From positions 1 through 64,000 of the forward strand of contig NZ_BCZQ01000005.1 of NCBI RefSeq assembly GCF_001598815.1: a stretch of 64,000 nucleotides of DNA, written 5' to 3'. Source of the stretch: Sphingopyxis terrae subsp. terrae NBRC 15098. Lineage in GTDB: Bacteria; Pseudomonadota; Alphaproteobacteria; Sphingomonadales; Sphingomonadaceae. How positions within the stretch are numbered: the stretch's first letter is position 1; each line of letters begins with the position of its first letter. Below are positions 1-64,000 of this stretch, one piece after another. Both the position numbers and the translations under genes were made by a program. The notes under the pieces were generated by a model, which worked only from the letters and a program-made list of their open reading frames with translations, was not told the origin of the DNA and made no database searches.

Positions 1-210
1 CGTGCCTACCCGGGTATCCAGCGAACGGTCGCGATAGCCGTTGCGCCAGGTCGCGCGCTCGCTGCTGCGTTCGTGGCGACCCGCGCCGATCAGGCCATCA
101 ACGTCGGCCTCCATGATCAGCTGCAGCACGTTCTCGGCGATGGTGCGCAAAAAATCCGGTTGGCCGCCCTTCGCAGCAAGCTCTTCGATCAGTAATCTGT
201 CCTCGGTCAT
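1..210 (-). CDS. IS256-family transposase, N-terminal part
   Basis: Mutator-type DDE transposase that moves its own element by copy-out/paste-in. The visible 70 residues start MTEDRLLIEEL and contain the family's N-terminal signature: a 'LMEADVDGLIGAGRHERSSE'-like block followed by R-NGYRDRSLDTRVGT, matching the conserved 'RNGYR-R-LDTRVG' region that precedes the catalytic core. The DDE residues lie beyond position 1. The start is the ATG at 208-210, preceded on its strand by a purine-rich AGGAGTTCCCG stretch. Whether the full gene is intact cannot be judged from this window. Confidence 0.85.
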   Translation of the reverse strand, partial: MTEDRLLIEELAAKGGQPDFLRTIAENVLQLIMEADVDGLIGAGRHERSSERATWRNGYRDRSLDTRVGT

Positions 211-288
211 CGGGAACTCCTCTTCGTCACGGTTGAAGTGTGCAAACTCCACCATAACGATGAACCCGGTGGCCACCAGCGACGCCGC

Positions 289-320
289 ATTCCGGGGTGG
301 GGCATGCCCCACCCCGGAAT
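289..320. repeat. Perfect 32-bp palindrome in the IS tip
   Basis: Two 14-bp arms (ATTCCGGGGTGGGG and its complement) flank a self-complementary CATG, so all 32 bases are palindromic. It lies between the transposase start at 210 and the presumed IS end near 367. As RNA it would fold into a very stable hairpin in the transposase leader. It may block read-through transcription from outside into the transposase, or be a remnant of another small insertion. Confidence 0.8.
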
Positions 321-369
321 ACACCATCGCCTACACCGGAAATTACACCACGAGCGCGGACGCTAACAT

Positions 370-813
370 ACTTTTGGCATAGCCGATCTCACCAGCACGA
401 CTAAGACGTTAATTCTGATTTTCCTACGTTGAAACTTTAACGACCTGCAGAGTCGGTGCGAGCCCGCGATCAAAGCATTGCGCTACCTCAGCGCGCACCG
501 TCGCCTGAACGAACGGCTGTTAGCGGCGATCGCCGTCCGAAAGGAGGCGGGCCGCTTCCCACCGATTACTCCAATCGGCGGCTTCAGAACGGAAAGACGG
601 CTATTGGGAGCGCCGTCGATCAATCGAACGACCGAAATTGAGCGCCTTCCTGACGGTCTGCAATGTAGCTATCCATCCTGCATCCTCTGTCAGGAGTAGA
701 CGATCGCGCTCCCTGATTCAAACGAGCGGCTTTGGTCGGTCATTGCCATTCCAGTGGCGGGGCCCGTAGCGTCAGTGGACGCGATGACCGTATCACACTA
801 TCGTCCCGCCGAG
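370..813. other. Intergenic stretch with no supported gene
   Basis: About 440 bp between the IS end and the DUF6933 gene. Short open frames exist on both strands, but none has a recognisable domain, and their composition looks like non-coding island DNA. I see no tRNA, repeat array or clear terminator. It probably holds the promoter of the following gene. Confidence 0.5.
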
Positions 814-1326
814 ATGTTCCAGCTCAATTGCACCAAGAAGCTGCTCGATCGGATCAAGCCGGAAATCGTTGCCTCTGAGCAAAGCGACACCACGCTGGGC
901 AACTGGTACGCCACCGTCCTATTCTGGAAGCCGCAAGTCGCTTTGCTGGTTTCTGAGCGCACACTGCTTCCCGTGCTTATGCCGCTGGCCCCAGCGGCTT
1001 CGCTTGCTCGAAGATTCCCCGCACAATTGGCGCTGGTTCTGAAGGAGCACGGCATCTCATCTGAATTCATCGCCCAGGAAGTCTGGCGGATGGACAAGGT
1101 CCAGTACTCGAAAACTGCGAACCGGAGCGTCGTGGGCATCCTCAATGAGTTCGTTCGACAAGCCGAGTTCTGGCTGGCCGCCTATGCCTATGAAAAGGGT
1201 GATGATGACGACCTTCTGGCGATTTCCGCCAAGCTAGCGGAGACACCTTGTAGCCCGCTATACAAGGGGCCGGTTTCGCCGGACAAGGCCCTCGACGAAC
1301 TCGTGAAGGCTGGTTCGCAGATTTGA
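814..1326 (+). CDS. DUF6933 domain protein
   Basis: A 170-residue protein starting MFQLNCTKKLLDRI. It shows the pattern of the DUF6933 family: an N-terminal 'L-CTKKLLD' strand, then 'LGNWYATVLFWKPQVALLVSERTLLPVLMPLAP' and a helical C-terminus. The family's function is unknown. It occurs scattered on plasmids and islands and is probably cytoplasmic, since no signal or membrane segment is seen. An upstream in-frame ATG at 754 would add 20 residues without family similarity, so I place the start at 814. Location in the island suggests cargo, possibly a stand-alone stress or defence factor. Confidence 0.7.
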   Translation: MFQLNCTKKLLDRIKPEIVASEQSDTTLGNWYATVLFWKPQVALLVSERTLLPVLMPLAPAASLARRFPAQLALVLKEHGISSEFIAQEVWRMDKVQYSKTANRSVVGILNEFVRQAEFWLAAYAYEKGDDDDLLAISAKLAETPCSPLYKGPVSPDKALDELVKAGSQI

Positions 1327-1391
1327 GACTGCTGGCCGGAAACTGTGCTCGGAGATCCTACAGCACTCGGCCGGAAGCCCAACTCATGCCG

Positions 1392-2120
1392 TCAGACGGG
1401 ATCGGACGGCAAATCGACAATCCGGAAGACAGCGCCCGATCCGGCATCACGGACCAGATCAACGCGCTGGCCATCCCAGTGATAATCGAGGTGCCGTCCC
1501 TGCAAGGGGTTTGACGCGCAGTCCGGGTAGAAGAGGGCGACGCACTCCCCACCAGGATGCCGCAAGCTCGGGTAGAGAATGCCGTCGGATTCCGCGCCCC
1601 TGAGAATCGCAGCCAGAGCTTGGGATGCTGCGTAACTTTCAGGATCCAGCGCCGGCGCGGGTTCTACATCTCTGAGATCATGGAGGTCTGCATCGACCGC
1701 CATGACAATCTCCCGGAATTGCGAGGTCCAGCCAGGCGCTTCCTTTGTCCGTGCCATGAAGCGGGCGTGGTGGTGGATCGTCTCGAACAGCGCGGTCTCG
1801 AACCGGTCGCCCACGTAGAGCACGCCGTAGCTGCCATCGGTAAAGCGGCTCGGCCGGTCCGTGCTGATGTGGGTGAATGGCGCCATGAGGTAAGAGGCCC
1901 CGTTGCCGCCGACGCGGCGGTCAACCGGAACGAGGTCGAGATTGCCAATTGTCGCCATGATGCGGGGATTGGTCTTCTGCTCTGCCGAGATCAGCAGCGG
2001 CCAGTCGGCAGGGTCAGCGATATCCTCGAACAAGTCGATCGGTGGAAAGGCACTGCGGATGATCCTGACAGCGCCCTTCCACTCAACTCGAGAAACGGGG
2101 ATATCTGCCGCTCCGCTCAC
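1392..2120 (-). CDS. RES-domain toxin (NAD+-degrading type)
   Basis: A 242-residue RES-family protein. RES toxins adopt an ADP-ribosyltransferase-like fold and arrest growth by degrading NAD+. Visible hallmarks are an R-x-R/'RPSRF-DGSYGVLYVGDRFETALFETIHHHARFM' core containing the conserved Arg, Tyr and Glu cluster, and the R-E-S-like later segment 'ALDPESYAASQALAAILR' followed by 'GILYPSLRHPGGECVALF'. Its start codon overlaps the stop of the preceding antitoxin gene by 4 bp, the usual translationally coupled order (antitoxin first). It is longer than minimal RES toxins (about 160 aa) because of an N-terminal extension of about 80 residues. Confidence 0.88.
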   Translation of the reverse strand: MSGAADIPVSRVEWKGAVRIIRSAFPPIDLFEDIADPADWPLLISAEQKTNPRIMATIGNLDLVPVDRRVGGNGASYLMAPFTHISTDRPSRFTDGSYGVLYVGDRFETALFETIHHHARFMARTKEAPGWTSQFREIVMAVDADLHDLRDVEPAPALDPESYAASQALAAILRGAESDGILYPSLRHPGGECVALFYPDCASNPLQGRHLDYHWDGQRVDLVRDAGSGAVFRIVDLPSDPV

Positions 2121-2530
2121 CAGCCACCACGTTCGGCGTCGAGGTAGCGACGCACCCGCATGATGTCGGTGAGTTCGCCCCCGAGCATCAGGTCGAGCGC
2201 GCTGGAGCCCGCGAAAGCCTCATTCGCCACCCTGATCCACGCGTAACCACGGGTCGCCTCGGAAAAAATGATCCGGAGCGCCTTGTGGATGCCCATGAGG
2301 TTGGAGAGACGCGCACGCCCGTCGCGCGAAATACGCCCGGGTCCTTCTGCCTTCCATCGGCGATAGGAGCGCACTGGCATGTCAAGCAGCGTTGCCGCCT
2401 GCTCGTCGGTCAGCTCCCATTTGCCGAACAGATTGAGGACCGCCCGGAACATGGCAGCCGCCTCGTCCTGGGTAATCGGATCGGGCCGGAAGGCGGTAAC
2501 GGCAGTATCAACGGGTTGCAGAGCCAGCAT
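2117..2530 (-). CDS. Xre/MbcA/ParS-type antitoxin
   Basis: A 137-residue antitoxin partner of the RES toxin. It has an N-terminal helical/HTH part ('ITQDEAAAMFRAVLNLFGKWELTDEQAATLLDMPVRSYRRWKAEG') and a C-terminal MbcA/ParS/Xre toxin-binding domain ('LMGIHKALRIIFSE-RGYAWIRVANEAFAGSSALDLMLGGELTDIMRVRRYLDAERGGW') that would cap the toxin active site. I chose the ATG at 2528-2530 (MLALQPVD...), because the longer in-frame version would run through the operator repeats. The complex very likely represses its own promoter. Confidence 0.88.
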   Translation of the reverse strand: MLALQPVDTAVTAFRPDPITQDEAAAMFRAVLNLFGKWELTDEQAATLLDMPVRSYRRWKAEGPGRISRDGRARLSNLMGIHKALRIIFSEATRGYAWIRVANEAFAGSSALDLMLGGELTDIMRVRRYLDAERGGW

Positions 2531-2578
2531 GGCATTTCTCCATATGGCATCATATATTCTAAATAATGCCATTTGGCA
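2529..2578. promoter_or_regulatory. Promoter/operator region of the RES toxin-antitoxin operon
   Basis: An AT-rich 50-bp stretch directly upstream of the antitoxin start, in otherwise GC-rich DNA. It carries three copies of a GGCAT/ATGCC half site (near 2530-2535, 2545-2550 and 2566-2571). The last is part of the short palindrome TGCCA-TT-TGGCA at 2567-2578. Such repeated half sites fit autoregulation by the antitoxin-toxin complex. This is inferred from position and repetition only. Confidence 0.5.
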
Positions 2579-2582
2579 AGGG

Positions 2583-5500
2583 CTATGCCGATGATGCCAG
2601 TCTGGCAATCACGCTCGCTGCGCCTTCGATCGGCACGAAGAGCCGGGTCTGATAGCGGATGATCTCGGTAAAGCAGCCTTGCGCCTTGTACCAGTCGAGC
2701 CGAGCAACACTCCATCCGGTGAGTTCAAGTCGCTGTGAGCCATTGACCAGGCTGCGTTTGACCATGAGCATTTCGCGGCCGGCCAATTCCATGGCCCGGC
2801 CATTTGCCAGGACGGTCTGGACAATGTCATCGGCGGACAGCGTCTGCTCGCGCTCGAGACCCAGCGCCCGGCAGAGATCCAGCACGCAATGGGCCGGAAC
2901 CTCGCGGCCGAGGAGCGAACGACCATCCGCTGCCGATATGCGGTTCACCCTCACGAAATCAGACGGGAGCTTGTCCCAGACTGGCAGCAGAAGGCCCGTG
3001 GCAAGATAGAGGCGTTCACGCTTATGACTGGTCCGAGCTTCCTCGACCTCGACAACCCATGCATCGCGGAAGGCATCTATGGAGATATCCTCCCAACTGC
3101 TCTCAGTGAGCTGATCCTCGGTAATGTGACTGCGCTTGAGCGGACGCAGCAATTCGAAGCGAGCAATGCGGCTGCCGTCGTCAGCGAGAATGCTGCGAGC
3201 GGGCACAAGCAGGGCGACCCGACCTGAGCGGGCGTTTCGAACAAGCCGCTGCCGCTGCCCAGCGATGCCGTGGAGCTCCTCGAGCCGCTCCAGCGTGAGC
3301 GGCTTCAGGGCTCTGGCAATTTCCAATTCCAGCAGATGGGTCGTCGCACCTGATGCCGGATCGGTGCGCAGCAGCGTGTCCGACAGGACTGTGAAGTCCT
3401 CGACCGCGATGGTCTCGAGGCCGAGGTCGAGTGTGCCGGCCTGCCGGGCGGCATCGATGCGCGCATCGACCAGCCCCATGAACTCGTCGAAGATCGCGTT
3501 CTGCAGGGCGATAGGCAGCGCGAGGATACGATTGAGCCACCGCTGGATCGACGGTAGGTCATCGACCATCGACCCGTCAGGCGCTTCAATCCGCAGGCCT
3601 GTCAGCTCCTGAAATCGTCCAAGGCTGACCGCTTCAAGCTTGCCGGTGAACAACAGCCCGAACCAGCGATGGAGCGCTTCCTTGGCGTAGATGCTTTCTA
3701 GATTGTCGGCAGGATCAAACAGGTTCTGTCCGCCGGTCTGGCGCTGCCCGCGCGTCAGAGCGCCAAGACTGTCCAGTCGCCGCGCGATAGTCGAGATGAA
3801 CCGGCGCTCGCCGCGCACGTCGGTGGTCACCGGCCTGAACAGCGGGGCTGATGCCTGGTTGGTGCGATTGGTCCGGCCAAGGCCCTGGATCGCAGCGTCA
3901 GCCCGCCAGCCCGGTTCGAGCAGGAAGTGGACGCGGCGCGCCTGGTTCCCAGCGGCCAGATCGGCATGGTAGCTGCGCCCCGTTCCCCCAGCGTCGGAAA
4001 AGACCAGGATGCGCTTGGCGCCGTCCATGAAAGCCTGGGTCTCAGCGACGTTGGCGCGCGGCGACCGCGATTGGAGTTTTTGACGACCGTCGCGCCCGAT
4101 GATGAGCCGACGCGTGCGACCGGTGACTTCCGCTACCTGATCAACGCCGAAGCGCTCGATGATAGCATCGAGTGCGGTCGCGATCGGCGGCAGGGCGCAA
4201 AGCGCCTCGATCATCCGGTCACGCGCGGCAAGCGCGGAGCGGCAGAGCACCGGTGCGCCTTGCTCGTCAGTCATGGGCTCGGAGCGAGGATTGCCGTTTT
4301 CGTCGGTAAACACCGCCATCAGGCGAACGGGAAAGCTCTTGGCGAGATAGTCGATTACATATTCCCGCGGGGACAGGTCGATCTCAAGAGCTTCGCGTGC
4401 CTCGTCCGACAGGTCGGCAAGCCGGCGGTCGAGCATTGCTTCTGCCGTCGAGACCAGCTGGACGACAACAGCCTGCCCATCGGCAATCGCCGCATGGATC
4501 GCGGGCAGCAGGCTTGGGAGCTTCATCGACAGAAGCAGCTGCGCGAAGAAGCGTTGCTTGGTTCCCTCGAAGATCGACAGCGCTGCGGACTTGGCACCGG
4601 AGTTGAGCGTCCCCCCGGTCTCGCTATCCACGATCCGCGTGGCATCCAGTGCTTCGCGCAGGTTGGCGTGAATGATCGCCCAGGCCTCAGCATAGGCATC
4701 GTAGACCGCGATCTGATCCTCGGTCAGGCAATGCTCGAGAATTTCATATTCTACGCCGGCGAATGAAAGGGCCCGGGCCGTGTAGATGCCGAGTGATTTG
4801 AGATCCCGCGCGACGAGTTCCATCGCGGCGATGCCGCCATCGCGAATATCGGCAACGAACGCCTCGCGATTCGCAAACGCGGTCTCCGGACCCCAGAGCC
4901 CGAGGCGCGTCGCATAGGCGAGGTTGTTCACGTCGGACGCTCCGGTGGCCGAGGCGTAGAGCACCCTTGCCCGGGGCAGGAGATTCTGCAGACGCACCCC
5001 GGCAATGCCTTGCTCCGATCCTTTGACCTTGCCCCGCGATCCTTCCCCGCCGGCGGCGTTGGCCATGGCGTGCGCTTCGTCGAACACGATCACGCCGTCG
5101 AAATCTTCACCTGCCCAGGCGAGGATCTGATCAAGCCGCGTTGCGTCGTTGCGGCCCGAGCGGAGCGTCGGATAGGTCACGAAGAGGATCCCGTCGCGCA
5201 TGGCGATGGGCGTGCCCAGTTTCCAGGACGACAGCGGCTGGATGTCGATCGGGAGACCGCCAAGGGCGGCCCAGTCGCGGCGCGCGTCTTCGAGCAGCGC
5301 CTCGTTCTTCGAAATCCAGATATGGCGGCGTTCGCCGCGCACCCAGCGATCGAGAATGACGCTCGCGACCTGGCGGCCCTTACCAGCGCCGGTGCCATCC
5401 CCGAGGAAATAGCCTTGCCGGTAGACGTGACCTTCCGCCGACGCCTTGAGCGAACAGCCCTTGTCCTCCGGTTCGAATCGGCCGGGAAGGTCGCGCGCAT

Positions 5501-6827
5501 GCGCACTCGCGGCATAGATCAGGGTCTCCGCTTGGGCAGCAGACAGAAGCCCCTTGGGAACCAGTCCATCCGGAAGCTGCGGCACCGCCTCTGGCTTGGG
5601 TGCCGAGATCGAACCCATGGCAACGGACTCAACCAGCGCCGTCGGATGCTCGGCCGCGCCATGGATCACGATCCTGCTCGGTCGATAGGGCAGATAGTGG
5701 CCGACTTGGATCCCAAGCGGCGCAGGGATTTCAAGCGCCTCGTAGGTCAGCGCGCCGATGGCCATCGACGCTGCAGGCGTGATCCTCGCCGGGGCCGGAA
5801 GCAGTCTGCGCGGGCCGGCTACCAAACGGAACGGCGCACGAGCCGGGAGGATTGATTGTTCAGAGGCTACCTGTCTGCTGTCGAGAGCAGGCAAGGCATT
5901 GATTAGATCGACCAGCTGGGGGAAGTCGTTCGTGCGAATAGCGACAAGCTCATTGGCGCCTTCCACCTTATCGAGAACCAGCAGCCGCGTGGTGATCCCG
6001 GTGCCGCTCTTGATGAAAGCGCGTTCGACCGCGGCATTGAGCCGCAGAGCCACTGGCCCCTTCAGCCCCACCAGAAACCTGGTGCAATCGAACCATTCAG
6101 GCATGATCGCAACCAGCCGCCCGCCCGGGGCAAGCCTGTTCCAGGCCGAGCGCAGATGCCTCCCCCCGGTGCGACCATCGTGGCCCCGCTCGATCCCATG
6201 AGAATATGGCGGGTTCATCAGCACGACGCTCGGTGCGATGGCCGGATCGAGCAATTCGTCGATGAGCTCGGCATCATGCCCGGTCACGCGGGCAGCCGGA
6301 AACATAGCGCTCAGGCAGTCGCGGCGCAGCGGCGAGATTTCGTTCAAGGCGAGGCGTGTGCCGGCCTTGGAGGCCCAGACCGCGAGCATCCCTGTTCCGG
6401 CCGACGGTTCTAGCACGAGCTCGTCTGCGACGAGCGCGCAAGCCCGGGCAGCAAGCCAGGCAAGGCGGGGTGGCGTTGCAAACTGCTGCCATTCGATCTG
6501 CTCTTCACTGCGATTGGTCTGGGTCGAAATTCGGGCCTCGAGGGAACAGAAGAACCGGTCTGCTTCCTCGATCCGGGCCGAGAGTCGGATCGGATCCGAT
6601 GCTTGCAGGTATTGAACTTGCGCAAGTTCGATCGCGGCGTGAGCATCGCGAACTGACCATCGCCCGAGAGCATCGCTCCCTCCAAAGTGCGCAGTCATGA
6701 TGCGACTGATGTCGCTGCGTGAGAGCGTGCGGCCTGCCGCCAACTCCGAAGCCATGGTCTGGGCCGCCATCGCAACAACGGGCGGTGATGATTCATCGAA
6801 GGCAAAGGCAAGAGACGAATTGGACAT
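2583..6827 (-). CDS. Adenine methyltransferase-Strawberry notch helicase fusion
   Basis: A 1414-residue cytoplasmic protein. Residues about 110-290 are an N6-adenine methyltransferase-like domain with a SAM-binding loop EPSAGTGM (140-147) and the catalytic motif NPPY (205-208). Residues about 350-1050 are a Strawberry-notch SF2 helicase: Walker A GDGTGAGKG (about 476-484), Walker B DEAH (583-586) and a late arginine motif with 'QGLGRTNRTNQ'. The C-terminal 350 residues are unassigned. Start ATG 6827 has a strong AGGAGG upstream. Fusions of this type are known from phages and conjugative elements (polyvalent proteins; phage P1 DarB is an analogue) and are thought to protect incoming DNA from restriction. 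Both active sites look intact. Confidence 0.85.
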   Translation of the reverse strand: MSNSSLAFAFDESSPPVVAMAAQTMASELAAGRTLSRSDISRIMTAHFGGSDALGRWSVRDAHAAIELAQVQYLQASDPIRLSARIEEADRFFCSLEARISTQTNRSEEQIEWQQFATPPRLAWLAARACALVADELVLEPSAGTGMLAVWASKAGTRLALNEISPLRRDCLSAMFPAARVTGHDAELIDELLDPAIAPSVVLMNPPYSHGIERGHDGRTGGRHLRSAWNRLAPGGRLVAIMPEWFDCTRFLVGLKGPVALRLNAAVERAFIKSGTGITTRLLVLDKVEGANELVAIRTNDFPQLVDLINALPALDSRQVASEQSILPARAPFRLVAGPRRLLPAPARITPAASMAIGALTYEALEIPAPLGIQVGHYLPYRPSRIVIHGAAEHPTALVESVAMGSISAPKPEAVPQLPDGLVPKGLLSAAQAETLIYAASAHARDLPGRFEPEDKGCSLKASAEGHVYRQGYFLGDGTGAGKGRQVASVILDRWVRGERRHIWISKNEALLEDARRDWAALGGLPIDIQPLSSWKLGTPIAMRDGILFVTYPTLRSGRNDATRLDQILAWAGEDFDGVIVFDEAHAMANAAGGEGSRGKVKGSEQGIAGVRLQNLLPRARVLYASATGASDVNNLAYATRLGLWGPETAFANREAFVADIRDGGIAAMELVARDLKSLGIYTARALSFAGVEYEILEHCLTEDQIAVYDAYAEAWAIIHANLREALDATRIVDSETGGTLNSGAKSAALSIFEGTKQRFFAQLLLSMKLPSLLPAIHAAIADGQAVVVQLVSTAEAMLDRRLADLSDEAREALEIDLSPREYVIDYLAKSFPVRLMAVFTDENGNPRSEPMTDEQGAPVLCRSALAARDRMIEALCALPPIATALDAIIERFGVDQVAEVTGRTRRLIIGRDGRQKLQSRSPRANVAETQAFMDGAKRILVFSDAGGTGRSYHADLAAGNQARRVHFLLEPGWRADAAIQGLGRTNRTNQASAPLFRPVTTDVRGERRFISTIARRLDSLGALTRGQRQTGGQNLFDPADNLESIYAKEALHRWFGLLFTGKLEAVSLGRFQELTGLRIEAPDGSMVDDLPSIQRWLNRILALPIALQNAIFDEFMGLVDARIDAARQAGTLDLGLETIAVEDFTVLSDTLLRTDPASGATTHLLELEIARALKPLTLERLEELHGIAGQRQRLVRNARSGRVALLVPARSILADDGSRIARFELLRPLKRSHITEDQLTESSWEDISIDAFRDAWVVEVEEARTSHKRERLYLATGLLLPVWDKLPSDFVRVNRISAADGRSLLGREVPAHCVLDLCRALGLEREQTLSADDIVQTVLANGRAMELAGREMLMVKRSLVNGSQRLELTGWSVARLDWYKAQGCFTEIIRYQTRLFVPIEGAASVIARLASSA

Positions 6828-6906
6828 GGGAACCTCCTGACGAGGTCCTGCGGCTGGCAGGCCTCAATCAGCCAAAGGCCCCCTCCCCTCTGCCCAACGG
6901 ATCAGA

Positions 6907-7797
6907 TTAACGGGCAAGCCGGGACTTCAACTCATCGTTCCAGTCAAAACCGGGCGAGGCTGGTGCTCGTGAGTGGATGACACGATTTGGCGCAGCATAT
7001 GCCCTCAGCGCTCGCTCCTCTGCGAGAGCGCCCCCGGCGTCATTGTCGATGAACAGATAGAGCTCACGCACGCTTTCCGGGATCGCAACAAGGCCGAAGC
7101 GCTCTTTCCCGAGTGTTGCCCAGCATGGGACCCCGAAGAGCTGCATTGCTGACAGGGCGCTCTCGATACCTTCGGCAAGTCCAAGACGCCCTTGCACCGG
7201 CGGCGCCAGTCTGACGGCGCCACAACCAAGGGTGCCAAGCGCACGCTTGGGCCGCTCGAAAGCGGCAAGCTTGCCGCTCGCCAAGTCGAGAAACGTTCGG
7301 TGTACCGCGATTATGCCAATGTCGGTCGTTACTGCGGCCAGCATCGCGGGGAGAAATTGGACAGCGCCGCGCGGCCCGAGCGGCGTGCGCGCCAGATAAC
7401 GGAGTTGATCGGATGCGCGCAGAAGACCGCGCTGCGCAAGGTATCGTGCGGCAGGGCTGTCGGAGATCGCCGTGGCCGATTGCCACAAGCGCCGTGCATT
7501 GGGACTGAAGTCGCCATGACTTTGCCGTTCGATGGTCCCAGCACTTGAACCGTTGAAAAGGTCGCGGCTGCGAACGCCCTGGCGATCCAGTGCCGCAATG
7601 ACGTCCTCATTCGGGCATCCCGCAAAGCAGTGAAACAGGATGGCTTTGCGCCCCAGGGTCACACTCAGCGACGGAGTTCGATCGTCGTGCGCGGGGCAGC
7701 AGCACATGCCTTTGCCCCGACCCCATGTACCCTGAAGGCTTTCTACGATGGTGCGGGCGCGGCGTTCGAGTTGATGTGCATTGTCTAACGGGGGCAT
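6907..7797 (-). CDS. CHC2 zinc-finger/Toprim primase-like protein
   Basis: A 296-residue protein. The N-terminus holds a CHC2-type zinc finger of DnaG-like primases ('[13 protein letters not shown]' then '[16 protein letters not shown]'). The C-terminus is a Toprim domain with '[18 protein letters not shown]' (catalytic Glu), '[19 protein letters not shown]' (DxD) and 'GFDWNDEL'. Proteins with this layout occur on plasmids and integrative elements and likely prime element replication or modify DNA. I start at the ATG at 7797 ([14 protein letters not shown]); a longer in-frame version would cross the divergent promoter. It lies 79 bp upstream of the methyltransferase-helicase gene in the same direction, so the two are probably one operon. 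Confidence 0.8.
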
Positions 7798-7875
7798 CGT
7801 CCTACTCCGATTGAGGTGCCCGCCCCGTGCAGCCTCCGCTCTGCACCAGCGCCAAACCATTTTCCTACTTCATAT

Positions 7876-7890
7876 GTTCTTTATATGTTC
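7876..7890. promoter_or_regulatory. Candidate LexA (SOS) box, GTTC-N7-GTTC
   Basis: GTTC at 7876-7879 and GTTC at 7887-7890 are separated by exactly seven bases (TTTATAT). This is the direct-repeat LexA operator known from Alphaproteobacteria. It sits in the divergent promoter between the Toprim gene (start 7797) and the lytic transglycosylase gene (start 7922), just upstream of a TATACG-like -10 near 7905. The surrounding sequence is AT-rich, as expected for a promoter. Its assignment is by motif and position only. Confidence 0.6.
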
Positions 7891-7921
7891 TCCCTCGATT
7901 CGGCTATACGAGGATCGAGAA

Positions 7922-8578
7922 ATGACAATGAAAGCTATCTTGGTCGCAGGCATCGCGATCACCTCTGCTACCCCCGCCAGAGCCCAGGATTTGCCCGCGC
8001 CAGCCACAATCGAAGCGCCCGACAGCCGTTCCGAAGGGTTTCGGATCGCTGAAACATCGAACGGCTTCCAACTGGTCGAGCATGGGCTCTGGCGATCCGC
8101 CCAAGGCGGCCCGGCACCTGTTGTGACTGTGCCACAAAATGGTCGGGTCAACCTGCCCTACAGATACGAACCCAAACCCCAACCTGGCCCATCCGGCTTC
8201 AGGCGAGCAAGCTACCTGCCCCACATCTATGCGGCGGAAGCTAAGTATTCACTGCCTGCCGGCCTGCTCGATGCACTCGTTTGGACGGAATCACGCTACA
8301 ACCCTTTGGCCGTCAGTCCGGCGGGCGCTGCGGGGCTTGGGCAGCTGATGCCCGCAACGGCAAAAGAACTCGGGGTCTTCAATCGCTTCGATCCTATGGC
8401 TAACATCTTCGGCGCTGCGCGGTATCTGCGGCAGATGCTCGACAAGTTCGGCGTGGTTCACCTCGCGGTGGCTGCCTACAATGCCGGTCCAGGGGCGGTA
8501 GAACGCGCAGGCGGCATTCCCCGCAATGGCGAGACGCCCGGATATGTCCGCGACGTCCTTCGCCATTGGCGCTTCTAG
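7922..8578 (+). CDS. VirB1-like lytic transglycosylase
   Basis: A 218-residue exported murein lytic transglycosylase that would open the cell wall for a secretion or conjugation apparatus. It starts [22 protein letters not shown], a signal peptide cleaved near residue 21. The SLT domain begins around residue 100: '[41 protein letters not shown]' contains the catalytic Glu in the E-S-R-Y motif, followed by the '[13 protein letters not shown]' motif. The ATG at 7922 is preceded by a GAGGATCGAG ribosome-binding stretch. No other type IV secretion genes are visible, so it is either an orphan or belongs to a conjugation module further left. Confidence 0.88.
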
Positions 8579-8665
8579 AGATCGGCCCGAAATGGCCGGA
8601 GCAGGGTCCATCGTCCTGCGGTTTCGGGCGGGCTGGTTTTGTAGCGGGTGAGATCCCCTTTGAGA

Positions 8666-9937
8666 TTAGCCGTCTTTGGCCTCGGCTGGGTACTTGGCTG
8701 CGATCTGCATTACCTCCTTACCCCACAACGCCAACGCCTCGCGTTTCTCGTTGGTATACTGGTGACGGTGATAGACCCCAGCGACGCCAGCCATAGCTGA
8801 TCCTGACTGGTGATTGAGGACCGCCTCAGAAACCACCAAGGGTATGCCAAGACGCTGGAGACCAGTTGCCACCGTCCGTCGAATATCATGCATTGTGAAG
8901 TGACCGGCCTCATAACCGAGCTTCTCGTCCACGCTTGCTCTGATCCGCTTCCACGCCTTCGATAGTCCGCTGACGCTGTTCGTATTGGTGACCTTCGATG
9001 CCAACAGGATCTGGGATTGCTTGTGGGCCTCGTCGGGGTCGATGCCAGCCGCCATGAATATCTCGGTGATGACTGCCAGGGCCTGCGCGGATAGCGGCAC
9101 CACATTCGCCTTGCCGTTTTTCGCTCGGTCGCCCGGAACTGTCCAGACTTTCGCCTTGAAATCGAACTCGTCGCACGCTGCATCGAGCACCTCGCCCCGG
9201 CGCTGAGCCGTAAGGACAAGCATCTGCACAAGATGACCGAATGGATAGCCATCCTCGACGGCAGACTGCCATAGTGCCGCTAGCTCGCGGTCGCTCAGTA
9301 CACGATCTCGAGGTTCATTCCGCTTCGGGCGCCACGCATCCCGGCAGGGGTTGGCTGGCATGTGCTCAAGTCTGGTGAGCGCCCACGTGTAGAAGGTCGA
9401 AAGATGGCGATACACGATGCGCGCCATCGTCAGGGTTTCCTTGCCCCGCTCGAACGCAATCTTCTCCACGAAGCGGCTCACGTCACTTCGGGTAATGGAG
9501 TCCGCGAGCCGGTCTCCAATCTCGGGCTCAATATACTTTCGGAAGACCCTATCGAACTCCCTCGCGCTCCGCTTTTTGCCCTCGATCTGCTGAGCAAGGT
9601 ACGTCTCGTAGAGCTCTGCGACTGTCCCGACGCCTTTTGATCCTTTCCTTTTTGCGCCCGCTTTTCTGGCGATGCTCTTGCCCTGCTCGACATCGACAAG
9701 CAGATCGCGCGCCTTCTTGCGGGCATGGGCCAATGTAAAACTCGGACCATGGCGTCCGATGGTCACATTCAACCATTTGCCCTGAACCCGCTTGCGCAGA
9801 ATGTACGTCTTGATACCACTGGCACCCATGCGGAGCCTAAGGCCGGGGACGATACCATCGGCGAGCTCAATTTGACCCGCAGTCGGCGCCTTCAGTCCTG
9901 CGATCTTAGCGTCCGTCAATCCTACTTTGTTCGCCAT
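8666..9937 (-). CDS. Tyrosine-type integrase (P4-like) of the island
   Basis: A 423-residue site-specific recombinase. The N-terminal Arm-binding domain (DUF4102 type) shows 'LTDAKIAGLKAPTAGQIELADGIVPGLRLRMGASGIKTYILR'. The core-binding and catalytic domains follow, with the R of 'LTAQRRGEVLDA', the H-x-x-R of 'MHDIRRTVATGL', the 'LNHQSG' segment and a late nucleophile Tyr in 'VYHRHQYTNEKREAL'. I choose the ATG at 9937, with AGGTG five bases upstream, over a GTG two codons earlier. It lies 100 bp from a tRNA-Lys 3' fragment, the expected integration target of this family. The gene looks intact. Confidence 0.92.
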   Translation of the reverse strand: MANKVGLTDAKIAGLKAPTAGQIELADGIVPGLRLRMGASGIKTYILRKRVQGKWLNVTIGRHGPSFTLAHARKKARDLLVDVEQGKSIARKAGAKRKGSKGVGTVAELYETYLAQQIEGKKRSAREFDRVFRKYIEPEIGDRLADSITRSDVSRFVEKIAFERGKETLTMARIVYRHLSTFYTWALTRLEHMPANPCRDAWRPKRNEPRDRVLSDRELAALWQSAVEDGYPFGHLVQMLVLTAQRRGEVLDAACDEFDFKAKVWTVPGDRAKNGKANVVPLSAQALAVITEIFMAAGIDPDEAHKQSQILLASKVTNTNSVSGLSKAWKRIRASVDEKLGYEAGHFTMHDIRRTVATGLQRLGIPLVVSEAVLNHQSGSAMAGVAGVYHRHQYTNEKREALALWGKEVMQIAAKYPAEAKDG

Positions 9938-9945
9938 ATGCACCT

Positions 9946-9966
9946 GCTACCTTAGGTAGCTTTTTG
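9946..9966. promoter_or_regulatory. Hairpin with T tract at the integrase start
   Basis: GCTACCTTAGGTAGC (9946-9960) is a near-perfect palindrome followed on the plus strand by a run of five Ts or more. Read rightward it resembles a small terminator. Read leftward it is a hairpin just before the integrase ribosome-binding site (AGGTG), so it could limit integrase translation or serve as an operator. Position is the only evidence for either role. Confidence 0.45.
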
Positions 9967-10048
9967 TAGTGGATACTGGCGAACATTTCAAGAACAATGC
10001 GGACTCTGAATCGCAGATTTCCGCCATTTTTGGACACATGCGGACGTG

Positions 10049-10089
10049 CTAGGACCCTCTGATCTTGGCTCTTAATCAGCGGGTCCTAG
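10049..10089. repeat. Inverted repeat at the attachment site core
   Basis: CTAGGACCCTCTGAT (10049-10063) and ATCAGCGGGTCCTAG (10075-10089) are complementary at 14 of 15 positions and are separated by 11 bases that include the tRNA-Lys anticodon loop. The right arm is tRNA sequence; the left arm is element sequence that mimics it. Tyrosine integrases bind two inverted core sites around a short crossover region, so this layout fits the recombination core of the island. Confidence 0.7.
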
Positions 10090-10113
10090 GTTCGAGCCCT
10101 AGTGCGTCCACCA
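10069..10113 (+). pseudogene. 3' half of tRNA-Lys(CTT): right attachment site of the island
   Basis: From the anticodon loop (CTCTTAA, anticodon CTT) onward the sequence is a normal tRNA. It has the 3' anticodon stem TCAGC, the variable loop GGGTC, a T-arm CTAGG-TTCGAGC-CCTAG, the acceptor strand TGCGTCC, discriminator A and encoded CCA at 10111-10113. There is no matching D-arm or 5' acceptor strand upstream, so it is not a complete gene. This is the classic attR left when an element inserts into a tRNA 3' end. The restored full tRNA should lie at the other, unseen end of the island. Confidence 0.82.
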
Positions 10114-10226
10114 TTATCCCTTGAAATTGGTCCGACAGTTTAGCCGATGGGGAGCCGCAGGCGTCGCCTTCGACCTGAGGACGAAACTCACGCAATCGCT
10201 TTCGAACATTCGCGGCCGTTCGTCCG

Positions 10227-11603
10227 TCACTCGGCGTCGGCTATCTTTTCGATGTCGCGGGCAAAAGCCGAGAAGCCGGCGGTCAGGATCACCGCCGCAA
10301 GGGGCAGCGCGACCCCTGTAACGAGGGCGATCGAATAACGCAGCGCGCCGTCGTCCATGAACAGATGGTCGGTCAACAATGCGATCAGCATCGGACCGAA
10401 ACCCAGCCCGACCAGATTGACGACGAAGAAATAGAGCGCGGTTGCGCGCGCGCGATATTCGTTGGGCGTAATGAACTGCAACGCCACCGTGCCGACGCCG
10501 TGCATCGTCAGCATCGGGAAAGCGGCGGCAAGCAGGACGAAGGCAAGCGTCGCGTTCGGCATGAGCACCGCCGCAAGCAGCGGCGGGCCGCCCAGAAGGA
10601 TGGAAAGGCGCATCACCCGCAGATGGGCGTCGGCCCGCCCCCGCGCGAACATCCTGTCGGCCAGCGTCCCGCCGAGCACCAGACCGGCCGCCCCGCCGGT
10701 CGCCATGATCAGGCCGAACCACAGGCCCGCCTGCGACACATCCATGCCATAGGTCCGCGCAAAGAAGGTCGGCACCCACGCGATCACACCGTACATGACG
10801 AGGCCGATCAGCGACATGCCGGCGAACAACGAACCAACCGCGACCCGCTGAGTCCCGAGATGCGCCAGAAAGCCGGGCGCTGCCCCGGCACGCGGCCCGG
10901 CGTCAGCCCTGGCCATGCCGCGCCGCAGCGGTTCGCGAAGCGTGAGCAGCAGCAGGCAGACGAGAATCCCCGGCGCCGCAACCCACAGGAAAATCGTCCG
11001 CCACGCCTCGACCGGACCGATCAGCGGCAGATCGACCATCGGCGCCGCAAGTACGGCCTGCACGACGAACGAACCGAGGATCATCGCAACGCCCGAACCC
11101 AGCGGCACGCCGATCGAATAGACCGCCATTGCGCGCGCCAGCCGATCACGCGGGAACGTGTCGCTGAGCATCGAATAGGCGGCCGGCGACAGCGCCGCTT
11201 CGCCGACCCCCACCCCCATGCGCGCGAGGAACAGCGTCGAATAGCTTCCGGCGAAACCGCATCCCGCCGTCATCGCGCTCCACAGGGCAACGCCGATCAG
11301 GATCAGGTTCCGCCGGTTCCAGCGATCGGCGATCCACGCGATCGGCATACCGAGCAAGGTGTAGAAAAGCGCGAACGCCAGTCCGATGAGCAGACTGACC
11401 TGCGTGTCCGAAATGTCGAGCGCCGCCCGGATCGGCGCGACAAGCAAGGTCAGGATCATGCGGTCGATGAACGACAATGTATAGGCGAGCAGCAGGACCG
11501 CCACGGTGTACCAGGCATAGGCAGGCCGCTGAAAATCGGCTGTATCGCCCCCACGGGTGACCCGCCCGCCTCGACCATCCTGCATCGCGTTTCCGCCCGC
11601 CAT
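10227..11603 (-). CDS. MFS transporter, spinster-like
   Basis: A 458-residue inner-membrane transporter with about 12 predicted helices. The first helix region 'YAWYTVAVLLLAYTLSFIDRMILTLLVAPIRAAL' and loop 2-3 'GMPIAWIADRWNRRNLILIGVALWS' carry the MFS signature (G-x-x-x-D-R-x-x-R-R). This is followed by 'MGVGVGEAALSPAAYSMLSDTFPRDRLARAMAVYSIG', typical of the spinster-like branch common in sphingomonads. Substrate is unknown. It is the first chromosomal gene right of the island and is divergent from a TonB-dependent receptor across a palindromic operator, so the two probably form an uptake pair for the same compound. Confidence 0.88.
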   Translation of the reverse strand: MAGGNAMQDGRGGRVTRGGDTADFQRPAYAWYTVAVLLLAYTLSFIDRMILTLLVAPIRAALDISDTQVSLLIGLAFALFYTLLGMPIAWIADRWNRRNLILIGVALWSAMTAGCGFAGSYSTLFLARMGVGVGEAALSPAAYSMLSDTFPRDRLARAMAVYSIGVPLGSGVAMILGSFVVQAVLAAPMVDLPLIGPVEAWRTIFLWVAAPGILVCLLLLTLREPLRRGMARADAGPRAGAAPGFLAHLGTQRVAVGSLFAGMSLIGLVMYGVIAWVPTFFARTYGMDVSQAGLWFGLIMATGGAAGLVLGGTLADRMFARGRADAHLRVMRLSILLGGPPLLAAVLMPNATLAFVLLAAAFPMLTMHGVGTVALQFITPNEYRARATALYFFVVNLVGLGFGPMLIALLTDHLFMDDGALRYSIALVTGVALPLAAVILTAGFSAFARDIEKIADAE

Positions 11604-11666
11604 CGACCCATCTCCCCGAAAGCCGCTCGCTCTTGCGTCGCAAGTCAGCCTGTTATATAGAAACAG

Positions 11667-11686
11667 TTACTTAGAAAACTAAGTAA
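11667..11686. promoter_or_regulatory. Palindromic operator between MFS and receptor genes
   Basis: TTACTTAGAAAACTAAGTAA is a perfect inverted repeat with 8-bp arms and an AAAA centre, in an AT-rich pocket between two divergent genes. This size and symmetry fit a TetR- or MarR-family repressor site. No such regulator gene is in the window. Confidence 0.6.
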
Positions 11687-11747
11687 ATTTGTGACCGAGT
11701 CAAGCGCGATCGGGATGCAAAATAACAAACCGGCTGGGAGAGTTGAG

Positions 11748-13934
11748 ATGGCGAAAAACGGAAGGAAGCAGTCTGCCCTGTTTTTGACGGGCGTGACCCT
11801 CGCCGCGATGCCCGTAGCGGCGGCGGCGCAGGATGCGGCGGCGGATAACGGCGGCGAAATCATCGTCACCGCGCAGCGGCAGGAACAAAGGCTGCAGGAC
11901 GTACCTGTGTCGGTCACCGCCTTCGGGGCCGAGCAGCTTCGCGACAACAGCATCGAAACCGTGCAGGACATCGCAATCCGTACCCCCGGCCTGGCGATCA
12001 GCGCGGTCGACCCGGTCAACACAAACTTCGCGATGCGCGGCATCGGCAGCGCCCCCGGAATCAGTCAGAATGCGGGCGGCGACCCATCCGTCGTTGTCTT
12101 CATCGACGGCGTTTACGCCGGCCGCGGCGGCACCCCCGATCTCGACGCGCTGGACCTCGAACGCGTCGAGGTGCTGCGCGGACCGCAAGGCACGCTGTTC
12201 GGGAAAAATGCGATCGGCGGGCTCGTCCAGTTCATCAGCCGCAAGCCCACCAACGAAGAAAGTTTCCACTTCGAAGGCACCTATGGCAACTACAACCGCG
12301 TCGGGGTGATCGCGCGCGGCAACATGGCGCTCACCGACAAAATCTATCTGTCGGCGGGCCTGTCGCACAAACAGCGCGACGGCTTCGAATATAATGAAAC
12401 CACGGGCAACGACGTCAACGATCTCAACCTGACGACGGGCCGCGCCGCGCTCCGCTTCGTGCCCACCGACACGCTCGACATCATCCTGCGCGCCGACGTG
12501 TCGCGTCAGGATCAGAAGGGCAATCCACGCCACAATAATTGCGATGCAACCTTTGCCGGTGGCATCCATTGCGTCGGCATCAACCCCGACCCGCGCGTCG
12601 TGAACGCCTATATCGACGGCGAGGTCAAACGGACGATCCAGACCTATTCCGGCGAGGTCAACCTCGACCTCCCGTTCGGGACGCTGACCTCGCTCACCGC
12701 GCTCCGCAAGGTCAAGTTCAACTTCGTCACCCCCTTCTTCAGCAACCCGATCAATCCACCGGACCAGATCGAATCGACCAGTTTCGGCCAAGAAAACAAC
12801 AGCCAGTTCAGCCAGGAACTGCGCCTCAGCTTCGATGCACTGGACGGCAAGCTGAAAGGCCAGACGGGCGTCTACTATCTGAAGGAAAACAATGATCGCA
12901 TAGAGGGCCAGATCCAGGATTTCCCGACTCCGGCGGGATCGGGAACCGGCATCTACCCTCAGTCGGTCCATGCCCGCAGCATCGCGGTCTTCGGTCAGTT
13001 CGATTACGAAATCGTCCCGTCGCTGGTCGCGACGGTCGGCGCACGCATGACGTGGGAGCGCAAGAGCGGCCGGTTCGCGGGCTACAAGGCCGACGACGGC
13101 CCGGGCCTTCCGCCGCCGCTCGGTTCGCTCGCCGGCTATGACGTGACCGGCAAGAAGAGCTGGAAAGCCTTCACGCCGCGGTTTGCACTCAACTGGAAAG
13201 CGACCGACGACGTGCTGCTCTATGGATCGATCGCGCGCGGCTACAAGAGTGGCGGCTTTCAGGGGCTTTCGGGCACTGCCGCGGGCGCATCGACCCCCTA
13301 TGATCCCGAATTCGCGTGGAGCTATGAACTGGGTGCGAAGACCGACTGGTTCGATCGCCGCCTGCGGCTCAACGTCGCGGCGTTCCGCACCGATTATTCG
13401 GACCTCCAGATCTCGCAGCTCGTCCCGCTCTGCTGCGTCGTCGTCAGCAACGCGGCCAAGGCGCGGATCAAGGGCATCGAGGTCGAAACCGTCATCAGGC
13501 CCTTCGACGGTTTCCAGCTTGACGGCAGCTATGCCTGGCTCGACGCGAAGTTCACCGAATATACGATCCCGGGGCAGAATTACACGGGCAACCGGTTGCC
13601 GCGCTCGCCGAAGAACAAGTTCAATATCGGCGGCCAGTACGAGACCGCGCTCGGCGACCTGTCGGCCAAGCTGCGCGTCGATTACAGCTGGGTCGACGAT
13701 GCCTATTTCGAGGCATCGAACGTCCCGCAACAGCTGTGGCCCAGTCACGAGAATCTGGATGCGCGCCTGTCGCTGGCGGCGCCCGACAACCGCTGGGAAA
13801 TCTCGCTGTGGGGAAAGAATCTGACCAATGCGCTGGTCCCGACCTACGTCACCTACTTCGGCCCATATCGCCAGACGCTCACCCCCTATGCCCCGCCGCG
13901 GACCTATGGCGTGACGCTGGCATTCGGCATCTGA
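11748..13934 (+). CDS. TonB-dependent outer-membrane receptor
   Basis: A 728-residue receptor. The signal peptide is 'FLTGVTLAAMPVAAAAQ'. A TonB-box-like 'EIIVTAQRQEQRLQDVPVSVTAF' leads into the plug domain ('VDPVNTNFAMRGIG', 'VEVLRGPQGTLFGKNAIGGLVQFISRKP'), followed by a 22-strand barrel ending '...RTYGVTLAFGI'. The plug type is that of large sphingomonad receptors for organic ligands (terpenes, steroids, aromatics) rather than of siderophore receptors. I start at the ATG at 11748, with GGGAGAG upstream; earlier in-frame ATGs exist at 11691 and 11715. Divergent from an MFS gene and followed by a DUF3237 gene, suggesting a small catabolic uptake locus. Confidence 0.88.
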   Translation: MAKNGRKQSALFLTGVTLAAMPVAAAAQDAAADNGGEIIVTAQRQEQRLQDVPVSVTAFGAEQLRDNSIETVQDIAIRTPGLAISAVDPVNTNFAMRGIGSAPGISQNAGGDPSVVVFIDGVYAGRGGTPDLDALDLERVEVLRGPQGTLFGKNAIGGLVQFISRKPTNEESFHFEGTYGNYNRVGVIARGNMALTDKIYLSAGLSHKQRDGFEYNETTGNDVNDLNLTTGRAALRFVPTDTLDIILRADVSRQDQKGNPRHNNCDATFAGGIHCVGINPDPRVVNAYIDGEVKRTIQTYSGEVNLDLPFGTLTSLTALRKVKFNFVTPFFSNPINPPDQIESTSFGQENNSQFSQELRLSFDALDGKLKGQTGVYYLKENNDRIEGQIQDFPTPAGSGTGIYPQSVHARSIAVFGQFDYEIVPSLVATVGARMTWERKSGRFAGYKADDGPGLPPPLGSLAGYDVTGKKSWKAFTPRFALNWKATDDVLLYGSIARGYKSGGFQGLSGTAAGASTPYDPEFAWSYELGAKTDWFDRRLRLNVAAFRTDYSDLQISQLVPLCCVVVSNAAKARIKGIEVETVIRPFDGFQLDGSYAWLDAKFTEYTIPGQNYTGNRLPRSPKNKFNIGGQYETALGDLSAKLRVDYSWVDDAYFEASNVPQQLWPSHENLDARLSLAAPDNRWEISLWGKNLTNALVPTYVTYFGPYRQTLTPYAPPRTYGVTLAFGI

Positions 13935-13940
13935 CCTCGG

Positions 13941-13967
13941 GCGCGGCGGGATCATTTCCCGCCGCGC
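13941..13967 (+). terminator. Hairpin after the receptor gene
   Basis: GCGCGGCGGG at 13941-13950 pairs perfectly with CCCGCCGCGC at 13958-13967 over a 7-base loop. No T run follows, so it is a weak or factor-dependent terminator, or an mRNA-stabilising hairpin between the receptor and the DUF3237 gene. Confidence 0.45.
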
Positions 13968-13993
13968 CGACCGGTTCAATGAGAGGACGAACG

Positions 13994-14464
13994 ATGGATA
14001 GTCCCGAATTCCGCTACCTGTGTTCCTACCGCGCCGCCTTTACCGAGCCGCAGCAACAGATCGGAACCGCCCATTTCGGGCGCCGGATGATTGCAGCGCT
14101 CACCGGCGGCGAAGTCGAAGGCGAGCGATTGCGCGGCCGCGTGATGCCGAGCGGTGGCGACTGGGCGACGATCGACAGCAAGGACACGCTTCGCCTCGAC
14201 GCCCGGATCACCTTCGAAACCCATGATGGCGCGTTGATCTATGTGTCGTATCGCGGCGTCTTGCGACCGCTGTCGGTGGCGCATCGGCACGCCCGCAACG
14301 GCGGCCCGCAAACCGCCGACGAGCGCAAGGAAATCTATTTCCGCACGACTCCGATGTTCGAAACCGGTGACGAACGCTATGCGTGGCTCAACGACATCGT
14401 CGCCGTAGGTTTGGGCGCGAGTGTCGGCGGCGCTGTCCGCTACGACGTTTTCGAACTGCTATAA
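13994..14464 (+). CDS. DUF3237 family protein
   Basis: A 156-residue protein, MDSPEFRYLCSYRAAF..., that fits the DUF3237 family in length and motifs: 'GRVMPSGGDWATIDSKDTLRLDARITFETHDGALIYVSYRGV' and the C-terminal 'YFRTTPMFETGDERYAWLNDIVAVGLG'. The family is a lipocalin/UPF0311-like beta barrel of unknown function, often found beside genes for aromatic or steroid breakdown. No signal peptide is seen. It is 60 bp downstream of the TonB-dependent receptor in the same direction, so it likely acts on the same imported compound. Confidence 0.82.
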   Translation: MDSPEFRYLCSYRAAFTEPQQQIGTAHFGRRMIAALTGGEVEGERLRGRVMPSGGDWATIDSKDTLRLDARITFETHDGALIYVSYRGVLRPLSVAHRHARNGGPQTADERKEIYFRTTPMFETGDERYAWLNDIVAVGLGASVGGAVRYDVFELL

Positions 14465-14527
14465 TTTCCCGCGAGGCGGTGCCCGACCAAGCGCGCGCGC
14501 TCCGGCAGCATGGCCCCGGAAAACGCG

Positions 14528-15214
14528 CTAGCCTTCGCTTTCGCTGATGTCCTCGAGCAGATCGGCGTCGAGGACGCGTACGCGCCCCTGTTCGAGCGCG
14601 ATGATCCCCGATTCCTCCCAGCTGCGGAGCTGGCGGTTGATATGTTCGCGGCTCATGCCAGCGAAATTGCCAAGTTCGGTCTGGCTGAGTTCGACCTTAT
14701 GCTCGGCATCGACGCTGTCCTTGCGGATCAGGCGCTTGAGGTAGCGCGCCAGGCGCGGTCCCGAGGCATAGGCGCGATCGCTTTCGATCGTCTGGTCGGC
14801 GGTGCGCAGGCGGCGCGCAAGCTGCTGGAGCAGCGACCAGGCGAAGTCGGGATGGCTGGCGGCGAAATCGCGCATCGCGTTGCGGCCGAGTTGCAGCGCG
14901 CTGCCGGCGCTCGTCGCGACGACCGACGCGGTGCGTTCGCCGCCGTCGAGCAACGCGATCTCGCCCAGGACGGCACCCGGCTCGGCATAGGCCAGCACGA
15001 TCTCGCGCCCGCCCGCGGTCAGCATCGACACGCGCGCGGTGCCTTCGGTCAGGATCAGCATGATGTCGCCGGGATCGCCCTGGACGAGCAGTTCCTTGCC
15101 CTTCGCAAAGTTGATCTGCACCGCGCGGCTGGCGATATCGGACCAGTCCTCCAGCGACAGGCCGGAAAAGATGCTGTCAGGCCCCTGAAGCTCGGCGAGT
15201 TTCGCGTGATCCAT
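14528..15214 (-). CDS. Crp/Fnr-family transcriptional regulator
   Basis: A 228-residue regulator with an N-terminal cyclic-nucleotide-binding-like beta roll ('INFAKGKELLVQGDPGDIMLILTEGTARVSM', 'LAYAEPGAVLGEIALLDGGERTASVVA'), a long dimer helix and a C-terminal winged HTH ('LSQTELGNFAGMSREHINRQLRSWEESGII'). There is no Fnr-type cysteine cluster at the N-terminus, so it is not an Fe-S oxygen sensor. The ligand is unknown. It lies 24 bp downstream of pyrG on the same strand but probably has its own role. Target genes cannot be told from this window. Confidence 0.88.
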   Translation of the reverse strand: MDHAKLAELQGPDSIFSGLSLEDWSDIASRAVQINFAKGKELLVQGDPGDIMLILTEGTARVSMLTAGGREIVLAYAEPGAVLGEIALLDGGERTASVVATSAGSALQLGRNAMRDFAASHPDFAWSLLQQLARRLRTADQTIESDRAYASGPRLARYLKRLIRKDSVDAEHKVELSQTELGNFAGMSREHINRQLRSWEESGIIALEQGRVRVLDADLLEDISESEG

Positions 15215-15238
15215 GGGCCCCCTTCCCCTGTTGATCCG

Positions 15239-16870
15239 TCAGACGAGCCGGCTCTGCTTTACCGCGGCCTCGATGAATCCCTTGAACAGCGGATGCGGAT
15301 CGAAGGGCTTCGACTTCAGTTCAGGGTGAAACTGCACCCCGATGAACCACGGATGGTCCGGACGTTCGACGATTTCGGGTAACATGCCATCGGGCGACAT
15401 GCCAGAAAAGACGAGACCGCCGCTTTCGAGCCGGTCGCGATAGGCGCCGTTGACTTCGTAACGGTGGCGGTGACGCTCGCTGATGTCGTTCGCACCATAG
15501 ATGGTCGAGACATGGCTGTTGGGCGACAGCTTCGCCTCATAGGCGCCAAGCCGCATCGTACCGCCAAGATCGGTGTTCGCGCCGCGCTTCTGCAGCCCCT
15601 CGGCACTCATCCATTCGGTGATCAGGCCGACGACGGGTTCGTCGGTCGGGCCGAATTCGGTGCTCGAGGCTTTTTCGATCCCGCTCGTATTCCGCGCCGC
15701 CTCGATGCACGCCATCTGCATGCCCAGGCAGATGCCAAAGAAGGGGACGCCCCGCTCGCGCGCGAATTTGACGCTCTCGATCTTGCCTTCCGAACCGCGC
15801 TCGCCGAAGCCGCCGGGCACGAGGATGCCGTGCATCGGCTCGAGCTGCGCGGCGAGATCGTCGCCACGTTCGAACATTTCGGCGTCGAGCCAGCGGATAT
15901 TGACTTTCACCCGGTTCGCCATGCCGCCATGCGCCAGCGCCTCGTTGAGCGATTTATAGGCATCGGGCAGCGACACATATTTGCCGACCACGCCGATCGT
16001 CACCTCGCCTTCGGGGTGCCGCTTGCGGTCCATGATGTCGTACCAGGCGGTCAGGTCGGGTTCGCGCACGTCGTGCAGGCCAAACGCGCGCAGCACTTCG
16101 CTGTCGAGCCCTTCGCCATGATATTGCACCGGCACCGAATAGATCGAGTCGGCGTCGAGCGCCGGAATCACCGCTTCCTTCCGCACGTTGCAGAATTGCG
16201 CAATCTTGGCGCGCTCGCCCTCGGGCAGCGGCTTTTCGCAGCGGCAGAGCAGGATATCGGGCTGGACGCCGAGCGAGGCCAGTTCGCGGACGCTGTGCTG
16301 CGTCGGCTTGGTCTTCAATTCGCCCGCGGCGGCAATATACGGAACCAGCGTGACATGCACCGACAGCGTCTTGTCGCGCCCCTCTTCATTGCGAAGCTGG
16401 CGGATCGCTTCGATGAACGGCAGCGATTCGATATCGCCGACGGTGCCGCCGATCTCGCACAGCACGAAATCGAGATCGTCGGTTTCGGCGCGCGCGAAGG
16501 CCTTGATCGCGTCGGTGACGTGCGGGACGACCTGCACGGTCGCGCCCAGATAGTCGCCGCGGCGCTCCTTGGTGATGATGTCGCGATAGATACGGCCAGA
16601 GGTGACATTGTCGCTCTGCCGCGCGGCAACGCCGGTAAAGCGTTCATAATGGCCGAGATCGAGGTCGGTTTCGGCCCCGTCGTCGGTCACATAAACCTCG
16701 CCGTGCTGATAGGGCGACATCGTGCCCGGATCGACGTTGAGATAAGGATCGAATTTCCGAATGCGGACGCGATAACCCCGCGCCTGCAACAGAGCCGCAA
16801 GGCTAGCCGCCATCAAACCTTTGCCAAGGGAGGAGACCACGCCGCCGGTGATAAAAATGAACCGCGCCAT
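15239..16870 (-). CDS. pyrG: CTP synthase
   Basis: Converts UTP, ATP and glutamine to CTP in the cytoplasm, the last step of pyrimidine nucleotide synthesis. The 543 residues match the usual length. The synthetase domain begins '[19 protein letters not shown]' (P-loop), with '[40 protein letters not shown]'. The C-terminal class I glutaminase has the nucleophile Cys in 'GICLGMQMA' and the His/Glu pair in 'VQFHPELKS'. It is third in a tpiA-secG-pyrG series on the minus strand, the order common in Alphaproteobacteria. Confidence 0.98.
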
Positions 16871-16980
16871 GGGAGGAAAGACTTACTCAAAGGGTGGGTG
16901 ACGGCGCAAGCCGTCGAATCGCATCCCGCGGAAAAAATTCCGCAGCATGCGGGGACGAATCTGGAAGCTGGAGCTTCCGG

Positions 16981-17412
16981 TTATTTCTTGGCGGGAGCCT
17001 GCTCGGCCGGAGCGTTCTGATTTGCAGCGGCGGCGGCGGCGGCAAGCGGATCGTCGCTTACCGGCGCGGCCGGAGCACCTTGAGCGGGCTGCTGCGCCGG
17101 GCCGGTCAGCGGCGCTGCGCCCCCGCTCGGCTGCTGCGCGGTCTTCGACAGCGAGGTGTCGAGCGCCGTGGTGCCGGCACTGCCGACCGACGCCATGGCG
17201 GCCAGAACGATCGAAAGGCCGACGAACAGCGTCGCCAGCACGGTCGTCGCGCGGGTCATGAAATCCGCGGCGCCGCGGGCCGAGAGCAGGCCCGCCGGGC
17301 TACCGCCGACACCCAGGCCACCACCTTCCGACTTCTGCATCAGGATGACGCCGATCATCGCTGCGGCGACGAGCGCCTGAACGACGAGCAGAAAGGTAAA
17401 GAGGCTGGACAT
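16981..17412 (-). CDS. secG: Preprotein translocase subunit SecG
   Basis: Small inner-membrane partner of SecYE that aids protein export. The 143 residues start MSSLFTFLLVVQALVAAAMIGVILMQKSEGGGLG. There are two membrane helices (about residues 3-22 and 53-75) around the conserved cytosolic loop 'LMQKSEGGGLG-GGSPAGLLSARGAADFMTR'. The C-terminal 60 residues are an Ala/Pro/Gln-rich tail, longer than in E. coli but typical of sphingomonads. I use the ATG at 17412; an in-frame ATG 18 codons upstream would add a charged, non-conserved stretch. It lies 100 bp downstream of tpiA and 110 bp upstream of pyrG. Confidence 0.93.
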   Translation of the reverse strand: MSSLFTFLLVVQALVAAAMIGVILMQKSEGGGLGVGGSPAGLLSARGAADFMTRATTVLATLFVGLSIVLAAMASVGSAGTTALDTSLSKTAQQPSGGAAPLTGPAQQPAQGAPAAPVSDDPLAAAAAAANQNAPAEQAPAKK

Positions 17413-17512
17413 CGAATTTTCCCGAAAGCGTTGGTTGGCGCCGGATGGGCCGTGCTTGCGGCGCACATAGAGACGAAGCGCCTCCGCTTCAACCCACAGC
17501 GTGCGCCGCGCG

Positions 17513-18265
17513 TCAGCCGAGCGTCGCCGCCGCCGCGACGATCGGCAGGAATTTCTCCGCGGTCAGGCTCGCCCCGCCGACAAGCGCGCCATCGACGTCG
17601 CCCGCGCCGAGCAGTTCGGCGGCATTGTCGCCGTTGACCGAACCACCGTAGAGCAGCCGCATCGCCGCCGCCGCATCGGCGCCGACCTGCGCATCGAGCT
17701 GCGCGCGGATCGCGCCGTGCATCGCGGCGACATCGCCGACGGTCGGCACCAGCCCGGTGCCGATCGCCCAGATGGGCTCATAGGCGATAGCGAGCCGCGC
17801 CGGATCGAATTCGGTGGGCAGCGACCCCGCGACCTGCGCCAGCACATAGTCGATCGCACCGCCCGATTCGCGCACGCCGCGCGGTTCACCGACGCACAGG
17901 ATTACCGCAAGTCCGGCCGCCAGCGCCGCCTCGGCCTTGGCCCGGACATCGGCGTCGCTCTCGCCGAACCCCTCGCGGCGTTCGCTATGGCCGACGATGA
18001 CGAGTGCGGCCCCGGCATCGGCCAGCATCGGCGCTGACACCGATCCCGTGTAGGCGCCCGATGCCGCGCTGTGGCAATCCTGCCCCCCGACTGCGCCCTC
18101 GGGCGTTGCCGTCGCCATCGTGGCCACCAGCGTAAAGGGCGGGCACAGCGCGACATCGACCGCGCCATGCGCACGCGCGCCGTCGAAAATCACCCGCGCC
18201 TCACCGATCGATGCCGCAAGACCATTCATCTTCCAGTTGCCGACCACATATTTGCGCCGTGCCAT
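17513..18265 (-). CDS. tpiA: Triosephosphate isomerase
   Basis: Interconverts dihydroxyacetone phosphate and glyceraldehyde 3-phosphate in glycolysis. The 250 residues match a standard TIM barrel. The substrate-binding Asn and Lys lie in 'YVVGNWKMNG', the catalytic His in 'VIVGHSERRE', the catalytic Glu in 'AIAYEPIWAIGTG', and the phosphate-binding loop in 'LLYGGSVNGDNAAEL'. All key residues are present. The start ATG 18265 is close to MARRKYVVGNWK, the normal N-terminus. It is the first gene of the tpiA-secG-pyrG series, divergent from ppiD. Confidence 0.98.
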   Translation of the reverse strand: MARRKYVVGNWKMNGLAASIGEARVIFDGARAHGAVDVALCPPFTLVATMATATPEGAVGGQDCHSAASGAYTGSVSAPMLADAGAALVIVGHSERREGFGESDADVRAKAEAALAAGLAVILCVGEPRGVRESGGAIDYVLAQVAGSLPTEFDPARLAIAYEPIWAIGTGLVPTVGDVAAMHGAIRAQLDAQVGADAAAAMRLLYGGSVNGDNAAELLGAGDVDGALVGGASLTAEKFLPIVAAAATLG

Positions 18266-18445
18266 CGTTTCCTCTCCTGCGATCGAGCCGTTGCGCCGAG
18301 CCCTAGCGGCGGTGGGGATCGAAAGGCAAGCTGCACTGCGCCCCGGCGAGAAAAGGGGCTTTCCCGCCTTGATGCCCGCCGCCTCCCCGCCTAAAGCAAC
18401 GCCGAAACCACGCGCAATGCGCCACGCCGAAAGAAACGCTCCTCC

Positions 18446-20392
18446 ATGATTACCGCAATCCGTAGCCTTTTCGGATCCCGGCTGGGCAAGGCCCTCGCAT
18501 TGGGCTTCGTCATCCTCATCGGCGTCGGCTTTGCGCTCGCTGATGTGACGGGGAATTCAAGCTTCGGAGGCCTCGGCGGCGCCAATGTCGCGCGGGTGGG
18601 CAAGGAGAATATCGGCATCGGCGAACTGCGCGAGCGCGTTCGCAACGCCTATAATCAGGCGCGCCAGCAGCAGCCGACGCTGACCATGGCTGGCTTCGTC
18701 GAATCGGGCGCGGTCGATCAGGTGCTCAACCAGATGATCGACGGTCTGGCGTTCGAACAATTCGCCGACAAGCTGGGCTTCGGCGTCAGCAAGCGCCAGA
18801 TCGACGGACGCATTGCCGATATTCCCGCCTTCGCCGGCGTGTCGGGCAAGTTCGACCAGACCCGTTACGAAGCCTTCCTGCGCCAGAATAATCTGAGCGA
18901 GGCGCAGGTGCGGACCGAGATCAAACAGCAATTGCTGCTCGAACAGTTTGGCGCGCCGATCGGCAATTTGCCGACGATCGCGCCGGGCGTCGCGCAGCCC
19001 TATGCCGCGCTGCTCCTTGAAAAGCGCGCGGGCCAGGCCGTCTATATCCCCTCCGCGCCCTTTGCGCCGACCGCTGACCCCGGCGATGCCGCGCTCAAGA
19101 CCTTCCTGTCGCAGAACAAATCCAAATTCACCGTTCCCGAACGCCGCGTGCTGCAATATGCGCTGTTCGACCGTAGCGCCGTCCCGGTTCCGGCGGTCAC
19201 CGACGCCGAAATCGCCGCCGCTTACAAGGCCAATGCCGCCCAATATGCAGCGAGCGAGACGCGGCGCTTTGCGCAGGTCATCGCGCCCGATCAGGCGACC
19301 GCCAACAGCATCGCGGCGAAGGCCCGCGGCGGCGCCACATTGTCGGCGGCGGCGCAGGGTTCGGGACTTGCCGCTTCGACGACCGGCGAACAGACGCTCG
19401 CTGCCTTCACCGCTGCGACGTCGGACACCATCGCCAAGGCGGCCTTTGTGGCCAAGCGCGGCGAAATCGTCGGGCCGCTGCAGACCGGGCTGGGCTGGAC
19501 CGTGCTGCGTGTCGAGGATGTGATTGCCAAGCCCGCGCGCACGCTGGCCGATGCGACCCCCGAAATTCGCGAGGAACTGGTCAAGAACAAGGCCAATGAA
19601 GCGATCGTCGATTATTACAACCAGGTCCAGGACGCCGTGAACAGCGGTGCGTCGATCGAGGAGATCGCCGCAGACCGCAAGCTGAAGCTGGTTCAAACGC
19701 CCGCCATCCTGCCGAGCGGCCGTGCGCCGAACGAACCCGGCTTCGCGCTGCCCCCCGAACTGGCGCCGATGGTCGGTCAGGCCTTCCAGGTCGCCGGCGA
19801 AGGCGAATCGCAACTTGCGACGCTGGTCGAGAATGAGAAATTCGCCGTCTATTCGGTGAAGTCGGTCGTCGCCGCTGCACCGCCGCCCTTCGACCAGATC
19901 CGCAGCGCTTTGCTCGCCGAATGGCGCCTGTCCGAAGGCCAGAAGGTCGCGCGCGACAAGGCCCGGGGAATCGTGAAGGCGGTCGAAGGCGGCAAGAGCC
20001 TGGCCGATGCGACGCGCGCCGCCGGCCCCAATCTGGGCAATGTCCAGACCATCGGCGGGCTGCGCGGCGACATGGGCCGCGATGGCAAGCCGGTGCCGCC
20101 CGAACTCGCCCTGCTCTTCTCGATGGCGAAGGGCAGCGTCAAGACGCTCGAAATCCCCGGCAACCGCGGCTGGATGGTCCTGTCACTGACCGAGGTGAAC
20201 CGCCCCGATCCCAAGCAGATCGAACCCGCGCGCGTCGCCGCGATGGCGCAGCCGCTGTCGCAGGCCTTCGGCAACGAACTGGTCGAACAGCTCGCTACCG
20301 AGGCGAAGCGCCGCGTCGGCGTGAAGATCAACAAGGATCTCGTCACCCAGCTCACCAGGGAGCTGACCGGCGCGTCGCCGGTCGGCGAATAA
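18446..20392 (+). CDS. ppiD: PpiD-like membrane-anchored periplasmic peptidyl-prolyl isomerase
   Basis: A 648-residue chaperone that acts on proteins leaving the Sec translocon. It has a short cytosolic N-terminus, one membrane helix ('LGKALALGFVILIGVGFALADVTG', residues about 11-34), a SurA/PpiD N-terminal chaperone domain (about 40-180), and a central parvulin-like rotamase region around residues 260-370 ('ETRRFAQVIAPDQATANSIAAKARGGATLSAAAQ' to 'GPLQTGLGWTVLRVEDV'). The parvulin part is weakly conserved, as in E. coli PpiD, so isomerase activity is uncertain. It ends only five bases before trpE and probably shares its transcript. Confidence 0.88.
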   Translation: MITAIRSLFGSRLGKALALGFVILIGVGFALADVTGNSSFGGLGGANVARVGKENIGIGELRERVRNAYNQARQQQPTLTMAGFVESGAVDQVLNQMIDGLAFEQFADKLGFGVSKRQIDGRIADIPAFAGVSGKFDQTRYEAFLRQNNLSEAQVRTEIKQQLLLEQFGAPIGNLPTIAPGVAQPYAALLLEKRAGQAVYIPSAPFAPTADPGDAALKTFLSQNKSKFTVPERRVLQYALFDRSAVPVPAVTDAEIAAAYKANAAQYAASETRRFAQVIAPDQATANSIAAKARGGATLSAAAQGSGLAASTTGEQTLAAFTAATSDTIAKAAFVAKRGEIVGPLQTGLGWTVLRVEDVIAKPARTLADATPEIREELVKNKANEAIVDYYNQVQDAVNSGASIEEIAADRKLKLVQTPAILPSGRAPNEPGFALPPELAPMVGQAFQVAGEGESQLATLVENEKFAVYSVKSVVAAAPPPFDQIRSALLAEWRLSEGQKVARDKARGIVKAVEGGKSLADATRAAGPNLGNVQTIGGLRGDMGRDGKPVPPELALLFSMAKGSVKTLEIPGNRGWMVLSLTEVNRPDPKQIEPARVAAMAQPLSQAFGNELVEQLATEAKRRVGVKINKDLVTQLTRELTGASPVGE

Positions 20393-20397
20393 CCCCG

Positions 20398-21915
20398 GTG
20401 GCGCTGGAAGGCAGGGCCGCCGCGCTCGAAGCGTTGGCCGCGGGGCGCGGCGCCGTCGTCTGGCAACGGATGATCGCCGACGTCGAAACCCCGGTTTCGG
20501 CTGCGCTCAAGCTTATCGAGCCGGGCCGCGGCGACTGGGTCCTTGAATCGGTCGAAAGCGGCGAGACGCGCGGACGCTACAGCCTGATCGGCCTCGACCC
20601 CGACCTGCTCTTCGAAGTCACCGGCGACACGGCGCGGATCAACCGCGACTGGCGCCACGACCGCGAGGCCTTTCGCCCGGTCGAGGCGGGGGCGCTGCAA
20701 GCGCTACGCGATCTGGTCGCCGAATGTCGCTTCGACGTTCCCGAAGCGCTGCCAAAGGCGCTTGCGACGCTCGTCGGCTTCTTCGCTTATGAAACGATCG
20801 GCCTCGTCGAGCGGATCCCGCGCGCCGCGGGGGCGGGTCTGAACCTGCCCGACATGGTGTTCGTGCGCCCGACGACGATCCTCGTCTTCGACCGCTTGGC
20901 CGACGAGCTGTTCCTGATCGCGCCGATCTGGCCCGATCCCGACGCGCCGATCGACCGTATGATCGACGGCGCGCAGGACCGTATCGACACGATCGCCGCC
21001 CGCCTGTCGAGCGCGAACGCGCATGGCGCCAAGGCAGAGACCGCGCTGCTTCCCGATATGGTCGCGGCGCAGCCGGCGACGACGCCCGAGCGCTTCGCCG
21101 AAATGGTCGCGGCGGCGAAGGAATATATCGCGGCGGGCGACATATTTCAGGTGGTGCTGTCGCAGCGTTTCTCGACGCCCTTCGACCTGCCGCCCTTCGA
21201 TCTCTACCGGGCGTTGCGGCGCATCAACCCCTCACCCTTCCTCTATTTCCTCGACCTGCCGGGCTTTGCGCTGATCGGCTCGTCGCCTGAAATATTGGTG
21301 CGCGTTCGCGATGGCGAGATCACCATTCGCCCGATCGCGGGCACGCGTCCGCGCGGCCGGACCAGCGCCGAGGATGCCGAAAATCGCGAAAGCCTGCTCG
21401 CCGATCCCAAGGAGCGCGCCGAGCATCTGATGCTGCTCGACCTCGGCCGCAACGACGTCGGCCGCGCCGCGGTCGGCGGCAGCGTGACCGTTACCGACAG
21501 CTATACCGTCGAATTCTACAGCCATGTCATGCACATCGTGTCGAACGTCATCGGCCGTATCGCGCCCGACAAGGACGCGATCGACGCGCTGTTCGCGGGC
21601 TTTCCGGCCGGCACCGTCAGCGGCGCGCCCAAGGTGCGGGCGTGCCAGATCATCGCCGAACTCGAAGCCGAAGCGCGCGGGCCTTATGCCGGCGGCGTCG
21701 GCTATTTCGCGCCCGACGGCAATATGGACAGCTGCATCGTGCTGCGCACCGCGATCGTGCAGGACGGGACGATGTATGCGCAGGCCGGCGCCGGCATCGT
21801 CGCCGACAGCGATCCCGCCTATGAACAGCGCGAATGCGAGGCCAAGGCCGGCGCACTGTTCGCCGCCGCGCGCGAGGCGGTGAAGCTGGCCGGCACGCCG
21901 GGTTACGGACAATAG
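20398..21915 (+). CDS. trpE: Anthranilate synthase component I
   Basis: Makes anthranilate from chorismate with TrpG, the first committed step to tryptophan. 505 residues from a GTG start five bases after the ppiD stop; no ATG fits the family N-terminus better. The feedback-inhibition motif is 'LESVESGETRGRYSLIG'. The C-terminal chorismate-binding domain has 'GSSPEILVRVRDGEITIRPIAGTRPRG', 'DLGRNDVGR', 'HVMHIVSNVIGRI' and 'FPAGTVSGAPKVRACQIIAELE'. There is no room for a leader peptide before the gene. Unusually, trpG does not follow directly: a hydrolase gene intervenes. Confidence 0.97.
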   Translation: MALEGRAAALEALAAGRGAVVWQRMIADVETPVSAALKLIEPGRGDWVLESVESGETRGRYSLIGLDPDLLFEVTGDTARINRDWRHDREAFRPVEAGALQALRDLVAECRFDVPEALPKALATLVGFFAYETIGLVERIPRAAGAGLNLPDMVFVRPTTILVFDRLADELFLIAPIWPDPDAPIDRMIDGAQDRIDTIAARLSSANAHGAKAETALLPDMVAAQPATTPERFAEMVAAAKEYIAAGDIFQVVLSQRFSTPFDLPPFDLYRALRRINPSPFLYFLDLPGFALIGSSPEILVRVRDGEITIRPIAGTRPRGRTSAEDAENRESLLADPKERAEHLMLLDLGRNDVGRAAVGGSVTVTDSYTVEFYSHVMHIVSNVIGRIAPDKDAIDALFAGFPAGTVSGAPKVRACQIIAELEAEARGPYAGGVGYFAPDGNMDSCIVLRTAIVQDGTMYAQAGAGIVADSDPAYEQRECEAKAGALFAAAREAVKLAGTPGYGQ

Positions 21916-21951
21916 CTTGACCGGCGGGCGCGGTGCGTTAGCGTCGCGCTC

Positions 21952-23013
21952 ATGCTGAAACGCCTCCTCCCGCTTGCCCTGCTGCTCGCCGCTTTTCCTG
22001 CTCAGGCCCAGACGGTCGAGGGCGCGATCGACGGCGATGCAATACTGAAGGATTTCACCTTCCGTTCGGGCGAAAAACTGCCCGAACTCAAGATGCATTA
22101 TACCACGCTCGGCAAGCCGCAGCGCGACGCGAGCGGCGCAATCGTCAATGCGGTGATGATCCTCCACGGCACCGGCGGAACCGGCAAACAATTTCTCCAG
22201 CCGCAATTTGCGGGCGAATTATTCGGTCCCGGCCAGCCGCTCGACACCGCAAAATATTACGTCATCCTGCCCGACAATATCGGTCATGGCGGATCGTCGA
22301 AGCCGAGCGACGGGATGCGCATGGCGTTTCCCAGATATGACTATGACGACATGGTGGCGGCGCAGCACCGGCTGCTGACCGAAAAGCTGGGAATCGGCGA
22401 GCTCCAACTCATCCTCGGCACCTCGATGGGGTGCATGCACGCCTTTGTCTGGGGTGAAAGCTGGCCTGGCTTTGCCAAGCGGCTCGCGCCTTTCGCTTGC
22501 CTGCCCGTCGAAATTGCCGGCGAAAACCGGATGTGGCGCACGCTGATTATCGACGCGATCAAGGCCGACCCAGCGTGGAACGGCGGCAATTACACGCAGG
22601 AGCCCGCCGCGGGTCTGCGGACCGCCACCTCGATCGGGCTGATCGCGGGGTCGAACCCCTATGCCCTGCAGGCGCAATATCCGACGCGCGCCGCCGCCGA
22701 AGCCTATAAGGACACCGCCTTCGCGCGCAGTTACGGCCGCAACGATGCCAATGACGTTATTTATCAGTTCGATGCGTCGCGAACCTATAATCCCTGGGCG
22801 GATCTCGAAAAGATCGACGTGCCCCTTTTGTGGGTCAATTCGGCCGACGATTTCATCAATCCGCCGGGCTATGGCATCGCCGAACAGGCGGCCGCACGCA
22901 TGCCCAGGGCCCGCTATGTCCTGATCCTCGCGTCACCCGAAACCAAGGGGCATGGCACGCATAGCTGGGCGAAATTCTGGAAGGACGATCTCGCGAAGCT
23001 GATGGCCGAATAA
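21952..23013 (+). CDS. Exported alpha/beta hydrolase, homoserine acetyltransferase-like
   Basis: A 353-residue protein with a signal peptide (MLKRLLPLALLLAAFPAQAQ) and an alpha/beta hydrolase fold of the MetX/homoserine O-acetyltransferase-like group. The nucleophile Ser is in 'LGTSMGCMHAF', the acid in 'LLWVNSADDFINPPGYG', and the His in 'KGHGTHSWAKFW'. The signal peptide argues against a methionine-biosynthetic role; it is more likely a periplasmic esterase. It sits 36 bp after trpE and 68 bp before trpG, so it may be co-transcribed with the tryptophan genes without belonging to the pathway. Confidence 0.8.
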   Translation: MLKRLLPLALLLAAFPAQAQTVEGAIDGDAILKDFTFRSGEKLPELKMHYTTLGKPQRDASGAIVNAVMILHGTGGTGKQFLQPQFAGELFGPGQPLDTAKYYVILPDNIGHGGSSKPSDGMRMAFPRYDYDDMVAAQHRLLTEKLGIGELQLILGTSMGCMHAFVWGESWPGFAKRLAPFACLPVEIAGENRMWRTLIIDAIKADPAWNGGNYTQEPAAGLRTATSIGLIAGSNPYALQAQYPTRAAAEAYKDTAFARSYGRNDANDVIYQFDASRTYNPWADLEKIDVPLLWVNSADDFINPPGYGIAEQAAARMPRARYVLILASPETKGHGTHSWAKFWKDDLAKLMAE

Positions 23014-23081
23014 AGCCCGCTTTGGGGCCGCCGAAGCTTCTATCCCTTCCCCCCGCTACGCAAAAGCATTAGGGCCGCGCC

Positions 23082-23672
23082 ATGATCCTGGTCATCGACA
23101 ATTACGACAGCTTCACCTTCAACCTCGTTCATTATCTGATCGAGCTCGGTGCCGAGGTGCGCGTCGTGCGCAACGACGATCTGACCGCTGCCGAGGCACT
23201 GGCAACCGGCGCGGAAGCAATGCTGATCTCGCCGGGGCCCTGCACGCCGAACGAAGCCGGGATCAGTCTCGACCTCGTCGCTGCCTGCGCCGCCGCCCGG
23301 CGACCGCTGCTCGGCGTCTGCCTGGGGCATCAGGCGATCGGCCAGCATTTCGGCGCGACCGTCCAGCGCGGGCATCTCATGCACGGCAAGACCTCGCCCG
23401 TCTGCCACGATGGCACGGGACTGTTCGCCGGCCTGCCCTCACCCTTCACCGCGACCCGCTATCACAGCCTAGAGGTCGTCGACATTCCCGACTGCCTCGC
23501 GATCAATGCGACGAGCGACGATGGCGCGGTGATGGGGTTCCGGCACGTCGACCTGCCGATCCACAGCGTGCAATTCCACCCCGAAAGCATCGCGACCGAG
23601 CATGGTCACGCAATGCTCGCCAATTTCATGAGCATCGCCGGGCTGCCGGTTCGCGCCCGCCAGGCGGCATGA
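23082..23672 (+). CDS. trpG: Anthranilate synthase component II (glutamine amidotransferase)
   Basis: Supplies ammonia from glutamine to TrpE; may also serve aminodeoxychorismate synthase (PabA role), as is common for a single copy. 196 residues starting [19 protein letters not shown]. The class I glutaminase triad is visible: Cys in '[14 protein letters not shown]' and His-Pro-Glu in '[13 protein letters not shown]'. The stop overlaps the trpD start by 4 bp, so the two are translationally coupled. Confidence 0.97.
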
Positions 23673-24667
23673 GCCGCTTCGGTCCCTTTCCCGACCCGAC
23701 GGGACAACTCGCGCCCGATGAGGCGGCGCACGCCTTTGCGACGATGCTCGATGGCGGCGGCAGCGACGAGGAGGTCGCGGCCTTTCTGGTTGCGCTGTCC
23801 GACCGCGGCGAGACGACGGTCGAAATCGCCGCCGCGGCGCAGGCGATGCGCGACCGGCTGATCCCGATCGCCGCGCCCGAGGGGGCCATCGACGTCTGCG
23901 GCACCGGCGGCGACGGCCACCACACGCTCAACGTCTCCACCGCCGTATCGCTGGTGGTTGCAGCATGCGAAGTGCCCGTTGCAAAGCACGGAAATCGCGC
24001 GGCTTCGTCAAAGGCAGGTGCCGCCGACACGCTCGAGGCGCTCGGCCTCGACATGGCGCGCGCGGGCCGGATGGCGGAGGCCCAGCTCGCCGATCTCGGC
24101 ATCTGTTTCCTGTTCGCGGCGAACCACCACCCCGCGATGGCGCGTATCCAGCCGATCCGCAAGGCTATCGGCCGCCGCACCATCTTCAACCTGATGGGGC
24201 CGCTCGCCAATCCGGCCCGCGTCACGCGCCAGCTCGTCGGCATCGCGCGTCCCGCCTATGTCCCTGTCTATGCCGGCGCGCTGCACCAGCTTGGCACCGA
24301 TCATTCGCGGGTCGTATCGGGCGACGAGGGGCTCGACGAACTGTCGCTCGCGGGCGGCAACGAGGTTGCGGTGGTCACGCGCGCCGGGGTGCAGATGCAG
24401 CGCAGCAGCGCCGCCGACGCCGGACTGTCGACGCATCCGATCGCGGCGATCCGTGGCGGTGACGCAAGCTATAATGCCAAGGCGCTGCGCGCGCTGCTCC
24501 AGGGGGAAACCGGCGCCTATCGCGATGCCGTTCTCTACAATGCCGCCGAAGCGCTCATGGTCGCGGGCGCGGTCGATACCTTGGCGGACGGGGTCGAGGA
24601 GGCCGCCGAAGCCATCGACAAGGGGCTCGCCAACGCGCTGCTCAACTGCTGGATCGCGTATAAATGA
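23669..24667 (+). CDS. trpD: Anthranilate phosphoribosyltransferase
   Basis: Transfers phosphoribose from PRPP to anthranilate. The 332 residues match the family length. The PRPP/Mg site is '[18 protein letters not shown]', followed by '[23 protein letters not shown]' and '[37 protein letters not shown]', all canonical. It overlaps trpG upstream and trpC downstream by 4 bp each, so trpGDC forms one coupled operon. Confidence 0.97.
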
Positions 24668-25449
24668 ACAAGCTCACCCAGATCCTCGAAACCAAGGCCG
24701 GCGAAGTCGCCGCGCGCCGTGCGCAGCGCACGCTCGCCGATCTCGATGCCGTCGATGCCGGCCCGGTGCGCGGCTTTGCCGCCGCTCTGCGCCGCAAGAT
24801 CGACGCGGGCGGCTATGGCCTGATTGCCGAAGTCAAGAAAGCATCGCCGTCCAAAGGGCTGATCCGCGAAGATTTTTCTCCCGCCGATCATGCCCGCGCT
24901 TATGCCGCTGGCGGCGCGGCCTGCCTGTCGGTGCTGACCGACGCCCCCTATTTTCAGGGGCATGAGGATTATCTGGTCGCCGCGCGCGCCGCCTGCGCGC
25001 TGCCCGTGCTGCGCAAGGATTTCATGATCGATCCGTGGCAGGTCGCCGAAGCGCGGGCGATCGGCGCCGATGCGATCTTGATCATCGTCGCGGCGCTGGA
25101 TGATGGCGCGATGCGCGAGATCGAGGCGGCGGCGGTCGAACGCGGCATGGATGTGCTGGTCGAAGTGCATGACGAGGCCGAACTCGACCGCGCGTTGACG
25201 CAGCTCAGGTCGCGGCTCATCGGCGTCAACAACCGCGACTTGCGCAGCTTCGAAACCGATCTCGGCGTCACCGAACGGCTGGCGAAACTTGTTCCCGCCG
25301 GAACCCTGCTCGTCGGCGAAAGCGGCATCGCGAGCCACGCCGATTGCGCACGGCTTGCGCGGAGCGGCGTTCGCGCCTTTCTGGTCGGGGAAAGCCTGAT
25401 GCGCCACGCCGATGTCGAAGCGGCAACCAGGGCGCTGCTGCTCGGCTAA
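24664..25449 (+). CDS. trpC: Indole-3-glycerol-phosphate synthase
   Basis: Closes the indole ring from CdRP. 261 residues, a single TIM barrel not fused to TrpF. The catalytic Lys is in '[15 protein letters not shown]', the second Lys in '[14 protein letters not shown]', then '[15 protein letters not shown]', and the phosphate-binding end '[16 protein letters not shown]'. It overlaps trpD by 4 bp and ends tail-to-tail with the histidine-kinase-like gene, whose stop overlaps its own, with no room for a separate terminator. Confidence 0.97.
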
Positions 25450-26822
25450 GCTTCGCGCGCGGGCAGGCTCAAGGTGAAGCGGGCGCCCTGGCCGGGGGCG
25501 CTGTCGACGGTGAGGTCGCCGTCCATCGCGCGCGCCAGGCGGCGCGCGATATAGAGGCCAAGCCCCGATCCGCCGCTGTCGGTGCGGCCAAGCCGTTCGA
25601 ATTTTTCGAACACCACCGCCTGCTGGTCGGTGGCAATCCCCTGCCCTTGATCGGCGACGGTCACCATGGCGCGGTCGCCTTCGCGGTCGACGCGAATCCA
25701 GATTTGCGACTGTTCGGGCGAATAGCGGATCGCATTGCCGAGCAGATTGAGCAGCACCTGAAGCACGCGGCGGAACTCGCCATAGGCGGGCATCCGGTCG
25801 TCGGTACGCGGCGCGTCGATACGGATGCCCTTTTCCTCCGCTTTCATGCCGAGCAGGCCGACTGCGCGGCGCGCTAGGTCGCCAAGGTCGATTTCATCGC
25901 GCGCCGCCTTGAACCCCGGGCGTTCGATATTCTGCAAGTCGGCAAGATCATCGACCAGTCCCAGCAAATGCCGGCCTGCATGCGCGATATCGCCGGCATA
26001 ACGGGCATAGTCGGCGCGGATCGGGCCGTCGAACTGACCATGAATCGTCTCCGCAGTCGCGATGATGCGGCTGAGCGGCCCACGCAGCGCACCGTCGATC
26101 CGGCGCCCGAATTGCGGGTCGGACAGCGGCAGCGAGCCAAAGGCGGGATCGATGGTGCCGGATGTCGGCGCAGCGCCCGTCCTTTCGGGATCGCGCACCG
26201 CAATGCCGCGAAAACCGGTGAAGCCTCCCGTTGCGTCGAACAGCGCCTCGCCCGCCACCGTCATCGTCAGCGGCGTGCCGCCGATCTCGACGCGAACGCG
26301 CTGGCCCTGGAAGCTTGCCTGCCGCGCGAGCGCGCGCAGCACGGCAAAGCGCCCGTCGGCATCGGGTTGAAGCTCGAACAATTCGGACAGCGACCGCCCC
26401 TCCCAACCGGCGGGGATCGACGGAGCCTCCGCCCCAGCGCGCAGCGCCACGACGCGCAGATGCTGGTCGCATTCCCACGCCCATCCGTGCGGCACAATCC
26501 CCACGTCGGCGACCGGCGGCGTCTGCGGCATCACGACGGGCCGTGTGCGCCAGTCGCTGATCTCGATCGTCGCGCCATCGGCATCGGGCGCGATGCGTAC
26601 CAGCGCGTGAATGTCGCTATGATCGTCGGCGGTATAGAGCGGCCGGCTGATGTCGCGCTGAAGCCGCTGCGCAAGTGCGACGAGCCGCGCGAGTTGCGGC
26701 AGCGCGAGCGGACGGCCAAGGCCCGCCCCGGCGCGCTGTTGCAGGCGGAGCAGCGACGGATCGGCGCTGACGAGCGCTCCGCCAGCATCGACGCGGCCGC
26801 GAATGATGCGTTCGCCGCTCAT
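25446..26822 (-). CDS. Histidine-kinase-like protein lacking the H-box histidine
   Basis: A 458-residue soluble protein with no membrane helix. Residues about 110-215 are PAS-like. The dimerisation helix pair lies at about 236-300. The ATPase domain shows an N box '[11 protein letters not shown]' (359-369), a G1 box 'VADQGQGI' (389-396), an F box 'VFEKFERL' and a G2 box '[13 protein letters not shown]' (417-429). Where the phosphoacceptor motif S-H-E-x-R-x-P-L is expected, the protein has '[13 protein letters not shown]' (241-253), with Gly in place of His. It may therefore be a pseudokinase or an ATP-binding scaffold. Its ATG overlaps the upstream gene's stop by 4 bp. Confidence 0.82.
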
Positions 26823-27733
26823 GCCGTGGCCCCCGAACCGGCATCATCGCCAGCCAGCGCCCGCGCCGGCAGCATCGCCAGCGACGCCTCAAGCGGCGCC
26901 AGCGCAGCCGAATCGAGCCGCAACGGTGCAAGAAGGACCGGCAACGCGGCCGCCTCGGCAGTAATCAGCGCCAGTGCCATGTCGGCATAACGCCGTTTGC
27001 CCGCCGCCGCGGCAAGCGCAACAAGCGTCGTCCAGTCGTGCCGCGCGATGGCTCCCGCCGCCACCGCGGACAAATCTCCATTCGCGATCAGTATGGCGTG
27101 GTAAGCCTTTGCCTCGGCGTCGATTCCCGTTGCACTCTGCTGTGCCTCGCCGGTGGTTCGTACCGCATCGCCGAGCGCCGCCGCGCGATTGCCGTCGCCC
27201 TTGTCCCGCGCCAGCCACCACGCCGCAATATCAAGCAGCAGCGCGCGAAGCAGGTCCGGATCGAGATCGGCGACCGCGATCGCCGGGTTTCCGAGCGCGT
27301 CAAAGCGGCGCCGGTCGGCAATCCGCAGCGCAAGAAAGGCCCGATCGGTATCGCTGAGCTCGCTTTCGCCCGCAGCCGGCAGACCGTCGGCGGTTTCGGC
27401 TGTGCCCGGCGACACCGTCGGCGCACTCTGCGCCGACTGCTGCCGCCAGCGATGTTCTTCCCCGCGCGCGAAACAGGCCGGAGCCAAGCGCTCGGCCGAG
27501 GGGATTCCGCTCGCGAGCCAGTCGTCCCACAGCGCCGTAACATCGATCCCGACATCCAGTTCGGCCGCCAGCGTCGTGACGAGCCGCCGGGCAATTCCCA
27601 GCGACAGCGCGCGCTGTTCCTCGGTCAGATGCCCCGCGGTCGGCGCCGCCAGATAGGCCGCCAGTTCGCGCAGCCGCGCCGACAGCGTCGGCGACGGCAG
27701 ATCGGGACCGGTCGAGGGGAAGGATTCAGCCAT
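26819..27733 (-). CDS. Conserved-looking helical protein coupled to the histidine-kinase-like gene
   Basis: A 304-residue, Ala/Leu-rich, almost entirely helical protein with no signal peptide or membrane segment. I recognise no catalytic motif. The repeated helical pattern ('DTDRAFLALRIADRRRFDALGNPAIAVADLDPDLLRALLLDIAAWWLARD...', then 'HDWTTLVALAAAAGKRRYADMALALITAEAAALPVLLAP') faintly recalls the DUF2336 family of Alphaproteobacteria, but I cannot confirm it. The stop codon overlaps the kinase-like gene start by 4 bp, so the two are made together and probably interact. Confidence 0.6.
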   Translation of the reverse strand: MAESFPSTGPDLPSPTLSARLRELAAYLAAPTAGHLTEEQRALSLGIARRLVTTLAAELDVGIDVTALWDDWLASGIPSAERLAPACFARGEEHRWRQQSAQSAPTVSPGTAETADGLPAAGESELSDTDRAFLALRIADRRRFDALGNPAIAVADLDPDLLRALLLDIAAWWLARDKGDGNRAAALGDAVRTTGEAQQSATGIDAEAKAYHAILIANGDLSAVAAGAIARHDWTTLVALAAAAGKRRYADMALALITAEAAALPVLLAPLRLDSAALAPLEASLAMLPARALAGDDAGSGATA

Positions 27734-27791
27734 GCACGCTCGCGGATAGCAGCATGTCGTTAATAGGCATTAAACCTTGAAGGCCTTTGTT

Positions 27792-29006
27792 CTACTTGGC
27801 TTCCGGTCGCCGCGCGAGGCGCATCCAGAGCAAAATCTGGAACAGCGCCAACAGCGGCAGGATCGCGAACATCAGCGGCGCCACCCCGAAAACCAACGCC
27901 GGCGCGAGCATGATCCATGCCTGATCGGCGTCGGGAAGCAGCCAGTGAAAGCGGCGCTTTTCGCCCGCATCTTCATAGAGCAGGCGCGCGAGCAGGATCG
28001 TCGCGGCAAGGCATGGCGCAAGCGCCGCTTCCGAAAAGCGCGGCATCGCGTGCGCCGCCCCGCCGAGCGAGAGCAGCCAGGGAAAAGCCGCCAGCAACAG
28101 CCACGCAAAACTGCGGATGATCGCGCGTACCCGGTCGTGCGCCGCGCTCTGGGCGCGAAAGGAGGCGAGAAAGCGCATCGCGGCGAGGCAGAGGCCGCCA
28201 AGCACGGCGACCAGCGCGCCCGCCGCCGCCAGCCCGCTTGCGGCGAGCAGCGCAACGCCGATCCAGAGCAGCGCGGTGACATAGGGCAGATAGCGCGCGG
28301 TTTTGGGCGATCGCACGAGCAGCGGCCCCGCAAGCCGGATCAACGGCATCATGATCGCCGAGCGGCCGAGCCCCATGCCGCCATAATCGACCTGCTGCAG
28401 GCTCGATTGCTCGATCAGCGCCGCGGTCGGCCGGTCGGTGACGATCGCGATGTCGCCCTGCTCAAACAGCGCGGGCTCGCAATAGAGTCGGCGCGCGCCG
28501 GTCTGCACCGCCATCCGCAGCAGCGTCAGCATTACGTCCCATTCGCCGGGCATATTGGCCAGATCGCGCACCATCGCGTCCGAAATACAGGCAAGCCCGC
28601 CCCAGCGCCGGGTCGCGTCGATGCGTTCGAACCCCTGCGTCAGCAGCGTGTCGGCGGTGACGAGGATCGCCGGCGAACCCGGCTTGGCAATCGCCGCATA
28701 ATGGGCGCTGCCCGCACGCAAACCGTCGGCGACCAGGATGATGCGATCGTCGCCCTCGACCAGCGCCATCAGGTCGCTCGCCTCGCGCACCGGCGTCACC
28801 TTCATCCCGCGGCGGCGGATACGGTCGCATGTCGCCAGCAGATCGGCCGGCACCGCCGCGACGGCCACGGCGATATGCGTAACCCCGACGTCGGCAAGCC
28901 GCGCCGCCTGCCGCTCGATCAGCGTCTCGCCCGCGATCGCGACGAGCGCGCGCAGTCCGCCGTCGGGCAGCATTTCGCTGGCGCCGACCAGCGCGATCAA
29001 GGCCAT
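27792..29006 (-). CDS. Nucleotidyltransferase-like/membrane fusion, IPC-DIPPS-like layout
   Basis: 404 residues. The first about 210 look like a sugar-nucleotidyltransferase fold ('MALIALVGASEMLPDGGLRALVAIAGETLIERQAARLADVGVTHIAV', 'ILVTADTLLTQGF'). The rest holds about six membrane helices. This layout matches bifunctional inositol-1-phosphate cytidylyltransferase/CDP-alcohol phosphotransferases. But the N-terminal G-x-G-x-R and Lys are missing, and no DGx2ARx8Gx3Dx3D motif occurs in the membrane part. It may be an inactive paralogue or a distinct lipid enzyme. I start at the ATG at 29006; an in-frame ATG at 29072 is possible. It is divergent from gyrA. Confidence 0.6.
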   Translation of the reverse strand: MALIALVGASEMLPDGGLRALVAIAGETLIERQAARLADVGVTHIAVAVAAVPADLLATCDRIRRRGMKVTPVREASDLMALVEGDDRIILVADGLRAGSAHYAAIAKPGSPAILVTADTLLTQGFERIDATRRWGGLACISDAMVRDLANMPGEWDVMLTLLRMAVQTGARRLYCEPALFEQGDIAIVTDRPTAALIEQSSLQQVDYGGMGLGRSAIMMPLIRLAGPLLVRSPKTARYLPYVTALLWIGVALLAASGLAAAGALVAVLGGLCLAAMRFLASFRAQSAAHDRVRAIIRSFAWLLLAAFPWLLSLGGAAHAMPRFSEAALAPCLAATILLARLLYEDAGEKRRFHWLLPDADQAWIMLAPALVFGVAPLMFAILPLLALFQILLWMRLARRPEAK

Positions 29007-29238
29007 CGGCGTCCCCCATTTGCAGCACAGATCATCGCCGCCGACCTTTAGGCGCGAAGGACCGATTGGCAAGCGATCATCTTCCGAACCGCCGTCATGA
29101 CGTCATCCTTCCCGCCCCGCGCAAAAGCCTTGCCGAGCCGGGAAAAAATCGCGCCGAAAGCCACCGAATCGCTGGCAAAGACGCCGGTCATGGGCTAGGC
29201 CCGAAGCATCTCCCGATAGCGCAACAGAAGGCCGGGCT

Positions 29239-31997
<2,759 letters not shown>

Positions 31998-32001
<4 letters not shown>

Positions 32002-32306
32002 CCGCCGGCACCGCCTTCAAGGTGCTGACCGCCGACCAGTGGATGGATTTCGAGCGCGAAGGCCTGTTCCACGGCGCCCCCGTGGACCATGCCGACGGCT
32101 ATATCCACATGTCAACCGCCGAGCAGCTTGCGGAAACGCTCGCCAAACATTTTGCCGGGCAGCAGGGGCTGGTAATCGCCGAGGTCGATCTTGCCCCGCT
32201 GGGCAAGGCGGTGCGCTGGGAAGAGTCGCGCGGCGGCCAGCTCTTCCCGCATCTTTACGGCACGTTGCCGATGACGGCGGTCGTCCGCGTCGAAAGCCGC
32301 GACTGA
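31998..32306 (+). CDS. DUF952 family protein
   Basis: A 102-residue protein containing the DUF952 pattern 'FEREGLFHGAPVDHADGYIHMSTAEQLAETLAKHFAGQQGLVIAEVDLAPLGKAVRWEESRGGQLFPHLYGTLP'. The family resembles small ADP-ribosyltransferase/RES-like folds by shape, but its activity is unknown. Translationally coupled to gyrA by an ATGA overlap. This may only be operon compaction, but the constant co-expression with gyrase is notable. Confidence 0.85.
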
Positions 32307-32327
32307 CGGCAGCGTCCGCGGCGAGCC

Positions 32328-33119
32328 TCAGGCCATTCCGCGCGCCAGGTCGAGCCGCGATGCGTCGCCCACCTGGCTGCCGCCATCGCAGTCGAGGATC
32401 GTTCCGGTGATATAGCTCGCGGCCGGTGAGCAAAGGAAAACCGCCGATTCGGCGACCTCAGAAACCTTGCCCCAGCGCTTCATCGCGATGCGCGCATAAT
32501 GCGCCTCGCGCGTCGCATCGTCGGGGGCGAGCCGCTTCATGCCCTCGGTGTCGGCGATCGGACCCGGCGAGATGCCGTTGACGCGGACATCGGGTCCCCA
32601 TTCGAGCGCCAGCACCCGAACGAGCTGGTTGATCCCCGCCTTCGCCGCACAGGCGTGCGCCTGCAGCGCCGAGGCATTGACCGCCTGCCCCGCGGTGATC
32701 GCGATCAGCGAGGCACCCGGCGTATTGAGCAGATCGTGGCAGCCGCGAAACACGTTGAAGGTGCCGTTGAGATCGATGTCGACCACGGTGCGAAAGGCGT
32801 TAGCCGACATGCCGAGCACGGGCGCGAGGAAATTGCCAGCAGCGCCCGATATGACGATGTCCATCGGGCCAAACTTGTCCGCGACCGTCTCCATCACCCC
32901 GCGAATCGCGCCATAATCGCGCACATCGCCCGACAGCCCGATCGCATCATGGCCGATTTCGTCGGCGGCGCGGCGCGCCTTGTCGGGATCGCGCCCCGCG
33001 ACGGCCACGCGCGCGCCGAGTTCGGCAAAGCGCTTGGCGATACCAAGGTTGATGCCGCTCGTGCCGCCCGCGACGAAAGCGGTCTTGCCGGCGAGCAGAT
33101 TGTCGCGAAAACTGGTCAT
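32328..33119 (-). CDS. SDR oxidoreductase, 2,4-dienoyl-CoA reductase-like
   Basis: A 263-residue Rossmann-fold short-chain dehydrogenase. The cofactor loop is 'VAGGTSGINLGIAKRFAELGARVAVAGRD' (Arg after the second strand suggests NADPH). The N-A-A-G equivalent is 'VISGAAGNFLAPV'. The classical Tyr of Y-x-x-x-K is absent: the region reads 'SALQAHACAAKAGINQLVR', as in mitochondrial/peroxisomal 2,4-dienoyl-CoA reductases, which use other residues. 'ALEWGPDVRVNGISPGPIADTEGMKRL' also fits that group. Likely reduces dienoyl-CoA in breakdown of unsaturated fatty acids. Divergent from an alpha/beta hydrolase. Confidence 0.85.
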   Translation of the reverse strand: MTSFRDNLLAGKTAFVAGGTSGINLGIAKRFAELGARVAVAGRDPDKARRAADEIGHDAIGLSGDVRDYGAIRGVMETVADKFGPMDIVISGAAGNFLAPVLGMSANAFRTVVDIDLNGTFNVFRGCHDLLNTPGASLIAITAGQAVNASALQAHACAAKAGINQLVRVLALEWGPDVRVNGISPGPIADTEGMKRLAPDDATREAHYARIAMKRWGKVSEVAESAVFLCSPAASYITGTILDCDGGSQVGDASRLDLARGMA

Positions 33120-33237
33120 GGCCTCACTCTTCCCTTCGCTGTTTCAGCGCCTTCGCCTCGCGCCGCCGGCCCATGTGGGGTTGACGGATCGGATTCGGTC
33201 GCCTTTTGAAACGCAACCAGACAGCAAGGATGATCAG

Positions 33238-34104
33238 ATGGCAAGTGGCCCCACGTCGCACTCCTACATCTCGCAGCGGTTGAAGCTGCACTATGTCGAT
33301 TGGGGCAATGCCGACGCGCCGCCCTTGCTTCTCGTCCATGGCGGGCGCGATCACTGCCGCAACTGGGACTGGGTCGCCGAAAAGCTGCGCGATCGCTATC
33401 ATGTCATCGCGCCGGACCTGCGCGGCCATGGCGACAGCGCCTGGTCGCCCGACGGCAATTACGACATGGACGCCTTCGTCTATGATCTGGCGCAGCTCAT
33501 CCACCAGCTCGACCTGTCGCCGGTGACGATCGTGTCGCATTCGATGGGCGGCAATGTCGCATTGCGCTACACCGGGCTCTATCCGGACACGGTGGCCAAA
33601 CTCGTCGCGATCGAGGGGCTCGGCCCCTCGCCCAAGCTGATCGCCGAACGCCTCGCAACGCCCGTCGCCGACCGGTTCCGCAAATGGATCGACGACAAAC
33701 GGCAGGCGGCGGGCCGTTCGCCGCGCCGTTATCCGACGCTCGACGATGCGCTGGCGCGGATGATGGGCGAAAATGCCTATCTGACGCCCGAACAGGCGCG
33801 TCACCTGACCATCCACGGCATCAGCCGCAACGAGGATGGAACGTGGAGCTGGAAGTTCGACAATTATCTCAACATCTGGTCGGTTTTCGATCTGTCGCAC
33901 GACGAAATCGCATCGCTGTGGGCCGAAATCACCTGCCCGACGTTGTTGCTCTATGGCGCCAACAGCTGGGCGTCGAACCCCGCGAAGGACGGTCGGATCG
34001 CGCATTTCAAGTCCGCGCAGGTGATCGAGTTCGAAAACGCCGGCCACTGGCTGCATCACGATCAGTTCGACCGGTTCATGTCCACGCTAGACGATTTCCT
34101 CTAA
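33238..34104 (+). CDS. Alpha/beta hydrolase
   Basis: A 288-residue cytoplasmic hydrolase. The oxyanion region is 'LLLVHGGRDHCRNWD', the nucleophile Ser is in 'IVSHSMGGNVALRY' (S-x-S-M-G variant 'SHSMGG'), the acid is near 'TLLLYGANSWASNP', and the His is in 'FENAGHWLHHDQFD'. It resembles epoxide-hydrolase/haloalkane-dehalogenase-like and MhpC-type esterases; the substrate is unknown. The ATG at 33238 has AAGGA seven bases upstream, which fixes the start. Divergent from the SDR gene. Confidence 0.85.
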   Translation: MASGPTSHSYISQRLKLHYVDWGNADAPPLLLVHGGRDHCRNWDWVAEKLRDRYHVIAPDLRGHGDSAWSPDGNYDMDAFVYDLAQLIHQLDLSPVTIVSHSMGGNVALRYTGLYPDTVAKLVAIEGLGPSPKLIAERLATPVADRFRKWIDDKRQAAGRSPRRYPTLDDALARMMGENAYLTPEQARHLTIHGISRNEDGTWSWKFDNYLNIWSVFDLSHDEIASLWAEITCPTLLLYGANSWASNPAKDGRIAHFKSAQVIEFENAGHWLHHDQFDRFMSTLDDFL

Positions 34105-34149
34105 TATCGCCTCCGAAGGCGCGCGATGGGCGCGTGCCGGGACCGGGCG

Positions 34150-34878
34150 ATGGCATATAGCGGACAGCTTCCGGCGCGGCAGCGCGCTCTGGCAGGCGGC
34201 GGTGCGGCCCTGGCTGCGCTGCTGGTCGGCGCCGCGCTGGTCAGCAGCCTCGACATCGCGGTGATCCGCAAGGCCGGCGAGGTGATCAGTGCCATCGCAC
34301 TCCCCGCCCCGCAACCTCCGCCGACACCCGCAGCCCCCGCCCCGGCACAGAGCGATGCGGCGAGCGGCAAAGCGTCGGCGGCGAACCGCTTTGCCAAGGC
34401 CGCGACGGTCGCAGCACCCAAGCCCCGGATCGTCCCGCCCGAGCCGCCTCCGGTCGCGGCGGCGCCGCAGCCCAGCAGCGGCAACGATCCATCGGCAGGC
34501 GCTACCCCGACCCCCGGCGCTGGATCGGGCGCCGGCGGACGCGGCGACGGCACAGGGGCCGGCGGTGCAGGCAGCGGCACCGGCGGCGGCACGCGCGCCG
34601 TCTGGCGCAGCGGAACGATCGAAGACGATGATTATCCCCGTGAGGCGCGCCGCGCGCGTATCGGCGGCGTCGTCGAAGTGCGCTTCACCATCGAGGCCAG
34701 CGGCCGGGTCAGCGGATGCCGGGTCAGCCGATCGAGCGGCGATGCCGCGCTCGATTCGACCACGTGCCGGCTGATCGAGGCGCGCTTCCGCTTCCGGCCC
34801 GCGACAAATGCGCGCGGCGAACCCGTCGCCAGCCCCTATGGCTGGCGGCAGAGCTGGTGGCTCGAGCCGCGGCATTAG
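34150..34878 (+). CDS. TonB-family energy transducer
   Basis: About 242 residues: one N-terminal inner-membrane helix ('LAGGGAALAALLVGAALVSSLDIAVI'), a Pro/Ala-rich spacer ('PAPQPPPTPAAPAPAQS'), a Gly-rich stretch, and a C-terminal TonB domain ('DDDYPREARRARIGGVVEVRFTIEASGRVSGCRVSRSSGDAALDSTTCRLIEARFRFRPA'). It would couple the proton motive force to an outer-membrane receptor. An in-frame ATG at 34126 is an alternative start. It directly precedes the iron receptor at 35028 and probably powers it, although ExbB/ExbD are not in this window. Confidence 0.85.
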   Translation: MAYSGQLPARQRALAGGGAALAALLVGAALVSSLDIAVIRKAGEVISAIALPAPQPPPTPAAPAPAQSDAASGKASAANRFAKAATVAAPKPRIVPPEPPPVAAAPQPSSGNDPSAGATPTPGAGSGAGGRGDGTGAGGAGSGTGGGTRAVWRSGTIEDDDYPREARRARIGGVVEVRFTIEASGRVSGCRVSRSSGDAALDSTTCRLIEARFRFRPATNARGEPVASPYGWRQSWWLEPRH

Positions 34879-34942
34879 GCCCTGCCCCGCAAGCGTAACC
34901 ACGCCCCGATCATCGCCGCCCGCCGCGACAAATTTACGACAT

Positions 34943-34992
34943 TATCGCGAACGATTCGCATTATTGTTGACTCTGCGAACGACTCTCAATAG
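34943..34992. promoter_or_regulatory. Two Fur-box-like palindromes before the siderophore receptor
   Basis: TATCGCGAACGATTCGCATT (34943-34962) contains GCGAA-CGA-TTCGC, a 5-3-5 inverted repeat. A second, weaker copy (TGCGAACGACTCTCA) starts at 34974. They lie 35-85 bases upstream of the receptor start. The first 20 bases occur identically at 41159-41178, in front of the PepSY gene. The shape fits Fur-type operators of Alphaproteobacteria. Confidence 0.65.
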
Positions 34993-35027
34993 CGGACCCC
35001 CAACAACAACCATAAGGGGGTAACACC

Positions 35028-37385
35028 GTGAAGCCTGTTTCTTTCCTCGCTCTCTCCTGCGTCGGCAGCCTCGTCAGCGCGCCCGCGCTCGCCGCGACCG
35101 CCGACGATGCGCAGGATGCGCCCGGCTATCGGGAGAATATCATCGTCACCGGCACCAACGGCGTCGCGGTGGAAACGCCCAAATCGACCGCGCCGATCGT
35201 CGATACGCCGCAGACCGTGACCGTGGTGTCGGAGGAACAGATCAGGCAGCAGAATCTGCTGACGCTGCGCGACGCGCTTTCGACGATTCCGGGCATCACC
35301 TTCGGCGCGGGCGAAGGCGGCGGCGGCTATGGTGATTCGATCAACCTGCGCGGCTATTCGGCCAGCAACGACATCACCGTCGACGGCGTGCGCGACAGCG
35401 CGCAATACAGCCGCACCGACCCGTTCAACCTCCAGCAGATCGAAGTCTACAACGGCGCCAACTCGGTCTTCAACGGGTCGGGAAGCGTCGGCGGGACGAT
35501 CAATCTCGTCAGCAAGATCCCCTTCGCGCGCGATGCGACGACGGTGCAGGCCGCCGTCGGCACCGACAATTATTATCGGGCGGCGGTCGACAGCAACTGG
35601 CGGCTCAGCGACCTGATCGCGGTGCGCCTCAACGCCATGTATCATGAAAATGACGTGCCCGGCCGCGACGTCGAATCCTATCAGCGCTGGGGCATCGCGC
35701 CGTCGATCACCATCGGCGTCGACAGCGACACCAGCCTGACGCTCGCCTATATTCACCAGGATGACGACAACACGCCGATCTATGGCGTCCCCTATTTCCT
35801 AAGCGGCGTGAACGACGGCCCGCTGCCGGGCGTCGACGACAGCTCCTATTTCGGCATCGTCAATCTGGACGAACAAAAGACGAAGGTCGACCGCTTCACC
35901 GCGACCTTCCGCCACGCGTTCAGCGACGCCGTCTCGATCCGCAACCTCACGCGCTGGCAGCGCGTCCACCAATATAGCCAGACGAGCGCGCCGCAGGGTG
36001 TCTTCTGCCTCGCCAGCGGCTTGCAGCCCATCGGCGCGACGCCCGATGCCACCGTCGGCGTCCCCTGCCCCAGCGGCCAGGACATGGCGGGCTATTATTA
36101 CCCGGCCGGGCCGCGCGGACTGGTCCGCGATCAGCTCAACGAACTGCTCTACAACCAGACCGACCTCACGATCGTCAGCGGCACCAAGGGCGGCGTCCAC
36201 AACACGCTCGTCATCGGCGGCTCGCTGAGCCAGGAGGATTATTCGATCGAGGTCGCGCAATTGCTGCGCAACGCCGGCGGCGCAACGCCCAATCCCGTGC
36301 AGGGGCCGATCAGCCTGGCGAACCCCGACACCTATTGGTCGGGCCCGGTCAATTATGTCCGCACCGGCAACAGCTATGGCGATACGCGCGGCTGGGCGAT
36401 TTACGCCTTCGACACGCTCGAGCTTTCACCGATGTTCGAACTGAACGCCGGGCTGCGCTATGAAAATTCGCGCGCCAAGTTCCGTGCGGATACGGTGACG
36501 ACGCCCGCGACCGGCGCTGTCTACACCCGCGGCGCCGACCAGATCAGCGACGAAAATCTCTTTTCCTATCGCGTCGGCGCGGTGTTCCACCCGGTCGAAA
36601 ATGTCAGCCTCTATGCCGCCTACGGCAACAGCAAGACGCCGTCGTCGGCGACGGTCCGGCTCGGCTGCGGCACCAATTGCGACGTCGCGCCCGAAACCGG
36701 CCGCACTTACGAGATCGGGGCGAAAGCCGAGCTCATGGACAAGAAGCTGCTGCTCACCGCCGCGCTGTTCCGCAACGAACGCAGCAATTACCGCGTGCCG
36801 TCGAACGACGCCTCGCTGCCCAGCTCGCTGCAGGTGCTCGACGGCAAGTCGCGCGTCGACGGCTTCGCGCTCGGCCTGACCGGCGCGATCACGCCCAACT
36901 GGTCGATCTTCGCCAATTACACCTACCTCGACGGAACGGTGCGGCAGAGCGTGTCGGACTATTGCCTCGCCAACCCCGGCGGCGGCACCTGCACCAACAG
37001 CGCCGCCCTGCCCGACCCGCAGGCGGGCGACCGCCTGATCCAGACCCCGAAACATTCGGGCAGCCTGTTCACCACCTACACGCTGCCGTTCGGGCTGCAA
37101 ATCGGCTATGGCCTGACCTATCAGGGCAGCTTCGCGACCAGCCAGCGCAACATGGCGCAGCGCTCGCAATATTTCGTCGACGATTATCTGATCCACCGCG
37201 CGTTCGTGTCCTATGATTTCGGCAACGGCCTCGTGGCGCAGCTCAATGTGTCAAACCTGACCAACGAGGATTATTACACGGGCGTTCGCAACAATGTGAA
37301 CAGCACGACCGGCATCGTCACCGGCGGCTGGGCGACGCCCGGCGAGGAACGCTCGGCGGTGCTGAGCCTCTTCTACAAATTCTGA
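35028..37385 (+). CDS. TonB-dependent siderophore receptor
   Basis: 785 residues from a GTG start with AAGGGGG upstream. Signal peptide 'FLALSCVGSLVSAPALA'; TonB box region 'ENIIVTGTNG'; plug with 'STAPIVDTPQTVTVVSEEQIRQQNLLTLRDALSTIPGITFGAGEGG' and 'FNLQQIEVYNGANSVFNGSGSVGGTINLVSKIP', the signature of TonB-dependent siderophore receptors (FhuE/FoxA/Fiu type). The barrel ends '...ERSAVLSLFYKF' with a terminal Phe. Imports a ferric-siderophore complex; ligand unknown, and a catecholate is suggested only by the neighbouring PiuC gene. Preceded by Fur-like sites and a tonB-like gene, followed by a terminator. Confidence 0.93.
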   Translation: MKPVSFLALSCVGSLVSAPALAATADDAQDAPGYRENIIVTGTNGVAVETPKSTAPIVDTPQTVTVVSEEQIRQQNLLTLRDALSTIPGITFGAGEGGGGYGDSINLRGYSASNDITVDGVRDSAQYSRTDPFNLQQIEVYNGANSVFNGSGSVGGTINLVSKIPFARDATTVQAAVGTDNYYRAAVDSNWRLSDLIAVRLNAMYHENDVPGRDVESYQRWGIAPSITIGVDSDTSLTLAYIHQDDDNTPIYGVPYFLSGVNDGPLPGVDDSSYFGIVNLDEQKTKVDRFTATFRHAFSDAVSIRNLTRWQRVHQYSQTSAPQGVFCLASGLQPIGATPDATVGVPCPSGQDMAGYYYPAGPRGLVRDQLNELLYNQTDLTIVSGTKGGVHNTLVIGGSLSQEDYSIEVAQLLRNAGGATPNPVQGPISLANPDTYWSGPVNYVRTGNSYGDTRGWAIYAFDTLELSPMFELNAGLRYENSRAKFRADTVTTPATGAVYTRGADQISDENLFSYRVGAVFHPVENVSLYAAYGNSKTPSSATVRLGCGTNCDVAPETGRTYEIGAKAELMDKKLLLTAALFRNERSNYRVPSNDASLPSSLQVLDGKSRVDGFALGLTGAITPNWSIFANYTYLDGTVRQSVSDYCLANPGGGTCTNSAALPDPQAGDRLIQTPKHSGSLFTTYTLPFGLQIGYGLTYQGSFATSQRNMAQRSQYFVDDYLIHRAFVSYDFGNGLVAQLNVSNLTNEDYYTGVRNNVNSTTGIVTGGWATPGEERSAVLSLFYKF

Positions 37386-37391
37386 TCGACT

Positions 37392-37424
37392 CCGGGCGCG
37401 GCGATTGCCGCGCCCGGGCTTTTC
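37392..37424 (+). terminator. Rho-independent terminator after the siderophore receptor
   Basis: CCGGGCGCGGC (37392-37402) pairs perfectly with GCCGCGCCCGG (37407-37417) across a GATT loop, followed by GCTTTTC. The stem is 11 bp, the T run short. It would end or attenuate the receptor transcript 16 bases before the PiuC gene. Confidence 0.8.
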
Positions 37425-37439
37425 GGCATAGTAACGCGC

Positions 37440-38123
37440 ATGATCCGCATCATTCCCGACCTGATCGACGCCGCGGGCGTCAGGGCGCTCCGCACCATCC
37501 TCGATCGCGCCGACTGGATCGACGGCAACGAGACGTCGGGGCCGCAGGCGGCGCTGGCGAAACGCAACCAGCAGCTTCCCGAATTCGGCGACGCGGCGGT
37601 CGAGGCGGGCCGGATGGTGATCGACGCGCTCGGCCGCTCGCCGCTGTTCATGGCGGCGGCGCTGCCGCTCAAGATCTATCCCCCCTTCTTCAACCGCTAT
37701 TCGGGCGGGGAGGCGTTCGGCGATCATATCGACAATGCCGTGCGGATGCGGCGCGGCACCGATTTCCGAATCCGCAGTGACCTGTCGGCAACGCTGTTTC
37801 TGGCCGACCCCGACAGCTATGAAGGCGGCGGCCTGGTCATCGAAGGAATGGGCGAGGCGCCCGGCCTCAAGCTTCCCGCCGGCCACCTGATCCTCTATCC
37901 GTCGAGCACTGTCCACCGCGTCGAACCGGTCACAAGCGGTGTCCGCGTCGCCAGTTTCATGTGGATCCAGTCGATGATCCGCGATCAGGCGCAGCGCAAC
38001 CTGTTGTTCGACCTCGATCTGGGGGTTCAGGGCGCCGCAGCGGCGATGGGTCAGGGCGATCCGACGGTCGTCCGTCTGACCGGCGTCTATCACAATCTGC
38101 TGCGCCAATGGGCCGACGCCTGA
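37440..38123 (+). CDS. piuC: PiuC-like Fe(II)/2-oxoglutarate hydroxylase
   Basis: A 227-residue PKHD-type dioxygenase. The metal site H-x-D is 'GEAFGDHIDNAVR', with a distal His in 'PSSTVHRVEPVTSGVRVASFMWIQS'. 'FRIRSDLSATLFLADPDSYEGGGLVIE' and the C-terminal 'LTGVYHNLLRQWADA' match the YbiX/PiuC family. These proteins sit next to siderophore receptors (PiuA/Fiu), and their loss affects catechol-siderophore uptake; the natural substrate is unknown. It is cytosolic, directly after the receptor, with its stop 13 bp from the apbE stop. Confidence 0.9.
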   Translation: MIRIIPDLIDAAGVRALRTILDRADWIDGNETSGPQAALAKRNQQLPEFGDAAVEAGRMVIDALGRSPLFMAAALPLKIYPPFFNRYSGGEAFGDHIDNAVRMRRGTDFRIRSDLSATLFLADPDSYEGGGLVIEGMGEAPGLKLPAGHLILYPSSTVHRVEPVTSGVRVASFMWIQSMIRDQAQRNLLFDLDLGVQGAAAAMGQGDPTVVRLTGVYHNLLRQWADA

Positions 38124-38136
38124 ACGCCTTGCGCTT

Positions 38137-39084
38137 CTAATCCAGCATCGCGCGCCATTCACGCGAGGCATATTCGCGGCCGTCCGCGATCATCGACGCC
38201 GCAAGGCCCTGCGCATCGGCAAGTGCCATGCCGCGCTCGGGACCGACGATGGTGAGCGCGGTTGCCCAGCCGTCGGCGATCATGCAGCTGCGATGCACCA
38301 CCGTCACCGACGCTGCGCCGTTGACGATCGGGCGCCCGCTGCGCGGATCGAAGCTGTGCGAATAATGGCGGCCGCCGTCGGTAAAGCCGCGCCGGTAATT
38401 GCCCGAGGTTGCGACCGACAGGTCGTGCAGCGCCAGCCGCCAAGGCGCGAGCGACAGGCCGGGCGGCGGCTCGACATCGACCCACCAGGGCTGCCCGTCG
38501 GGCTGCACGCCCTCGCCGCGCAATTCGCCGCCGACCTCGATAAGAAAATGCCGCACCCCGCTCGCCAGCAGCTGCTCGGCAGCAAGATCGACGCCGAACC
38601 CCTTGGCGATCCCCGACAGATCGAGCGCCGCCCCCGTCCCGCGCCGGACGCGCGCCGTCGCGGCATCAAAGGCAATGTCGGGCGGCGCCTCGGGCGGCGC
38701 GATGTCGGGCGCCGCAGCGACCGGCCCGCCCGCACCGAAGCCCCAGCGCTCGGTCAGCAGGCCGAGCGCGGGATTGAACGCGCCGTCGCTCGCTTCGGCA
38801 ATCGCGGTCGCCGCAGCCATCACGCACGCAAATTCGGGCGGGATCGCGCGCCATTCCCCCGCAGGCGCGCGGTTCAGGCGCGACAGGTCCGATTCCGCTT
38901 CCCACTGGCTCATCTGCCGCACGACGCGGTCCAGCGCGCGCCGGACGCCCTCGCCCGCCGAAGCCGGTGCGTCAACCGCCTGCAGCGACCAGCTGGTGCC
39001 CATCGTCCGCCCCGAAAAGCGGCGGACCGACGCCTCCGGACGGCGCGCCGCAAAGGCGGCGGGCGTCAGCGCCCGGGGGATCAA
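38137..39084 (-). CDS. apbE: FAD:protein FMN transferase (ApbE)
   Basis: Attaches FMN from FAD to Thr/Ser of extracytoplasmic flavoproteins. A 315-residue protein with 'SGRTMGTSWSLQAV' (the conserved G-T-x-W/Y), 'DLSGIAKGFGVDLAAEQLLASGVRHFLIEVGGELRGEG' (FAD and Mg2+ binding) and 'SFDPRSGRPIVNGAASVTVV' (the D-P-x-T/S-G block). No convincing lipobox or signal peptide is seen at the N-terminus, which is unusual since the enzyme normally works in the periplasm. Last gene of the PepSY-DUF2271-DUF4198-apbE series; its likely substrate is the DUF2271 protein. Confidence 0.9.
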   Translation of the reverse strand: MIPRALTPAAFAARRPEASVRRFSGRTMGTSWSLQAVDAPASAGEGVRRALDRVVRQMSQWEAESDLSRLNRAPAGEWRAIPPEFACVMAAATAIAEASDGAFNPALGLLTERWGFGAGGPVAAAPDIAPPEAPPDIAFDAATARVRRGTGAALDLSGIAKGFGVDLAAEQLLASGVRHFLIEVGGELRGEGVQPDGQPWWVDVEPPPGLSLAPWRLALHDLSVATSGNYRRGFTDGGRHYSHSFDPRSGRPIVNGAASVTVVHRSCMIADGWATALTIVGPERGMALADAQGLAASMIADGREYASREWRAMLD

Positions 39085-39095
39085 TATCCGGTCCG

Positions 39096-39926
39096 TCAGG
39101 GCGCCATGACCTCAAGCGTCGTCACATAGCTTGCGCGGCGGGCAAGCGGCGGCGGGCCGCCCGCGCCGTCTTCGCGTTCCGCCTGCGGCGTGGTGACGTT
39201 GAGCCAGTACATGCCCGGTTCGGGCCAGTTGATCGCTACGGTGCCGTCGGCACCCGTCTTGAGATCGATCTGTCCCAACTGGTCGCGATAGCGGATACCG
39301 CCCGGGATCACCGTGACGGGCAGGCCCGCCGCGGGCTTGCCGTCGAGCAGGAACTGAAAGGTCGCGGTTTCGCCCGCGAACAGATCATTGGGGTGCGTCA
39401 CCGGCACCAGCTCGATGCCCTTGCCGGTCGGGGTGAACAGCGTCGTCGTCGGCTCGCCCACCGTCACGAAAATTTCGTTGCGGTTGTTCGCCTCGGCGGT
39501 TCGCACGTTGGTCGCCCCGGCGGGCAGGCGCTCGGCCAGATTGGCCGCGGTCGTCCCGCGCGGCAGGCGTTCGGTCTTGCCGTCCAGATCATAGCTGCCC
39601 ATCAGCATGTCGGCGACCGATGCGATGCGCCACGTTCCCTTCTGCGTCAGATGCACGTCGAAGGTGCTGCGATAGCGGCCCGTCGCCTTATTCTCGATCG
39701 ACGCCTCGCTACCGTCGGGCGCCCATGCCTTTACCGCGTCGAGCCGCAGCGGCTGATGCTCGAAATAGAACAGGTCGTTCGAAACGGCGGCGTCGACCGT
39801 CACCCACACATCGTCGCCCGACAGCACGGTCGAGGACGGCAGCATCCACTGGCGGTGCGCCTGCGCGGGCGCTGCGGCGAAAAGGGCCAGCGCGGCACTC
39901 GCGGCGATCAGCAATCGGGTCTTCAT
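39096..39926 (-). CDS. DUF4198 periplasmic protein
   Basis: A 276-residue secreted protein with signal peptide MKTRLLIAASAALALFAAAPAQAH. It opens the mature chain with the 'HRQWMLPSSTVLSGDDVWVTVDAAVSNDLFYFEHQPL' pattern typical of DUF4198. The C-terminal half is immunoglobulin-like ('ETATFQFLLDGKPAAGLPVTVIPGGIRYRDQ---IDLKTGADGTVAINWPEPGMYWLNV'). Family members occur next to metal-uptake genes and are thought to bind a metal or redox partner in the periplasm. The His directly after the likely cleavage site may be an N-terminal metal ligand. It lies 17 bp downstream of the DUF2271 gene. Confidence 0.85.
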   Translation of the reverse strand: MKTRLLIAASAALALFAAAPAQAHRQWMLPSSTVLSGDDVWVTVDAAVSNDLFYFEHQPLRLDAVKAWAPDGSEASIENKATGRYRSTFDVHLTQKGTWRIASVADMLMGSYDLDGKTERLPRGTTAANLAERLPAGATNVRTAEANNRNEIFVTVGEPTTTLFTPTGKGIELVPVTHPNDLFAGETATFQFLLDGKPAAGLPVTVIPGGIRYRDQLGQIDLKTGADGTVAINWPEPGMYWLNVTTPQAEREDGAGGPPPLARRASYVTTLEVMAP

Positions 39927-39943
39927 GATCGGTCCTCTCTGGA

Positions 39944-40474
39944 TCAACGGAAGGAAATCGAAACGGTGCCGAGTTCGGTCTTGCCCGCCGCGCGGCCCGC
40001 GGCCCCGGCTTTGGCGGGCCAGCGGAACGGAATGCGCAGCAACTCGCGCCCGCCGACTTCGCGCGCGGCCTCGATCACCAGGACATAATCGCCGGGCGCC
40101 TGCGCGCCGAGCTGGGCGCGGCTGAAGGCAATCTTGTGCGTACCCGGCGCACGCGTTGCGCCCGTTACGCCATTGGCCGGAAAGCGCATCGAACGGCCCG
40201 AGGCGCGCCACCACTGGCGCACGTCGCGCAGCCATTTGGTGCCCTCGTTATTCTTCATGTCATGGTCGTACCAGATCGCGACGGTCTTCGCGGGCGCGCC
40301 GGCCTTCTCGACCCAGATGGCGACATAGGGCCGATGATATTCGGCGACCTTGAGCTGGGGGATGGTGATGCTGACCTCCATCGTCCCCGGATCGGCGGCG
40401 AGCGCCGGGGCGGACAGCACCGCGCCGAGCCCCAGCGAGGCGCCGGTCAGGACGGATCGAAACTCGGTTTGCAT
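39944..40474 (-). CDS. DUF2271 protein, predicted ApbE flavinylation target
   Basis: A 176-residue exported protein: signal peptide to about residue 27 (ends 'SAPALAA'), then an all-beta DUF2271 domain ('MEVSITIPQLKVAEYHRPYVAIWVEKAGAPAKTVAIWYDHDMKNNEGTKWLRDVRQWW'). Residues 101-107 read NGVTGAT, matching the ApbE acceptor motif D-G-x-S/T-G-A-S/T except for Asn in the first position; Thr107 would carry FMN. Sits between the PepSY membrane protein and DUF4198 in one operon that ends with apbE, so it is the best candidate flavoprotein of the cluster. Confidence 0.82.
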   Translation of the reverse strand: MQTEFRSVLTGASLGLGAVLSAPALAADPGTMEVSITIPQLKVAEYHRPYVAIWVEKAGAPAKTVAIWYDHDMKNNEGTKWLRDVRQWWRASGRSMRFPANGVTGATRAPGTHKIAFSRAQLGAQAPGDYVLVIEAAREVGGRELLRIPFRWPAKAGAAGRAAGKTELGTVSISFR

Positions 40475-40483
40475 GGCATCTCC

Positions 40484-41125
40484 TTAATGGATGAAGAGGA
40501 TCGCGATGGCGGCGGGGATCGCCACCCCCGCGCCGACGAGCGGCCAGGTGCTCTTGCGCTTGGCCGAATGAAGCTGAAGCAGCACAAGCCCGGTCAGCGC
40601 GAACACCAGGCAGGCAAAGGCGAATATGTCGATGAACAGGCTCCACGCGCCGCCCGAATTGCGCCCCTTGTGCAGGTCGTTGAGATAGGAAATCCAGCCG
40701 CGGTCGGTGATTTCCGCGGTGGCGGCGCCCGTCGCGCGGTCGATCGCGACCCAGGCATCGCCGCCGGGACGCGGCGCGGCCATATAAACCTCGTCGGCGG
40801 ACCATTCGGCTTCGCCCGCACGGACCGGAAAATTCGCCTCGACCCACGCCGCAACCGGTGCGGGCAGCTCCCCCTTGCCGTCCGCCGGGTCCGCCGCCGC
40901 CAGCGCTTCGAGCAGCGGCGCTGGCAATTGCGCGCTACGCTCGGCAACGCGCGGTGCCCCCTCGATATCGGCGGCATGGTTCAGCGTGAAGCCCGTTATC
41001 GCGAACAGCAGTAGCCCGCTCAGGCTGATCGCCGAGCTCATCCAGTGCCACATGTGAAGCTGTTTGAGCCAGAAGGCGCGGCGGCTCTTCTTGGTCGGCG
41101 TGCGCGTTGGGGTCGGTGCTTGCAT
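40484..41125 (-). CDS. PepSY-associated membrane protein
   Basis: A 213-residue inner-membrane protein with an N-terminal helix ('KQLHMWHWMSSAISLSGLLLFAITGFTLNHA'), a periplasmic PepSY-like part ('WVAIDRATGAATAEITDRGWISYLNDLHKGRNSGGAWSLFIDIFA') and C-terminal helices. The His residues in the first helix ('LHMWHW') and in 'LNDLHKG' fit haem- or quinol-linked electron carriers of this family. It would pass electrons from the membrane to the periplasmic flavoprotein. I start at the ATG at 41125; a GTG at 41158 would abut the Fur-like box. First gene of the PepSY-DUF2271-DUF4198-apbE operon. Confidence 0.82.
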   Translation of the reverse strand: MQAPTPTRTPTKKSRRAFWLKQLHMWHWMSSAISLSGLLLFAITGFTLNHAADIEGAPRVAERSAQLPAPLLEALAAADPADGKGELPAPVAAWVEANFPVRAGEAEWSADEVYMAAPRPGGDAWVAIDRATGAATAEITDRGWISYLNDLHKGRNSGGAWSLFIDIFAFACLVFALTGLVLLQLHSAKRKSTWPLVGAGVAIPAAIAILFIH

Positions 41126-41158
41126 GGAGGAGAGAGGCCCTTGAAATTTGGCCCTCAC

Positions 41159-41178
41159 TATCGCGAACGATTCGCATT
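41159..41178. promoter_or_regulatory. Fur-box-like palindrome before the PepSY operon
   Basis: TATCGCGAACGATTCGCATT, identical over all 20 bases to the site at 34943-34962 upstream of the siderophore receptor. It lies 34 bases upstream of the PepSY start on the minus strand. The two copies bracket the iron cluster and predict common iron control. Confidence 0.68.
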
Positions 41179-41266
41179 TACAACAGATAAGCAGGCGAAA
41201 TTTGCGCGCATGTCCGCAGCCGCGGGCAATCGCCGCGGGATGACCGGGATGCGTGGATGGAAAAGG

Positions 41267-41356
41267 TGGCGGAGACGGAGGGATTCGAACCCTCGGTACG
41301 GTTCCCCGTACGACGCTTTAGCAAAGCGTTGGTTTCAGCCACTCACCCACGTCTCC
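41267..41356 (-). tRNA. tRNA-Ser(GCT)
   Basis: A complete 90-nt type II tRNA including the encoded CCA. The acceptor strands GGAGACG and CGTCTCC pair perfectly. The anticodon arm is ACGCT-TTGCTAA-AGCGT, with anticodon GCT (reads AGC/AGT). There is a long variable arm (TACGGGGAACCGTA region) as expected for serine, and a T-arm GAGGG-TTCGAAT-CCCTC. It stands alone between the PepSY operon and the DUF1134 gene. There is no sign of an inserted element at its 3' end. Confidence 0.97.
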
Positions 41357-41594
41357 GCATGGTCTGCCGCGCGAACGGCAGGTTGGCCTGAGCGGGCGCT
41401 ATAGCCAGACCGATCCCGCCCCGCAACGCCTAACATTGGCCTTTTTGTCACTTATTCCCCTATTGGTCGGTCGAAATGATTCGGTCCGGCGCAAAATCGA
41501 CTCAAGTCATCGCCCGTTCATTGCCGCGCCGACAGGATGAGTCATGGTTAACCCGGCTTGCGGCGCCCGAAGCCGCCGATTTTTGGGGGAATAT

Positions 41595-42368
41595 ATGCGG
41601 AATGCGCTTACCAATATTGCCGTTGCGGCGGTCGCCTCGATCGGGCTGATGCTCGCCGGGCCGGCGGCGCACGCGCAGATGACATCGGTCGATCCCAATA
41701 CGGCGATCGATTCCGACCTCAACAATCCGGCGCCCCCGCCGTCTCCCCCGCCGGCCACGACGACGAGCGACCCGTCGCTCGACAGCGACCTTGCCACGGG
41801 CGCCGAGCAATATTCGGTCACCTCGCCCGATACGGGCACGACCACCGCTGCGCCTGCAACCGGGACGGCGGCCGCCGACGACACCACAACCTACAAGGAA
41901 GACGATCTGATCGGCGCTGCCGAAGGCGTCTTCGGCAAGGGTGCGCAGGGCCTCGCCGGCCTCATCGAAGATATTCTGAAGAAGCAGGGCGAACCCAACG
42001 CCTATATCGTCGGCCGCGAAGCCGGCGGCGCGCTCGGCATCGGGCTGCGCTATGGGTCGGGCACGCTGTACCACAAGATCGAGGGCGAACGCCCCGTCTA
42101 CTGGACGGGCCCCTCGATCGGCTTCGACGCGGGCGCCAATGCCGGCAACACCTTCGTGCTGGTCTACAATCTGTTCGACAGCGAGGATCTCTACAAACGC
42201 TATCCGGCAGGCGAAGGCGCCGCCTATCTCGTCGGCGGCTTCAACGCGAGCTATCTGCGCCGCGGCGACGTGGTGCTGATCCCGATCCGCGTCGGCGTCG
42301 GCGCGCGGCTCGGCGCCAATATCGGCTATATGAAATTCCGCAAAAAACAGAGCTGGGTGCCCTTCTGA
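41595..42368 (+). CDS. DUF1134 (EipA-like) envelope protein
   Basis: A 257-residue secreted protein: signal peptide 'MRNALTNIAVAAVASIGLMLAGPAAHAQ', a Pro/Thr-rich low-complexity stretch (about residues 40-110), then the DUF1134 domain ('EGVFGKGAQGLAGLIEDILKKQGEPNAYIVGREAGGALGIGLRYGSGTLYHK' through 'NIGYMKFRKKQSWVPF'). The family (EipA in Brucella) is a small periplasmic beta-barrel important for envelope integrity. I use the ATG at 41595, where the signal peptide begins; an ATG at 41544 would add 17 residues. Followed by a clear terminator. Confidence 0.88.
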   Translation: MRNALTNIAVAAVASIGLMLAGPAAHAQMTSVDPNTAIDSDLNNPAPPPSPPPATTTSDPSLDSDLATGAEQYSVTSPDTGTTTAAPATGTAAADDTTTYKEDDLIGAAEGVFGKGAQGLAGLIEDILKKQGEPNAYIVGREAGGALGIGLRYGSGTLYHKIEGERPVYWTGPSIGFDAGANAGNTFVLVYNLFDSEDLYKRYPAGEGAAYLVGGFNASYLRRGDVVLIPIRVGVGARLGANIGYMKFRKKQSWVPF

Positions 42369-42395
42369 AGCACCCGCCACTCCCAACGGGCGATG

Positions 42396-42425
42396 GGCCC
42401 GCGTCTCCGGACGCGGGCCTTTTTC
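42396..42425 (+). terminator. Rho-independent terminator after the DUF1134 gene
   Basis: GGCCCGCGTC (42396-42405) pairs perfectly with GACGCGGGCC (42410-42419) across a TCCG tetraloop, followed by TTTTTC. A textbook intrinsic terminator 28 bases after the stop. Confidence 0.92.
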
Positions 42426-42476
42426 TTTTGGAGAAAGCCGCGTTGCTATGCGGTGGGACAGGGCTGGAATCGGCCC

Positions 42477-42845
42477 TTAAGCAGACTCTAGCTCAATCTT
42501 CTGATCCGCCTTTCGGGGCACGATCCATCCGAATATCACCGGCACCAAGCTGATGATTGATCCGCCGATGTTGAAAGTTACATGATCCGAAAGATGCCAT
42601 GTTGGTCCGATGCCAAACTGGAGGATCATCAAAAGCAACCATGCAGTGGATAGCTTCGTATCGCGAAGGCGATGATACGTCATTATCGTCAGGGCAATCG
42701 AGGCAACGAATGCGACGAGAAAGATAAACCACGCGGGAATGCCGATATTTACCGACGCTAAAGCAACGCAAGTAATTGCTACAAGAGCTGCCGAACCAAT
42801 CCGGTAGCGCGACCTCTCCCCGTAGCGTCTCATATTCATCGGCAT
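42477..42845 (-). CDS. Small hypothetical membrane protein
   Basis: About 122 residues with four predicted membrane helices ('GSAALVAITCVALASVNIG', 'WFIFLVAFVASIALTIMTYHRL', 'TAWLLLMILQFGIG', 'GGSIISLVPVIFGWIVPRKA'). The layout recalls DUF805-type small membrane proteins, but I do not recognise a signature. The gene is clearly richer in A+T and in rare codons (ATA, TTA-like, AGG) than its neighbours, which suggests recent acquisition. The start at 42845 has AGG about ten bases upstream; Met codons at 42839 and 42833 are alternatives. Confidence 0.6.
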   Translation of the reverse strand: MPMNMRRYGERSRYRIGSAALVAITCVALASVNIGIPAWFIFLVAFVASIALTIMTYHRLRDTKLSTAWLLLMILQFGIGPTWHLSDHVTFNIGGSIISLVPVIFGWIVPRKADQKIELESA

Positions 42846-42899
42846 CAATGACAACCTAAGATATGATCCGCCCGCTTCCCACCCCAAAACCGCCGTGCC

Positions 42900-43454
42900 T
42901 CAGTCGCCGTCGAAGGCGATCAGCGTTTCGCACGCAAGGCCCGCGGCCTTGAGCCGCTGCGAGCCGCCGAGGTCGGGAAGGTCGATGACGAACAGCGCCG
43001 CGGCGACGTCGGCGCCGACGCTGCGCATCAATTCGGCGGTCGCGAGAATGGTCCCGCCGGTGGCGAGCAGATCATCGACCAGCACCACGCGGTGACCCTC
43101 GGTGACGGCGCCTTCGTGCAGTTCGAGCCGGTCGGTGCCATATTCCAGTTCATAGTCGACGCCGATGGTCACGCCGGGCAGCTTGCCGGCTTTGCGCACC
43201 GGCACCAGCCCGATACCGAGCGCGGTTGCCATCGCCGCGCCGAACAGAAAACCGCGCGCCTCTACCGCCACGATCAGGTCGGGGCGATAGCGGGCGGCGC
43301 GGTCTGCCAGGCGGCGGACGCTTTCGGAAAAGCCCGCCGCGTCGCCGATCAGTGTCGTGATGTCGCGAAACTGGATCCCGGGTTTCGGGAAATCGGGGAT
43401 CGTGCGCACGAGCTCCGACAGGTCAAGGTCGGGACGCGGCGGAAGGGCGATCAT
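42900..43454 (-). CDS. apt: Adenine phosphoribosyltransferase
   Basis: Salvages adenine to AMP using PRPP. 184 residues beginning MIALPPRPDLDLSELVRTIPDFPKPGIQFRDITTLI, the usual APRT N-terminus. The PRPP loop is 'VVLVDDLLATGGTILATAEL', and the base-binding 'VAVEARGFLFGAAMA' is intact. The ATG at 43454 with AAGGGCGG upstream fixes the start. Lies 37 bp downstream of the cytochrome c1 gene on the same strand and may be read from the bc1 promoter. Confidence 0.96.
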   Translation of the reverse strand: MIALPPRPDLDLSELVRTIPDFPKPGIQFRDITTLIGDAAGFSESVRRLADRAARYRPDLIVAVEARGFLFGAAMATALGIGLVPVRKAGKLPGVTIGVDYELEYGTDRLELHEGAVTEGHRVVLVDDLLATGGTILATAELMRSVGADVAAALFVIDLPDLGGSQRLKAAGLACETLIAFDGD

Positions 43455-43491
43455 CGTCGACCGCCCTTCGCTATGCCCGCGTCCCCGATCC

Positions 43492-44304
43492 TCAATGTTC
43501 CTTGCCGGCCCAGATGTTCCGGTACGACAGATAAGCAAGGATGGTGAAGATCAGAAGGTAAAGGAACACGGCCCAGCCGGTCCACACGCGCTTCACCAGC
43601 TTGGGTTCGGCCGTCCACACCAGGAAGGCGGTCACGTCCTTCGCCATGCTCTTGAGGTCGTTCGGCGAACCGTCGGCGAAGGTCACCTGACCATCGGCCA
43701 GCGGCGGTGCCATCGCGAGGTTGAGGTTCGCGAAATAGGGGTTGTAGTGCAGACCGGTCGCCGGCTGCAGTTCCTTCGGCAGGTTCGCCGGCGGGTTCTG
43801 GAAGCCGGTGATCAGCGAATAGACGTAATTCTTGCCGTCTTCGCGCGCCTTGGTGATCAGCGAAAGATCGGGCGGCAGCGCATTGTTGTTCGCCGCGCGC
43901 GCCGCGGTTTCGTTCGCATAGGGCGCCGGGAAGTGATCCGACGGCAGGCCGGTGCGCGTCGCCGGTTCGCCCGTATCGGGGTTGATCGACGGGATATTGT
44001 CATAGCTTTTGGCGAAGCTCTTCACCTGACCCTCGGTATAGCCGAGTTCGGCGATGTCGCGGAACGCGACGAGGTTCAGGCTGTGACAGGCCGAGCACAC
44101 TTCCTTGTACACCTGCATCCCGCGCTGCAGCTGGGCCTTGTCCCAATGGGGGAACATGCCGTCGCTGGCGAGCGCGAGGTGGCGCGGGTGCTTGTGGAAT
44201 TCATGCACCGCGTTGGGCTCGTTCGAGAGCGGCGTAGTGAAGATCGCGCACAGCAGCGCCAGGATGAAACCCAGGCCGACGAGAAATCCGAGCGGACGAA
44301 CCAT
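43492..44304 (-). CDS. petC: Cytochrome c1 of the bc1 complex
   Basis: A 270-residue haem protein that passes electrons from the Rieske centre to cytochrome c. N-terminal helix ('MVRPLGFLVGLGFILALLCAIF', signal/anchor), haem motif C-x-x-C-H in 'YKEVCSACHSLNLVAFRDIAELGYTEGQV', distal Met in 'NLAMAPPLADGQVTF', and a C-terminal anchor 'WTGWAVFLYLLIFTILAYLSYRNIWA'. It is a separate gene, not fused to cytochrome b as in Bradyrhizobium. Third gene of petA-petB-petC, 31 bp after petB. Confidence 0.96.
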   Translation of the reverse strand: MVRPLGFLVGLGFILALLCAIFTTPLSNEPNAVHEFHKHPRHLALASDGMFPHWDKAQLQRGMQVYKEVCSACHSLNLVAFRDIAELGYTEGQVKSFAKSYDNIPSINPDTGEPATRTGLPSDHFPAPYANETAARAANNNALPPDLSLITKAREDGKNYVYSLITGFQNPPANLPKELQPATGLHYNPYFANLNLAMAPPLADGQVTFADGSPNDLKSMAKDVTAFLVWTAEPKLVKRVWTGWAVFLYLLIFTILAYLSYRNIWAGKEH

Positions 44305-44335
44305 GGCTGTATCAGCTCCTATAAAAGTCCGGCGC

Positions 44336-45619
44336 TCAGGCCGTTGCCGGGGCCGACGACGCGTCGGCATTCTTGGCGAGGACCGCCTCGGTGATCGAAT
44401 TCGGCATCGGAAGAGGCCGTTCGATCCGCGAGATGATCGGCAGGATGATCAGGAAGTGCGCGAAATAATAGGCCGCGCACAGCTGGCTGAGGATCACATA
44501 GGGCTGCTCCGCCGGGCTCTTGCCGCAATAGCCCAGGATGAACACGTCGACGACGAGGATCCAGAAGAAGATGCGGTTGAGCGGACGATAGTTCGACGAC
44601 TTCACCGGCGAGCTGTCGAGCCACGGCAGGAAGAAGAGCAGCGCGATCGCCGCGAACATCGCGATGACGCCCCACAGCTTCGCATCGATCCACAGGAAGT
44701 TGAAGGTGAAGGCGCGCAGGATCGCGTAGAACGGCCAGAAATACCATTCGGGAACGATGTGCGCCGGCGTCGAAAGCGGGTTCGCCGGGATATAATTGTC
44801 CGGGTGACCGAGCAGGTTGGGGCTGAAGAAGGTCAGGGCGACGAAGATCATCAGGAACACGCCAAGGCCGAAACCGTCCTTCGCGGTGTAATAGGGGTGG
44901 AACGGGACGGTGTCCTGTTCGTCCTTCACCTCGATACCGGTCGGGTTCGACGACCCCGGGATATGCAGCGCCCAGATGTGCAGGATGATGACACCCGCGA
45001 TCACGAAGGGCAGCAGATAGTGGAGCGAGAAGAAGCGGTTGAGCGCGGCGTTGTCCGGCGCAAAACCGCCGAGCAGCCAGACGCGGATCGGATCGCCCAC
45101 GGCGGGTATCGCCGAGAAGAAGCCGGTGATCACCTGCGCGCCCCAGAAGCTCATCTGGCCCCAGGGAAGGACATAGCCCATGAAGGCGGTCGCCATCATG
45201 AGGAGGAAGATCACGACGCCGAGCAGCCACACCATTTCGCGCGGCGCCTTGTACGAACCGTAATAAAGGCCGCGGAAGATGTGCAGATAGACGACGATGA
45301 AGAACATGCTCGCGCCGTTCATATGCGCGTAGCGGAGGAACCAGCCGGCGTTCACGTCGCGCATGATATGCTCGACCGAGTTGAACGCGACGCCCGCATT
45401 GGCGGCATAATGCATCGCCAGCACGATGCCGGTGATGATCTGGATCGCCAGCGCGGCCCCGGCGAGGACGCCGAAGTTCCAGAAATAGTTGAGGTTGCGC
45501 GGCACCGGATAGCCGGCCCCGATCGCATTATAGACGAGACGCGGCAGCGGCAGCTTCGCGTCGAGCCACTTCATCAGCGGCTGCTGGGGTTCATAGTTCT
45601 TGGCCCAGGGAAAGCTCAT
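44336..45619 (-). CDS. petB: Cytochrome b of the bc1 complex
   Basis: The 427-residue quinol-oxidising core of complex III, with eight membrane helices. Haem-ligand His pairs sit in helices 2 and 4 ('[61 protein letters not shown]' and '[32 protein letters not shown]'). The Qo-site motif PEWY is in '[16 protein letters not shown]'. Length and motifs are standard for Alphaproteobacteria. Second gene of the operon, 13 bp after petA. Confidence 0.97.
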
Positions 45620-45632
45620 CTTATCTCGCTCC

Positions 45633-46190
45633 TCAGCCGATCGTCACGACGGTGTCGCTGTTGAATTCATAAGGCGGCACGAACAGATTCTTCGGCGCCG
45701 GGCCTTTGCGGATACGCGCCGCGGTGTCGTAGTGCGAACCGTGGCACGGGCAGAAATAGCCGCCATAATCGCCGCGCGGCTCGCCCTCGGCGGCGCCGAG
45801 CGGCACGCAGCCCAGGTGGGTGCAGACGCCCAGCGTGATCAGCCAGTTTTCCTTGCCGGGCTTGGTGCGCTCGTCGAGCGTCTGCGGATCGCGCAGGTCG
45901 CTTAGCGGCACCTTCTTCGCCTCGGCGATTTCGACGGGCGTCAGGTTGCGGACGAACACCGGCTGCTTGCGCCAGCTCGTCTTGATCGCCTGACCCGACT
46001 GGATCGCGGAAATGTCGATTTCGGTCGACGACAGCGCCAGCACGTCCGCCGACGGATTCATCTGGTTCACCAGCGGCAAAACGACGGTGGCCGCACCAAC
46101 ACCCGCGAAGCTGACCGCCGCGATATTGATGAAGTCCCGGCGCCGCACGCCATCCTCGATGCCGGCGTTGAGATTGGATTCACTGGCCAT
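45633..46190 (-). CDS. petA: Rieske iron-sulfur subunit of the bc1 complex
   Basis: A 185-residue protein that carries the 2Fe-2S cluster taking electrons from quinol. It has a twin-arginine-type N-terminus ('[28 protein letters not shown]') that stays as a membrane anchor. The cluster ligands are in '[12 protein letters not shown]' and '[21 protein letters not shown]'. The ATG at 46190 is chosen because it places the RRRDF motif about 17 residues from the N-terminus. First gene of petA-petB-petC, divergent from trmL. Confidence 0.96.
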
Positions 46191-46404
46191 TCGATTGCCC
46201 TTGCGCTGGGTGAACTGACAATGGTTCTCGGAAAACTGGCCACCCCGTTTTACGCGCGCAAAGCGTCGCAAATCCCGGCGGCCCCTCCGGGAATTGCGGG
46301 CCTGATAGCCGCACACAACAGCCTTGCCAACAGGCAATTTCCGCTTTGTGACCGCTATGTTGCCCCCTCTCGATTCCGCAGGCGCGCGAAGCTAAGGCGG
46401 AGCG

Positions 46405-46863
46405 ATGCAAATCGCCCTGTTTCAGCCCGACATCGCCGGTAACGTCGGCACCATCCTGCGCACCGCGGCCTGCTTCGGGGTTCCGGCGCACATCATCGAA
46501 CCGTGCGGCTTTCCTTTTTCCGACCAGGCGCTGCGCCGCGCCGGAATGGATTATGCCGCGCGCGCCAATGTGCGGCGCCACGCCGATTGGGCGGGCTTCG
46601 GCGACTGGAACCGCGCCGACGGCGGGCGGCTGGTGCTGATGACCACCGCGGGCGCGACCGCCCTGCCCGATTTCGTGTTTCAGGAGGGCGACGTGCTGCT
46701 GCTCGGCGCGGAGTCGTCGGGCGTTCCCGCGCATGTCCATGCCGCCGCGGCGGCGCGGGTCGCGATTCCGATGCGGCCGGGCTTTCGGTCCTTGAATGTC
46801 GCGGTCGCGGCTGGCATCGCGCTGGCCGAGGCACTCCGGCAGACGAAAGGCTTTGCGTCATGA
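46405..46863 (+). CDS. trmL: tRNA (cytidine/uridine-34 2'-O)-methyltransferase
   Basis: A 152-residue SPOUT enzyme that methylates the wobble ribose of leucine tRNAs. The N-terminus 'MQIALFQPDIAGNVGTILRTAACFGVPAHIIEPCGFPF', 'LLLGAESSGVP-HVH' and the C-terminal knot 'RVAIPMRPGFRSLNVAVAAGIALAEALRQT' match TrmL. Start at 46405 with AAGGCGGAG upstream. The stop overlaps the hemF start by 4 bp. Confidence 0.94.
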   Translation: MQIALFQPDIAGNVGTILRTAACFGVPAHIIEPCGFPFSDQALRRAGMDYAARANVRRHADWAGFGDWNRADGGRLVLMTTAGATALPDFVFQEGDVLLLGAESSGVPAHVHAAAAARVAIPMRPGFRSLNVAVAAGIALAEALRQTKGFAS

Positions 46864-47720
46864 TTTCGCTCGATCCCCAGCAACAGGCGGCGCGCGACTG
46901 GTTCGAGTCGCTGCGCGACCGGATATGCGCCGCGTTCGAGGCAATCGAGGCCGAGGCGGGCAGCGACGCGCGTTTCGCCTATACGCCGTGGGACCGCGAG
47001 GCCGAAGGTATTGCGGCGGGCGAAGGCGGCGGCGGCGTGCGCGGGGTGATGACCGGCCGGGTTTTCGAAAAGGTCGGGGTCAATGTCTCGACCGTCGCGG
47101 GCGAGTTCGCGCCCGATTTCGCCCAATCGATCAACGGCGCCGAAAGCGACCCGCGCTTCTTCGCCACCGGCATCAGCCTCGTCGCGCATATGGCCAATCC
47201 GCATGTTCCGGCGGTGCATATGAATACCCGCTTCCTCACCACGACGAAGCGGTGGTTCGGCGGCGGCGCCGACCTCAATCCGCCCATCCCCTATGCCGAG
47301 GACACCGACGCCTTTCATGCGCGGCTGCGCGCCGCCTGCGCGCCCTTCGGTCCCGATGCCTATGCCCGCTATTCGAAATGGGCGGAGGATTATTTCTATA
47401 TCCCGCATCGCGGCGTCCATCGCGGCGTCGGGGGGATATTCTACGACCATCTCGAATGCGCCGACGATGCGGGCTTCGACCGCAACTTCGAATTCACCCG
47501 CGCCGTGGGCGAGGCCTTCCTCGACATCTTCCCGCAGATCGTGCGCCGCCGGATGAACCAGCCCTTCACCGACGCCGAGCGCGAGGAGCAATTGGTGTGG
47601 CGTGGGCGCTACGCCGAATTCAACCTCGTTTACGATCGCGGGACGTTATTCGGGCTCAAGACCGGCGGCAATATCGACGCGATCCTGATGAGCCTGCCGC
47701 CCCTCGCCAAGTGGAGCTGA
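46860..47720 (+). CDS. hemF: Oxygen-dependent coproporphyrinogen III oxidase
   Basis: Decarboxylates coproporphyrinogen III to protoporphyrinogen IX in haem synthesis, using O2. 286 residues with 'GGGGVRGVMTGRVFEKVGVNVSTVAGEF', 'ATGISLVAHMANPHVPAVHMNTRFL', 'RWFGGGADLNPPIPY' and 'HRGVGGIFYDHLE', all canonical for HemF. It starts at the ATG overlapping the trmL stop. A haem gene next to the bc1 operon is functionally fitting but on the opposite strand. Confidence 0.97.
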   Translation: MISLDPQQQAARDWFESLRDRICAAFEAIEAEAGSDARFAYTPWDREAEGIAAGEGGGGVRGVMTGRVFEKVGVNVSTVAGEFAPDFAQSINGAESDPRFFATGISLVAHMANPHVPAVHMNTRFLTTTKRWFGGGADLNPPIPYAEDTDAFHARLRAACAPFGPDAYARYSKWAEDYFYIPHRGVHRGVGGIFYDHLECADDAGFDRNFEFTRAVGEAFLDIFPQIVRRRMNQPFTDAEREEQLVWRGRYAEFNLVYDRGTLFGLKTGGNIDAILMSLPPLAKWS

Positions 47721-47721
47721 C

Positions 47722-47756
47722 GAAAAAGGGGCGCCGCGTCGGCCGCGGGCGCCCCT
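47722..47756 (-). terminator. Terminator for the minus-strand membrane-protein operon
   Basis: AGGGGCGCC (47727-47735) and GGCGCCCCT (47748-47756) form a 9-bp stem. On the minus strand the stem is followed by a T tract (complement of GAAAAA). It lies between the convergent hemF and membrane-protein genes and could act in both directions, more strongly leftward. Confidence 0.75.
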
Positions 47757-47780
47757 GATTCTTGCGATATTGACCGTCGA

Positions 47781-48647
47781 TCAGGCGAAAACGCTGCCCG
47801 CATCGACGGGCCCGAGCGCGCGGTAGATGCCCGCCGGAATCCCGACCTGCAGATAGGCGACGGGAATGCTCATCACGATGCTGCCGACGATCAGTCCGAC
47901 CATCGATCCCGCGCCCGGCATCCCGCCGCTCGCAAAGACCGAAAAGCCGACCACCGCGCCAAGGATCATCGCAATCACCAGGAAGGCGATGCCCAGCAGG
48001 ATGAAATAGGCGAAGATCTTCCACTGTGCCGCGCCGGTGATCCGCCACGATTCGGACAGGCCGGTCAGGACATTGAAGGTCCGCTTGTCGGCCATGATCG
48101 GCCCGGTGCAGCACAGCCGCGCCGCGAGCCAGACGATGAACAGCAGGAACAGCGGCACCAGGATCAGCATCGCGAAACCCATCCCCGCCAGCGCCGATTC
48201 GCTCGGCTGGCGGCCGCTGAGCAGCGCCGGCGCAACGGCGCCGCCGAAGAGCAGAAAGCCGATGATGCCGATCACGAAGAGGATCGCCGCCGTGAAAAGG
48301 AGCACGGGCAGCGCGGCCACCAGCCCATAGCTCAGCGCACCGCCGACATTTTCCTGACCGTCGCTGAAGCCCAGTCGCCACGAAGCGAAATAGCTACCGG
48401 TCTGGAGGATGTAATTGACCAAGCCGAGCAGGATCGCAAAACCGCTGAACGCGGCGAAAGCCCCTGCCCCGCTCGTCATCCGCGCCGGATCGAAGGCGGC
48501 CATGCCGCCGCCGAGCGCGAGTTGCAGGATCAGCGGCACCGCAATGCCGACGCCGATCAGCGCGATGGCATGCTCGGCGGCGCGGCCGCTGAAAAAGCCG
48601 GTCGCATAGGACCAGGCCTGACTGATGCTGATATTATTCACATCCAT
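47781..48647 (-). CDS. Multi-pass membrane protein, paralogue of the next gene
   Basis: A 288-residue inner-membrane protein with about six to seven helices and no catalytic motif that I recognise. The half 'LTGLSESWRITGAAQWKIFAYFILLGIAFLVIAMILGAVVGF...' parallels '[39 protein letters not shown]' in the adjacent upstream gene, so the two are tandem duplicates. The pattern resembles the membrane domain of glycerophosphodiester phosphodiesterase-like proteins (DUF/GPDPase_memb group). Lies 19 bp downstream of its paralogue and ends at a terminator. Confidence 0.75.
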   Translation of the reverse strand: MDVNNISISQAWSYATGFFSGRAAEHAIALIGVGIAVPLILQLALGGGMAAFDPARMTSGAGAFAAFSGFAILLGLVNYILQTGSYFASWRLGFSDGQENVGGALSYGLVAALPVLLFTAAILFVIGIIGFLLFGGAVAPALLSGRQPSESALAGMGFAMLILVPLFLLFIVWLAARLCCTGPIMADKRTFNVLTGLSESWRITGAAQWKIFAYFILLGIAFLVIAMILGAVVGFSVFASGGMPGAGSMVGLIVGSIVMSIPVAYLQVGIPAGIYRALGPVDAGSVFA

Positions 48648-48666
48648 TCTCCCCTGTTGGACATGG

Positions 48667-49410
48667 TCAGGCGAAGATATCCCCCGCCTGGGTTGTCGCC
48701 AGCTGCCGATAGGCGGCCGCCGAAATCGCGATCGAGATCATCGTCGCGACGAGCCCGAAGCCCGCTTCGACCAGCCCGCCGAGCATCTTGCCCACGCTGC
48801 CCGCGCCGCCGATCATGCCGACCAGCCCGCCCACCAGCGATGCCGCGATGATGACGACCAGCGTGACGAGAAACAGGAAGAGGAAAATGCGCCAGCCATT
48901 GCCGCGCGTCATCTGCCAGCTTGTCGCGATCACCTCGACCGGATTGCGGATCGCGCGGTCGGCGACCAGCGGCGCGACAAAAGCGAGCCGCCCGATCAGA
49001 TAAAGCCCCGGAATGATGAGCAGCAGAAAGCCGACGCCCAGCATCAGGCCGGTCAATATCTGCACCGCCAAAATGGTGAGCAGCATCGACGCGGCAAAGC
49101 CCAGCGCCTCGCCGACGCTGGTGCTCGACCGCGACAGCCACAGGCGCATGATCGCCACCGTCCCGAACATCGTGAACAGCGCAACGCCGATCTGATACGG
49201 CAGCATCTGCAGGATATTCTGCTGCATCGCGGCGGTCAGCTGGTCGATCGTCGCTTCGGCGGGCGGCTCGATCGGCGCCGGGCCGAACCAGGCCACCGCA
49301 AGCGCCGGCAGGAACAGAAAAACCGCCGCGATGGTGCCGGTGAGCGGGCGGTGTGCCTTCAAAAGCTGAATGGCATCGTCCCACGCCGCGCCCATATCGA
49401 ATTTTGCCAT
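48667..49410 (-). CDS. Multi-pass membrane protein, paralogue of the following gene
   Basis: A 247-residue protein with about six membrane helices: cytosolic start '[25 protein letters not shown]', then '[17 protein letters not shown]', '[19 protein letters not shown]' and so on. It shares the '[44 protein letters not shown]' block typical of stand-alone GPDPase-membrane-domain-like proteins. No enzyme domain is attached. First gene of a two-gene operon with its paralogue; function unknown. Confidence 0.75.
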
Positions 49411-49538
49411 TGATACCCCGTCATTTATCGCTTCGGATTGGCGCCGAACCTGACCGGCTTCGCGGCCAAAGTCCAGCCCCGTTCGGCGCGGATGCCGCCC
49501 CCTTGCGCTTCGCGCCCGCGCGGGGCAGAAGCCGCGCG

Positions 49539-50192
49539 ATGCCCGCGCTCCCGCCTCCCGAATGGACCGTTTCGCCCGGCCTTGTCGATTATCCCGCCGC
49601 GCTTGCCGATATGGAGGCGCGCGCCGCCGCGATCCACGCCGGCACGGCGGGCGAGCGCATCTGGCTGCTCGAACATCCGCCGCTCTATACCGCCGGGACG
49701 AGCGCCGACCCCGCCGAGCTGCTCGACCCGCGTTTTCCGGTCTATGACGCGGGTCGCGGCGGGCGCTACACCTATCATGGTCCCGGCCAGCGCGTCGGCT
49801 ATGTCCAGCTCGACCTCGCGCAGCGCGGGCGCGACGTGCGCGCTTATGTCCATGCGCTCGAAGGCTGGGTGATCGACGCGCTCGCGCGGCTCGGCGTCGC
49901 GGCGCGCCGCGCCGAAGGGCGGATCGGCATCTGGACCGACGATCGCGACGGCCGTGAGGCCAAGATCGGCGCGATCGGCGTCCGCGTCCGGCGCTGGGTC
50001 ACGCTCCACGGCTTTTCGCTCAACGTCGCGCCCGACATGACGCATTTCGGCGGCATCGTGCCATGCGGCATCGCCGAATTTCCGGTGACGAGCCTGGCGG
50101 AGCTTGGCCGTCCCGCCGATTTCGCCGCTGTCGACGCCGCGCTCGCCGATGCCCTTCCGGCCTTTCTCGACAAGATCGCGGCCAGCGATTAG
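49539..50192 (+). CDS. lipB: Lipoyl(octanoyl) transferase
   Basis: Moves octanoate from acyl carrier protein to lipoyl domains of dehydrogenase complexes, the first step of lipoate synthesis. 217 residues with '[35 protein letters not shown]', the catalytic Lys in '[24 protein letters not shown]', and the nucleophile Cys in '[16 protein letters not shown]'. I chose the ATG at 49539 ([11 protein letters not shown]); no family similarity exists further upstream. Followed after 9 bp by a lipoprotein gene. Confidence 0.95.
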
Positions 50193-50201
50193 GACCGGCA
50201 C

Positions 50202-50531
50202 ATGACGCGGATCATCCTCACCTCGCTCCTCGCCCTGTCGCTCGCCGCCTGCGGAGGCAGCGAAGGCAGCAAGACCACGACCAAGCTCGACGCGGTCGAA
50301 GTCGAACCCGGCACGATCAGCGACTCGATGATCGTCCTCGACGATGCGGCGAGCGACGGCACCGCGGTCGACAGCAGCGTGCCCGGCAGCGATTCCAAAA
50401 AGACCGACAGCAAGGCCGACGACGAAAGCGCCGACAGCAGCAGCAGCGATAGCGCGCCCGCGGATCAGAGCGACAATCCCGACGCCGTCCCCGCTCCGGC
50501 GGCAAAGAAGGCCCAGGTCGACAGCCAGTAG
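50202..50531 (+). CDS. Small acidic lipoprotein
   Basis: A 109-residue protein with a lipoprotein signal (MTRIILTSLLALSLAAC, Cys17 in the LAAC lipobox), followed by a low-complexity tail rich in Asp, Ser and Ala ('DSKKTDSKADDESADSSSSDS'). No domain is recognised. Likely tethered to a membrane and unstructured. Nine bp after lipB, possibly co-transcribed. Homologues in related sphingomonads would be expected to vary in the tail. Confidence 0.7.
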   Translation: MTRIILTSLLALSLAACGGSEGSKTTTKLDAVEVEPGTISDSMIVLDDAASDGTAVDSSVPGSDSKKTDSKADDESADSSSSDSAPADQSDNPDAVPAPAAKKAQVDSQ

Positions 50532-50554
50532 GGCGGTCGCCGCAGTCTCTTCGC

Positions 50555-51187
50555 TCAGCGCAGCCCCAGCGTCTTGTGCGTCTGCAGCGACAGACGCCAG
50601 CGCGGATCGCGCATCACCAGATCGATACAGTGCCGGACATTGTCCGCGGCATTGGCATCGTCGAGCGGCTGGATCAGCCGGTGCGCGAAATCGAGTTCCG
50701 CCAGCCGTTCGACATCGCTCCCCGACTGCGGCCACACCAGCTTGAGTTCGTCGCCGCTCGTCTGGACCAGCTCGCTGCCCGCCTTGGGGCTGATGCAGAT
50801 CCAGTCGATCAGCCGCGGCACCGGCAGCGTGCCGTTGCTTTCGATCGCGACGGTGAAGCCCTCGCCATGCAGCGCCTCGATCAGCGCATCGTCGACCTGC
50901 AACATCGGCTCGCCGCCGGTCAGCACGACATAGCGGTCATCTTGCGCCGCCCCCCATGTTTCGCCAATCCGCTCCGCCAGCGCCGCGGCATCGGCATATT
51001 TGCCGCCCAGCGTCCCGTCGGTGCCGACGAAATCGGTATCGCAGAATTTGCAGATCGCCTTGGCGCGGTCCTGCTCGCGCCCCGTCCACAGGTTGCAGCC
51101 CGCAAAGCGGCAGAAGACAGCGCGACGTCCGGCCTGCGCGCCCTCGCCCTGCAGCGTCAGGAATATTTCCTTGACCGCATAGGCCAT
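50555..51187 (-). CDS. queE: 7-carboxy-7-deazaguanine synthase
   Basis: Radical-SAM enzyme of queuosine synthesis, converting CPH4 to 7-carboxy-7-deazaguanine. 210 residues starting MAYAVKEIFLTLQGEGAQAGRRAVFCRFAGCNLWTG. The cluster Cys residues are in 'FCRFAGCNLWTGREQDRAKAICKFCDTDF'; the longer spacing is the known QueE variant. 'VVLTGGEPMLQVDD' is the radical-SAM GGE motif. Three bases downstream of queC, one operon. Confidence 0.95.
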   Translation of the reverse strand: MAYAVKEIFLTLQGEGAQAGRRAVFCRFAGCNLWTGREQDRAKAICKFCDTDFVGTDGTLGGKYADAAALAERIGETWGAAQDDRYVVLTGGEPMLQVDDALIEALHGEGFTVAIESNGTLPVPRLIDWICISPKAGSELVQTSGDELKLVWPQSGSDVERLAELDFAHRLIQPLDDANAADNVRHCIDLVMRDPRWRLSLQTHKTLGLR

Positions 51188-51190
51188 GGG

Positions 51191-51883
51191 TCAGGCCTCG
51201 ACGGCGTAGCGCGTCGGGTCGGCGAGCCCGGCGTCGGCGAAGCCCTTGCGGCGCAGGCGGCAACTGTCGCACAGCCCGCAATGCAGCCCCTCGGGCGTCG
51301 GGTCGTAACAGGACCAGCTCATCCCCGCATCCATGCCGAGCCGCGCCGCCTCGGCCGCGATGTCGGCCTTGGTCATATGCTGCAGCGGCGCGTGGATCGT
51401 GAAATCGACCCCCTTGTCGCCGTCGCGCGTCGCGAGCTGCGCGAGATGCTGGAAGCCCGCGATGAATTCGGGGCGGCAATCGGGATAGCCCGAATAATCG
51501 AGCGCGTTGACGCCGATGAAGATGTCCTGCGACCGCCGCGCTTCGGCGAGGCCAAGCGTCAGCGACAGGAAGATCAGGTTGCGCGCGGGAACATAGGTGA
51601 CGGGAATATCCTCGCCCACGCCGTCCTTCGGCACATCGATGTCGGCGGTCAGCGCCGACCCGCCGAAGCGCCGCAGATCGAGCGGCAGCACGATATGCTC
51701 GGCCGCGCCCACCGCCGTCGCAATCCGCGCCGCCGAGTCCAGCTCGACGCGGTGCCGCTGGTTGTAATCGACGGTCAGCGCGACAATCCGCGCCCCCGCC
51801 TCGCGCGCCAGTCCTGCGCAAACCATCGAGTCCAGACCGCCCGACAGAAGGACGATCACCGTTTTTCCGGAAAGATCCTGCAT
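51191..51883 (-). CDS. queC: 7-cyano-7-deazaguanine (preQ0) synthase
   Basis: ATP-dependent conversion of 7-carboxy-7-deazaguanine to preQ0. 230 residues: PP-loop 'VIVLLSGGLDSMVCAGLA' at the N-terminus and the zinc site 'SWSCYDPTPEGLHCGLCDSCRLRRKGF' at the C-terminus. I start at the ATG at 51883 (MQDLSGKTVIV); upstream in-frame Met codons lie before a non-conserved Arg-rich stretch. First gene of queC-queE. Confidence 0.95.
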   Translation of the reverse strand: MQDLSGKTVIVLLSGGLDSMVCAGLAREAGARIVALTVDYNQRHRVELDSAARIATAVGAAEHIVLPLDLRRFGGSALTADIDVPKDGVGEDIPVTYVPARNLIFLSLTLGLAEARRSQDIFIGVNALDYSGYPDCRPEFIAGFQHLAQLATRDGDKGVDFTIHAPLQHMTKADIAAEAARLGMDAGMSWSCYDPTPEGLHCGLCDSCRLRRKGFADAGLADPTRYAVEA

Positions 51884-51941
51884 CGCCGCGCGATACGCCC
51901 GCGTCGCGCTTCGCGCAAGACCGCGATTTGTGCGGCGCACC

Positions 51942-51979
51942 AAAGAAAATGGGCCGCGCGTCGTTCGACGGGCGGCCCA
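51942..51979 (-). terminator. Terminator upstream of queC
   Basis: TGGGCCGC (51950-51957) and GCGGCCCA (51972-51979) form a stem that on the minus strand is followed by TTTTCTTTG. It lies between the leftward-reading small secreted-protein gene (stop at 52069) and queC (start 51883), so it would separate the two transcripts. Confidence 0.7.
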
Positions 51980-52068
51980 GTGCGGCATGAATGCCGTTAG
52001 GGAGAAGGACACACATCGGCGTGTCGCAATCGCCCTTCTAGCGAAGGATGGTTAACAAAGGGTTTGCT

Positions 52069-52476
52069 TCAGCAACCGCCGGCGCGGCGCGCCTCGATCG
52101 CCTGCGAGAAGGGCTTGCCGTCGGCGATGCCCTGCGTGTCGATCTGGACGAGCCGGTTCGTTTCGCTGCGGATCGTGGTGCGGCCATGCCCGGCGCCGGG
52201 GCAGGTATAATGCACCGTCACCGATGTCGGCGTATCCTCGATCACATAGCGCGAGCAGGTCGCGCGCGGATGATAGACCTGGATCAGGCGGCGCGCGTCG
52301 CCCAGACATACGGTCTGGAGCACCGCATCCTTGCCGCGCTCACGCAGCTGCCAACTGCCCTTTTCCAGCCGGTCGAGCATGGCCAGCGTCGGCGCCTGCG
52401 CAGGCACCGCGCTCGCCGCTCCGGTCAGGGCAAGCGCCATCGCCGATATGCGAAACATGGGAGAGAAGATCGTCAT
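52069..52476 (-). CDS. Small secreted protein, DUF3617-like
   Basis: About 135 residues with a signal peptide (MTIFSPMFRISAMALALTGAASAVPAQA). The mature part 'LDRLEKGSWQLRERGKDAVLQTVCLGDARRLIQVYHPRATCSRYVIEDTPTSVTVHYTCPGAGHGRTTIRSETNRLVQIDTQGIADGKPFSQAIEARRAGGC' has four Cys residues, probably two disulfides, and resembles DUF3617-type proteins of Proteobacteria. Function unknown. The start is one of two nearby Met codons (52476 or 52458). Confidence 0.7.
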   Translation of the reverse strand: MTIFSPMFRISAMALALTGAASAVPAQAPTLAMLDRLEKGSWQLRERGKDAVLQTVCLGDARRLIQVYHPRATCSRYVIEDTPTSVTVHYTCPGAGHGRTTIRSETNRLVQIDTQGIADGKPFSQAIEARRAGGC

Positions 52477-52601
52477 TTGCACCTTGTCCACCGGCCGTTC
52501 CGTGTGGAACGGCAACGACCCCTGCACATCACCTAATCATCAAACCCGCGTATTTCAACCATTCAGCGCACGCCTGCCTCGCTTCATCGACGGCCCGTGC
52601 G

Positions 52602-53516
52602 TCAGTGGCGCGTCGCGATCTCGTCTAGCGGGACGGGGAACAGCCGCGAACAAAAGGCACAATCGACCTGGATGATCCCGTCGTCGTCGGCCATTTCCTG
52701 CCGTTCGGCTTCGGGAAACTGTGCCAGAACCCGCGCATAATGGTCGATGTTGCAGCGACAGCCGCGCGACACCGCCACGCCGGGTTCGACGCGCACTTCC
52801 TCTTCGTGGAACAGCCGCCACGCCAACGTTTCCAGCGAAGCCGCGGCGTCGGTCAGTTCCTCGTCCTTCAGCGTCGCCGCAATCGTGCGCGCATGTTCCC
52901 ATTCGGGATGATCGGCGCGCGCTTCGATCCGGTCGCGCCCGACCTCGCCGTCGGGCAGATGCTGCAGCAGCAGACCCCCGGCGACGCAGCCCAGCTCCGC
53001 GTCGTGCCGCGCGCAAAGCCGGACGAGGCTCGGTATCTGTTCGGACTGCTCGAAATAATGTTCGGCGGCATCGGCGATCGACGATCCTTCGAGCGGGACG
53101 ATCCCCTGCCAGCGCTCGCCGCTCACCGCCTGATCGAAGGTGATCGCCAGAAAACCCTCGCCGAACAGACCGAACAGCGTCGGGTCGGGTCCGACTTCGG
53201 CCAGCCGTTCGGCATCGAACTTCAGATAGCCACGCAGCTCACCAGCGCGATAATCGCAGACGAGCAGATCGACGGGGCCGCCGCCGGTCTGCGCCTGCAG
53301 CGTCATCTGGCTTTCATCGTCCTTGAGCGTCGAACCGAGCAGCACGGTCAGCACCAGCGCCTCGGCGAGCAGCTTTTCCATCACCGGCGGATAGCTGTGC
53401 GCCGCCATGATGCGGTTGAGCACCGGCCCCAGCCGCACGAAGCGGCCGCGGACATGCCGCTCGGCGATGGTGAAGATCAGCGGTTCGTCGAACCAGGTTT
53501 CGCGCGTCTCGCTCAC
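52602..53516 (-). CDS. hslO: Redox-regulated chaperone Hsp33
   Basis: Holds unfolding proteins under oxidative stress when its zinc cysteines are oxidised. 304 residues from a GTG start ([25 protein letters not shown]). The C-terminal zinc switch is C-x-C (in '[15 protein letters not shown]') and C-x-x-C (in '[14 protein letters not shown]'). The GTG overlaps the argF stop as GTGA, so translation is coupled to argF. A longer in-frame start at 53582 would run inside argF and lacks family similarity. Confidence 0.93.
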
Positions 53517-54451
53517 AATTTCCCCAACGCCCACAAAAGAACCGATTTCTGTGCATGGACGCGGTTTTCCGCCTCGTCCCACACGCGCGACTGCGCGCCG
53601 TCGATCACCGCATCGACCACCTCTTCGCCGCGATGCGCGGGCAGGCAGTGGAGGAACAGCGCATCGCCCTTCGCCTTGCCCATCAATCGCTCGTCGACCT
53701 GATAGGGCGCCATTGCGGCCAGCTTGTTATGCGCATGGTCCTGCCCCATCGACACCCAGGTATCGGTGACGACGATGTCGGCGCCCGCCACCGCCTCGGT
53801 CGCGTCGCGCACGATATCGATCCGCGCGCCCTGCGCGCGCGCCGCCTCGACGAAGCGCATGTCGGGGTCATAGCCCTGCGGCACCCCGGCGCGGACGTTG
53901 AAACCGAACAGTCCCGCTGCCTCGATCAGCGAGGCGAGTACATTGTTGCCGTCGCCAAGCCACGCGAGTTCAAGGCCGGGCAAGGCCTTGCCGCCCTCGA
54001 CGATCGTCAGCAGGTCGGCGACGATCTGGCAAGGGTGCGACAGGTCGGTCAGCCCGTTGATAACGGGGACGCTGGCATATTCGGCCAGCTCCTCGAGCTT
54101 TGCATGATCATCGGTGCGGATCATGATCGCATCGACATAGCGCGACAGGACGCGCGCCGTATCGGCGATCGTTTCGCCGCGGCCGATCTGCATCGACCCC
54201 GCTTCCATCACCATCGCGCTGCCGCCGAGCTGGCGGATCGCCATGTCGAACGACGCGCGCGTGCGGGTCGAATTCTTCTCGAAGATCATCGCCAGCACAT
54301 GACCCGCAAGCGGCGCGTCGGCGTCGACCCGGCCCTTGGGCCAGGCCGCGCGCGCCGTCTTGCGGTCGATCGCATCGGCGAGCATCGCCGCGATGGCATC
54401 CCCGCCCGCGTCGGACAGGTTCAGGAAATGCCGCAGCGCAGGTGCGCTCAT
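53513..54451 (-). CDS. argF: Ornithine carbamoyltransferase
   Basis: Makes citrulline from ornithine and carbamoyl phosphate. 312 residues: carbamoyl-phosphate motif S-T-R-T-R in '[16 protein letters not shown]', '[14 protein letters not shown]', and the ornithine loop H-C-L-P in '[14 protein letters not shown]'. All key residues are present. Starts at 54451, overlapping the argD stop as ATGA, and ends overlapping hslO. Confidence 0.97.
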
Positions 54452-55635
54452 GCTTCCGGCGGCGTGTAGCTCGCCGCCCCCGCCGACAGTTTCTCGATGC
54501 ATTCGTCGATATGACCCTGCTCGATGTTCAGCGGCGGCAGGATGCGCACGACATTGTCGCCCGCCGCGACCGTCAGCAGCCCGTGATTGTCGCGCAGATG
54601 CGCGACGAAGGCACGGCTGTCGGACTTCATCTTGATGCCGAGCATCAGGCCCATGCCGCGGATGCTTTCGAACAGATGATCGTGATTGGGGATAAGCTGT
54701 TCGAGCGCGCCGCGCAGCCGCTCGCCCGTCGCCTTGACCTGATCCATGAAGCCATCCTCCAGGATCACGTCGAACACCGCCTGCCCCGCCGCCATCGCCA
54801 GCGGGTTGCCGCCATAGGTCGATCCATGCGTGCCGATGACCATGCCGCGCGCCGCCTTTTCGGTGGCAAGGCAGGCGCCGAGCGGGAAGCCGCCGCCGAT
54901 GCCCTTTGCGGTCGCCATGATGTCGGGCGCGACGCCGAACTGTTCATAGGCATAAAGCGATCCGGTGCGCGCGACGCCGCACTGCACTTCGTCGAACACC
55001 AGCATCAGGTCGCGTTCGTTGCAGATGTCGCGCAGCCCCTGCAGGAAGGGTTGCGACGCCGGGCGGATGCCGCCTTCGCCCTGCACGGGCTCGAGCAGGA
55101 AGCCCGCCGTGCTGTCGTCGACCAGATCGAGCGCGGCGTTGAGGTCGTCGAAGGGCGCATAGGCAAAGCCCGGAAGCAACGGATCGAAGCCCTTGCGCAG
55201 CTTGTCCTGATTGGTCGCCGAGATCGTGCCGAGCGTGCGGCCGTGGAAGGCATTGTTGAAGGTGATGAGCGTATGCTTGTGCGCGTTGCCGGCGCTCGAA
55301 TGATAGGCGCGCGCGGTCTTGATCGCGCATTCGACCGCCTCGGCGCCCGAATTGGTGAAGAACACCGTATCGGCGAACGTATTGTCGACCAGCCGCTGCG
55401 CAAAGGCTTCGCCCTGCGGGCTGCCATAGAGGTTCGACACATGCATCAGCGTCGCCGCCTGATCCTGGATCGCCTTCGTCAGATGCGGATGGCCGTGACC
55501 GAGGAGGTTAACCGCGATACCGCTCGCGAAATCGAGATAACGCTCGCCGCGCTCGCCGATCAGATAGGCGCCCTCGCCTCGCACCGGACGCACACCGCAC
55601 CGGGGGTAAACGGGCATCAGCGGCGTGATCGACAT
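54448..55635 (-). CDS. argD: Acetylornithine/succinyldiaminopimelate aminotransferase
   Basis: PLP enzyme of arginine (and often lysine) synthesis. 395 residues, from [22 protein letters not shown]. The PLP phosphate-binding region is '[18 protein letters not shown]', the ring-stacking part '[14 protein letters not shown]', the Asp in '[15 protein letters not shown]', and the Schiff-base Lys in '[15 protein letters not shown]'. First gene of argD-argF-hslO. A terminator-like hairpin lies 30 bases upstream of the start. Confidence 0.96.
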
Positions 55636-55664
55636 ATCGGGCACCTTTCCAAAAAGCCTAAAGT

Positions 55665-55706
55665 AAAAAGGCGACCCCAAAGCGGGCCGCCCTTGCACGG
55701 GCCGCC
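55665..55706 (-). terminator. Terminator-like hairpin in the argD leader (possible attenuator)
   Basis: On the minus strand, GGCGGCCC (complement of 55684-55691) pairs with GGGTCGCC (complement of 55670-55677) over a short loop, one G-U pair, followed by TTTTT (55665-55669). The stem ends only 30 bases before the argD ATG. A second copy of GGCGGCCC lies just upstream (55699-55706) and could compete for pairing. No minus-strand gene lies close upstream that would need a terminator here. Confidence 0.6.
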
Positions 55707-55795
55707 CCTATACCGCCGCCGCCAGAGGCGCGTCAACACGGCGCCTGACCCTGTTCTGTTCGATGCAACCAAGCCCGTTGATCCGCGTTCGCCCA

Positions 55796-56236
55796 ATGAT
55801 GCGAAAGATGCCCGCGCTTCTGTTGCTGCCCCTGCTGCTCGCCGCATGCGACGGCATGCCGCGTGATGCCGGCGGCACCAGCGAACGCATTTCCCGCACC
55901 GGCACGATGCGCGTCATCGTGCTTCCCGCGACACCCGACGCCGCGCCCGCGCTCGACCTGCTCGGTCGCTACGCTGCGGCGCATGGCGCAACCGTCGCGC
56001 GCGTCGAGGCGCATGGCGAGCACGCCCTCCACATGCTCGAGGAGGGCGATGTCGATGCGGTGGTCGGCCATTTCGCCAAGGCCTCGCCGTGGAAGACCGA
56101 AATCGCGCTGTCGAAGCCGCTGACGCATGGCGAGCCCGACGATGCCGACATGCCGGTGCTGCGCATCGCGCGCCGCAATGGAGAAAACGCCCTCGTCCTC
56201 GCAACCGACCGCATGGTCGCAGAGGCGCGGCGATGA
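55796..56236 (+). CDS. Lipoprotein with a partial binding-protein-like domain
   Basis: About 146 residues: lipoprotein signal 'MMRKMPALLLLPLLLAACDG' (Cys in LAAC), then 'TGTMRVIVLPATPDAAPALDLLGRYAAAHGATVARVEAHGEHALHMLEEGDVDAVVGHFAKASPWKTEIALSKPL'. This pattern recalls the first lobe of a family-3 solute-binding protein ('LRVGV...', 'L--G-VD-VVG'), but only half the usual length. The stop overlaps the CDF gene start by 4 bp. The start could also be a Met 3 or 15 bases downstream, or the ATG at 55763. Confidence 0.65.
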   Translation: MMRKMPALLLLPLLLAACDGMPRDAGGTSERISRTGTMRVIVLPATPDAAPALDLLGRYAAAHGATVARVEAHGEHALHMLEEGDVDAVVGHFAKASPWKTEIALSKPLTHGEPDDADMPVLRIARRNGENALVLATDRMVAEARR

Positions 56237-57156
56237 CCGTCCACGGCGGTATTGCTCCCGCCATCGCCGCCGACGTCCGGCGCGGCGAGCGGCTCGAATG
56301 GTGGACGCTGTTCTGGATGAGCAGCGTGATCGTGCTGATGTGGCTGACGATGGGCGCCAGCCAGGCGATGAAATCGGCGGTGATCGAAGATTTTCTGAGC
56401 CTGGTGCCCGCGATCGTCTTCCTCCTCGCGGCGCGGTGGGAACGCCGCGATCCGAACCGGCGCTTTCCCTTCGGCTATCGGCGGGGCAACAGCCTGGCCT
56501 TTCTGATCGCGGCGACCGCGCTGCTCTCGGTCGGTGCTTTCCTGTCCTATGAAAGCATCACCACGCTCGTCCGCCGCGAACATCCCACCGTCGGCGGCGT
56601 CACCCTTTTCGGCCACACGGTCTGGCTCGGCTGGCTGATGATCGCGGCGCTGGTCTATTCGATCGTCCCGCCGATCATTCTCGGCCGGATCAAGCAGCCC
56701 GTCGCCGAACGCATCAAGGACAAGGTGCTGCACACCGACGCGCTGATGCAAAAGGCCGATTGGCAGACCGGGCTGGCGGGCATCGCGGGCATCGTCGGCA
56801 TCGGTCTCGGCTGGTGGTGGGCCGATGCGACGGCGGCGCTGTTCATCGCGCTGTCGATCGTCAAGGACGCGCTCGGCGCGCTCGATCAGGCGGTCGCCGA
56901 ACTGCTCGACGGGACGCCGCGCAAGCTGGCCTCGAACGATCTGTCCGACGACGCAGAGGATCTGATCGCGACGCTGAAGGCCCGCTATGGCGACGTCAGC
57001 GTGCGGCTGCGCGAAACGGGGCGCTATATCGATGCCGAGGTCGATTGCCCCTCGCCCGCCGACGTGCCGACCGCCGCCGACCTGATGGGCGACGACGCGG
57101 CGTGGCGCCTCGCCAGCCTGAGCTTCCGTCCCGAACCGAGCGACCCGCCCGCCTGA
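56233..57156 (+). CDS. Cation diffusion facilitator-like transporter
   Basis: A 307-residue inner-membrane protein with about six helices ('WWTLFWMSSVIVLMWLTMGASQAMKSAVIEDFLSLVPAIVFLLAARWERRDPNRRFPFGYRR' is the CDF-like start, with the 'FPFGYRR' loop) and a cytosolic C-terminal domain. CDF exporters bind Zn/Fe through D-x-x-x-D in helix 2 and H-x-x-x-D in helix 5. Here helix 2 reads 'EDFLSL' and helix 5 'MQKADW', so half of each pair is missing. Metal specificity or activity may differ. Translationally coupled to the lipoprotein gene. Confidence 0.8.
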   Translation: MTVHGGIAPAIAADVRRGERLEWWTLFWMSSVIVLMWLTMGASQAMKSAVIEDFLSLVPAIVFLLAARWERRDPNRRFPFGYRRGNSLAFLIAATALLSVGAFLSYESITTLVRREHPTVGGVTLFGHTVWLGWLMIAALVYSIVPPIILGRIKQPVAERIKDKVLHTDALMQKADWQTGLAGIAGIVGIGLGWWWADATAALFIALSIVKDALGALDQAVAELLDGTPRKLASNDLSDDAEDLIATLKARYGDVSVRLRETGRYIDAEVDCPSPADVPTAADLMGDDAAWRLASLSFRPEPSDPPA

Positions 57157-58143
57157 TCAGAGGCGCTTCGCCGCCTCGATCGCGATGGCAAGCGAACGCT
57201 TGCGCGCGCCATGGTCGTACATCGACGACGCGACGATCACCTCGTCGACGCCGGTGCGAGCGGCAAAGCCCTGCAGGCCCGCGGCGATGTCATCGACCGT
57301 TCCGACCGCCGAACATTGCAGCACATGGTCGAGGATCGCGCGCGCATTGGGCGGCAGGCTGTCCTTGTAACCCGCCAGCGGCGGCTTCATCTTGCCCGGA
57401 TTGCCGGTGCGCAGCGCGACGAACGCCTGCTGCTGTGACGAGGCGAGCAATTCGGCCTCCTCGCGCGTGTCGGCGGCGAAGACATTGAACGCAGCGGCAG
57501 CGTAAGGCTCGGCCAGCTGCTCCGACGGGCGGAACTGGCGGCGATAGATGTCGAGCGCCTCGTCGAGCGCATCGGGCGCGAAATGGCTGGCAAAGGCATA
57601 GGGCAGCCCGAGCATCGCCGCGAGCTGCGCGCCGAACAGGCTCGACCCCAGGATCCACAGCGGCACCTTCGTCCCCTCGCCCGGCACCGCGCGGATACCC
57701 AGCCGGTCGTCCCCGGCAAGAAAGGCCTGCAATTCGACGACATCCTGCGGAAACTGGCGCTCGTCGCTCGCCAGATTGCGGCGCAGCGCCTGCGCGACGC
57801 GCCCGTCAGACCCCGGTGCACGGCCGAGGCCAAGGTCGATACGGCCGGGAAACAGCGCCTCCAGCGTCCCGAACTGTTCGGCGATCACCATCGGCGCATG
57901 ATTGGGCAGCATGATCCCGCCGGCGCCGATCCGGATGGTCGACGTCGCCTGCCCGATATGCGCGAGCACCACCGACGTCGCCGCGCTCGCGATCCCCGCC
58001 ATCCCGTGATGCTCGGCCACCCAGTAGCGCGCATAGCCGAGCGCTTCGGCATGGCGGGCGAGATCGGCGGCATTGGCGAGCGACTGGGCGATCGTGCCCG
58101 TGTCGGTGACGGGGACGAGATCGAGGAAGGACAGTTTCAGCAT
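57157..58143 (-). CDS. LLM-class flavin-dependent monooxygenase
   Basis: A 328-residue luciferase-like oxidoreductase of the single-component 'MsnO8' type. It begins '[67 protein letters not shown]', with '[41 protein letters not shown]', all typical. FMNH2-dependent; substrate unknown. Its stop abuts the CDF stop. Lies 49 bp downstream of the Lrp-type regulator on the same strand. Confidence 0.9.
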
Positions 58144-58192
58144 GAAACCGATATGCGGTGGCGGACGATGCAGTTCAAGGCGTTACCCTCGA

Positions 58193-58645
58193 TCAAGCCC
58201 GCTCGTCCTTCGGCGAATCCATCAGTACATAGGTGGTGATCGAATGGACCTGCGGCAGCACGCCGAGCACTTCGGTATGGAAATGCTTGTACGCCGCTAG
58301 ATCCTGCGTCTCTACGCGCAGCAGATATTCGATCGTCCCGGTAATATTATGGCATTCGCGCACTTCGGGTGCGAGCGCCATCGCCGCTTCGAAATCGCCC
58401 TGCGACTTCTTCGTGTGCGACGACAGGCCGACGGTCACATAGGCCAGAAAGGTCAGCCCCAGCTTCGCCGGATCGACCACCGCGCGATAGCCCTTGATGA
58501 CCCCGCTGCGCTCAAGTTCCTGCACGCGGCGTAGACACGCCGAGGGCGACAGGCCGACGCGGTCAGCGAGCTCGATATTGGAGATTCGCCCCTCGCTCGC
58601 AAGTTCGCGCAATATCTTGCGGTCTATCTGATCCAATCCAGCCAT
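58193..58645 (-). CDS. Lrp/AsnC-family regulator
   Basis: A 150-residue regulator: N-terminal winged HTH ('LDQIDRKILRELASEGRISNIELADRVGLSPSACLRRVQELERSGVIKGYRAVVDPAKLG') and a C-terminal RAM domain for amino-acid binding ('FLAYVTVGLSSHTKKSQGDFEAAMALAPEVRECHNITGTIEYLLRVETQDLAAYKHFH'). Divergent from a LysE-type exporter, the classic LysG/Lrp arrangement in which the regulator senses the amino acid exported. The ATG at 58645 overlaps a palindromic site that it may bind itself. Confidence 0.93.
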   Translation of the reverse strand: MAGLDQIDRKILRELASEGRISNIELADRVGLSPSACLRRVQELERSGVIKGYRAVVDPAKLGLTFLAYVTVGLSSHTKKSQGDFEAAMALAPEVRECHNITGTIEYLLRVETQDLAAYKHFHTEVLGVLPQVHSITTYVLMDSPKDERA

Positions 58646-58684
58646 AAGTTGCAAAACTTATCGCATCGGCGCCCAAATTTGCAA
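58646..58684. promoter_or_regulatory. Operator region between lrp-type and lysE-type genes
   Basis: AAGTT-GCAA-AACTT (58646-58659) touches the regulator start. A second TTGCAA lies at 58679-58684, 30 bp away, i.e. three helical turns. Lrp proteins bind repeated sites in phase with the helix, so this fits control of both divergent genes. Confidence 0.5.
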
Positions 58685-58719
58685 CCCGTCGCGAGAGCAT
58701 CGCCATTATATTGCGCGGC

Positions 58720-59310
58720 ATGCAACAGACCACCTTCGCCGCGCTTGCCGCGTTTGCCCTCGTCTCGTCGATCACGCCGGGGCCGAACAATATGATGCTG
58801 ATGGCGTCGGGCGCCAATTTCGGCCTGCGCCGCACCGTGCCGCATGCGCTCGGCGTGGGCTTCGGCTTCACGCTGATGATCGTCCTCGTCGGCCTCGGGC
58901 TGATGGGCCTGTTCGACCTGTTTCCGGTGCTGAACCTCATCCTCAAGATCATCAGCGTCGCCTATCTCTTGTGGCTGGCGTGGAAGATCGCCAACGCCGG
59001 CGCGCCGAGCGGCGGCGACAGCCCGCGCGGAAGGCCGATGAGCTTCGGGCAGGCGGTGCTGTTCCAGTGGGTCAATCCCAAGGCCTGGTCGATGGCGCTG
59101 ACCGCGATCGCGCTCTATGCGCCCGATCGCAATGTCGCCGCGGTCCTGCTCGTCGCCGCGATCTTCGGCATCATCAACCTGCCATCGACCAGCCTGTGGG
59201 CGGTCATGGGCGTTTCGCTGCGCGGCTGGCTGTCATCGCCCGCACGGCTGCGCGCCTTCAACTGGACGATGGCCGCGCTGCTCGTCGGATCGCTCGCGTT
59301 GCTGATCTGA
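58720..59310 (+). CDS. LysE/RhtB-family amino-acid exporter
   Basis: A 196-residue inner-membrane exporter with about six helices: 'FAALAAFALVSSITPGPNNMMLMASGANFGLRRTVPHALGVGFGFTLMIVLVGLGLMGLF' contains the family signature S-x-x-P-G-P-x-x-x-x. Then 'AYLLWLAWKI' and 'GQAVLFQWVNPKAWSMALTAI', the conserved N-P-K-x-W segment. Substrate is an amino acid or analogue, not defined. The ATG at 58720 is used; a TTG three codons upstream is possible. Divergent from the Lrp-type gene. Confidence 0.92.
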   Translation: MQQTTFAALAAFALVSSITPGPNNMMLMASGANFGLRRTVPHALGVGFGFTLMIVLVGLGLMGLFDLFPVLNLILKIISVAYLLWLAWKIANAGAPSGGDSPRGRPMSFGQAVLFQWVNPKAWSMALTAIALYAPDRNVAAVLLVAAIFGIINLPSTSLWAVMGVSLRGWLSSPARLRAFNWTMAALLVGSLALLI

Positions 59311-59333
59311 TTGCAAGGTTGCGATCCGCAACC
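59311..59333. promoter_or_regulatory. TTGCAA plus palindrome upstream of the aldo/keto reductase
   Basis: A third TTGCAA (59311-59316) is followed by GGTTGCGATCCGCAACC (59317-59333), a perfect 7-bp-arm inverted repeat with an ATC centre. No T tract follows. It could be a terminator of the exporter gene or a binding site for the nearby Lrp-type protein controlling the reductase. Confidence 0.4.
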
Positions 59334-59378
59334 TATGCACGAGCCTCCCACCCTCTCTCGAGACCGGAGATCCGCCCC

Positions 59379-60395
59379 ATGAAAACGCGCCGCCTGGGCC
59401 AGAGCGCCATCCACGTCACCGACATCTGCATGGGCACGATGACTTTCGGCAGTCAGACCGATGAGGCCGAGGCGCTGCGCATCCTCGACCGCTGCTTCGA
59501 CGAGGGGATCAATTTCTACGACACCGCAGAAGGCTATCCGGTGCCGCCCGACATCAAATGGGTCGGCCGCACCGAAGAGATCGTCGGCCGCTGGCTCAAG
59601 ACCAAGAACCGCGACGCGATCATCCTCGCGACCAAGGTGTCGGGGCCGAGCCACATCTGGTTCAAATCGCCGTGCCGCGGCGGCATGACCGCGCTCGACC
59701 GTCACAATATCCGCACCGCGATCGAAGCAAGCCTGACGCGGCTGCAGACCGACTATGTCGACCTCTACCAGACGCACTGGCCCGACCATGACGCCCCCTA
59801 TGAGGAGATGATGGACGCGCTCGACGAACTGGTCCGCGAGGGCAAGGTGCGCATCCTCGGCTGTTCGAACGAGACGAGCTGGGGCCTGATGAAATCGCTC
59901 GCTGCCTCGGAAAAGCTGGGGGTCGCGCGCTATCACACGATCCAGAACAATTTCAGCCTCAACAACCGCCGCTTCGAGGACGAACTCGCGCAGGTCTGCC
60001 GTCAGGAGGGCGTCAGCCTGATCCCCTATTCGCCGCTCGCCGGCGGCGTCCTGTCGGGCAAATATCAGGGCGGCGCGACGCCCGAAGGCGCGCGCTTCTC
60101 ACGCTATCTCGCGATGGAGGGACGCCAGGCCGCGATGGGCCGACGCTTCGTCAACGACAAGTCGCTCGCCGCCACCGAACGCTATCTCGCGATCGCCGCC
60201 GAGGCCGGGATCGACCCGGTGACGATGGCGACCGCTTGGTCGAAGCAGCATGATTTCGTCGCCTCGACCATCGTCGGCGTCAGCAGCTACGACCAGCTCG
60301 AACCGATCCTCGCCGCGAAGGAGCTGGTGCTCGACGCCGCGCTGATGAAGACACTCGACCGCGTCGGCAAGGATATCCTCTACCCGATGGGGTGA
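59379..60395 (+). CDS. Aldo/keto reductase, Tas-like
   Basis: A 338-residue NADPH-dependent reductase. Catalytic Asp and Tyr in 'FYDTAEGYPVPPDIKWVGRTEEIVGRWLK', Lys in 'IILATKVSGPSH', His in 'LYQTHWPDHDAPYEEMMDAL'. The 'AEGYPVPP' and 'RLQTDYVDLYQ-HWP' blocks are those of the Tas/YajO-like branch. Cytosolic, substrate unknown. The ATG at 59379 (MKTRRLGQSAIHVTDICMGTMTFG) is the family N-terminus. Its 3' end overlaps the convergent gene by 16 bp. Confidence 0.93.
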   Translation: MKTRRLGQSAIHVTDICMGTMTFGSQTDEAEALRILDRCFDEGINFYDTAEGYPVPPDIKWVGRTEEIVGRWLKTKNRDAIILATKVSGPSHIWFKSPCRGGMTALDRHNIRTAIEASLTRLQTDYVDLYQTHWPDHDAPYEEMMDALDELVREGKVRILGCSNETSWGLMKSLAASEKLGVARYHTIQNNFSLNNRRFEDELAQVCRQEGVSLIPYSPLAGGVLSGKYQGGATPEGARFSRYLAMEGRQAAMGRRFVNDKSLAATERYLAIAAEAGIDPVTMATAWSKQHDFVASTIVGVSSYDQLEPILAAKELVLDAALMKTLDRVGKDILYPMG

Positions 60396-60961
60396 TCGAC
60401 ACGGCGAAGCGTCGGCCATTCGAGGACGAGCGCCTCCCCACACCGTAACCCCCGCCATGCCTTCGACACCGTATCGAAGGCGGCAAACACGTCGGCCCGG
60501 ACAGCGTCGATCCGCGCGCGCTCGTCGCTGCTGAGCGTTGTGCGCACGCGCGCAGCCTCGTCCACCGCCGCGCGCTGCGACGCGCTGTCCGGACGGGTCC
60601 GGCTGCGCCAGCCGATGTCGAACAGGAAAGCGGCGAGCTCGGACAGTTCGCCTTCGCGCCCCTGCCCCTTCATCAGCGCTGCACCCTTCGCTGCCTGTTT
60701 GCGCGCCGCGCGGCGATGGGTCCTGGCATCGGCGCCTTCCGGGGCGCCGATATGAAAGGACCCGGCATCCCCGCCCGCCGCAATCTGGCCGAACACGCCG
60801 CCTTTTAACCCGAGAAGCGCTTCGACGACAAAATGCACCATGTCGTGCGGCAAGTCGGGATCGAAACCCGGCGCGGGATCCATCACCAGGGCCGGCGCCG
60901 ACGCGCGATCGATCCGCATCGCGTAACGCCGCTCGCCCGACCGAATGAAATGAACCCTCAT
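60380..60961 (-). CDS. Conserved hypothetical protein
   Basis: A 193-residue soluble protein, MRVHFIRSGERRYAMRIDRASAPALVMDPAPGFDPDLPHDMVHFVVEALLGLKGGVFGQIAAGGDAG.... The block 'PHDMVHFVVE--LGL--GVFGQ-AAGGDAGSF' looks conserved and resembles uncharacterised proteins of actinobacteria and sphingomonads; no enzyme motif is identified beyond a possible metal-type H-D-x-x-H. No signal or membrane segment. Convergent with the aldo/keto reductase and overlapping its last 16 bases. Confidence 0.7.
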   Translation of the reverse strand: MRVHFIRSGERRYAMRIDRASAPALVMDPAPGFDPDLPHDMVHFVVEALLGLKGGVFGQIAAGGDAGSFHIGAPEGADARTHRRAARKQAAKGAALMKGQGREGELSELAAFLFDIGWRSRTRPDSASQRAAVDEAARVRTTLSSDERARIDAVRADVFAAFDTVSKAWRGLRCGEALVLEWPTLRRVDHPIG

Positions 60962-60977
60962 CGCATCATCGGCGGCG

Positions 60978-61847
60978 TCAGAGCGCCGCCTTGAACAGCT
61001 CGAGCATCCGCCCCCAAGCCTTTTCGGCCGCCGCCTCGTCATAGGCGCGGCCGTCGGGCGGGCACCAGCCGTGCATCGCGCCCTTGTACACCTCGACCTC
61101 GTGCCACTGCTTGCGCGGGGCCAGTACCGCCTTCAGCCGGGTCTTTTCCTCCGGGTCTTTCGCATCGTCATTATCGGCGATCGCGAAAAGAAATCCGGCG
61201 TCGCTCGCGGGGATCAACAGATGCGGGCTGTCGGGCTTGTCGGTCGCGACCGACGCACCGTGAAAGCTCGCCGCCGCCTTGACCCGCGCCGGGTTCAGCG
61301 CCGCGGTATAGATGACCATCGGCCCGCCCATGCAATAGCCCGCGGTGCCGATCCCTTTCGCCGTATCGACCTCCGCCTGTGCATCGAGGAAGGCAAGATG
61401 CGCCTTGGCGTCGGTCTGCACGAGCGTCCGGTTCAATTGCTTGAGATAACCGAACAGCGTCTCGCGCACGCCGGGATCGTCGAAATCATGCCCCGAATAG
61501 ACCACCGGCGCCTTCGCCCAGCGATAGAAGGGATTGACGCACAGCACGGCATAGCCCGCCCCGGCAAGCCGGTCGGCCATCTGGCGAAAGGCGGGGCGCA
61601 GCCCGCGAATGTCGGGCCACATCAGCACGCCGGGATGCTTGCCCTCGCCCGGCGCGACGAAATAGGCGTCGACGGTGCCGTCGTCGGTCGTGATCGTGAC
61701 GTCGCGTCCCTTGATCGTCCCGGCGGCACAGGCCGCGGCGGGCAGCATCGCCGCCACCGCCCCGACGCCCATCAGCGCGCCGAAATCGCGGCGCCGCACG
61801 GGCAGACCGGCGCGGTCGAGGTCGGCTTCGGTAAATTCATCGCACAT
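60978..61847 (-). CDS. Exported dienelactone hydrolase-family protein
   Basis: A 289-residue alpha/beta hydrolase with a twin-arginine-like leader ('PVRRRDFGALMGVGAVAAMLPAAACA', with a possible lipobox Cys). The nucleophile is Cys in 'GTAGYCMGGPMVIYTA', as in carboxymethylenebutenolidases. The acid is near 'FLFAIADNDD' and the His is in 'KGAMHGWCPPDGR'. It could hydrolyse lactones in the periplasm. The 25 residues before the RRR motif are unusually long for a Tat leader but not unprecedented. Substrate unknown. Confidence 0.88.
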   Translation of the reverse strand: MCDEFTEADLDRAGLPVRRRDFGALMGVGAVAAMLPAAACAAGTIKGRDVTITTDDGTVDAYFVAPGEGKHPGVLMWPDIRGLRPAFRQMADRLAGAGYAVLCVNPFYRWAKAPVVYSGHDFDDPGVRETLFGYLKQLNRTLVQTDAKAHLAFLDAQAEVDTAKGIGTAGYCMGGPMVIYTAALNPARVKAAASFHGASVATDKPDSPHLLIPASDAGFLFAIADNDDAKDPEEKTRLKAVLAPRKQWHEVEVYKGAMHGWCPPDGRAYDEAAAEKAWGRMLELFKAAL

Positions 61848-61982
61848 CGCATCTCTCCTCGGGTGGGGTGGGCCGTGAGAAACGGCAGGAAACCGGCGGT
61901 CGTCACGCGCGATCAGGGTTCGCGCGGACGGATCGCCGGGTTACTCGCAGCCTAACCGGCCTTTCCCTTGCAGGACAGCAAT

Positions 61983-62654
61983 TTATGCGGTGGCTGCAAT
62001 CGGCAGGCGGTGCAGCTTGGCGAAGTCCTCCGCAATATGGTGCACGCCGACGGCGCGCAGCATCGCGCCATGCGCGCCGCGATCGACAATATGCCCGGCG
62101 CCGCAAAAGCCGACGACGGTCATCCCCGCGGCAAGCGCCGCCTGCGCGCCCGTCGGCGAATCCTCGATCGCCAGACAGGCGGCGGGATCGGCGCCGATAC
62201 CCTTCGCCGCCGCCAGATAGATGTCGGGATGCGGTTTGCCGCGATCCCAGCCGTCGGCGCTATAGACGTGCGGGCCGAAATGATGCGCAAGCCCGAAGCG
62301 GTCGAGCGACATGGCGATATAGGCAGGGCTGCTCGACGAGGCGATCGCGCGCGGCCGGTCGCCCAGCGTCGCCAGAAACTCGGGTGCCCCCGGCACCGGC
62401 GCAAAGCCCTCGGCAAAGCGCTCTCGCGCCCGCGCGCGGTGCTGTTCGCGAAAATCGGGGGGCAGCGGCCCGCCCAGCCGCGCCTCGATCCGCCGCTGCG
62501 TCTCCTGCCAATTATGGCCGTAATAGTCGCGCAGACATTCGTCATAGCTCGTCGGCAGGCCGATCGCGGTCAGGCTTTCGGCAAGCGTCGTGTTCGCGCG
62601 CACCTCGCTGTCGGCGATGACGCCGTCGAAATCGAAAATGATGGCGGTGGGCAT
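61983..62654 (-). CDS. HAD-family phosphatase/phosphomutase
   Basis: A 223-residue HAD hydrolase. Motif I D-x-D-G in 'AIIFDFDGVIADSEVRAN', motif II Ser in 'RAIASSSSPAYIAMSLDRFGL', motif III Lys in 'WDRGKPHPDIYLAAAKGIG', and motif IV in 'CLAIEDSPTGAQAALAAGMTVVGFCGAG'. A helical cap follows motif I, as in beta-phosphoglucomutase/phosphoglycolate phosphatase relatives. Substrate undefined. The start at 62654 (MPTAIIFDFDG) is preferred to a Met ten codons upstream. Confidence 0.92.
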   Translation of the reverse strand: MPTAIIFDFDGVIADSEVRANTTLAESLTAIGLPTSYDECLRDYYGHNWQETQRRIEARLGGPLPPDFREQHRARARERFAEGFAPVPGAPEFLATLGDRPRAIASSSSPAYIAMSLDRFGLAHHFGPHVYSADGWDRGKPHPDIYLAAAKGIGADPAACLAIEDSPTGAQAALAAGMTVVGFCGAGHIVDRGAHGAMLRAVGVHHIAEDFAKLHRLPIAATA

Positions 62655-62716
62655 CACGCGAAACTCATTATCTTCATACTTCACCGATAGAGCGGCCGGG
62701 GTCAGGAGACACAGTC

Positions 62717-62905
62717 ATGAAATTCATTACCCTGAAATCGCGCGGCGGCGACTATCTCCTCGTTGCCGAAAATGTCGCCTGGCTTCGCGACTATGAAAAT
62801 GGCCAGACGCAGGTCGGCATGGTCGGCGGTGCGCCGCTTCTGGTCGCCGGCAAGATCGACGACATTGCGGCATCGATCCTGGCGCAAGCGAACGCGGCGG
62901 AGTGA
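62717..62905 (+). CDS. Small conserved-looking protein (62 aa)
   Basis: MKFITLKSRGGDYLLVAENVAWLRDYENGQTQVGMVGGAPLLVAGKIDDIAASILAQANAAE. A strong AGGAG lies eight bases before the ATG. The layout is a small beta sheet followed by a helix; 'YLLVAENVAWLR-YENGQTQVGMVGG-PLLVAG-I--I' looks like the short proteins that many Alphaproteobacteria carry for unknown purposes. No signal or membrane part. Confidence 0.75.
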   Translation: MKFITLKSRGGDYLLVAENVAWLRDYENGQTQVGMVGGAPLLVAGKIDDIAASILAQANAAE

Positions 62906-62915
62906 ACCGCCGGCC

Positions 62916-63329
62916 TCAAGGCATCACCGCCGCGTCGCGCGCATAGCCCCACGGCCCCTCACCCGACCAGCCGCGCCCGTCGGGAAAGACGAGCTTCAAC
63001 CCGCTGAGCCGGTCGGGCGCGAACAGCCGCATGTTGACCCCCATCAGATCGACCGCGCCGCCCATCCGCTCGATCAGCCCCGCGGTCGCCGACCAATGCG
63101 TCGAACAGCCGCAGGTCGCACAGAAATGCAGATCCGAATTGGGGTTCGCCCGGTCGGCGCGATTATAGGTCCGCGTTTCGCCCTCGATCGTGACGTCCTT
63201 CGGCGAATAATAGGCCCAGAGGATACCATGCGATAAGCAGAGCGAGCAATTGCACTCGGCCACCTCCTCGGGCGCCTTGGCAAGCCGTACCGACACGGCA
63301 CCGCAGTGGCAGGTGGTGTTCCAGGTCAC
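62916..63329 (-). CDS. GFA/CENP-V-family zinc protein
   Basis: A 137-residue protein of the glutathione-dependent formaldehyde-activating (GFA/DUF636) fold. Zinc Cys residues: 'CHCGAVSVRLAK', 'ECNCSLCLSHGILWAYYSPKDVTI' and 'LHFCATCGCSTHWS'. Many members are not true formaldehyde enzymes, so function is open. The ATG overlaps the glmS stop by 4 bp, so it is translated after glmS. Confidence 0.9.
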   Translation of the reverse strand: MTWNTTCHCGAVSVRLAKAPEEVAECNCSLCLSHGILWAYYSPKDVTIEGETRTYNRADRANPNSDLHFCATCGCSTHWSATAGLIERMGGAVDLMGVNMRLFAPDRLSGLKLVFPDGRGWSGEGPWGYARDAAVMP

Positions 63330-64000
63330 TCCACCGTCACCGATTTCGCGAGGTTCCGCGGCTGGTCGACATCGGTCCCCTTCGCCACCGCCACATGATA
63401 GGCCAGCAGTTGCACCGGCACCGCATAGACGAGCGGCGCGATCAGCGGGTGGACCTTGGGCATCTCGATCGTCGCCATGCAGCCGTCGCCGGCTTCGGCA
63501 AGCCCTTCCGCGTCCGAAATCAGCACGACCTTGCCGCCGCGCGCCATCACTTCCTGCATGTTGCTGACGGTCTTTTCGAAGAGCGGCCCGCTGGGCGCGA
63601 GGACGATCACCGGGACCGCCTCGTCGATCAGCGCGATCGGGCCGTGCTTCATCTCGCCCGAGGCATAGCCTTCGGCGTGGATGTAACTGATTTCCTTGAG
63701 TTTCAGCGCGCCTTCGAGCGCCAGCGGATAGTCGGGGCCGCGCCCCAGATAGAGGACGTCGCGCGCCGGGGCGATCAGATGCGCCATCGCCGCGATTTCC
63801 TCGTCATGCGCGAGCGCGGCGTTCAATGCGGCGGGCGCTTCGATCAGATGCTTGACGATCTCGCGCTCGTCACCCTCGGTCAACTTGCCCTTCTTGAGCG
63901 CGAGGTGCGCGGCGAGCGCCGCGAGCACCGCGAGCTGACAGGTGAAGGCCTTGGTCGACGCGACACCGATTTCCGGCCCCGCATGCGTCGGGAGCAACAG
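63326..64000 (-). CDS. glmS: Glutamine-fructose-6-phosphate aminotransferase, C-terminal part
   Basis: Makes glucosamine 6-phosphate for peptidoglycan and LPS. Only the last about 224 residues are in the window; the rest, including the glutaminase domain, lies beyond 64000. The visible part is the second SIS (isomerase) domain: 'THAGPEIGVASTKAFTCQLAVLAALAAHLALKKGK', 'LYLGRGPDYPLALEGALKLKEISYIHAEGYASGEMKHGPIALID' and the canonical end 'DVDQPRNLAKSVTVE'. Its stop overlaps the start of the GFA gene by 4 bp. Confidence 0.96.
   Translation of the reverse strand: MLLPTHAGPEIGVASTKAFTCQLAVLAALAAHLALKKGKLTEGDEREIVKHLIEAPAALNAALAHDEEIAAMAHLIAPARDVLYLGRGPDYPLALEGALKLKEISYIHAEGYASGEMKHGPIALIDEAVPVIVLAPSGPLFEKTVSNMQEVMARGGKVVLISDAEGLAEAGDGCMATIEMPKVHPLIAPLVYAVPVQLLAYHVAVAKGTDVDQPRNLAKSVTVE

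Follow-up and report, generated by a model that had tools for sequence, protein, structure and literature searches.

The window, a 64,000-nucleotide stretch of the Sphingopyxis terrae subsp. terrae NBRC 15098 genome (contig NZ_BCZQ01000005.1), carries at positions 38137-41125 four reverse-strand genes encoding a PepSY-like membrane protein, a DUF2271 protein, a DUF4198 protein and an ApbE flavin transferase, all matched by Pfam above the curated cut-offs. Two iron-box-like sites and the convergent genes for a receptor and a dioxygenase (35028-38123) probably belong to the same unit, whose features are as follows.

34943-34962, no strand: putative Fur-like palindrome upstream of the TonB-dependent receptor gene, the same 20 bp as upstream of pepSY
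35028-37385, forward: Fiu-like TonB-dependent siderophore receptor (CciT/PiuA type); TIGR01783 above cut-off, Fiu model below its cut-off
37440-38123, forward: PKHD-type Fe(II) dioxygenase (PiuC/YbiX/CciO type); NF003975 and NF003974 above cut-off
38137-39099, reverse: ApbE flavin transferase (PF02424, E 8.2e-71) without an evident signal peptide; CTG start inferred
39096-39926, reverse: exported DUF4198 protein of 276 aa (PF10670, E 2.3e-58); predicted mature start at His24 (= His1)
39944-40474, reverse: DUF2271 protein of 176 aa (PF10029, E 2.7e-44) whose translation has a signal-peptide-like N-terminus; predicted FMN carrier
40154-40174, reverse: predicted flavinylation motif NGVTGAT, residues 101-107 of the DUF2271 protein, acceptor Thr107
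40484-41125, reverse: PepSY-like membrane protein of 213 aa (PF16357, E 1.2e-74); putative haem-carrying electron route
41159-41178, no strand: putative Fur-like palindrome upstream of pepSY, an exact copy of 34943-34962

We compared the locus with relatives, 81 loci in total, and the four-gene order was kept in 73 of the 74 in which all four genes were detected. Among named relatives, the closest are mostly members of Sphingopyxis. Together with the Pfam domains, this bears out the preliminary description, which had placed apbE in one operon with the DUF2271 gene. The apbE start is probably the CTG at 39099, overlapping the DUF4198 stop, and not the TTG at 39084 given in the mechanical ORF list, because relatives begin M-x-R-V-L-I-P. 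The structural model of the protein resembles the solved ApbE 5mgy (E 8.1e-29, TM 0.81), and its His248 and Asp276 are invariant in 31 chosen rows.

Translation of 40474..39944 (-) places NGVTGAT exactly where the preliminary description had read it, at residues 101-107 (bases 40154-40174), with the TGAT of residues 104-107 fitting the [S/T]GA[S/T] motif. The match is more than chance, since the heptapeptide aligns with the conserved acceptor site of DUF2271, the flavinylation site of the family, and its last Thr is invariant. This Thr was present in all 82 DUF2271 sequences from the 81 loci, window included (73 rows assigned by pattern, 9 read by eye), and motif position 1 is occupied by Asp (62 sequences), Asn (17), Ala (2) or Ser (1). 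The 31 rows from the same bacterial family likewise all retained the acceptor Thr; read by eye, position 1 holds Asp (19 rows), Asn (9), Ala (2) or Ser (1), and in 12 rows Pro replaces the Ala that precedes the Thr. A solved-structure search with the DUF2271 protein gave a single weak match, to a designed protein. Twin-arginine export is unsupported, the window protein having no RR; an RR occurred within the scanned N-terminal stretch of 24 of 82 rows, a stretch often extending 5' of the start codon, and many of the remaining RR rows are of the MRRLL type, which differs from the classical Tat motif.

With Asn at position 1 in 17 of 82 sequences, its reading as a defect is rejected. For a Klebsiella target, an Asp to Ala exchange in the motif is reported to have only minor effects (PMC12052999, a review). 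Census and mutagenesis together therefore leave Asn with little weight against flavinylation, answering an objection that the preliminary description had itself raised. By analogy, covalent FMN would be expected on Thr107, as the DUF2271 protein of A. ursilacus is flavinylated by its cognate ApbE and a Thr to Ala exchange abolished the modification (Méheust et al. 2021, PMC8238504).

Across 199 genomes of the same family, each at least 90% complete, DUF2271 was present in 62 and ApbE in 72, and all 62 DUF2271 genomes encoded ApbE (Fisher p = 2e-41, relatedness of the genomes ignored). FMN_bind was found in 8 of the 10 genomes with ApbE but without DUF2271, and also in two DUF2271 genomes. The genome of the window holds one ApbE and one DUF2271, and gave no FMN_bind match in a search that left out NqrB/RnfD-type and DUF3570 targets. 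Conserved operon order, the invariant acceptor Thr and the co-occurrence thus support DUF2271 as the ApbE target. The opposite reading, that DUF2271 is not flavinylated in this organism and ApbE modifies another, cytosolic protein, would account for the compartment mismatch between an ApbE without an evident export signal and a DUF2271 that seems to have one, and has a precedent in the cytosolic ApbE of Klebsiella, which serves a cytosolic fumarate reductase (PMC12052999). Given the same three observations and the missing FMN_bind match, we regard it as very improbable.

The PepSY protein matches PF03929 (E 7.4e-11) in addition to PF16357, both above cut-off. Its His27, His50, His152, His186 and carboxy-terminal His213 are kept in 77-80 of 80 rows, and are expected, as in FoxB, to be candidate haem ligands. 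The siderophore reductase FoxB is likewise a PepSY-type membrane protein with conserved putative haem histidines (PMC11334425), whereas the window protein is shorter, is linked to DUF2271 and gave no sequence match to solved chains. PepSY_TM has eight further matches elsewhere in the genome, in frames of 379 to 691 aa; four of these are strong. The genome also holds a FeoB-like frame (709 aa). Next to the operon there is no gene for a reductase that could act on the cytosolic side.

For the DUF4198 protein, the preliminary description had proposed a holder of released metal. An AxA precedes HRxW in all 67 pattern-matching rows of 84 DUF4198 hits, so the mature protein should start with His after the predicted cleavage. 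In mature numbering, all 36 rows compared share His1, His34 and His155, although the first His was itself part of the pattern used to select these rows. The structural model (pLDDT 91) has the same β-sandwich fold as nickel-bound IsDUF4198 (PDB 9GCB; Z 14.0, rmsd 6.1, 201 aligned) and also resembles Zcp (Z up to 18.8, rmsd 4.2, 212 aligned), whose PDB entries name zinc, copper and cobalt in their titles and for which our literature search found no publication. IsDUF4198, which shares the amino-terminal His after processing, binds Ni with a Kd of 18 nM via His1 and His18 and prefers Ni, followed by Zn and Co (PMC12537917). The window protein differs in having Trp18 at the second ligand position; its invariant His34 and His155 could serve as alternative ligands. 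Metal binding is therefore likely, with the identity of the metal predicted from relatives. The metal-holding role proposed earlier is supported by the likeness to solved structures; the cited sources report no test with iron, a word absent from the main text on IsDUF4198 (PMC12537917).

Upstream of both pepSY and the convergent receptor gene lies an identical 20-bp palindrome, TATCGCGAACGATTCGCATT, with two matches in the window against 0.01 expected and no further exact copy elsewhere in the genome. We take the palindrome to resemble a Fur box, and from its sequence it is a putative Fur site for the pepSY operon and the receptor. A degenerate form of the box with up to 3 mismatches matched the genome 8 times, against 3 for the reversed control; without mismatch it found only the pepSY and receptor sites. 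Weaker matches, judged by eye, lie near a TonB-receptor-like frame (L043) and a cysteine-desulfurase-like frame (L047). Upstream of pepSY, 54 of 81 loci have a box-like site (≤3/15 mismatches); inside the gene, none of the 81 does. The pattern had been taken from the window itself, and the loci are related to each other; at the chosen threshold, 27 of 81 loci have no such site. The Fiu model matched the receptor with E 1.3e-108, yet below its own cut-off, and receptor and dioxygenase correspond to the pair CciT/CciO in Caulobacter. Among the 71 loci with enough flank (at least 4.5 kb), a receptor match was found at 44 and receptor plus dioxygenase at 39, 34 of these convergent; 27 show no receptor. 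The loci without box (27/81) and without receptor (27/71) count against an iron module.

PepSY-like clusters with ApbE, DUF2271 and DUF4198 occur in over 3000 genomes and were proposed to reduce iron, in some cases from siderophores (PMC8238504). The window resembles these clusters in combining a PepSY-like protein, DUF2271 with acceptor motif, DUF4198 and ApbE, and differs in the Asn at motif position 1 and in an ApbE without an evident signal peptide. The Caulobacter equivalent, CCNA_03155-03159 / CC3059-3063, combines a PepSY-family transporter gene with DUF2271, DUF4198 and ApbE; it is induced by iron limitation and by loss of Fur, which binds its promoter (PMC3751524), and insertions in it reduce fitness in EDTA (PMC12004947). 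Its fifth gene encodes a flavoprotein reductase (PMC3751524), unlike the window operon, which has no such neighbour, and this absence counts against our preferred explanation. By locus number, cciT/cciO lie far off the Caulobacter operon, whereas receptor and dioxygenase are convergent neighbours in the window. In Alteromonas, DUF4198/DUF2271 genes are up under iron limitation (PMC7190382).

We considered whether the operon could instead handle another metal (copper, nickel or zinc), as a redox or capture system in which DUF4198 carries the metal and PepSY/DUF2271 reduces it. The nickel, zinc and cobalt preference of the solved DUF4198 relative and the metals of the Zcp entries would fit, as would the link of a PepSY_TM protein and a TonB transporter family to copper (PMC13038864, PMC12914433). 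However, the Fur-like box is common to the operon and a Fiu-like siderophore receptor, and the Caulobacter equivalent is regulated by Fur and iron (PMC3751524), rendering this alternative unlikely.

Taken as a whole, with all steps included, the locus probably serves to reduce ferric iron in the periplasm under iron regulation, as a module of the PepSY-like/DUF2271 type known from the literature. ApbE would attach FMN to Thr107 of DUF2271, and PepSY would carry electrons from the inner membrane or the cytosol to this FMN. The reduced flavin would in turn reduce ferric chelates imported by the co-regulated Fiu-like receptor, DUF4198 would bind the released divalent metal through its amino-terminal His, as its relatives suggest, and Fe(II) would enter by FeoB. 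The two central elements, that ApbE acts on DUF2271 and that PepSY is the path by which electrons reach iron, have good support and had been described before for the same family and cluster (PMC8238504). In the literature examined, as far as its extracts extend, we found no report of a DUF2271 module tested as a reductase.

The least certain step is the compartment of flavinylation: DUF2271 may receive its FMN while still in the cytosol, ahead of export, because by a crude hydrophobicity rule ApbE has no evident signal peptide. Only 35 residues separate the upstream stop codon from the TMGT strand, and the best 12-residue hydropathy is 1.37, compared with medians of 1.90 for DUF2271 and 2.34 for DUF4198. 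The rule is home-made, with a strict threshold of 2.1 and a lax one of 1.6; as the strict one keeps only 22 of 82 DUF2271 controls, only the lax one has power for DUF2271. By the lax rule, signal-like N-termini were found at the named loci in 10 of 74 stand-alone ApbEs, 80 of 82 DUF2271 and 78 of 84 DUF4198 proteins, while the phylum sample gave 5 of 42, 45 of 49 and 46 of 50, respectively. ApbE was recovered from 46 of the 70 stretches of the phylum sample and may lie elsewhere, or be too diverged, in the remaining 24; 14 of the 46 came from loci whose DUF2271 was missed by our own profile and found by Pfam. In the family set, 6 of 75 stand-alone ApbEs were signal-like, those without DUF2271 included, with poor controls (DUF2271 23/32, DUF4198 29/56) because the stretches had been cut around ApbE. 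The sample sets partly overlap, some records being common to two. Judged from these sequences, ApbE here and in most alpha- and betaproteobacterial relatives examined has a conserved N-terminus without an evident signal peptide, while DUF2271 looks exported.

A segment R-h-h-h-P (h, hydrophobic) lies 23-32 residues before TMGT in 69 of 74 ApbEs at the named loci and in 11 of 46 of the phylum sample, indicating that it is not universal. Profile matches to solved ApbEs start at position 18 or later, beyond this segment. In a tree of 83 hand-picked rows, the 31 rows labelled as carriers fell into one branch of 36 (support 94/95, slightly below star); as labelled, the motif needs 6 changes, and the other five rows of the branch include two wrongly labelled carriers, L050 and L115.

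One explanation is that ApbE reaches the periplasm, either via an unrecognised signal that includes R-h-h-h-P or along with a partner, and flavinylates its target there in the usual way. The conservation of the segment would be in line with this, as would some Cupriavidus ApbE N-termini that pass the lax rule and the signal-like N-termini of the ApbEs L110, L126 and L306 and of ApbE-DUF2271 fusions (4/4 in the phylum sample, 1/1 in the family sample). On the other side, in the window and in most relatives this stretch is short and interrupted by Arg and Pro, and in the structural model it forms a short strand and a helix with moderate confidence (mean pLDDT 72 for the first block of ten residues, 80 for the second). 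We consider periplasmic flavinylation a serious possibility, though short of probable.

Alternatively, a widespread alpha- and betaproteobacterial ApbE clade marked by the R-h-h-h-P N-terminus might load FMN onto an exported carrier in the cytosol before secretion, a proposal we make tentatively and hold to be less likely than not. ApbE needs no more than a seven-residue motif, preferably at a terminus (PMC12052999, a review), so that action on an unfolded precursor is plausible. Against loading before export count the failure in vivo of a truncated, cytosolic ApbE in the classical system (PMC12052999) and the Klebsiella pneumoniae enzyme, which likewise has no signal peptide but whose target is a soluble cytoplasmic fumarate reductase, whereas the target in the window looks exported (PMC12052999). 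The A. ursilacus apbE was made 'signal peptide-truncated' (PMC8238504) and is thus taken to have a signal peptide. In the search results and text extracts examined, all openly accessible, we found no discussion of a signal-less ApbE beside an exported DUF2271.

The PepSY/DUF2271/DUF4198/ApbE locus is itself ordinary and its interpretation mostly in print; DUF2271 flavinylation and the iron-reductase role of the cluster, essentially the idea of the preliminary description, were known before (PMC8238504). New here are the shared box, the 62/62 co-occurrence, the DUF4198 histidines and fold likeness, and the ApbE without an evident signal peptide beside a DUF2271 that looks exported. What is left of interest is this apparent lack of an export signal and the clean test conditions that the Sphingopyxis terrae genome offers, in which a single ApbE and a single DUF2271 occur without any FMN_bind match and the adjoining receptor has the same box. 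The PepSY/DUF2271 cluster type represents a plausible route to periplasmic iron reduction. If ApbE acts before export, the carrier would cross the membrane already flavinylated, making FAD export unnecessary, and some periplasmic flavoproteins could be assembled with no FAD beyond the cytosol.

A second type of ApbE, encoded close to diverged DUF2271 genes, was found at the loci L258-L274 (14 loci) and at L202. The amino terminus of these proteins resembles M-S-K-T-x-T-D-L-x-R-H-A-L-N-G-P-TMGTRW, without an evident signal peptide on this type either, and in the tree of 83 hand-picked ApbE rows they form a branch of their own. Furthermore, ApbE and DUF2271 are fused into a single protein at L187, L254, L255, L257 and L275; these fusions make up a single branch of the same tree, and their amino termini are signal-like according to our crude hydrophobicity rule with its lax threshold.

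Two ApbE-bearing genomes, G088 (L189/L206) and G021 (L192/L205), yielded no match to DUF2271 or to FMN_bind, another family of ApbE targets. In Sphingosinicella soli, apbE is split into two overlapping frames at L067 and L204, which seem to be one and the same record.

Within the window, two genes lie near the PepSY/DUF2271/DUF4198/ApbE operon and the Fur-like palindrome upstream of pepSY (41159..41178):

41267-41356, reverse strand, tRNA-Ser (anticodon gct), immediately upstream of the palindrome
41544-42368, forward strand, EipA-family gene (envelope integrity protein A), next to the operon

The window's genome encodes four further strong PepSY_TM proteins (L033, L034, L035 and L036), with open frames of 379-691 aa.
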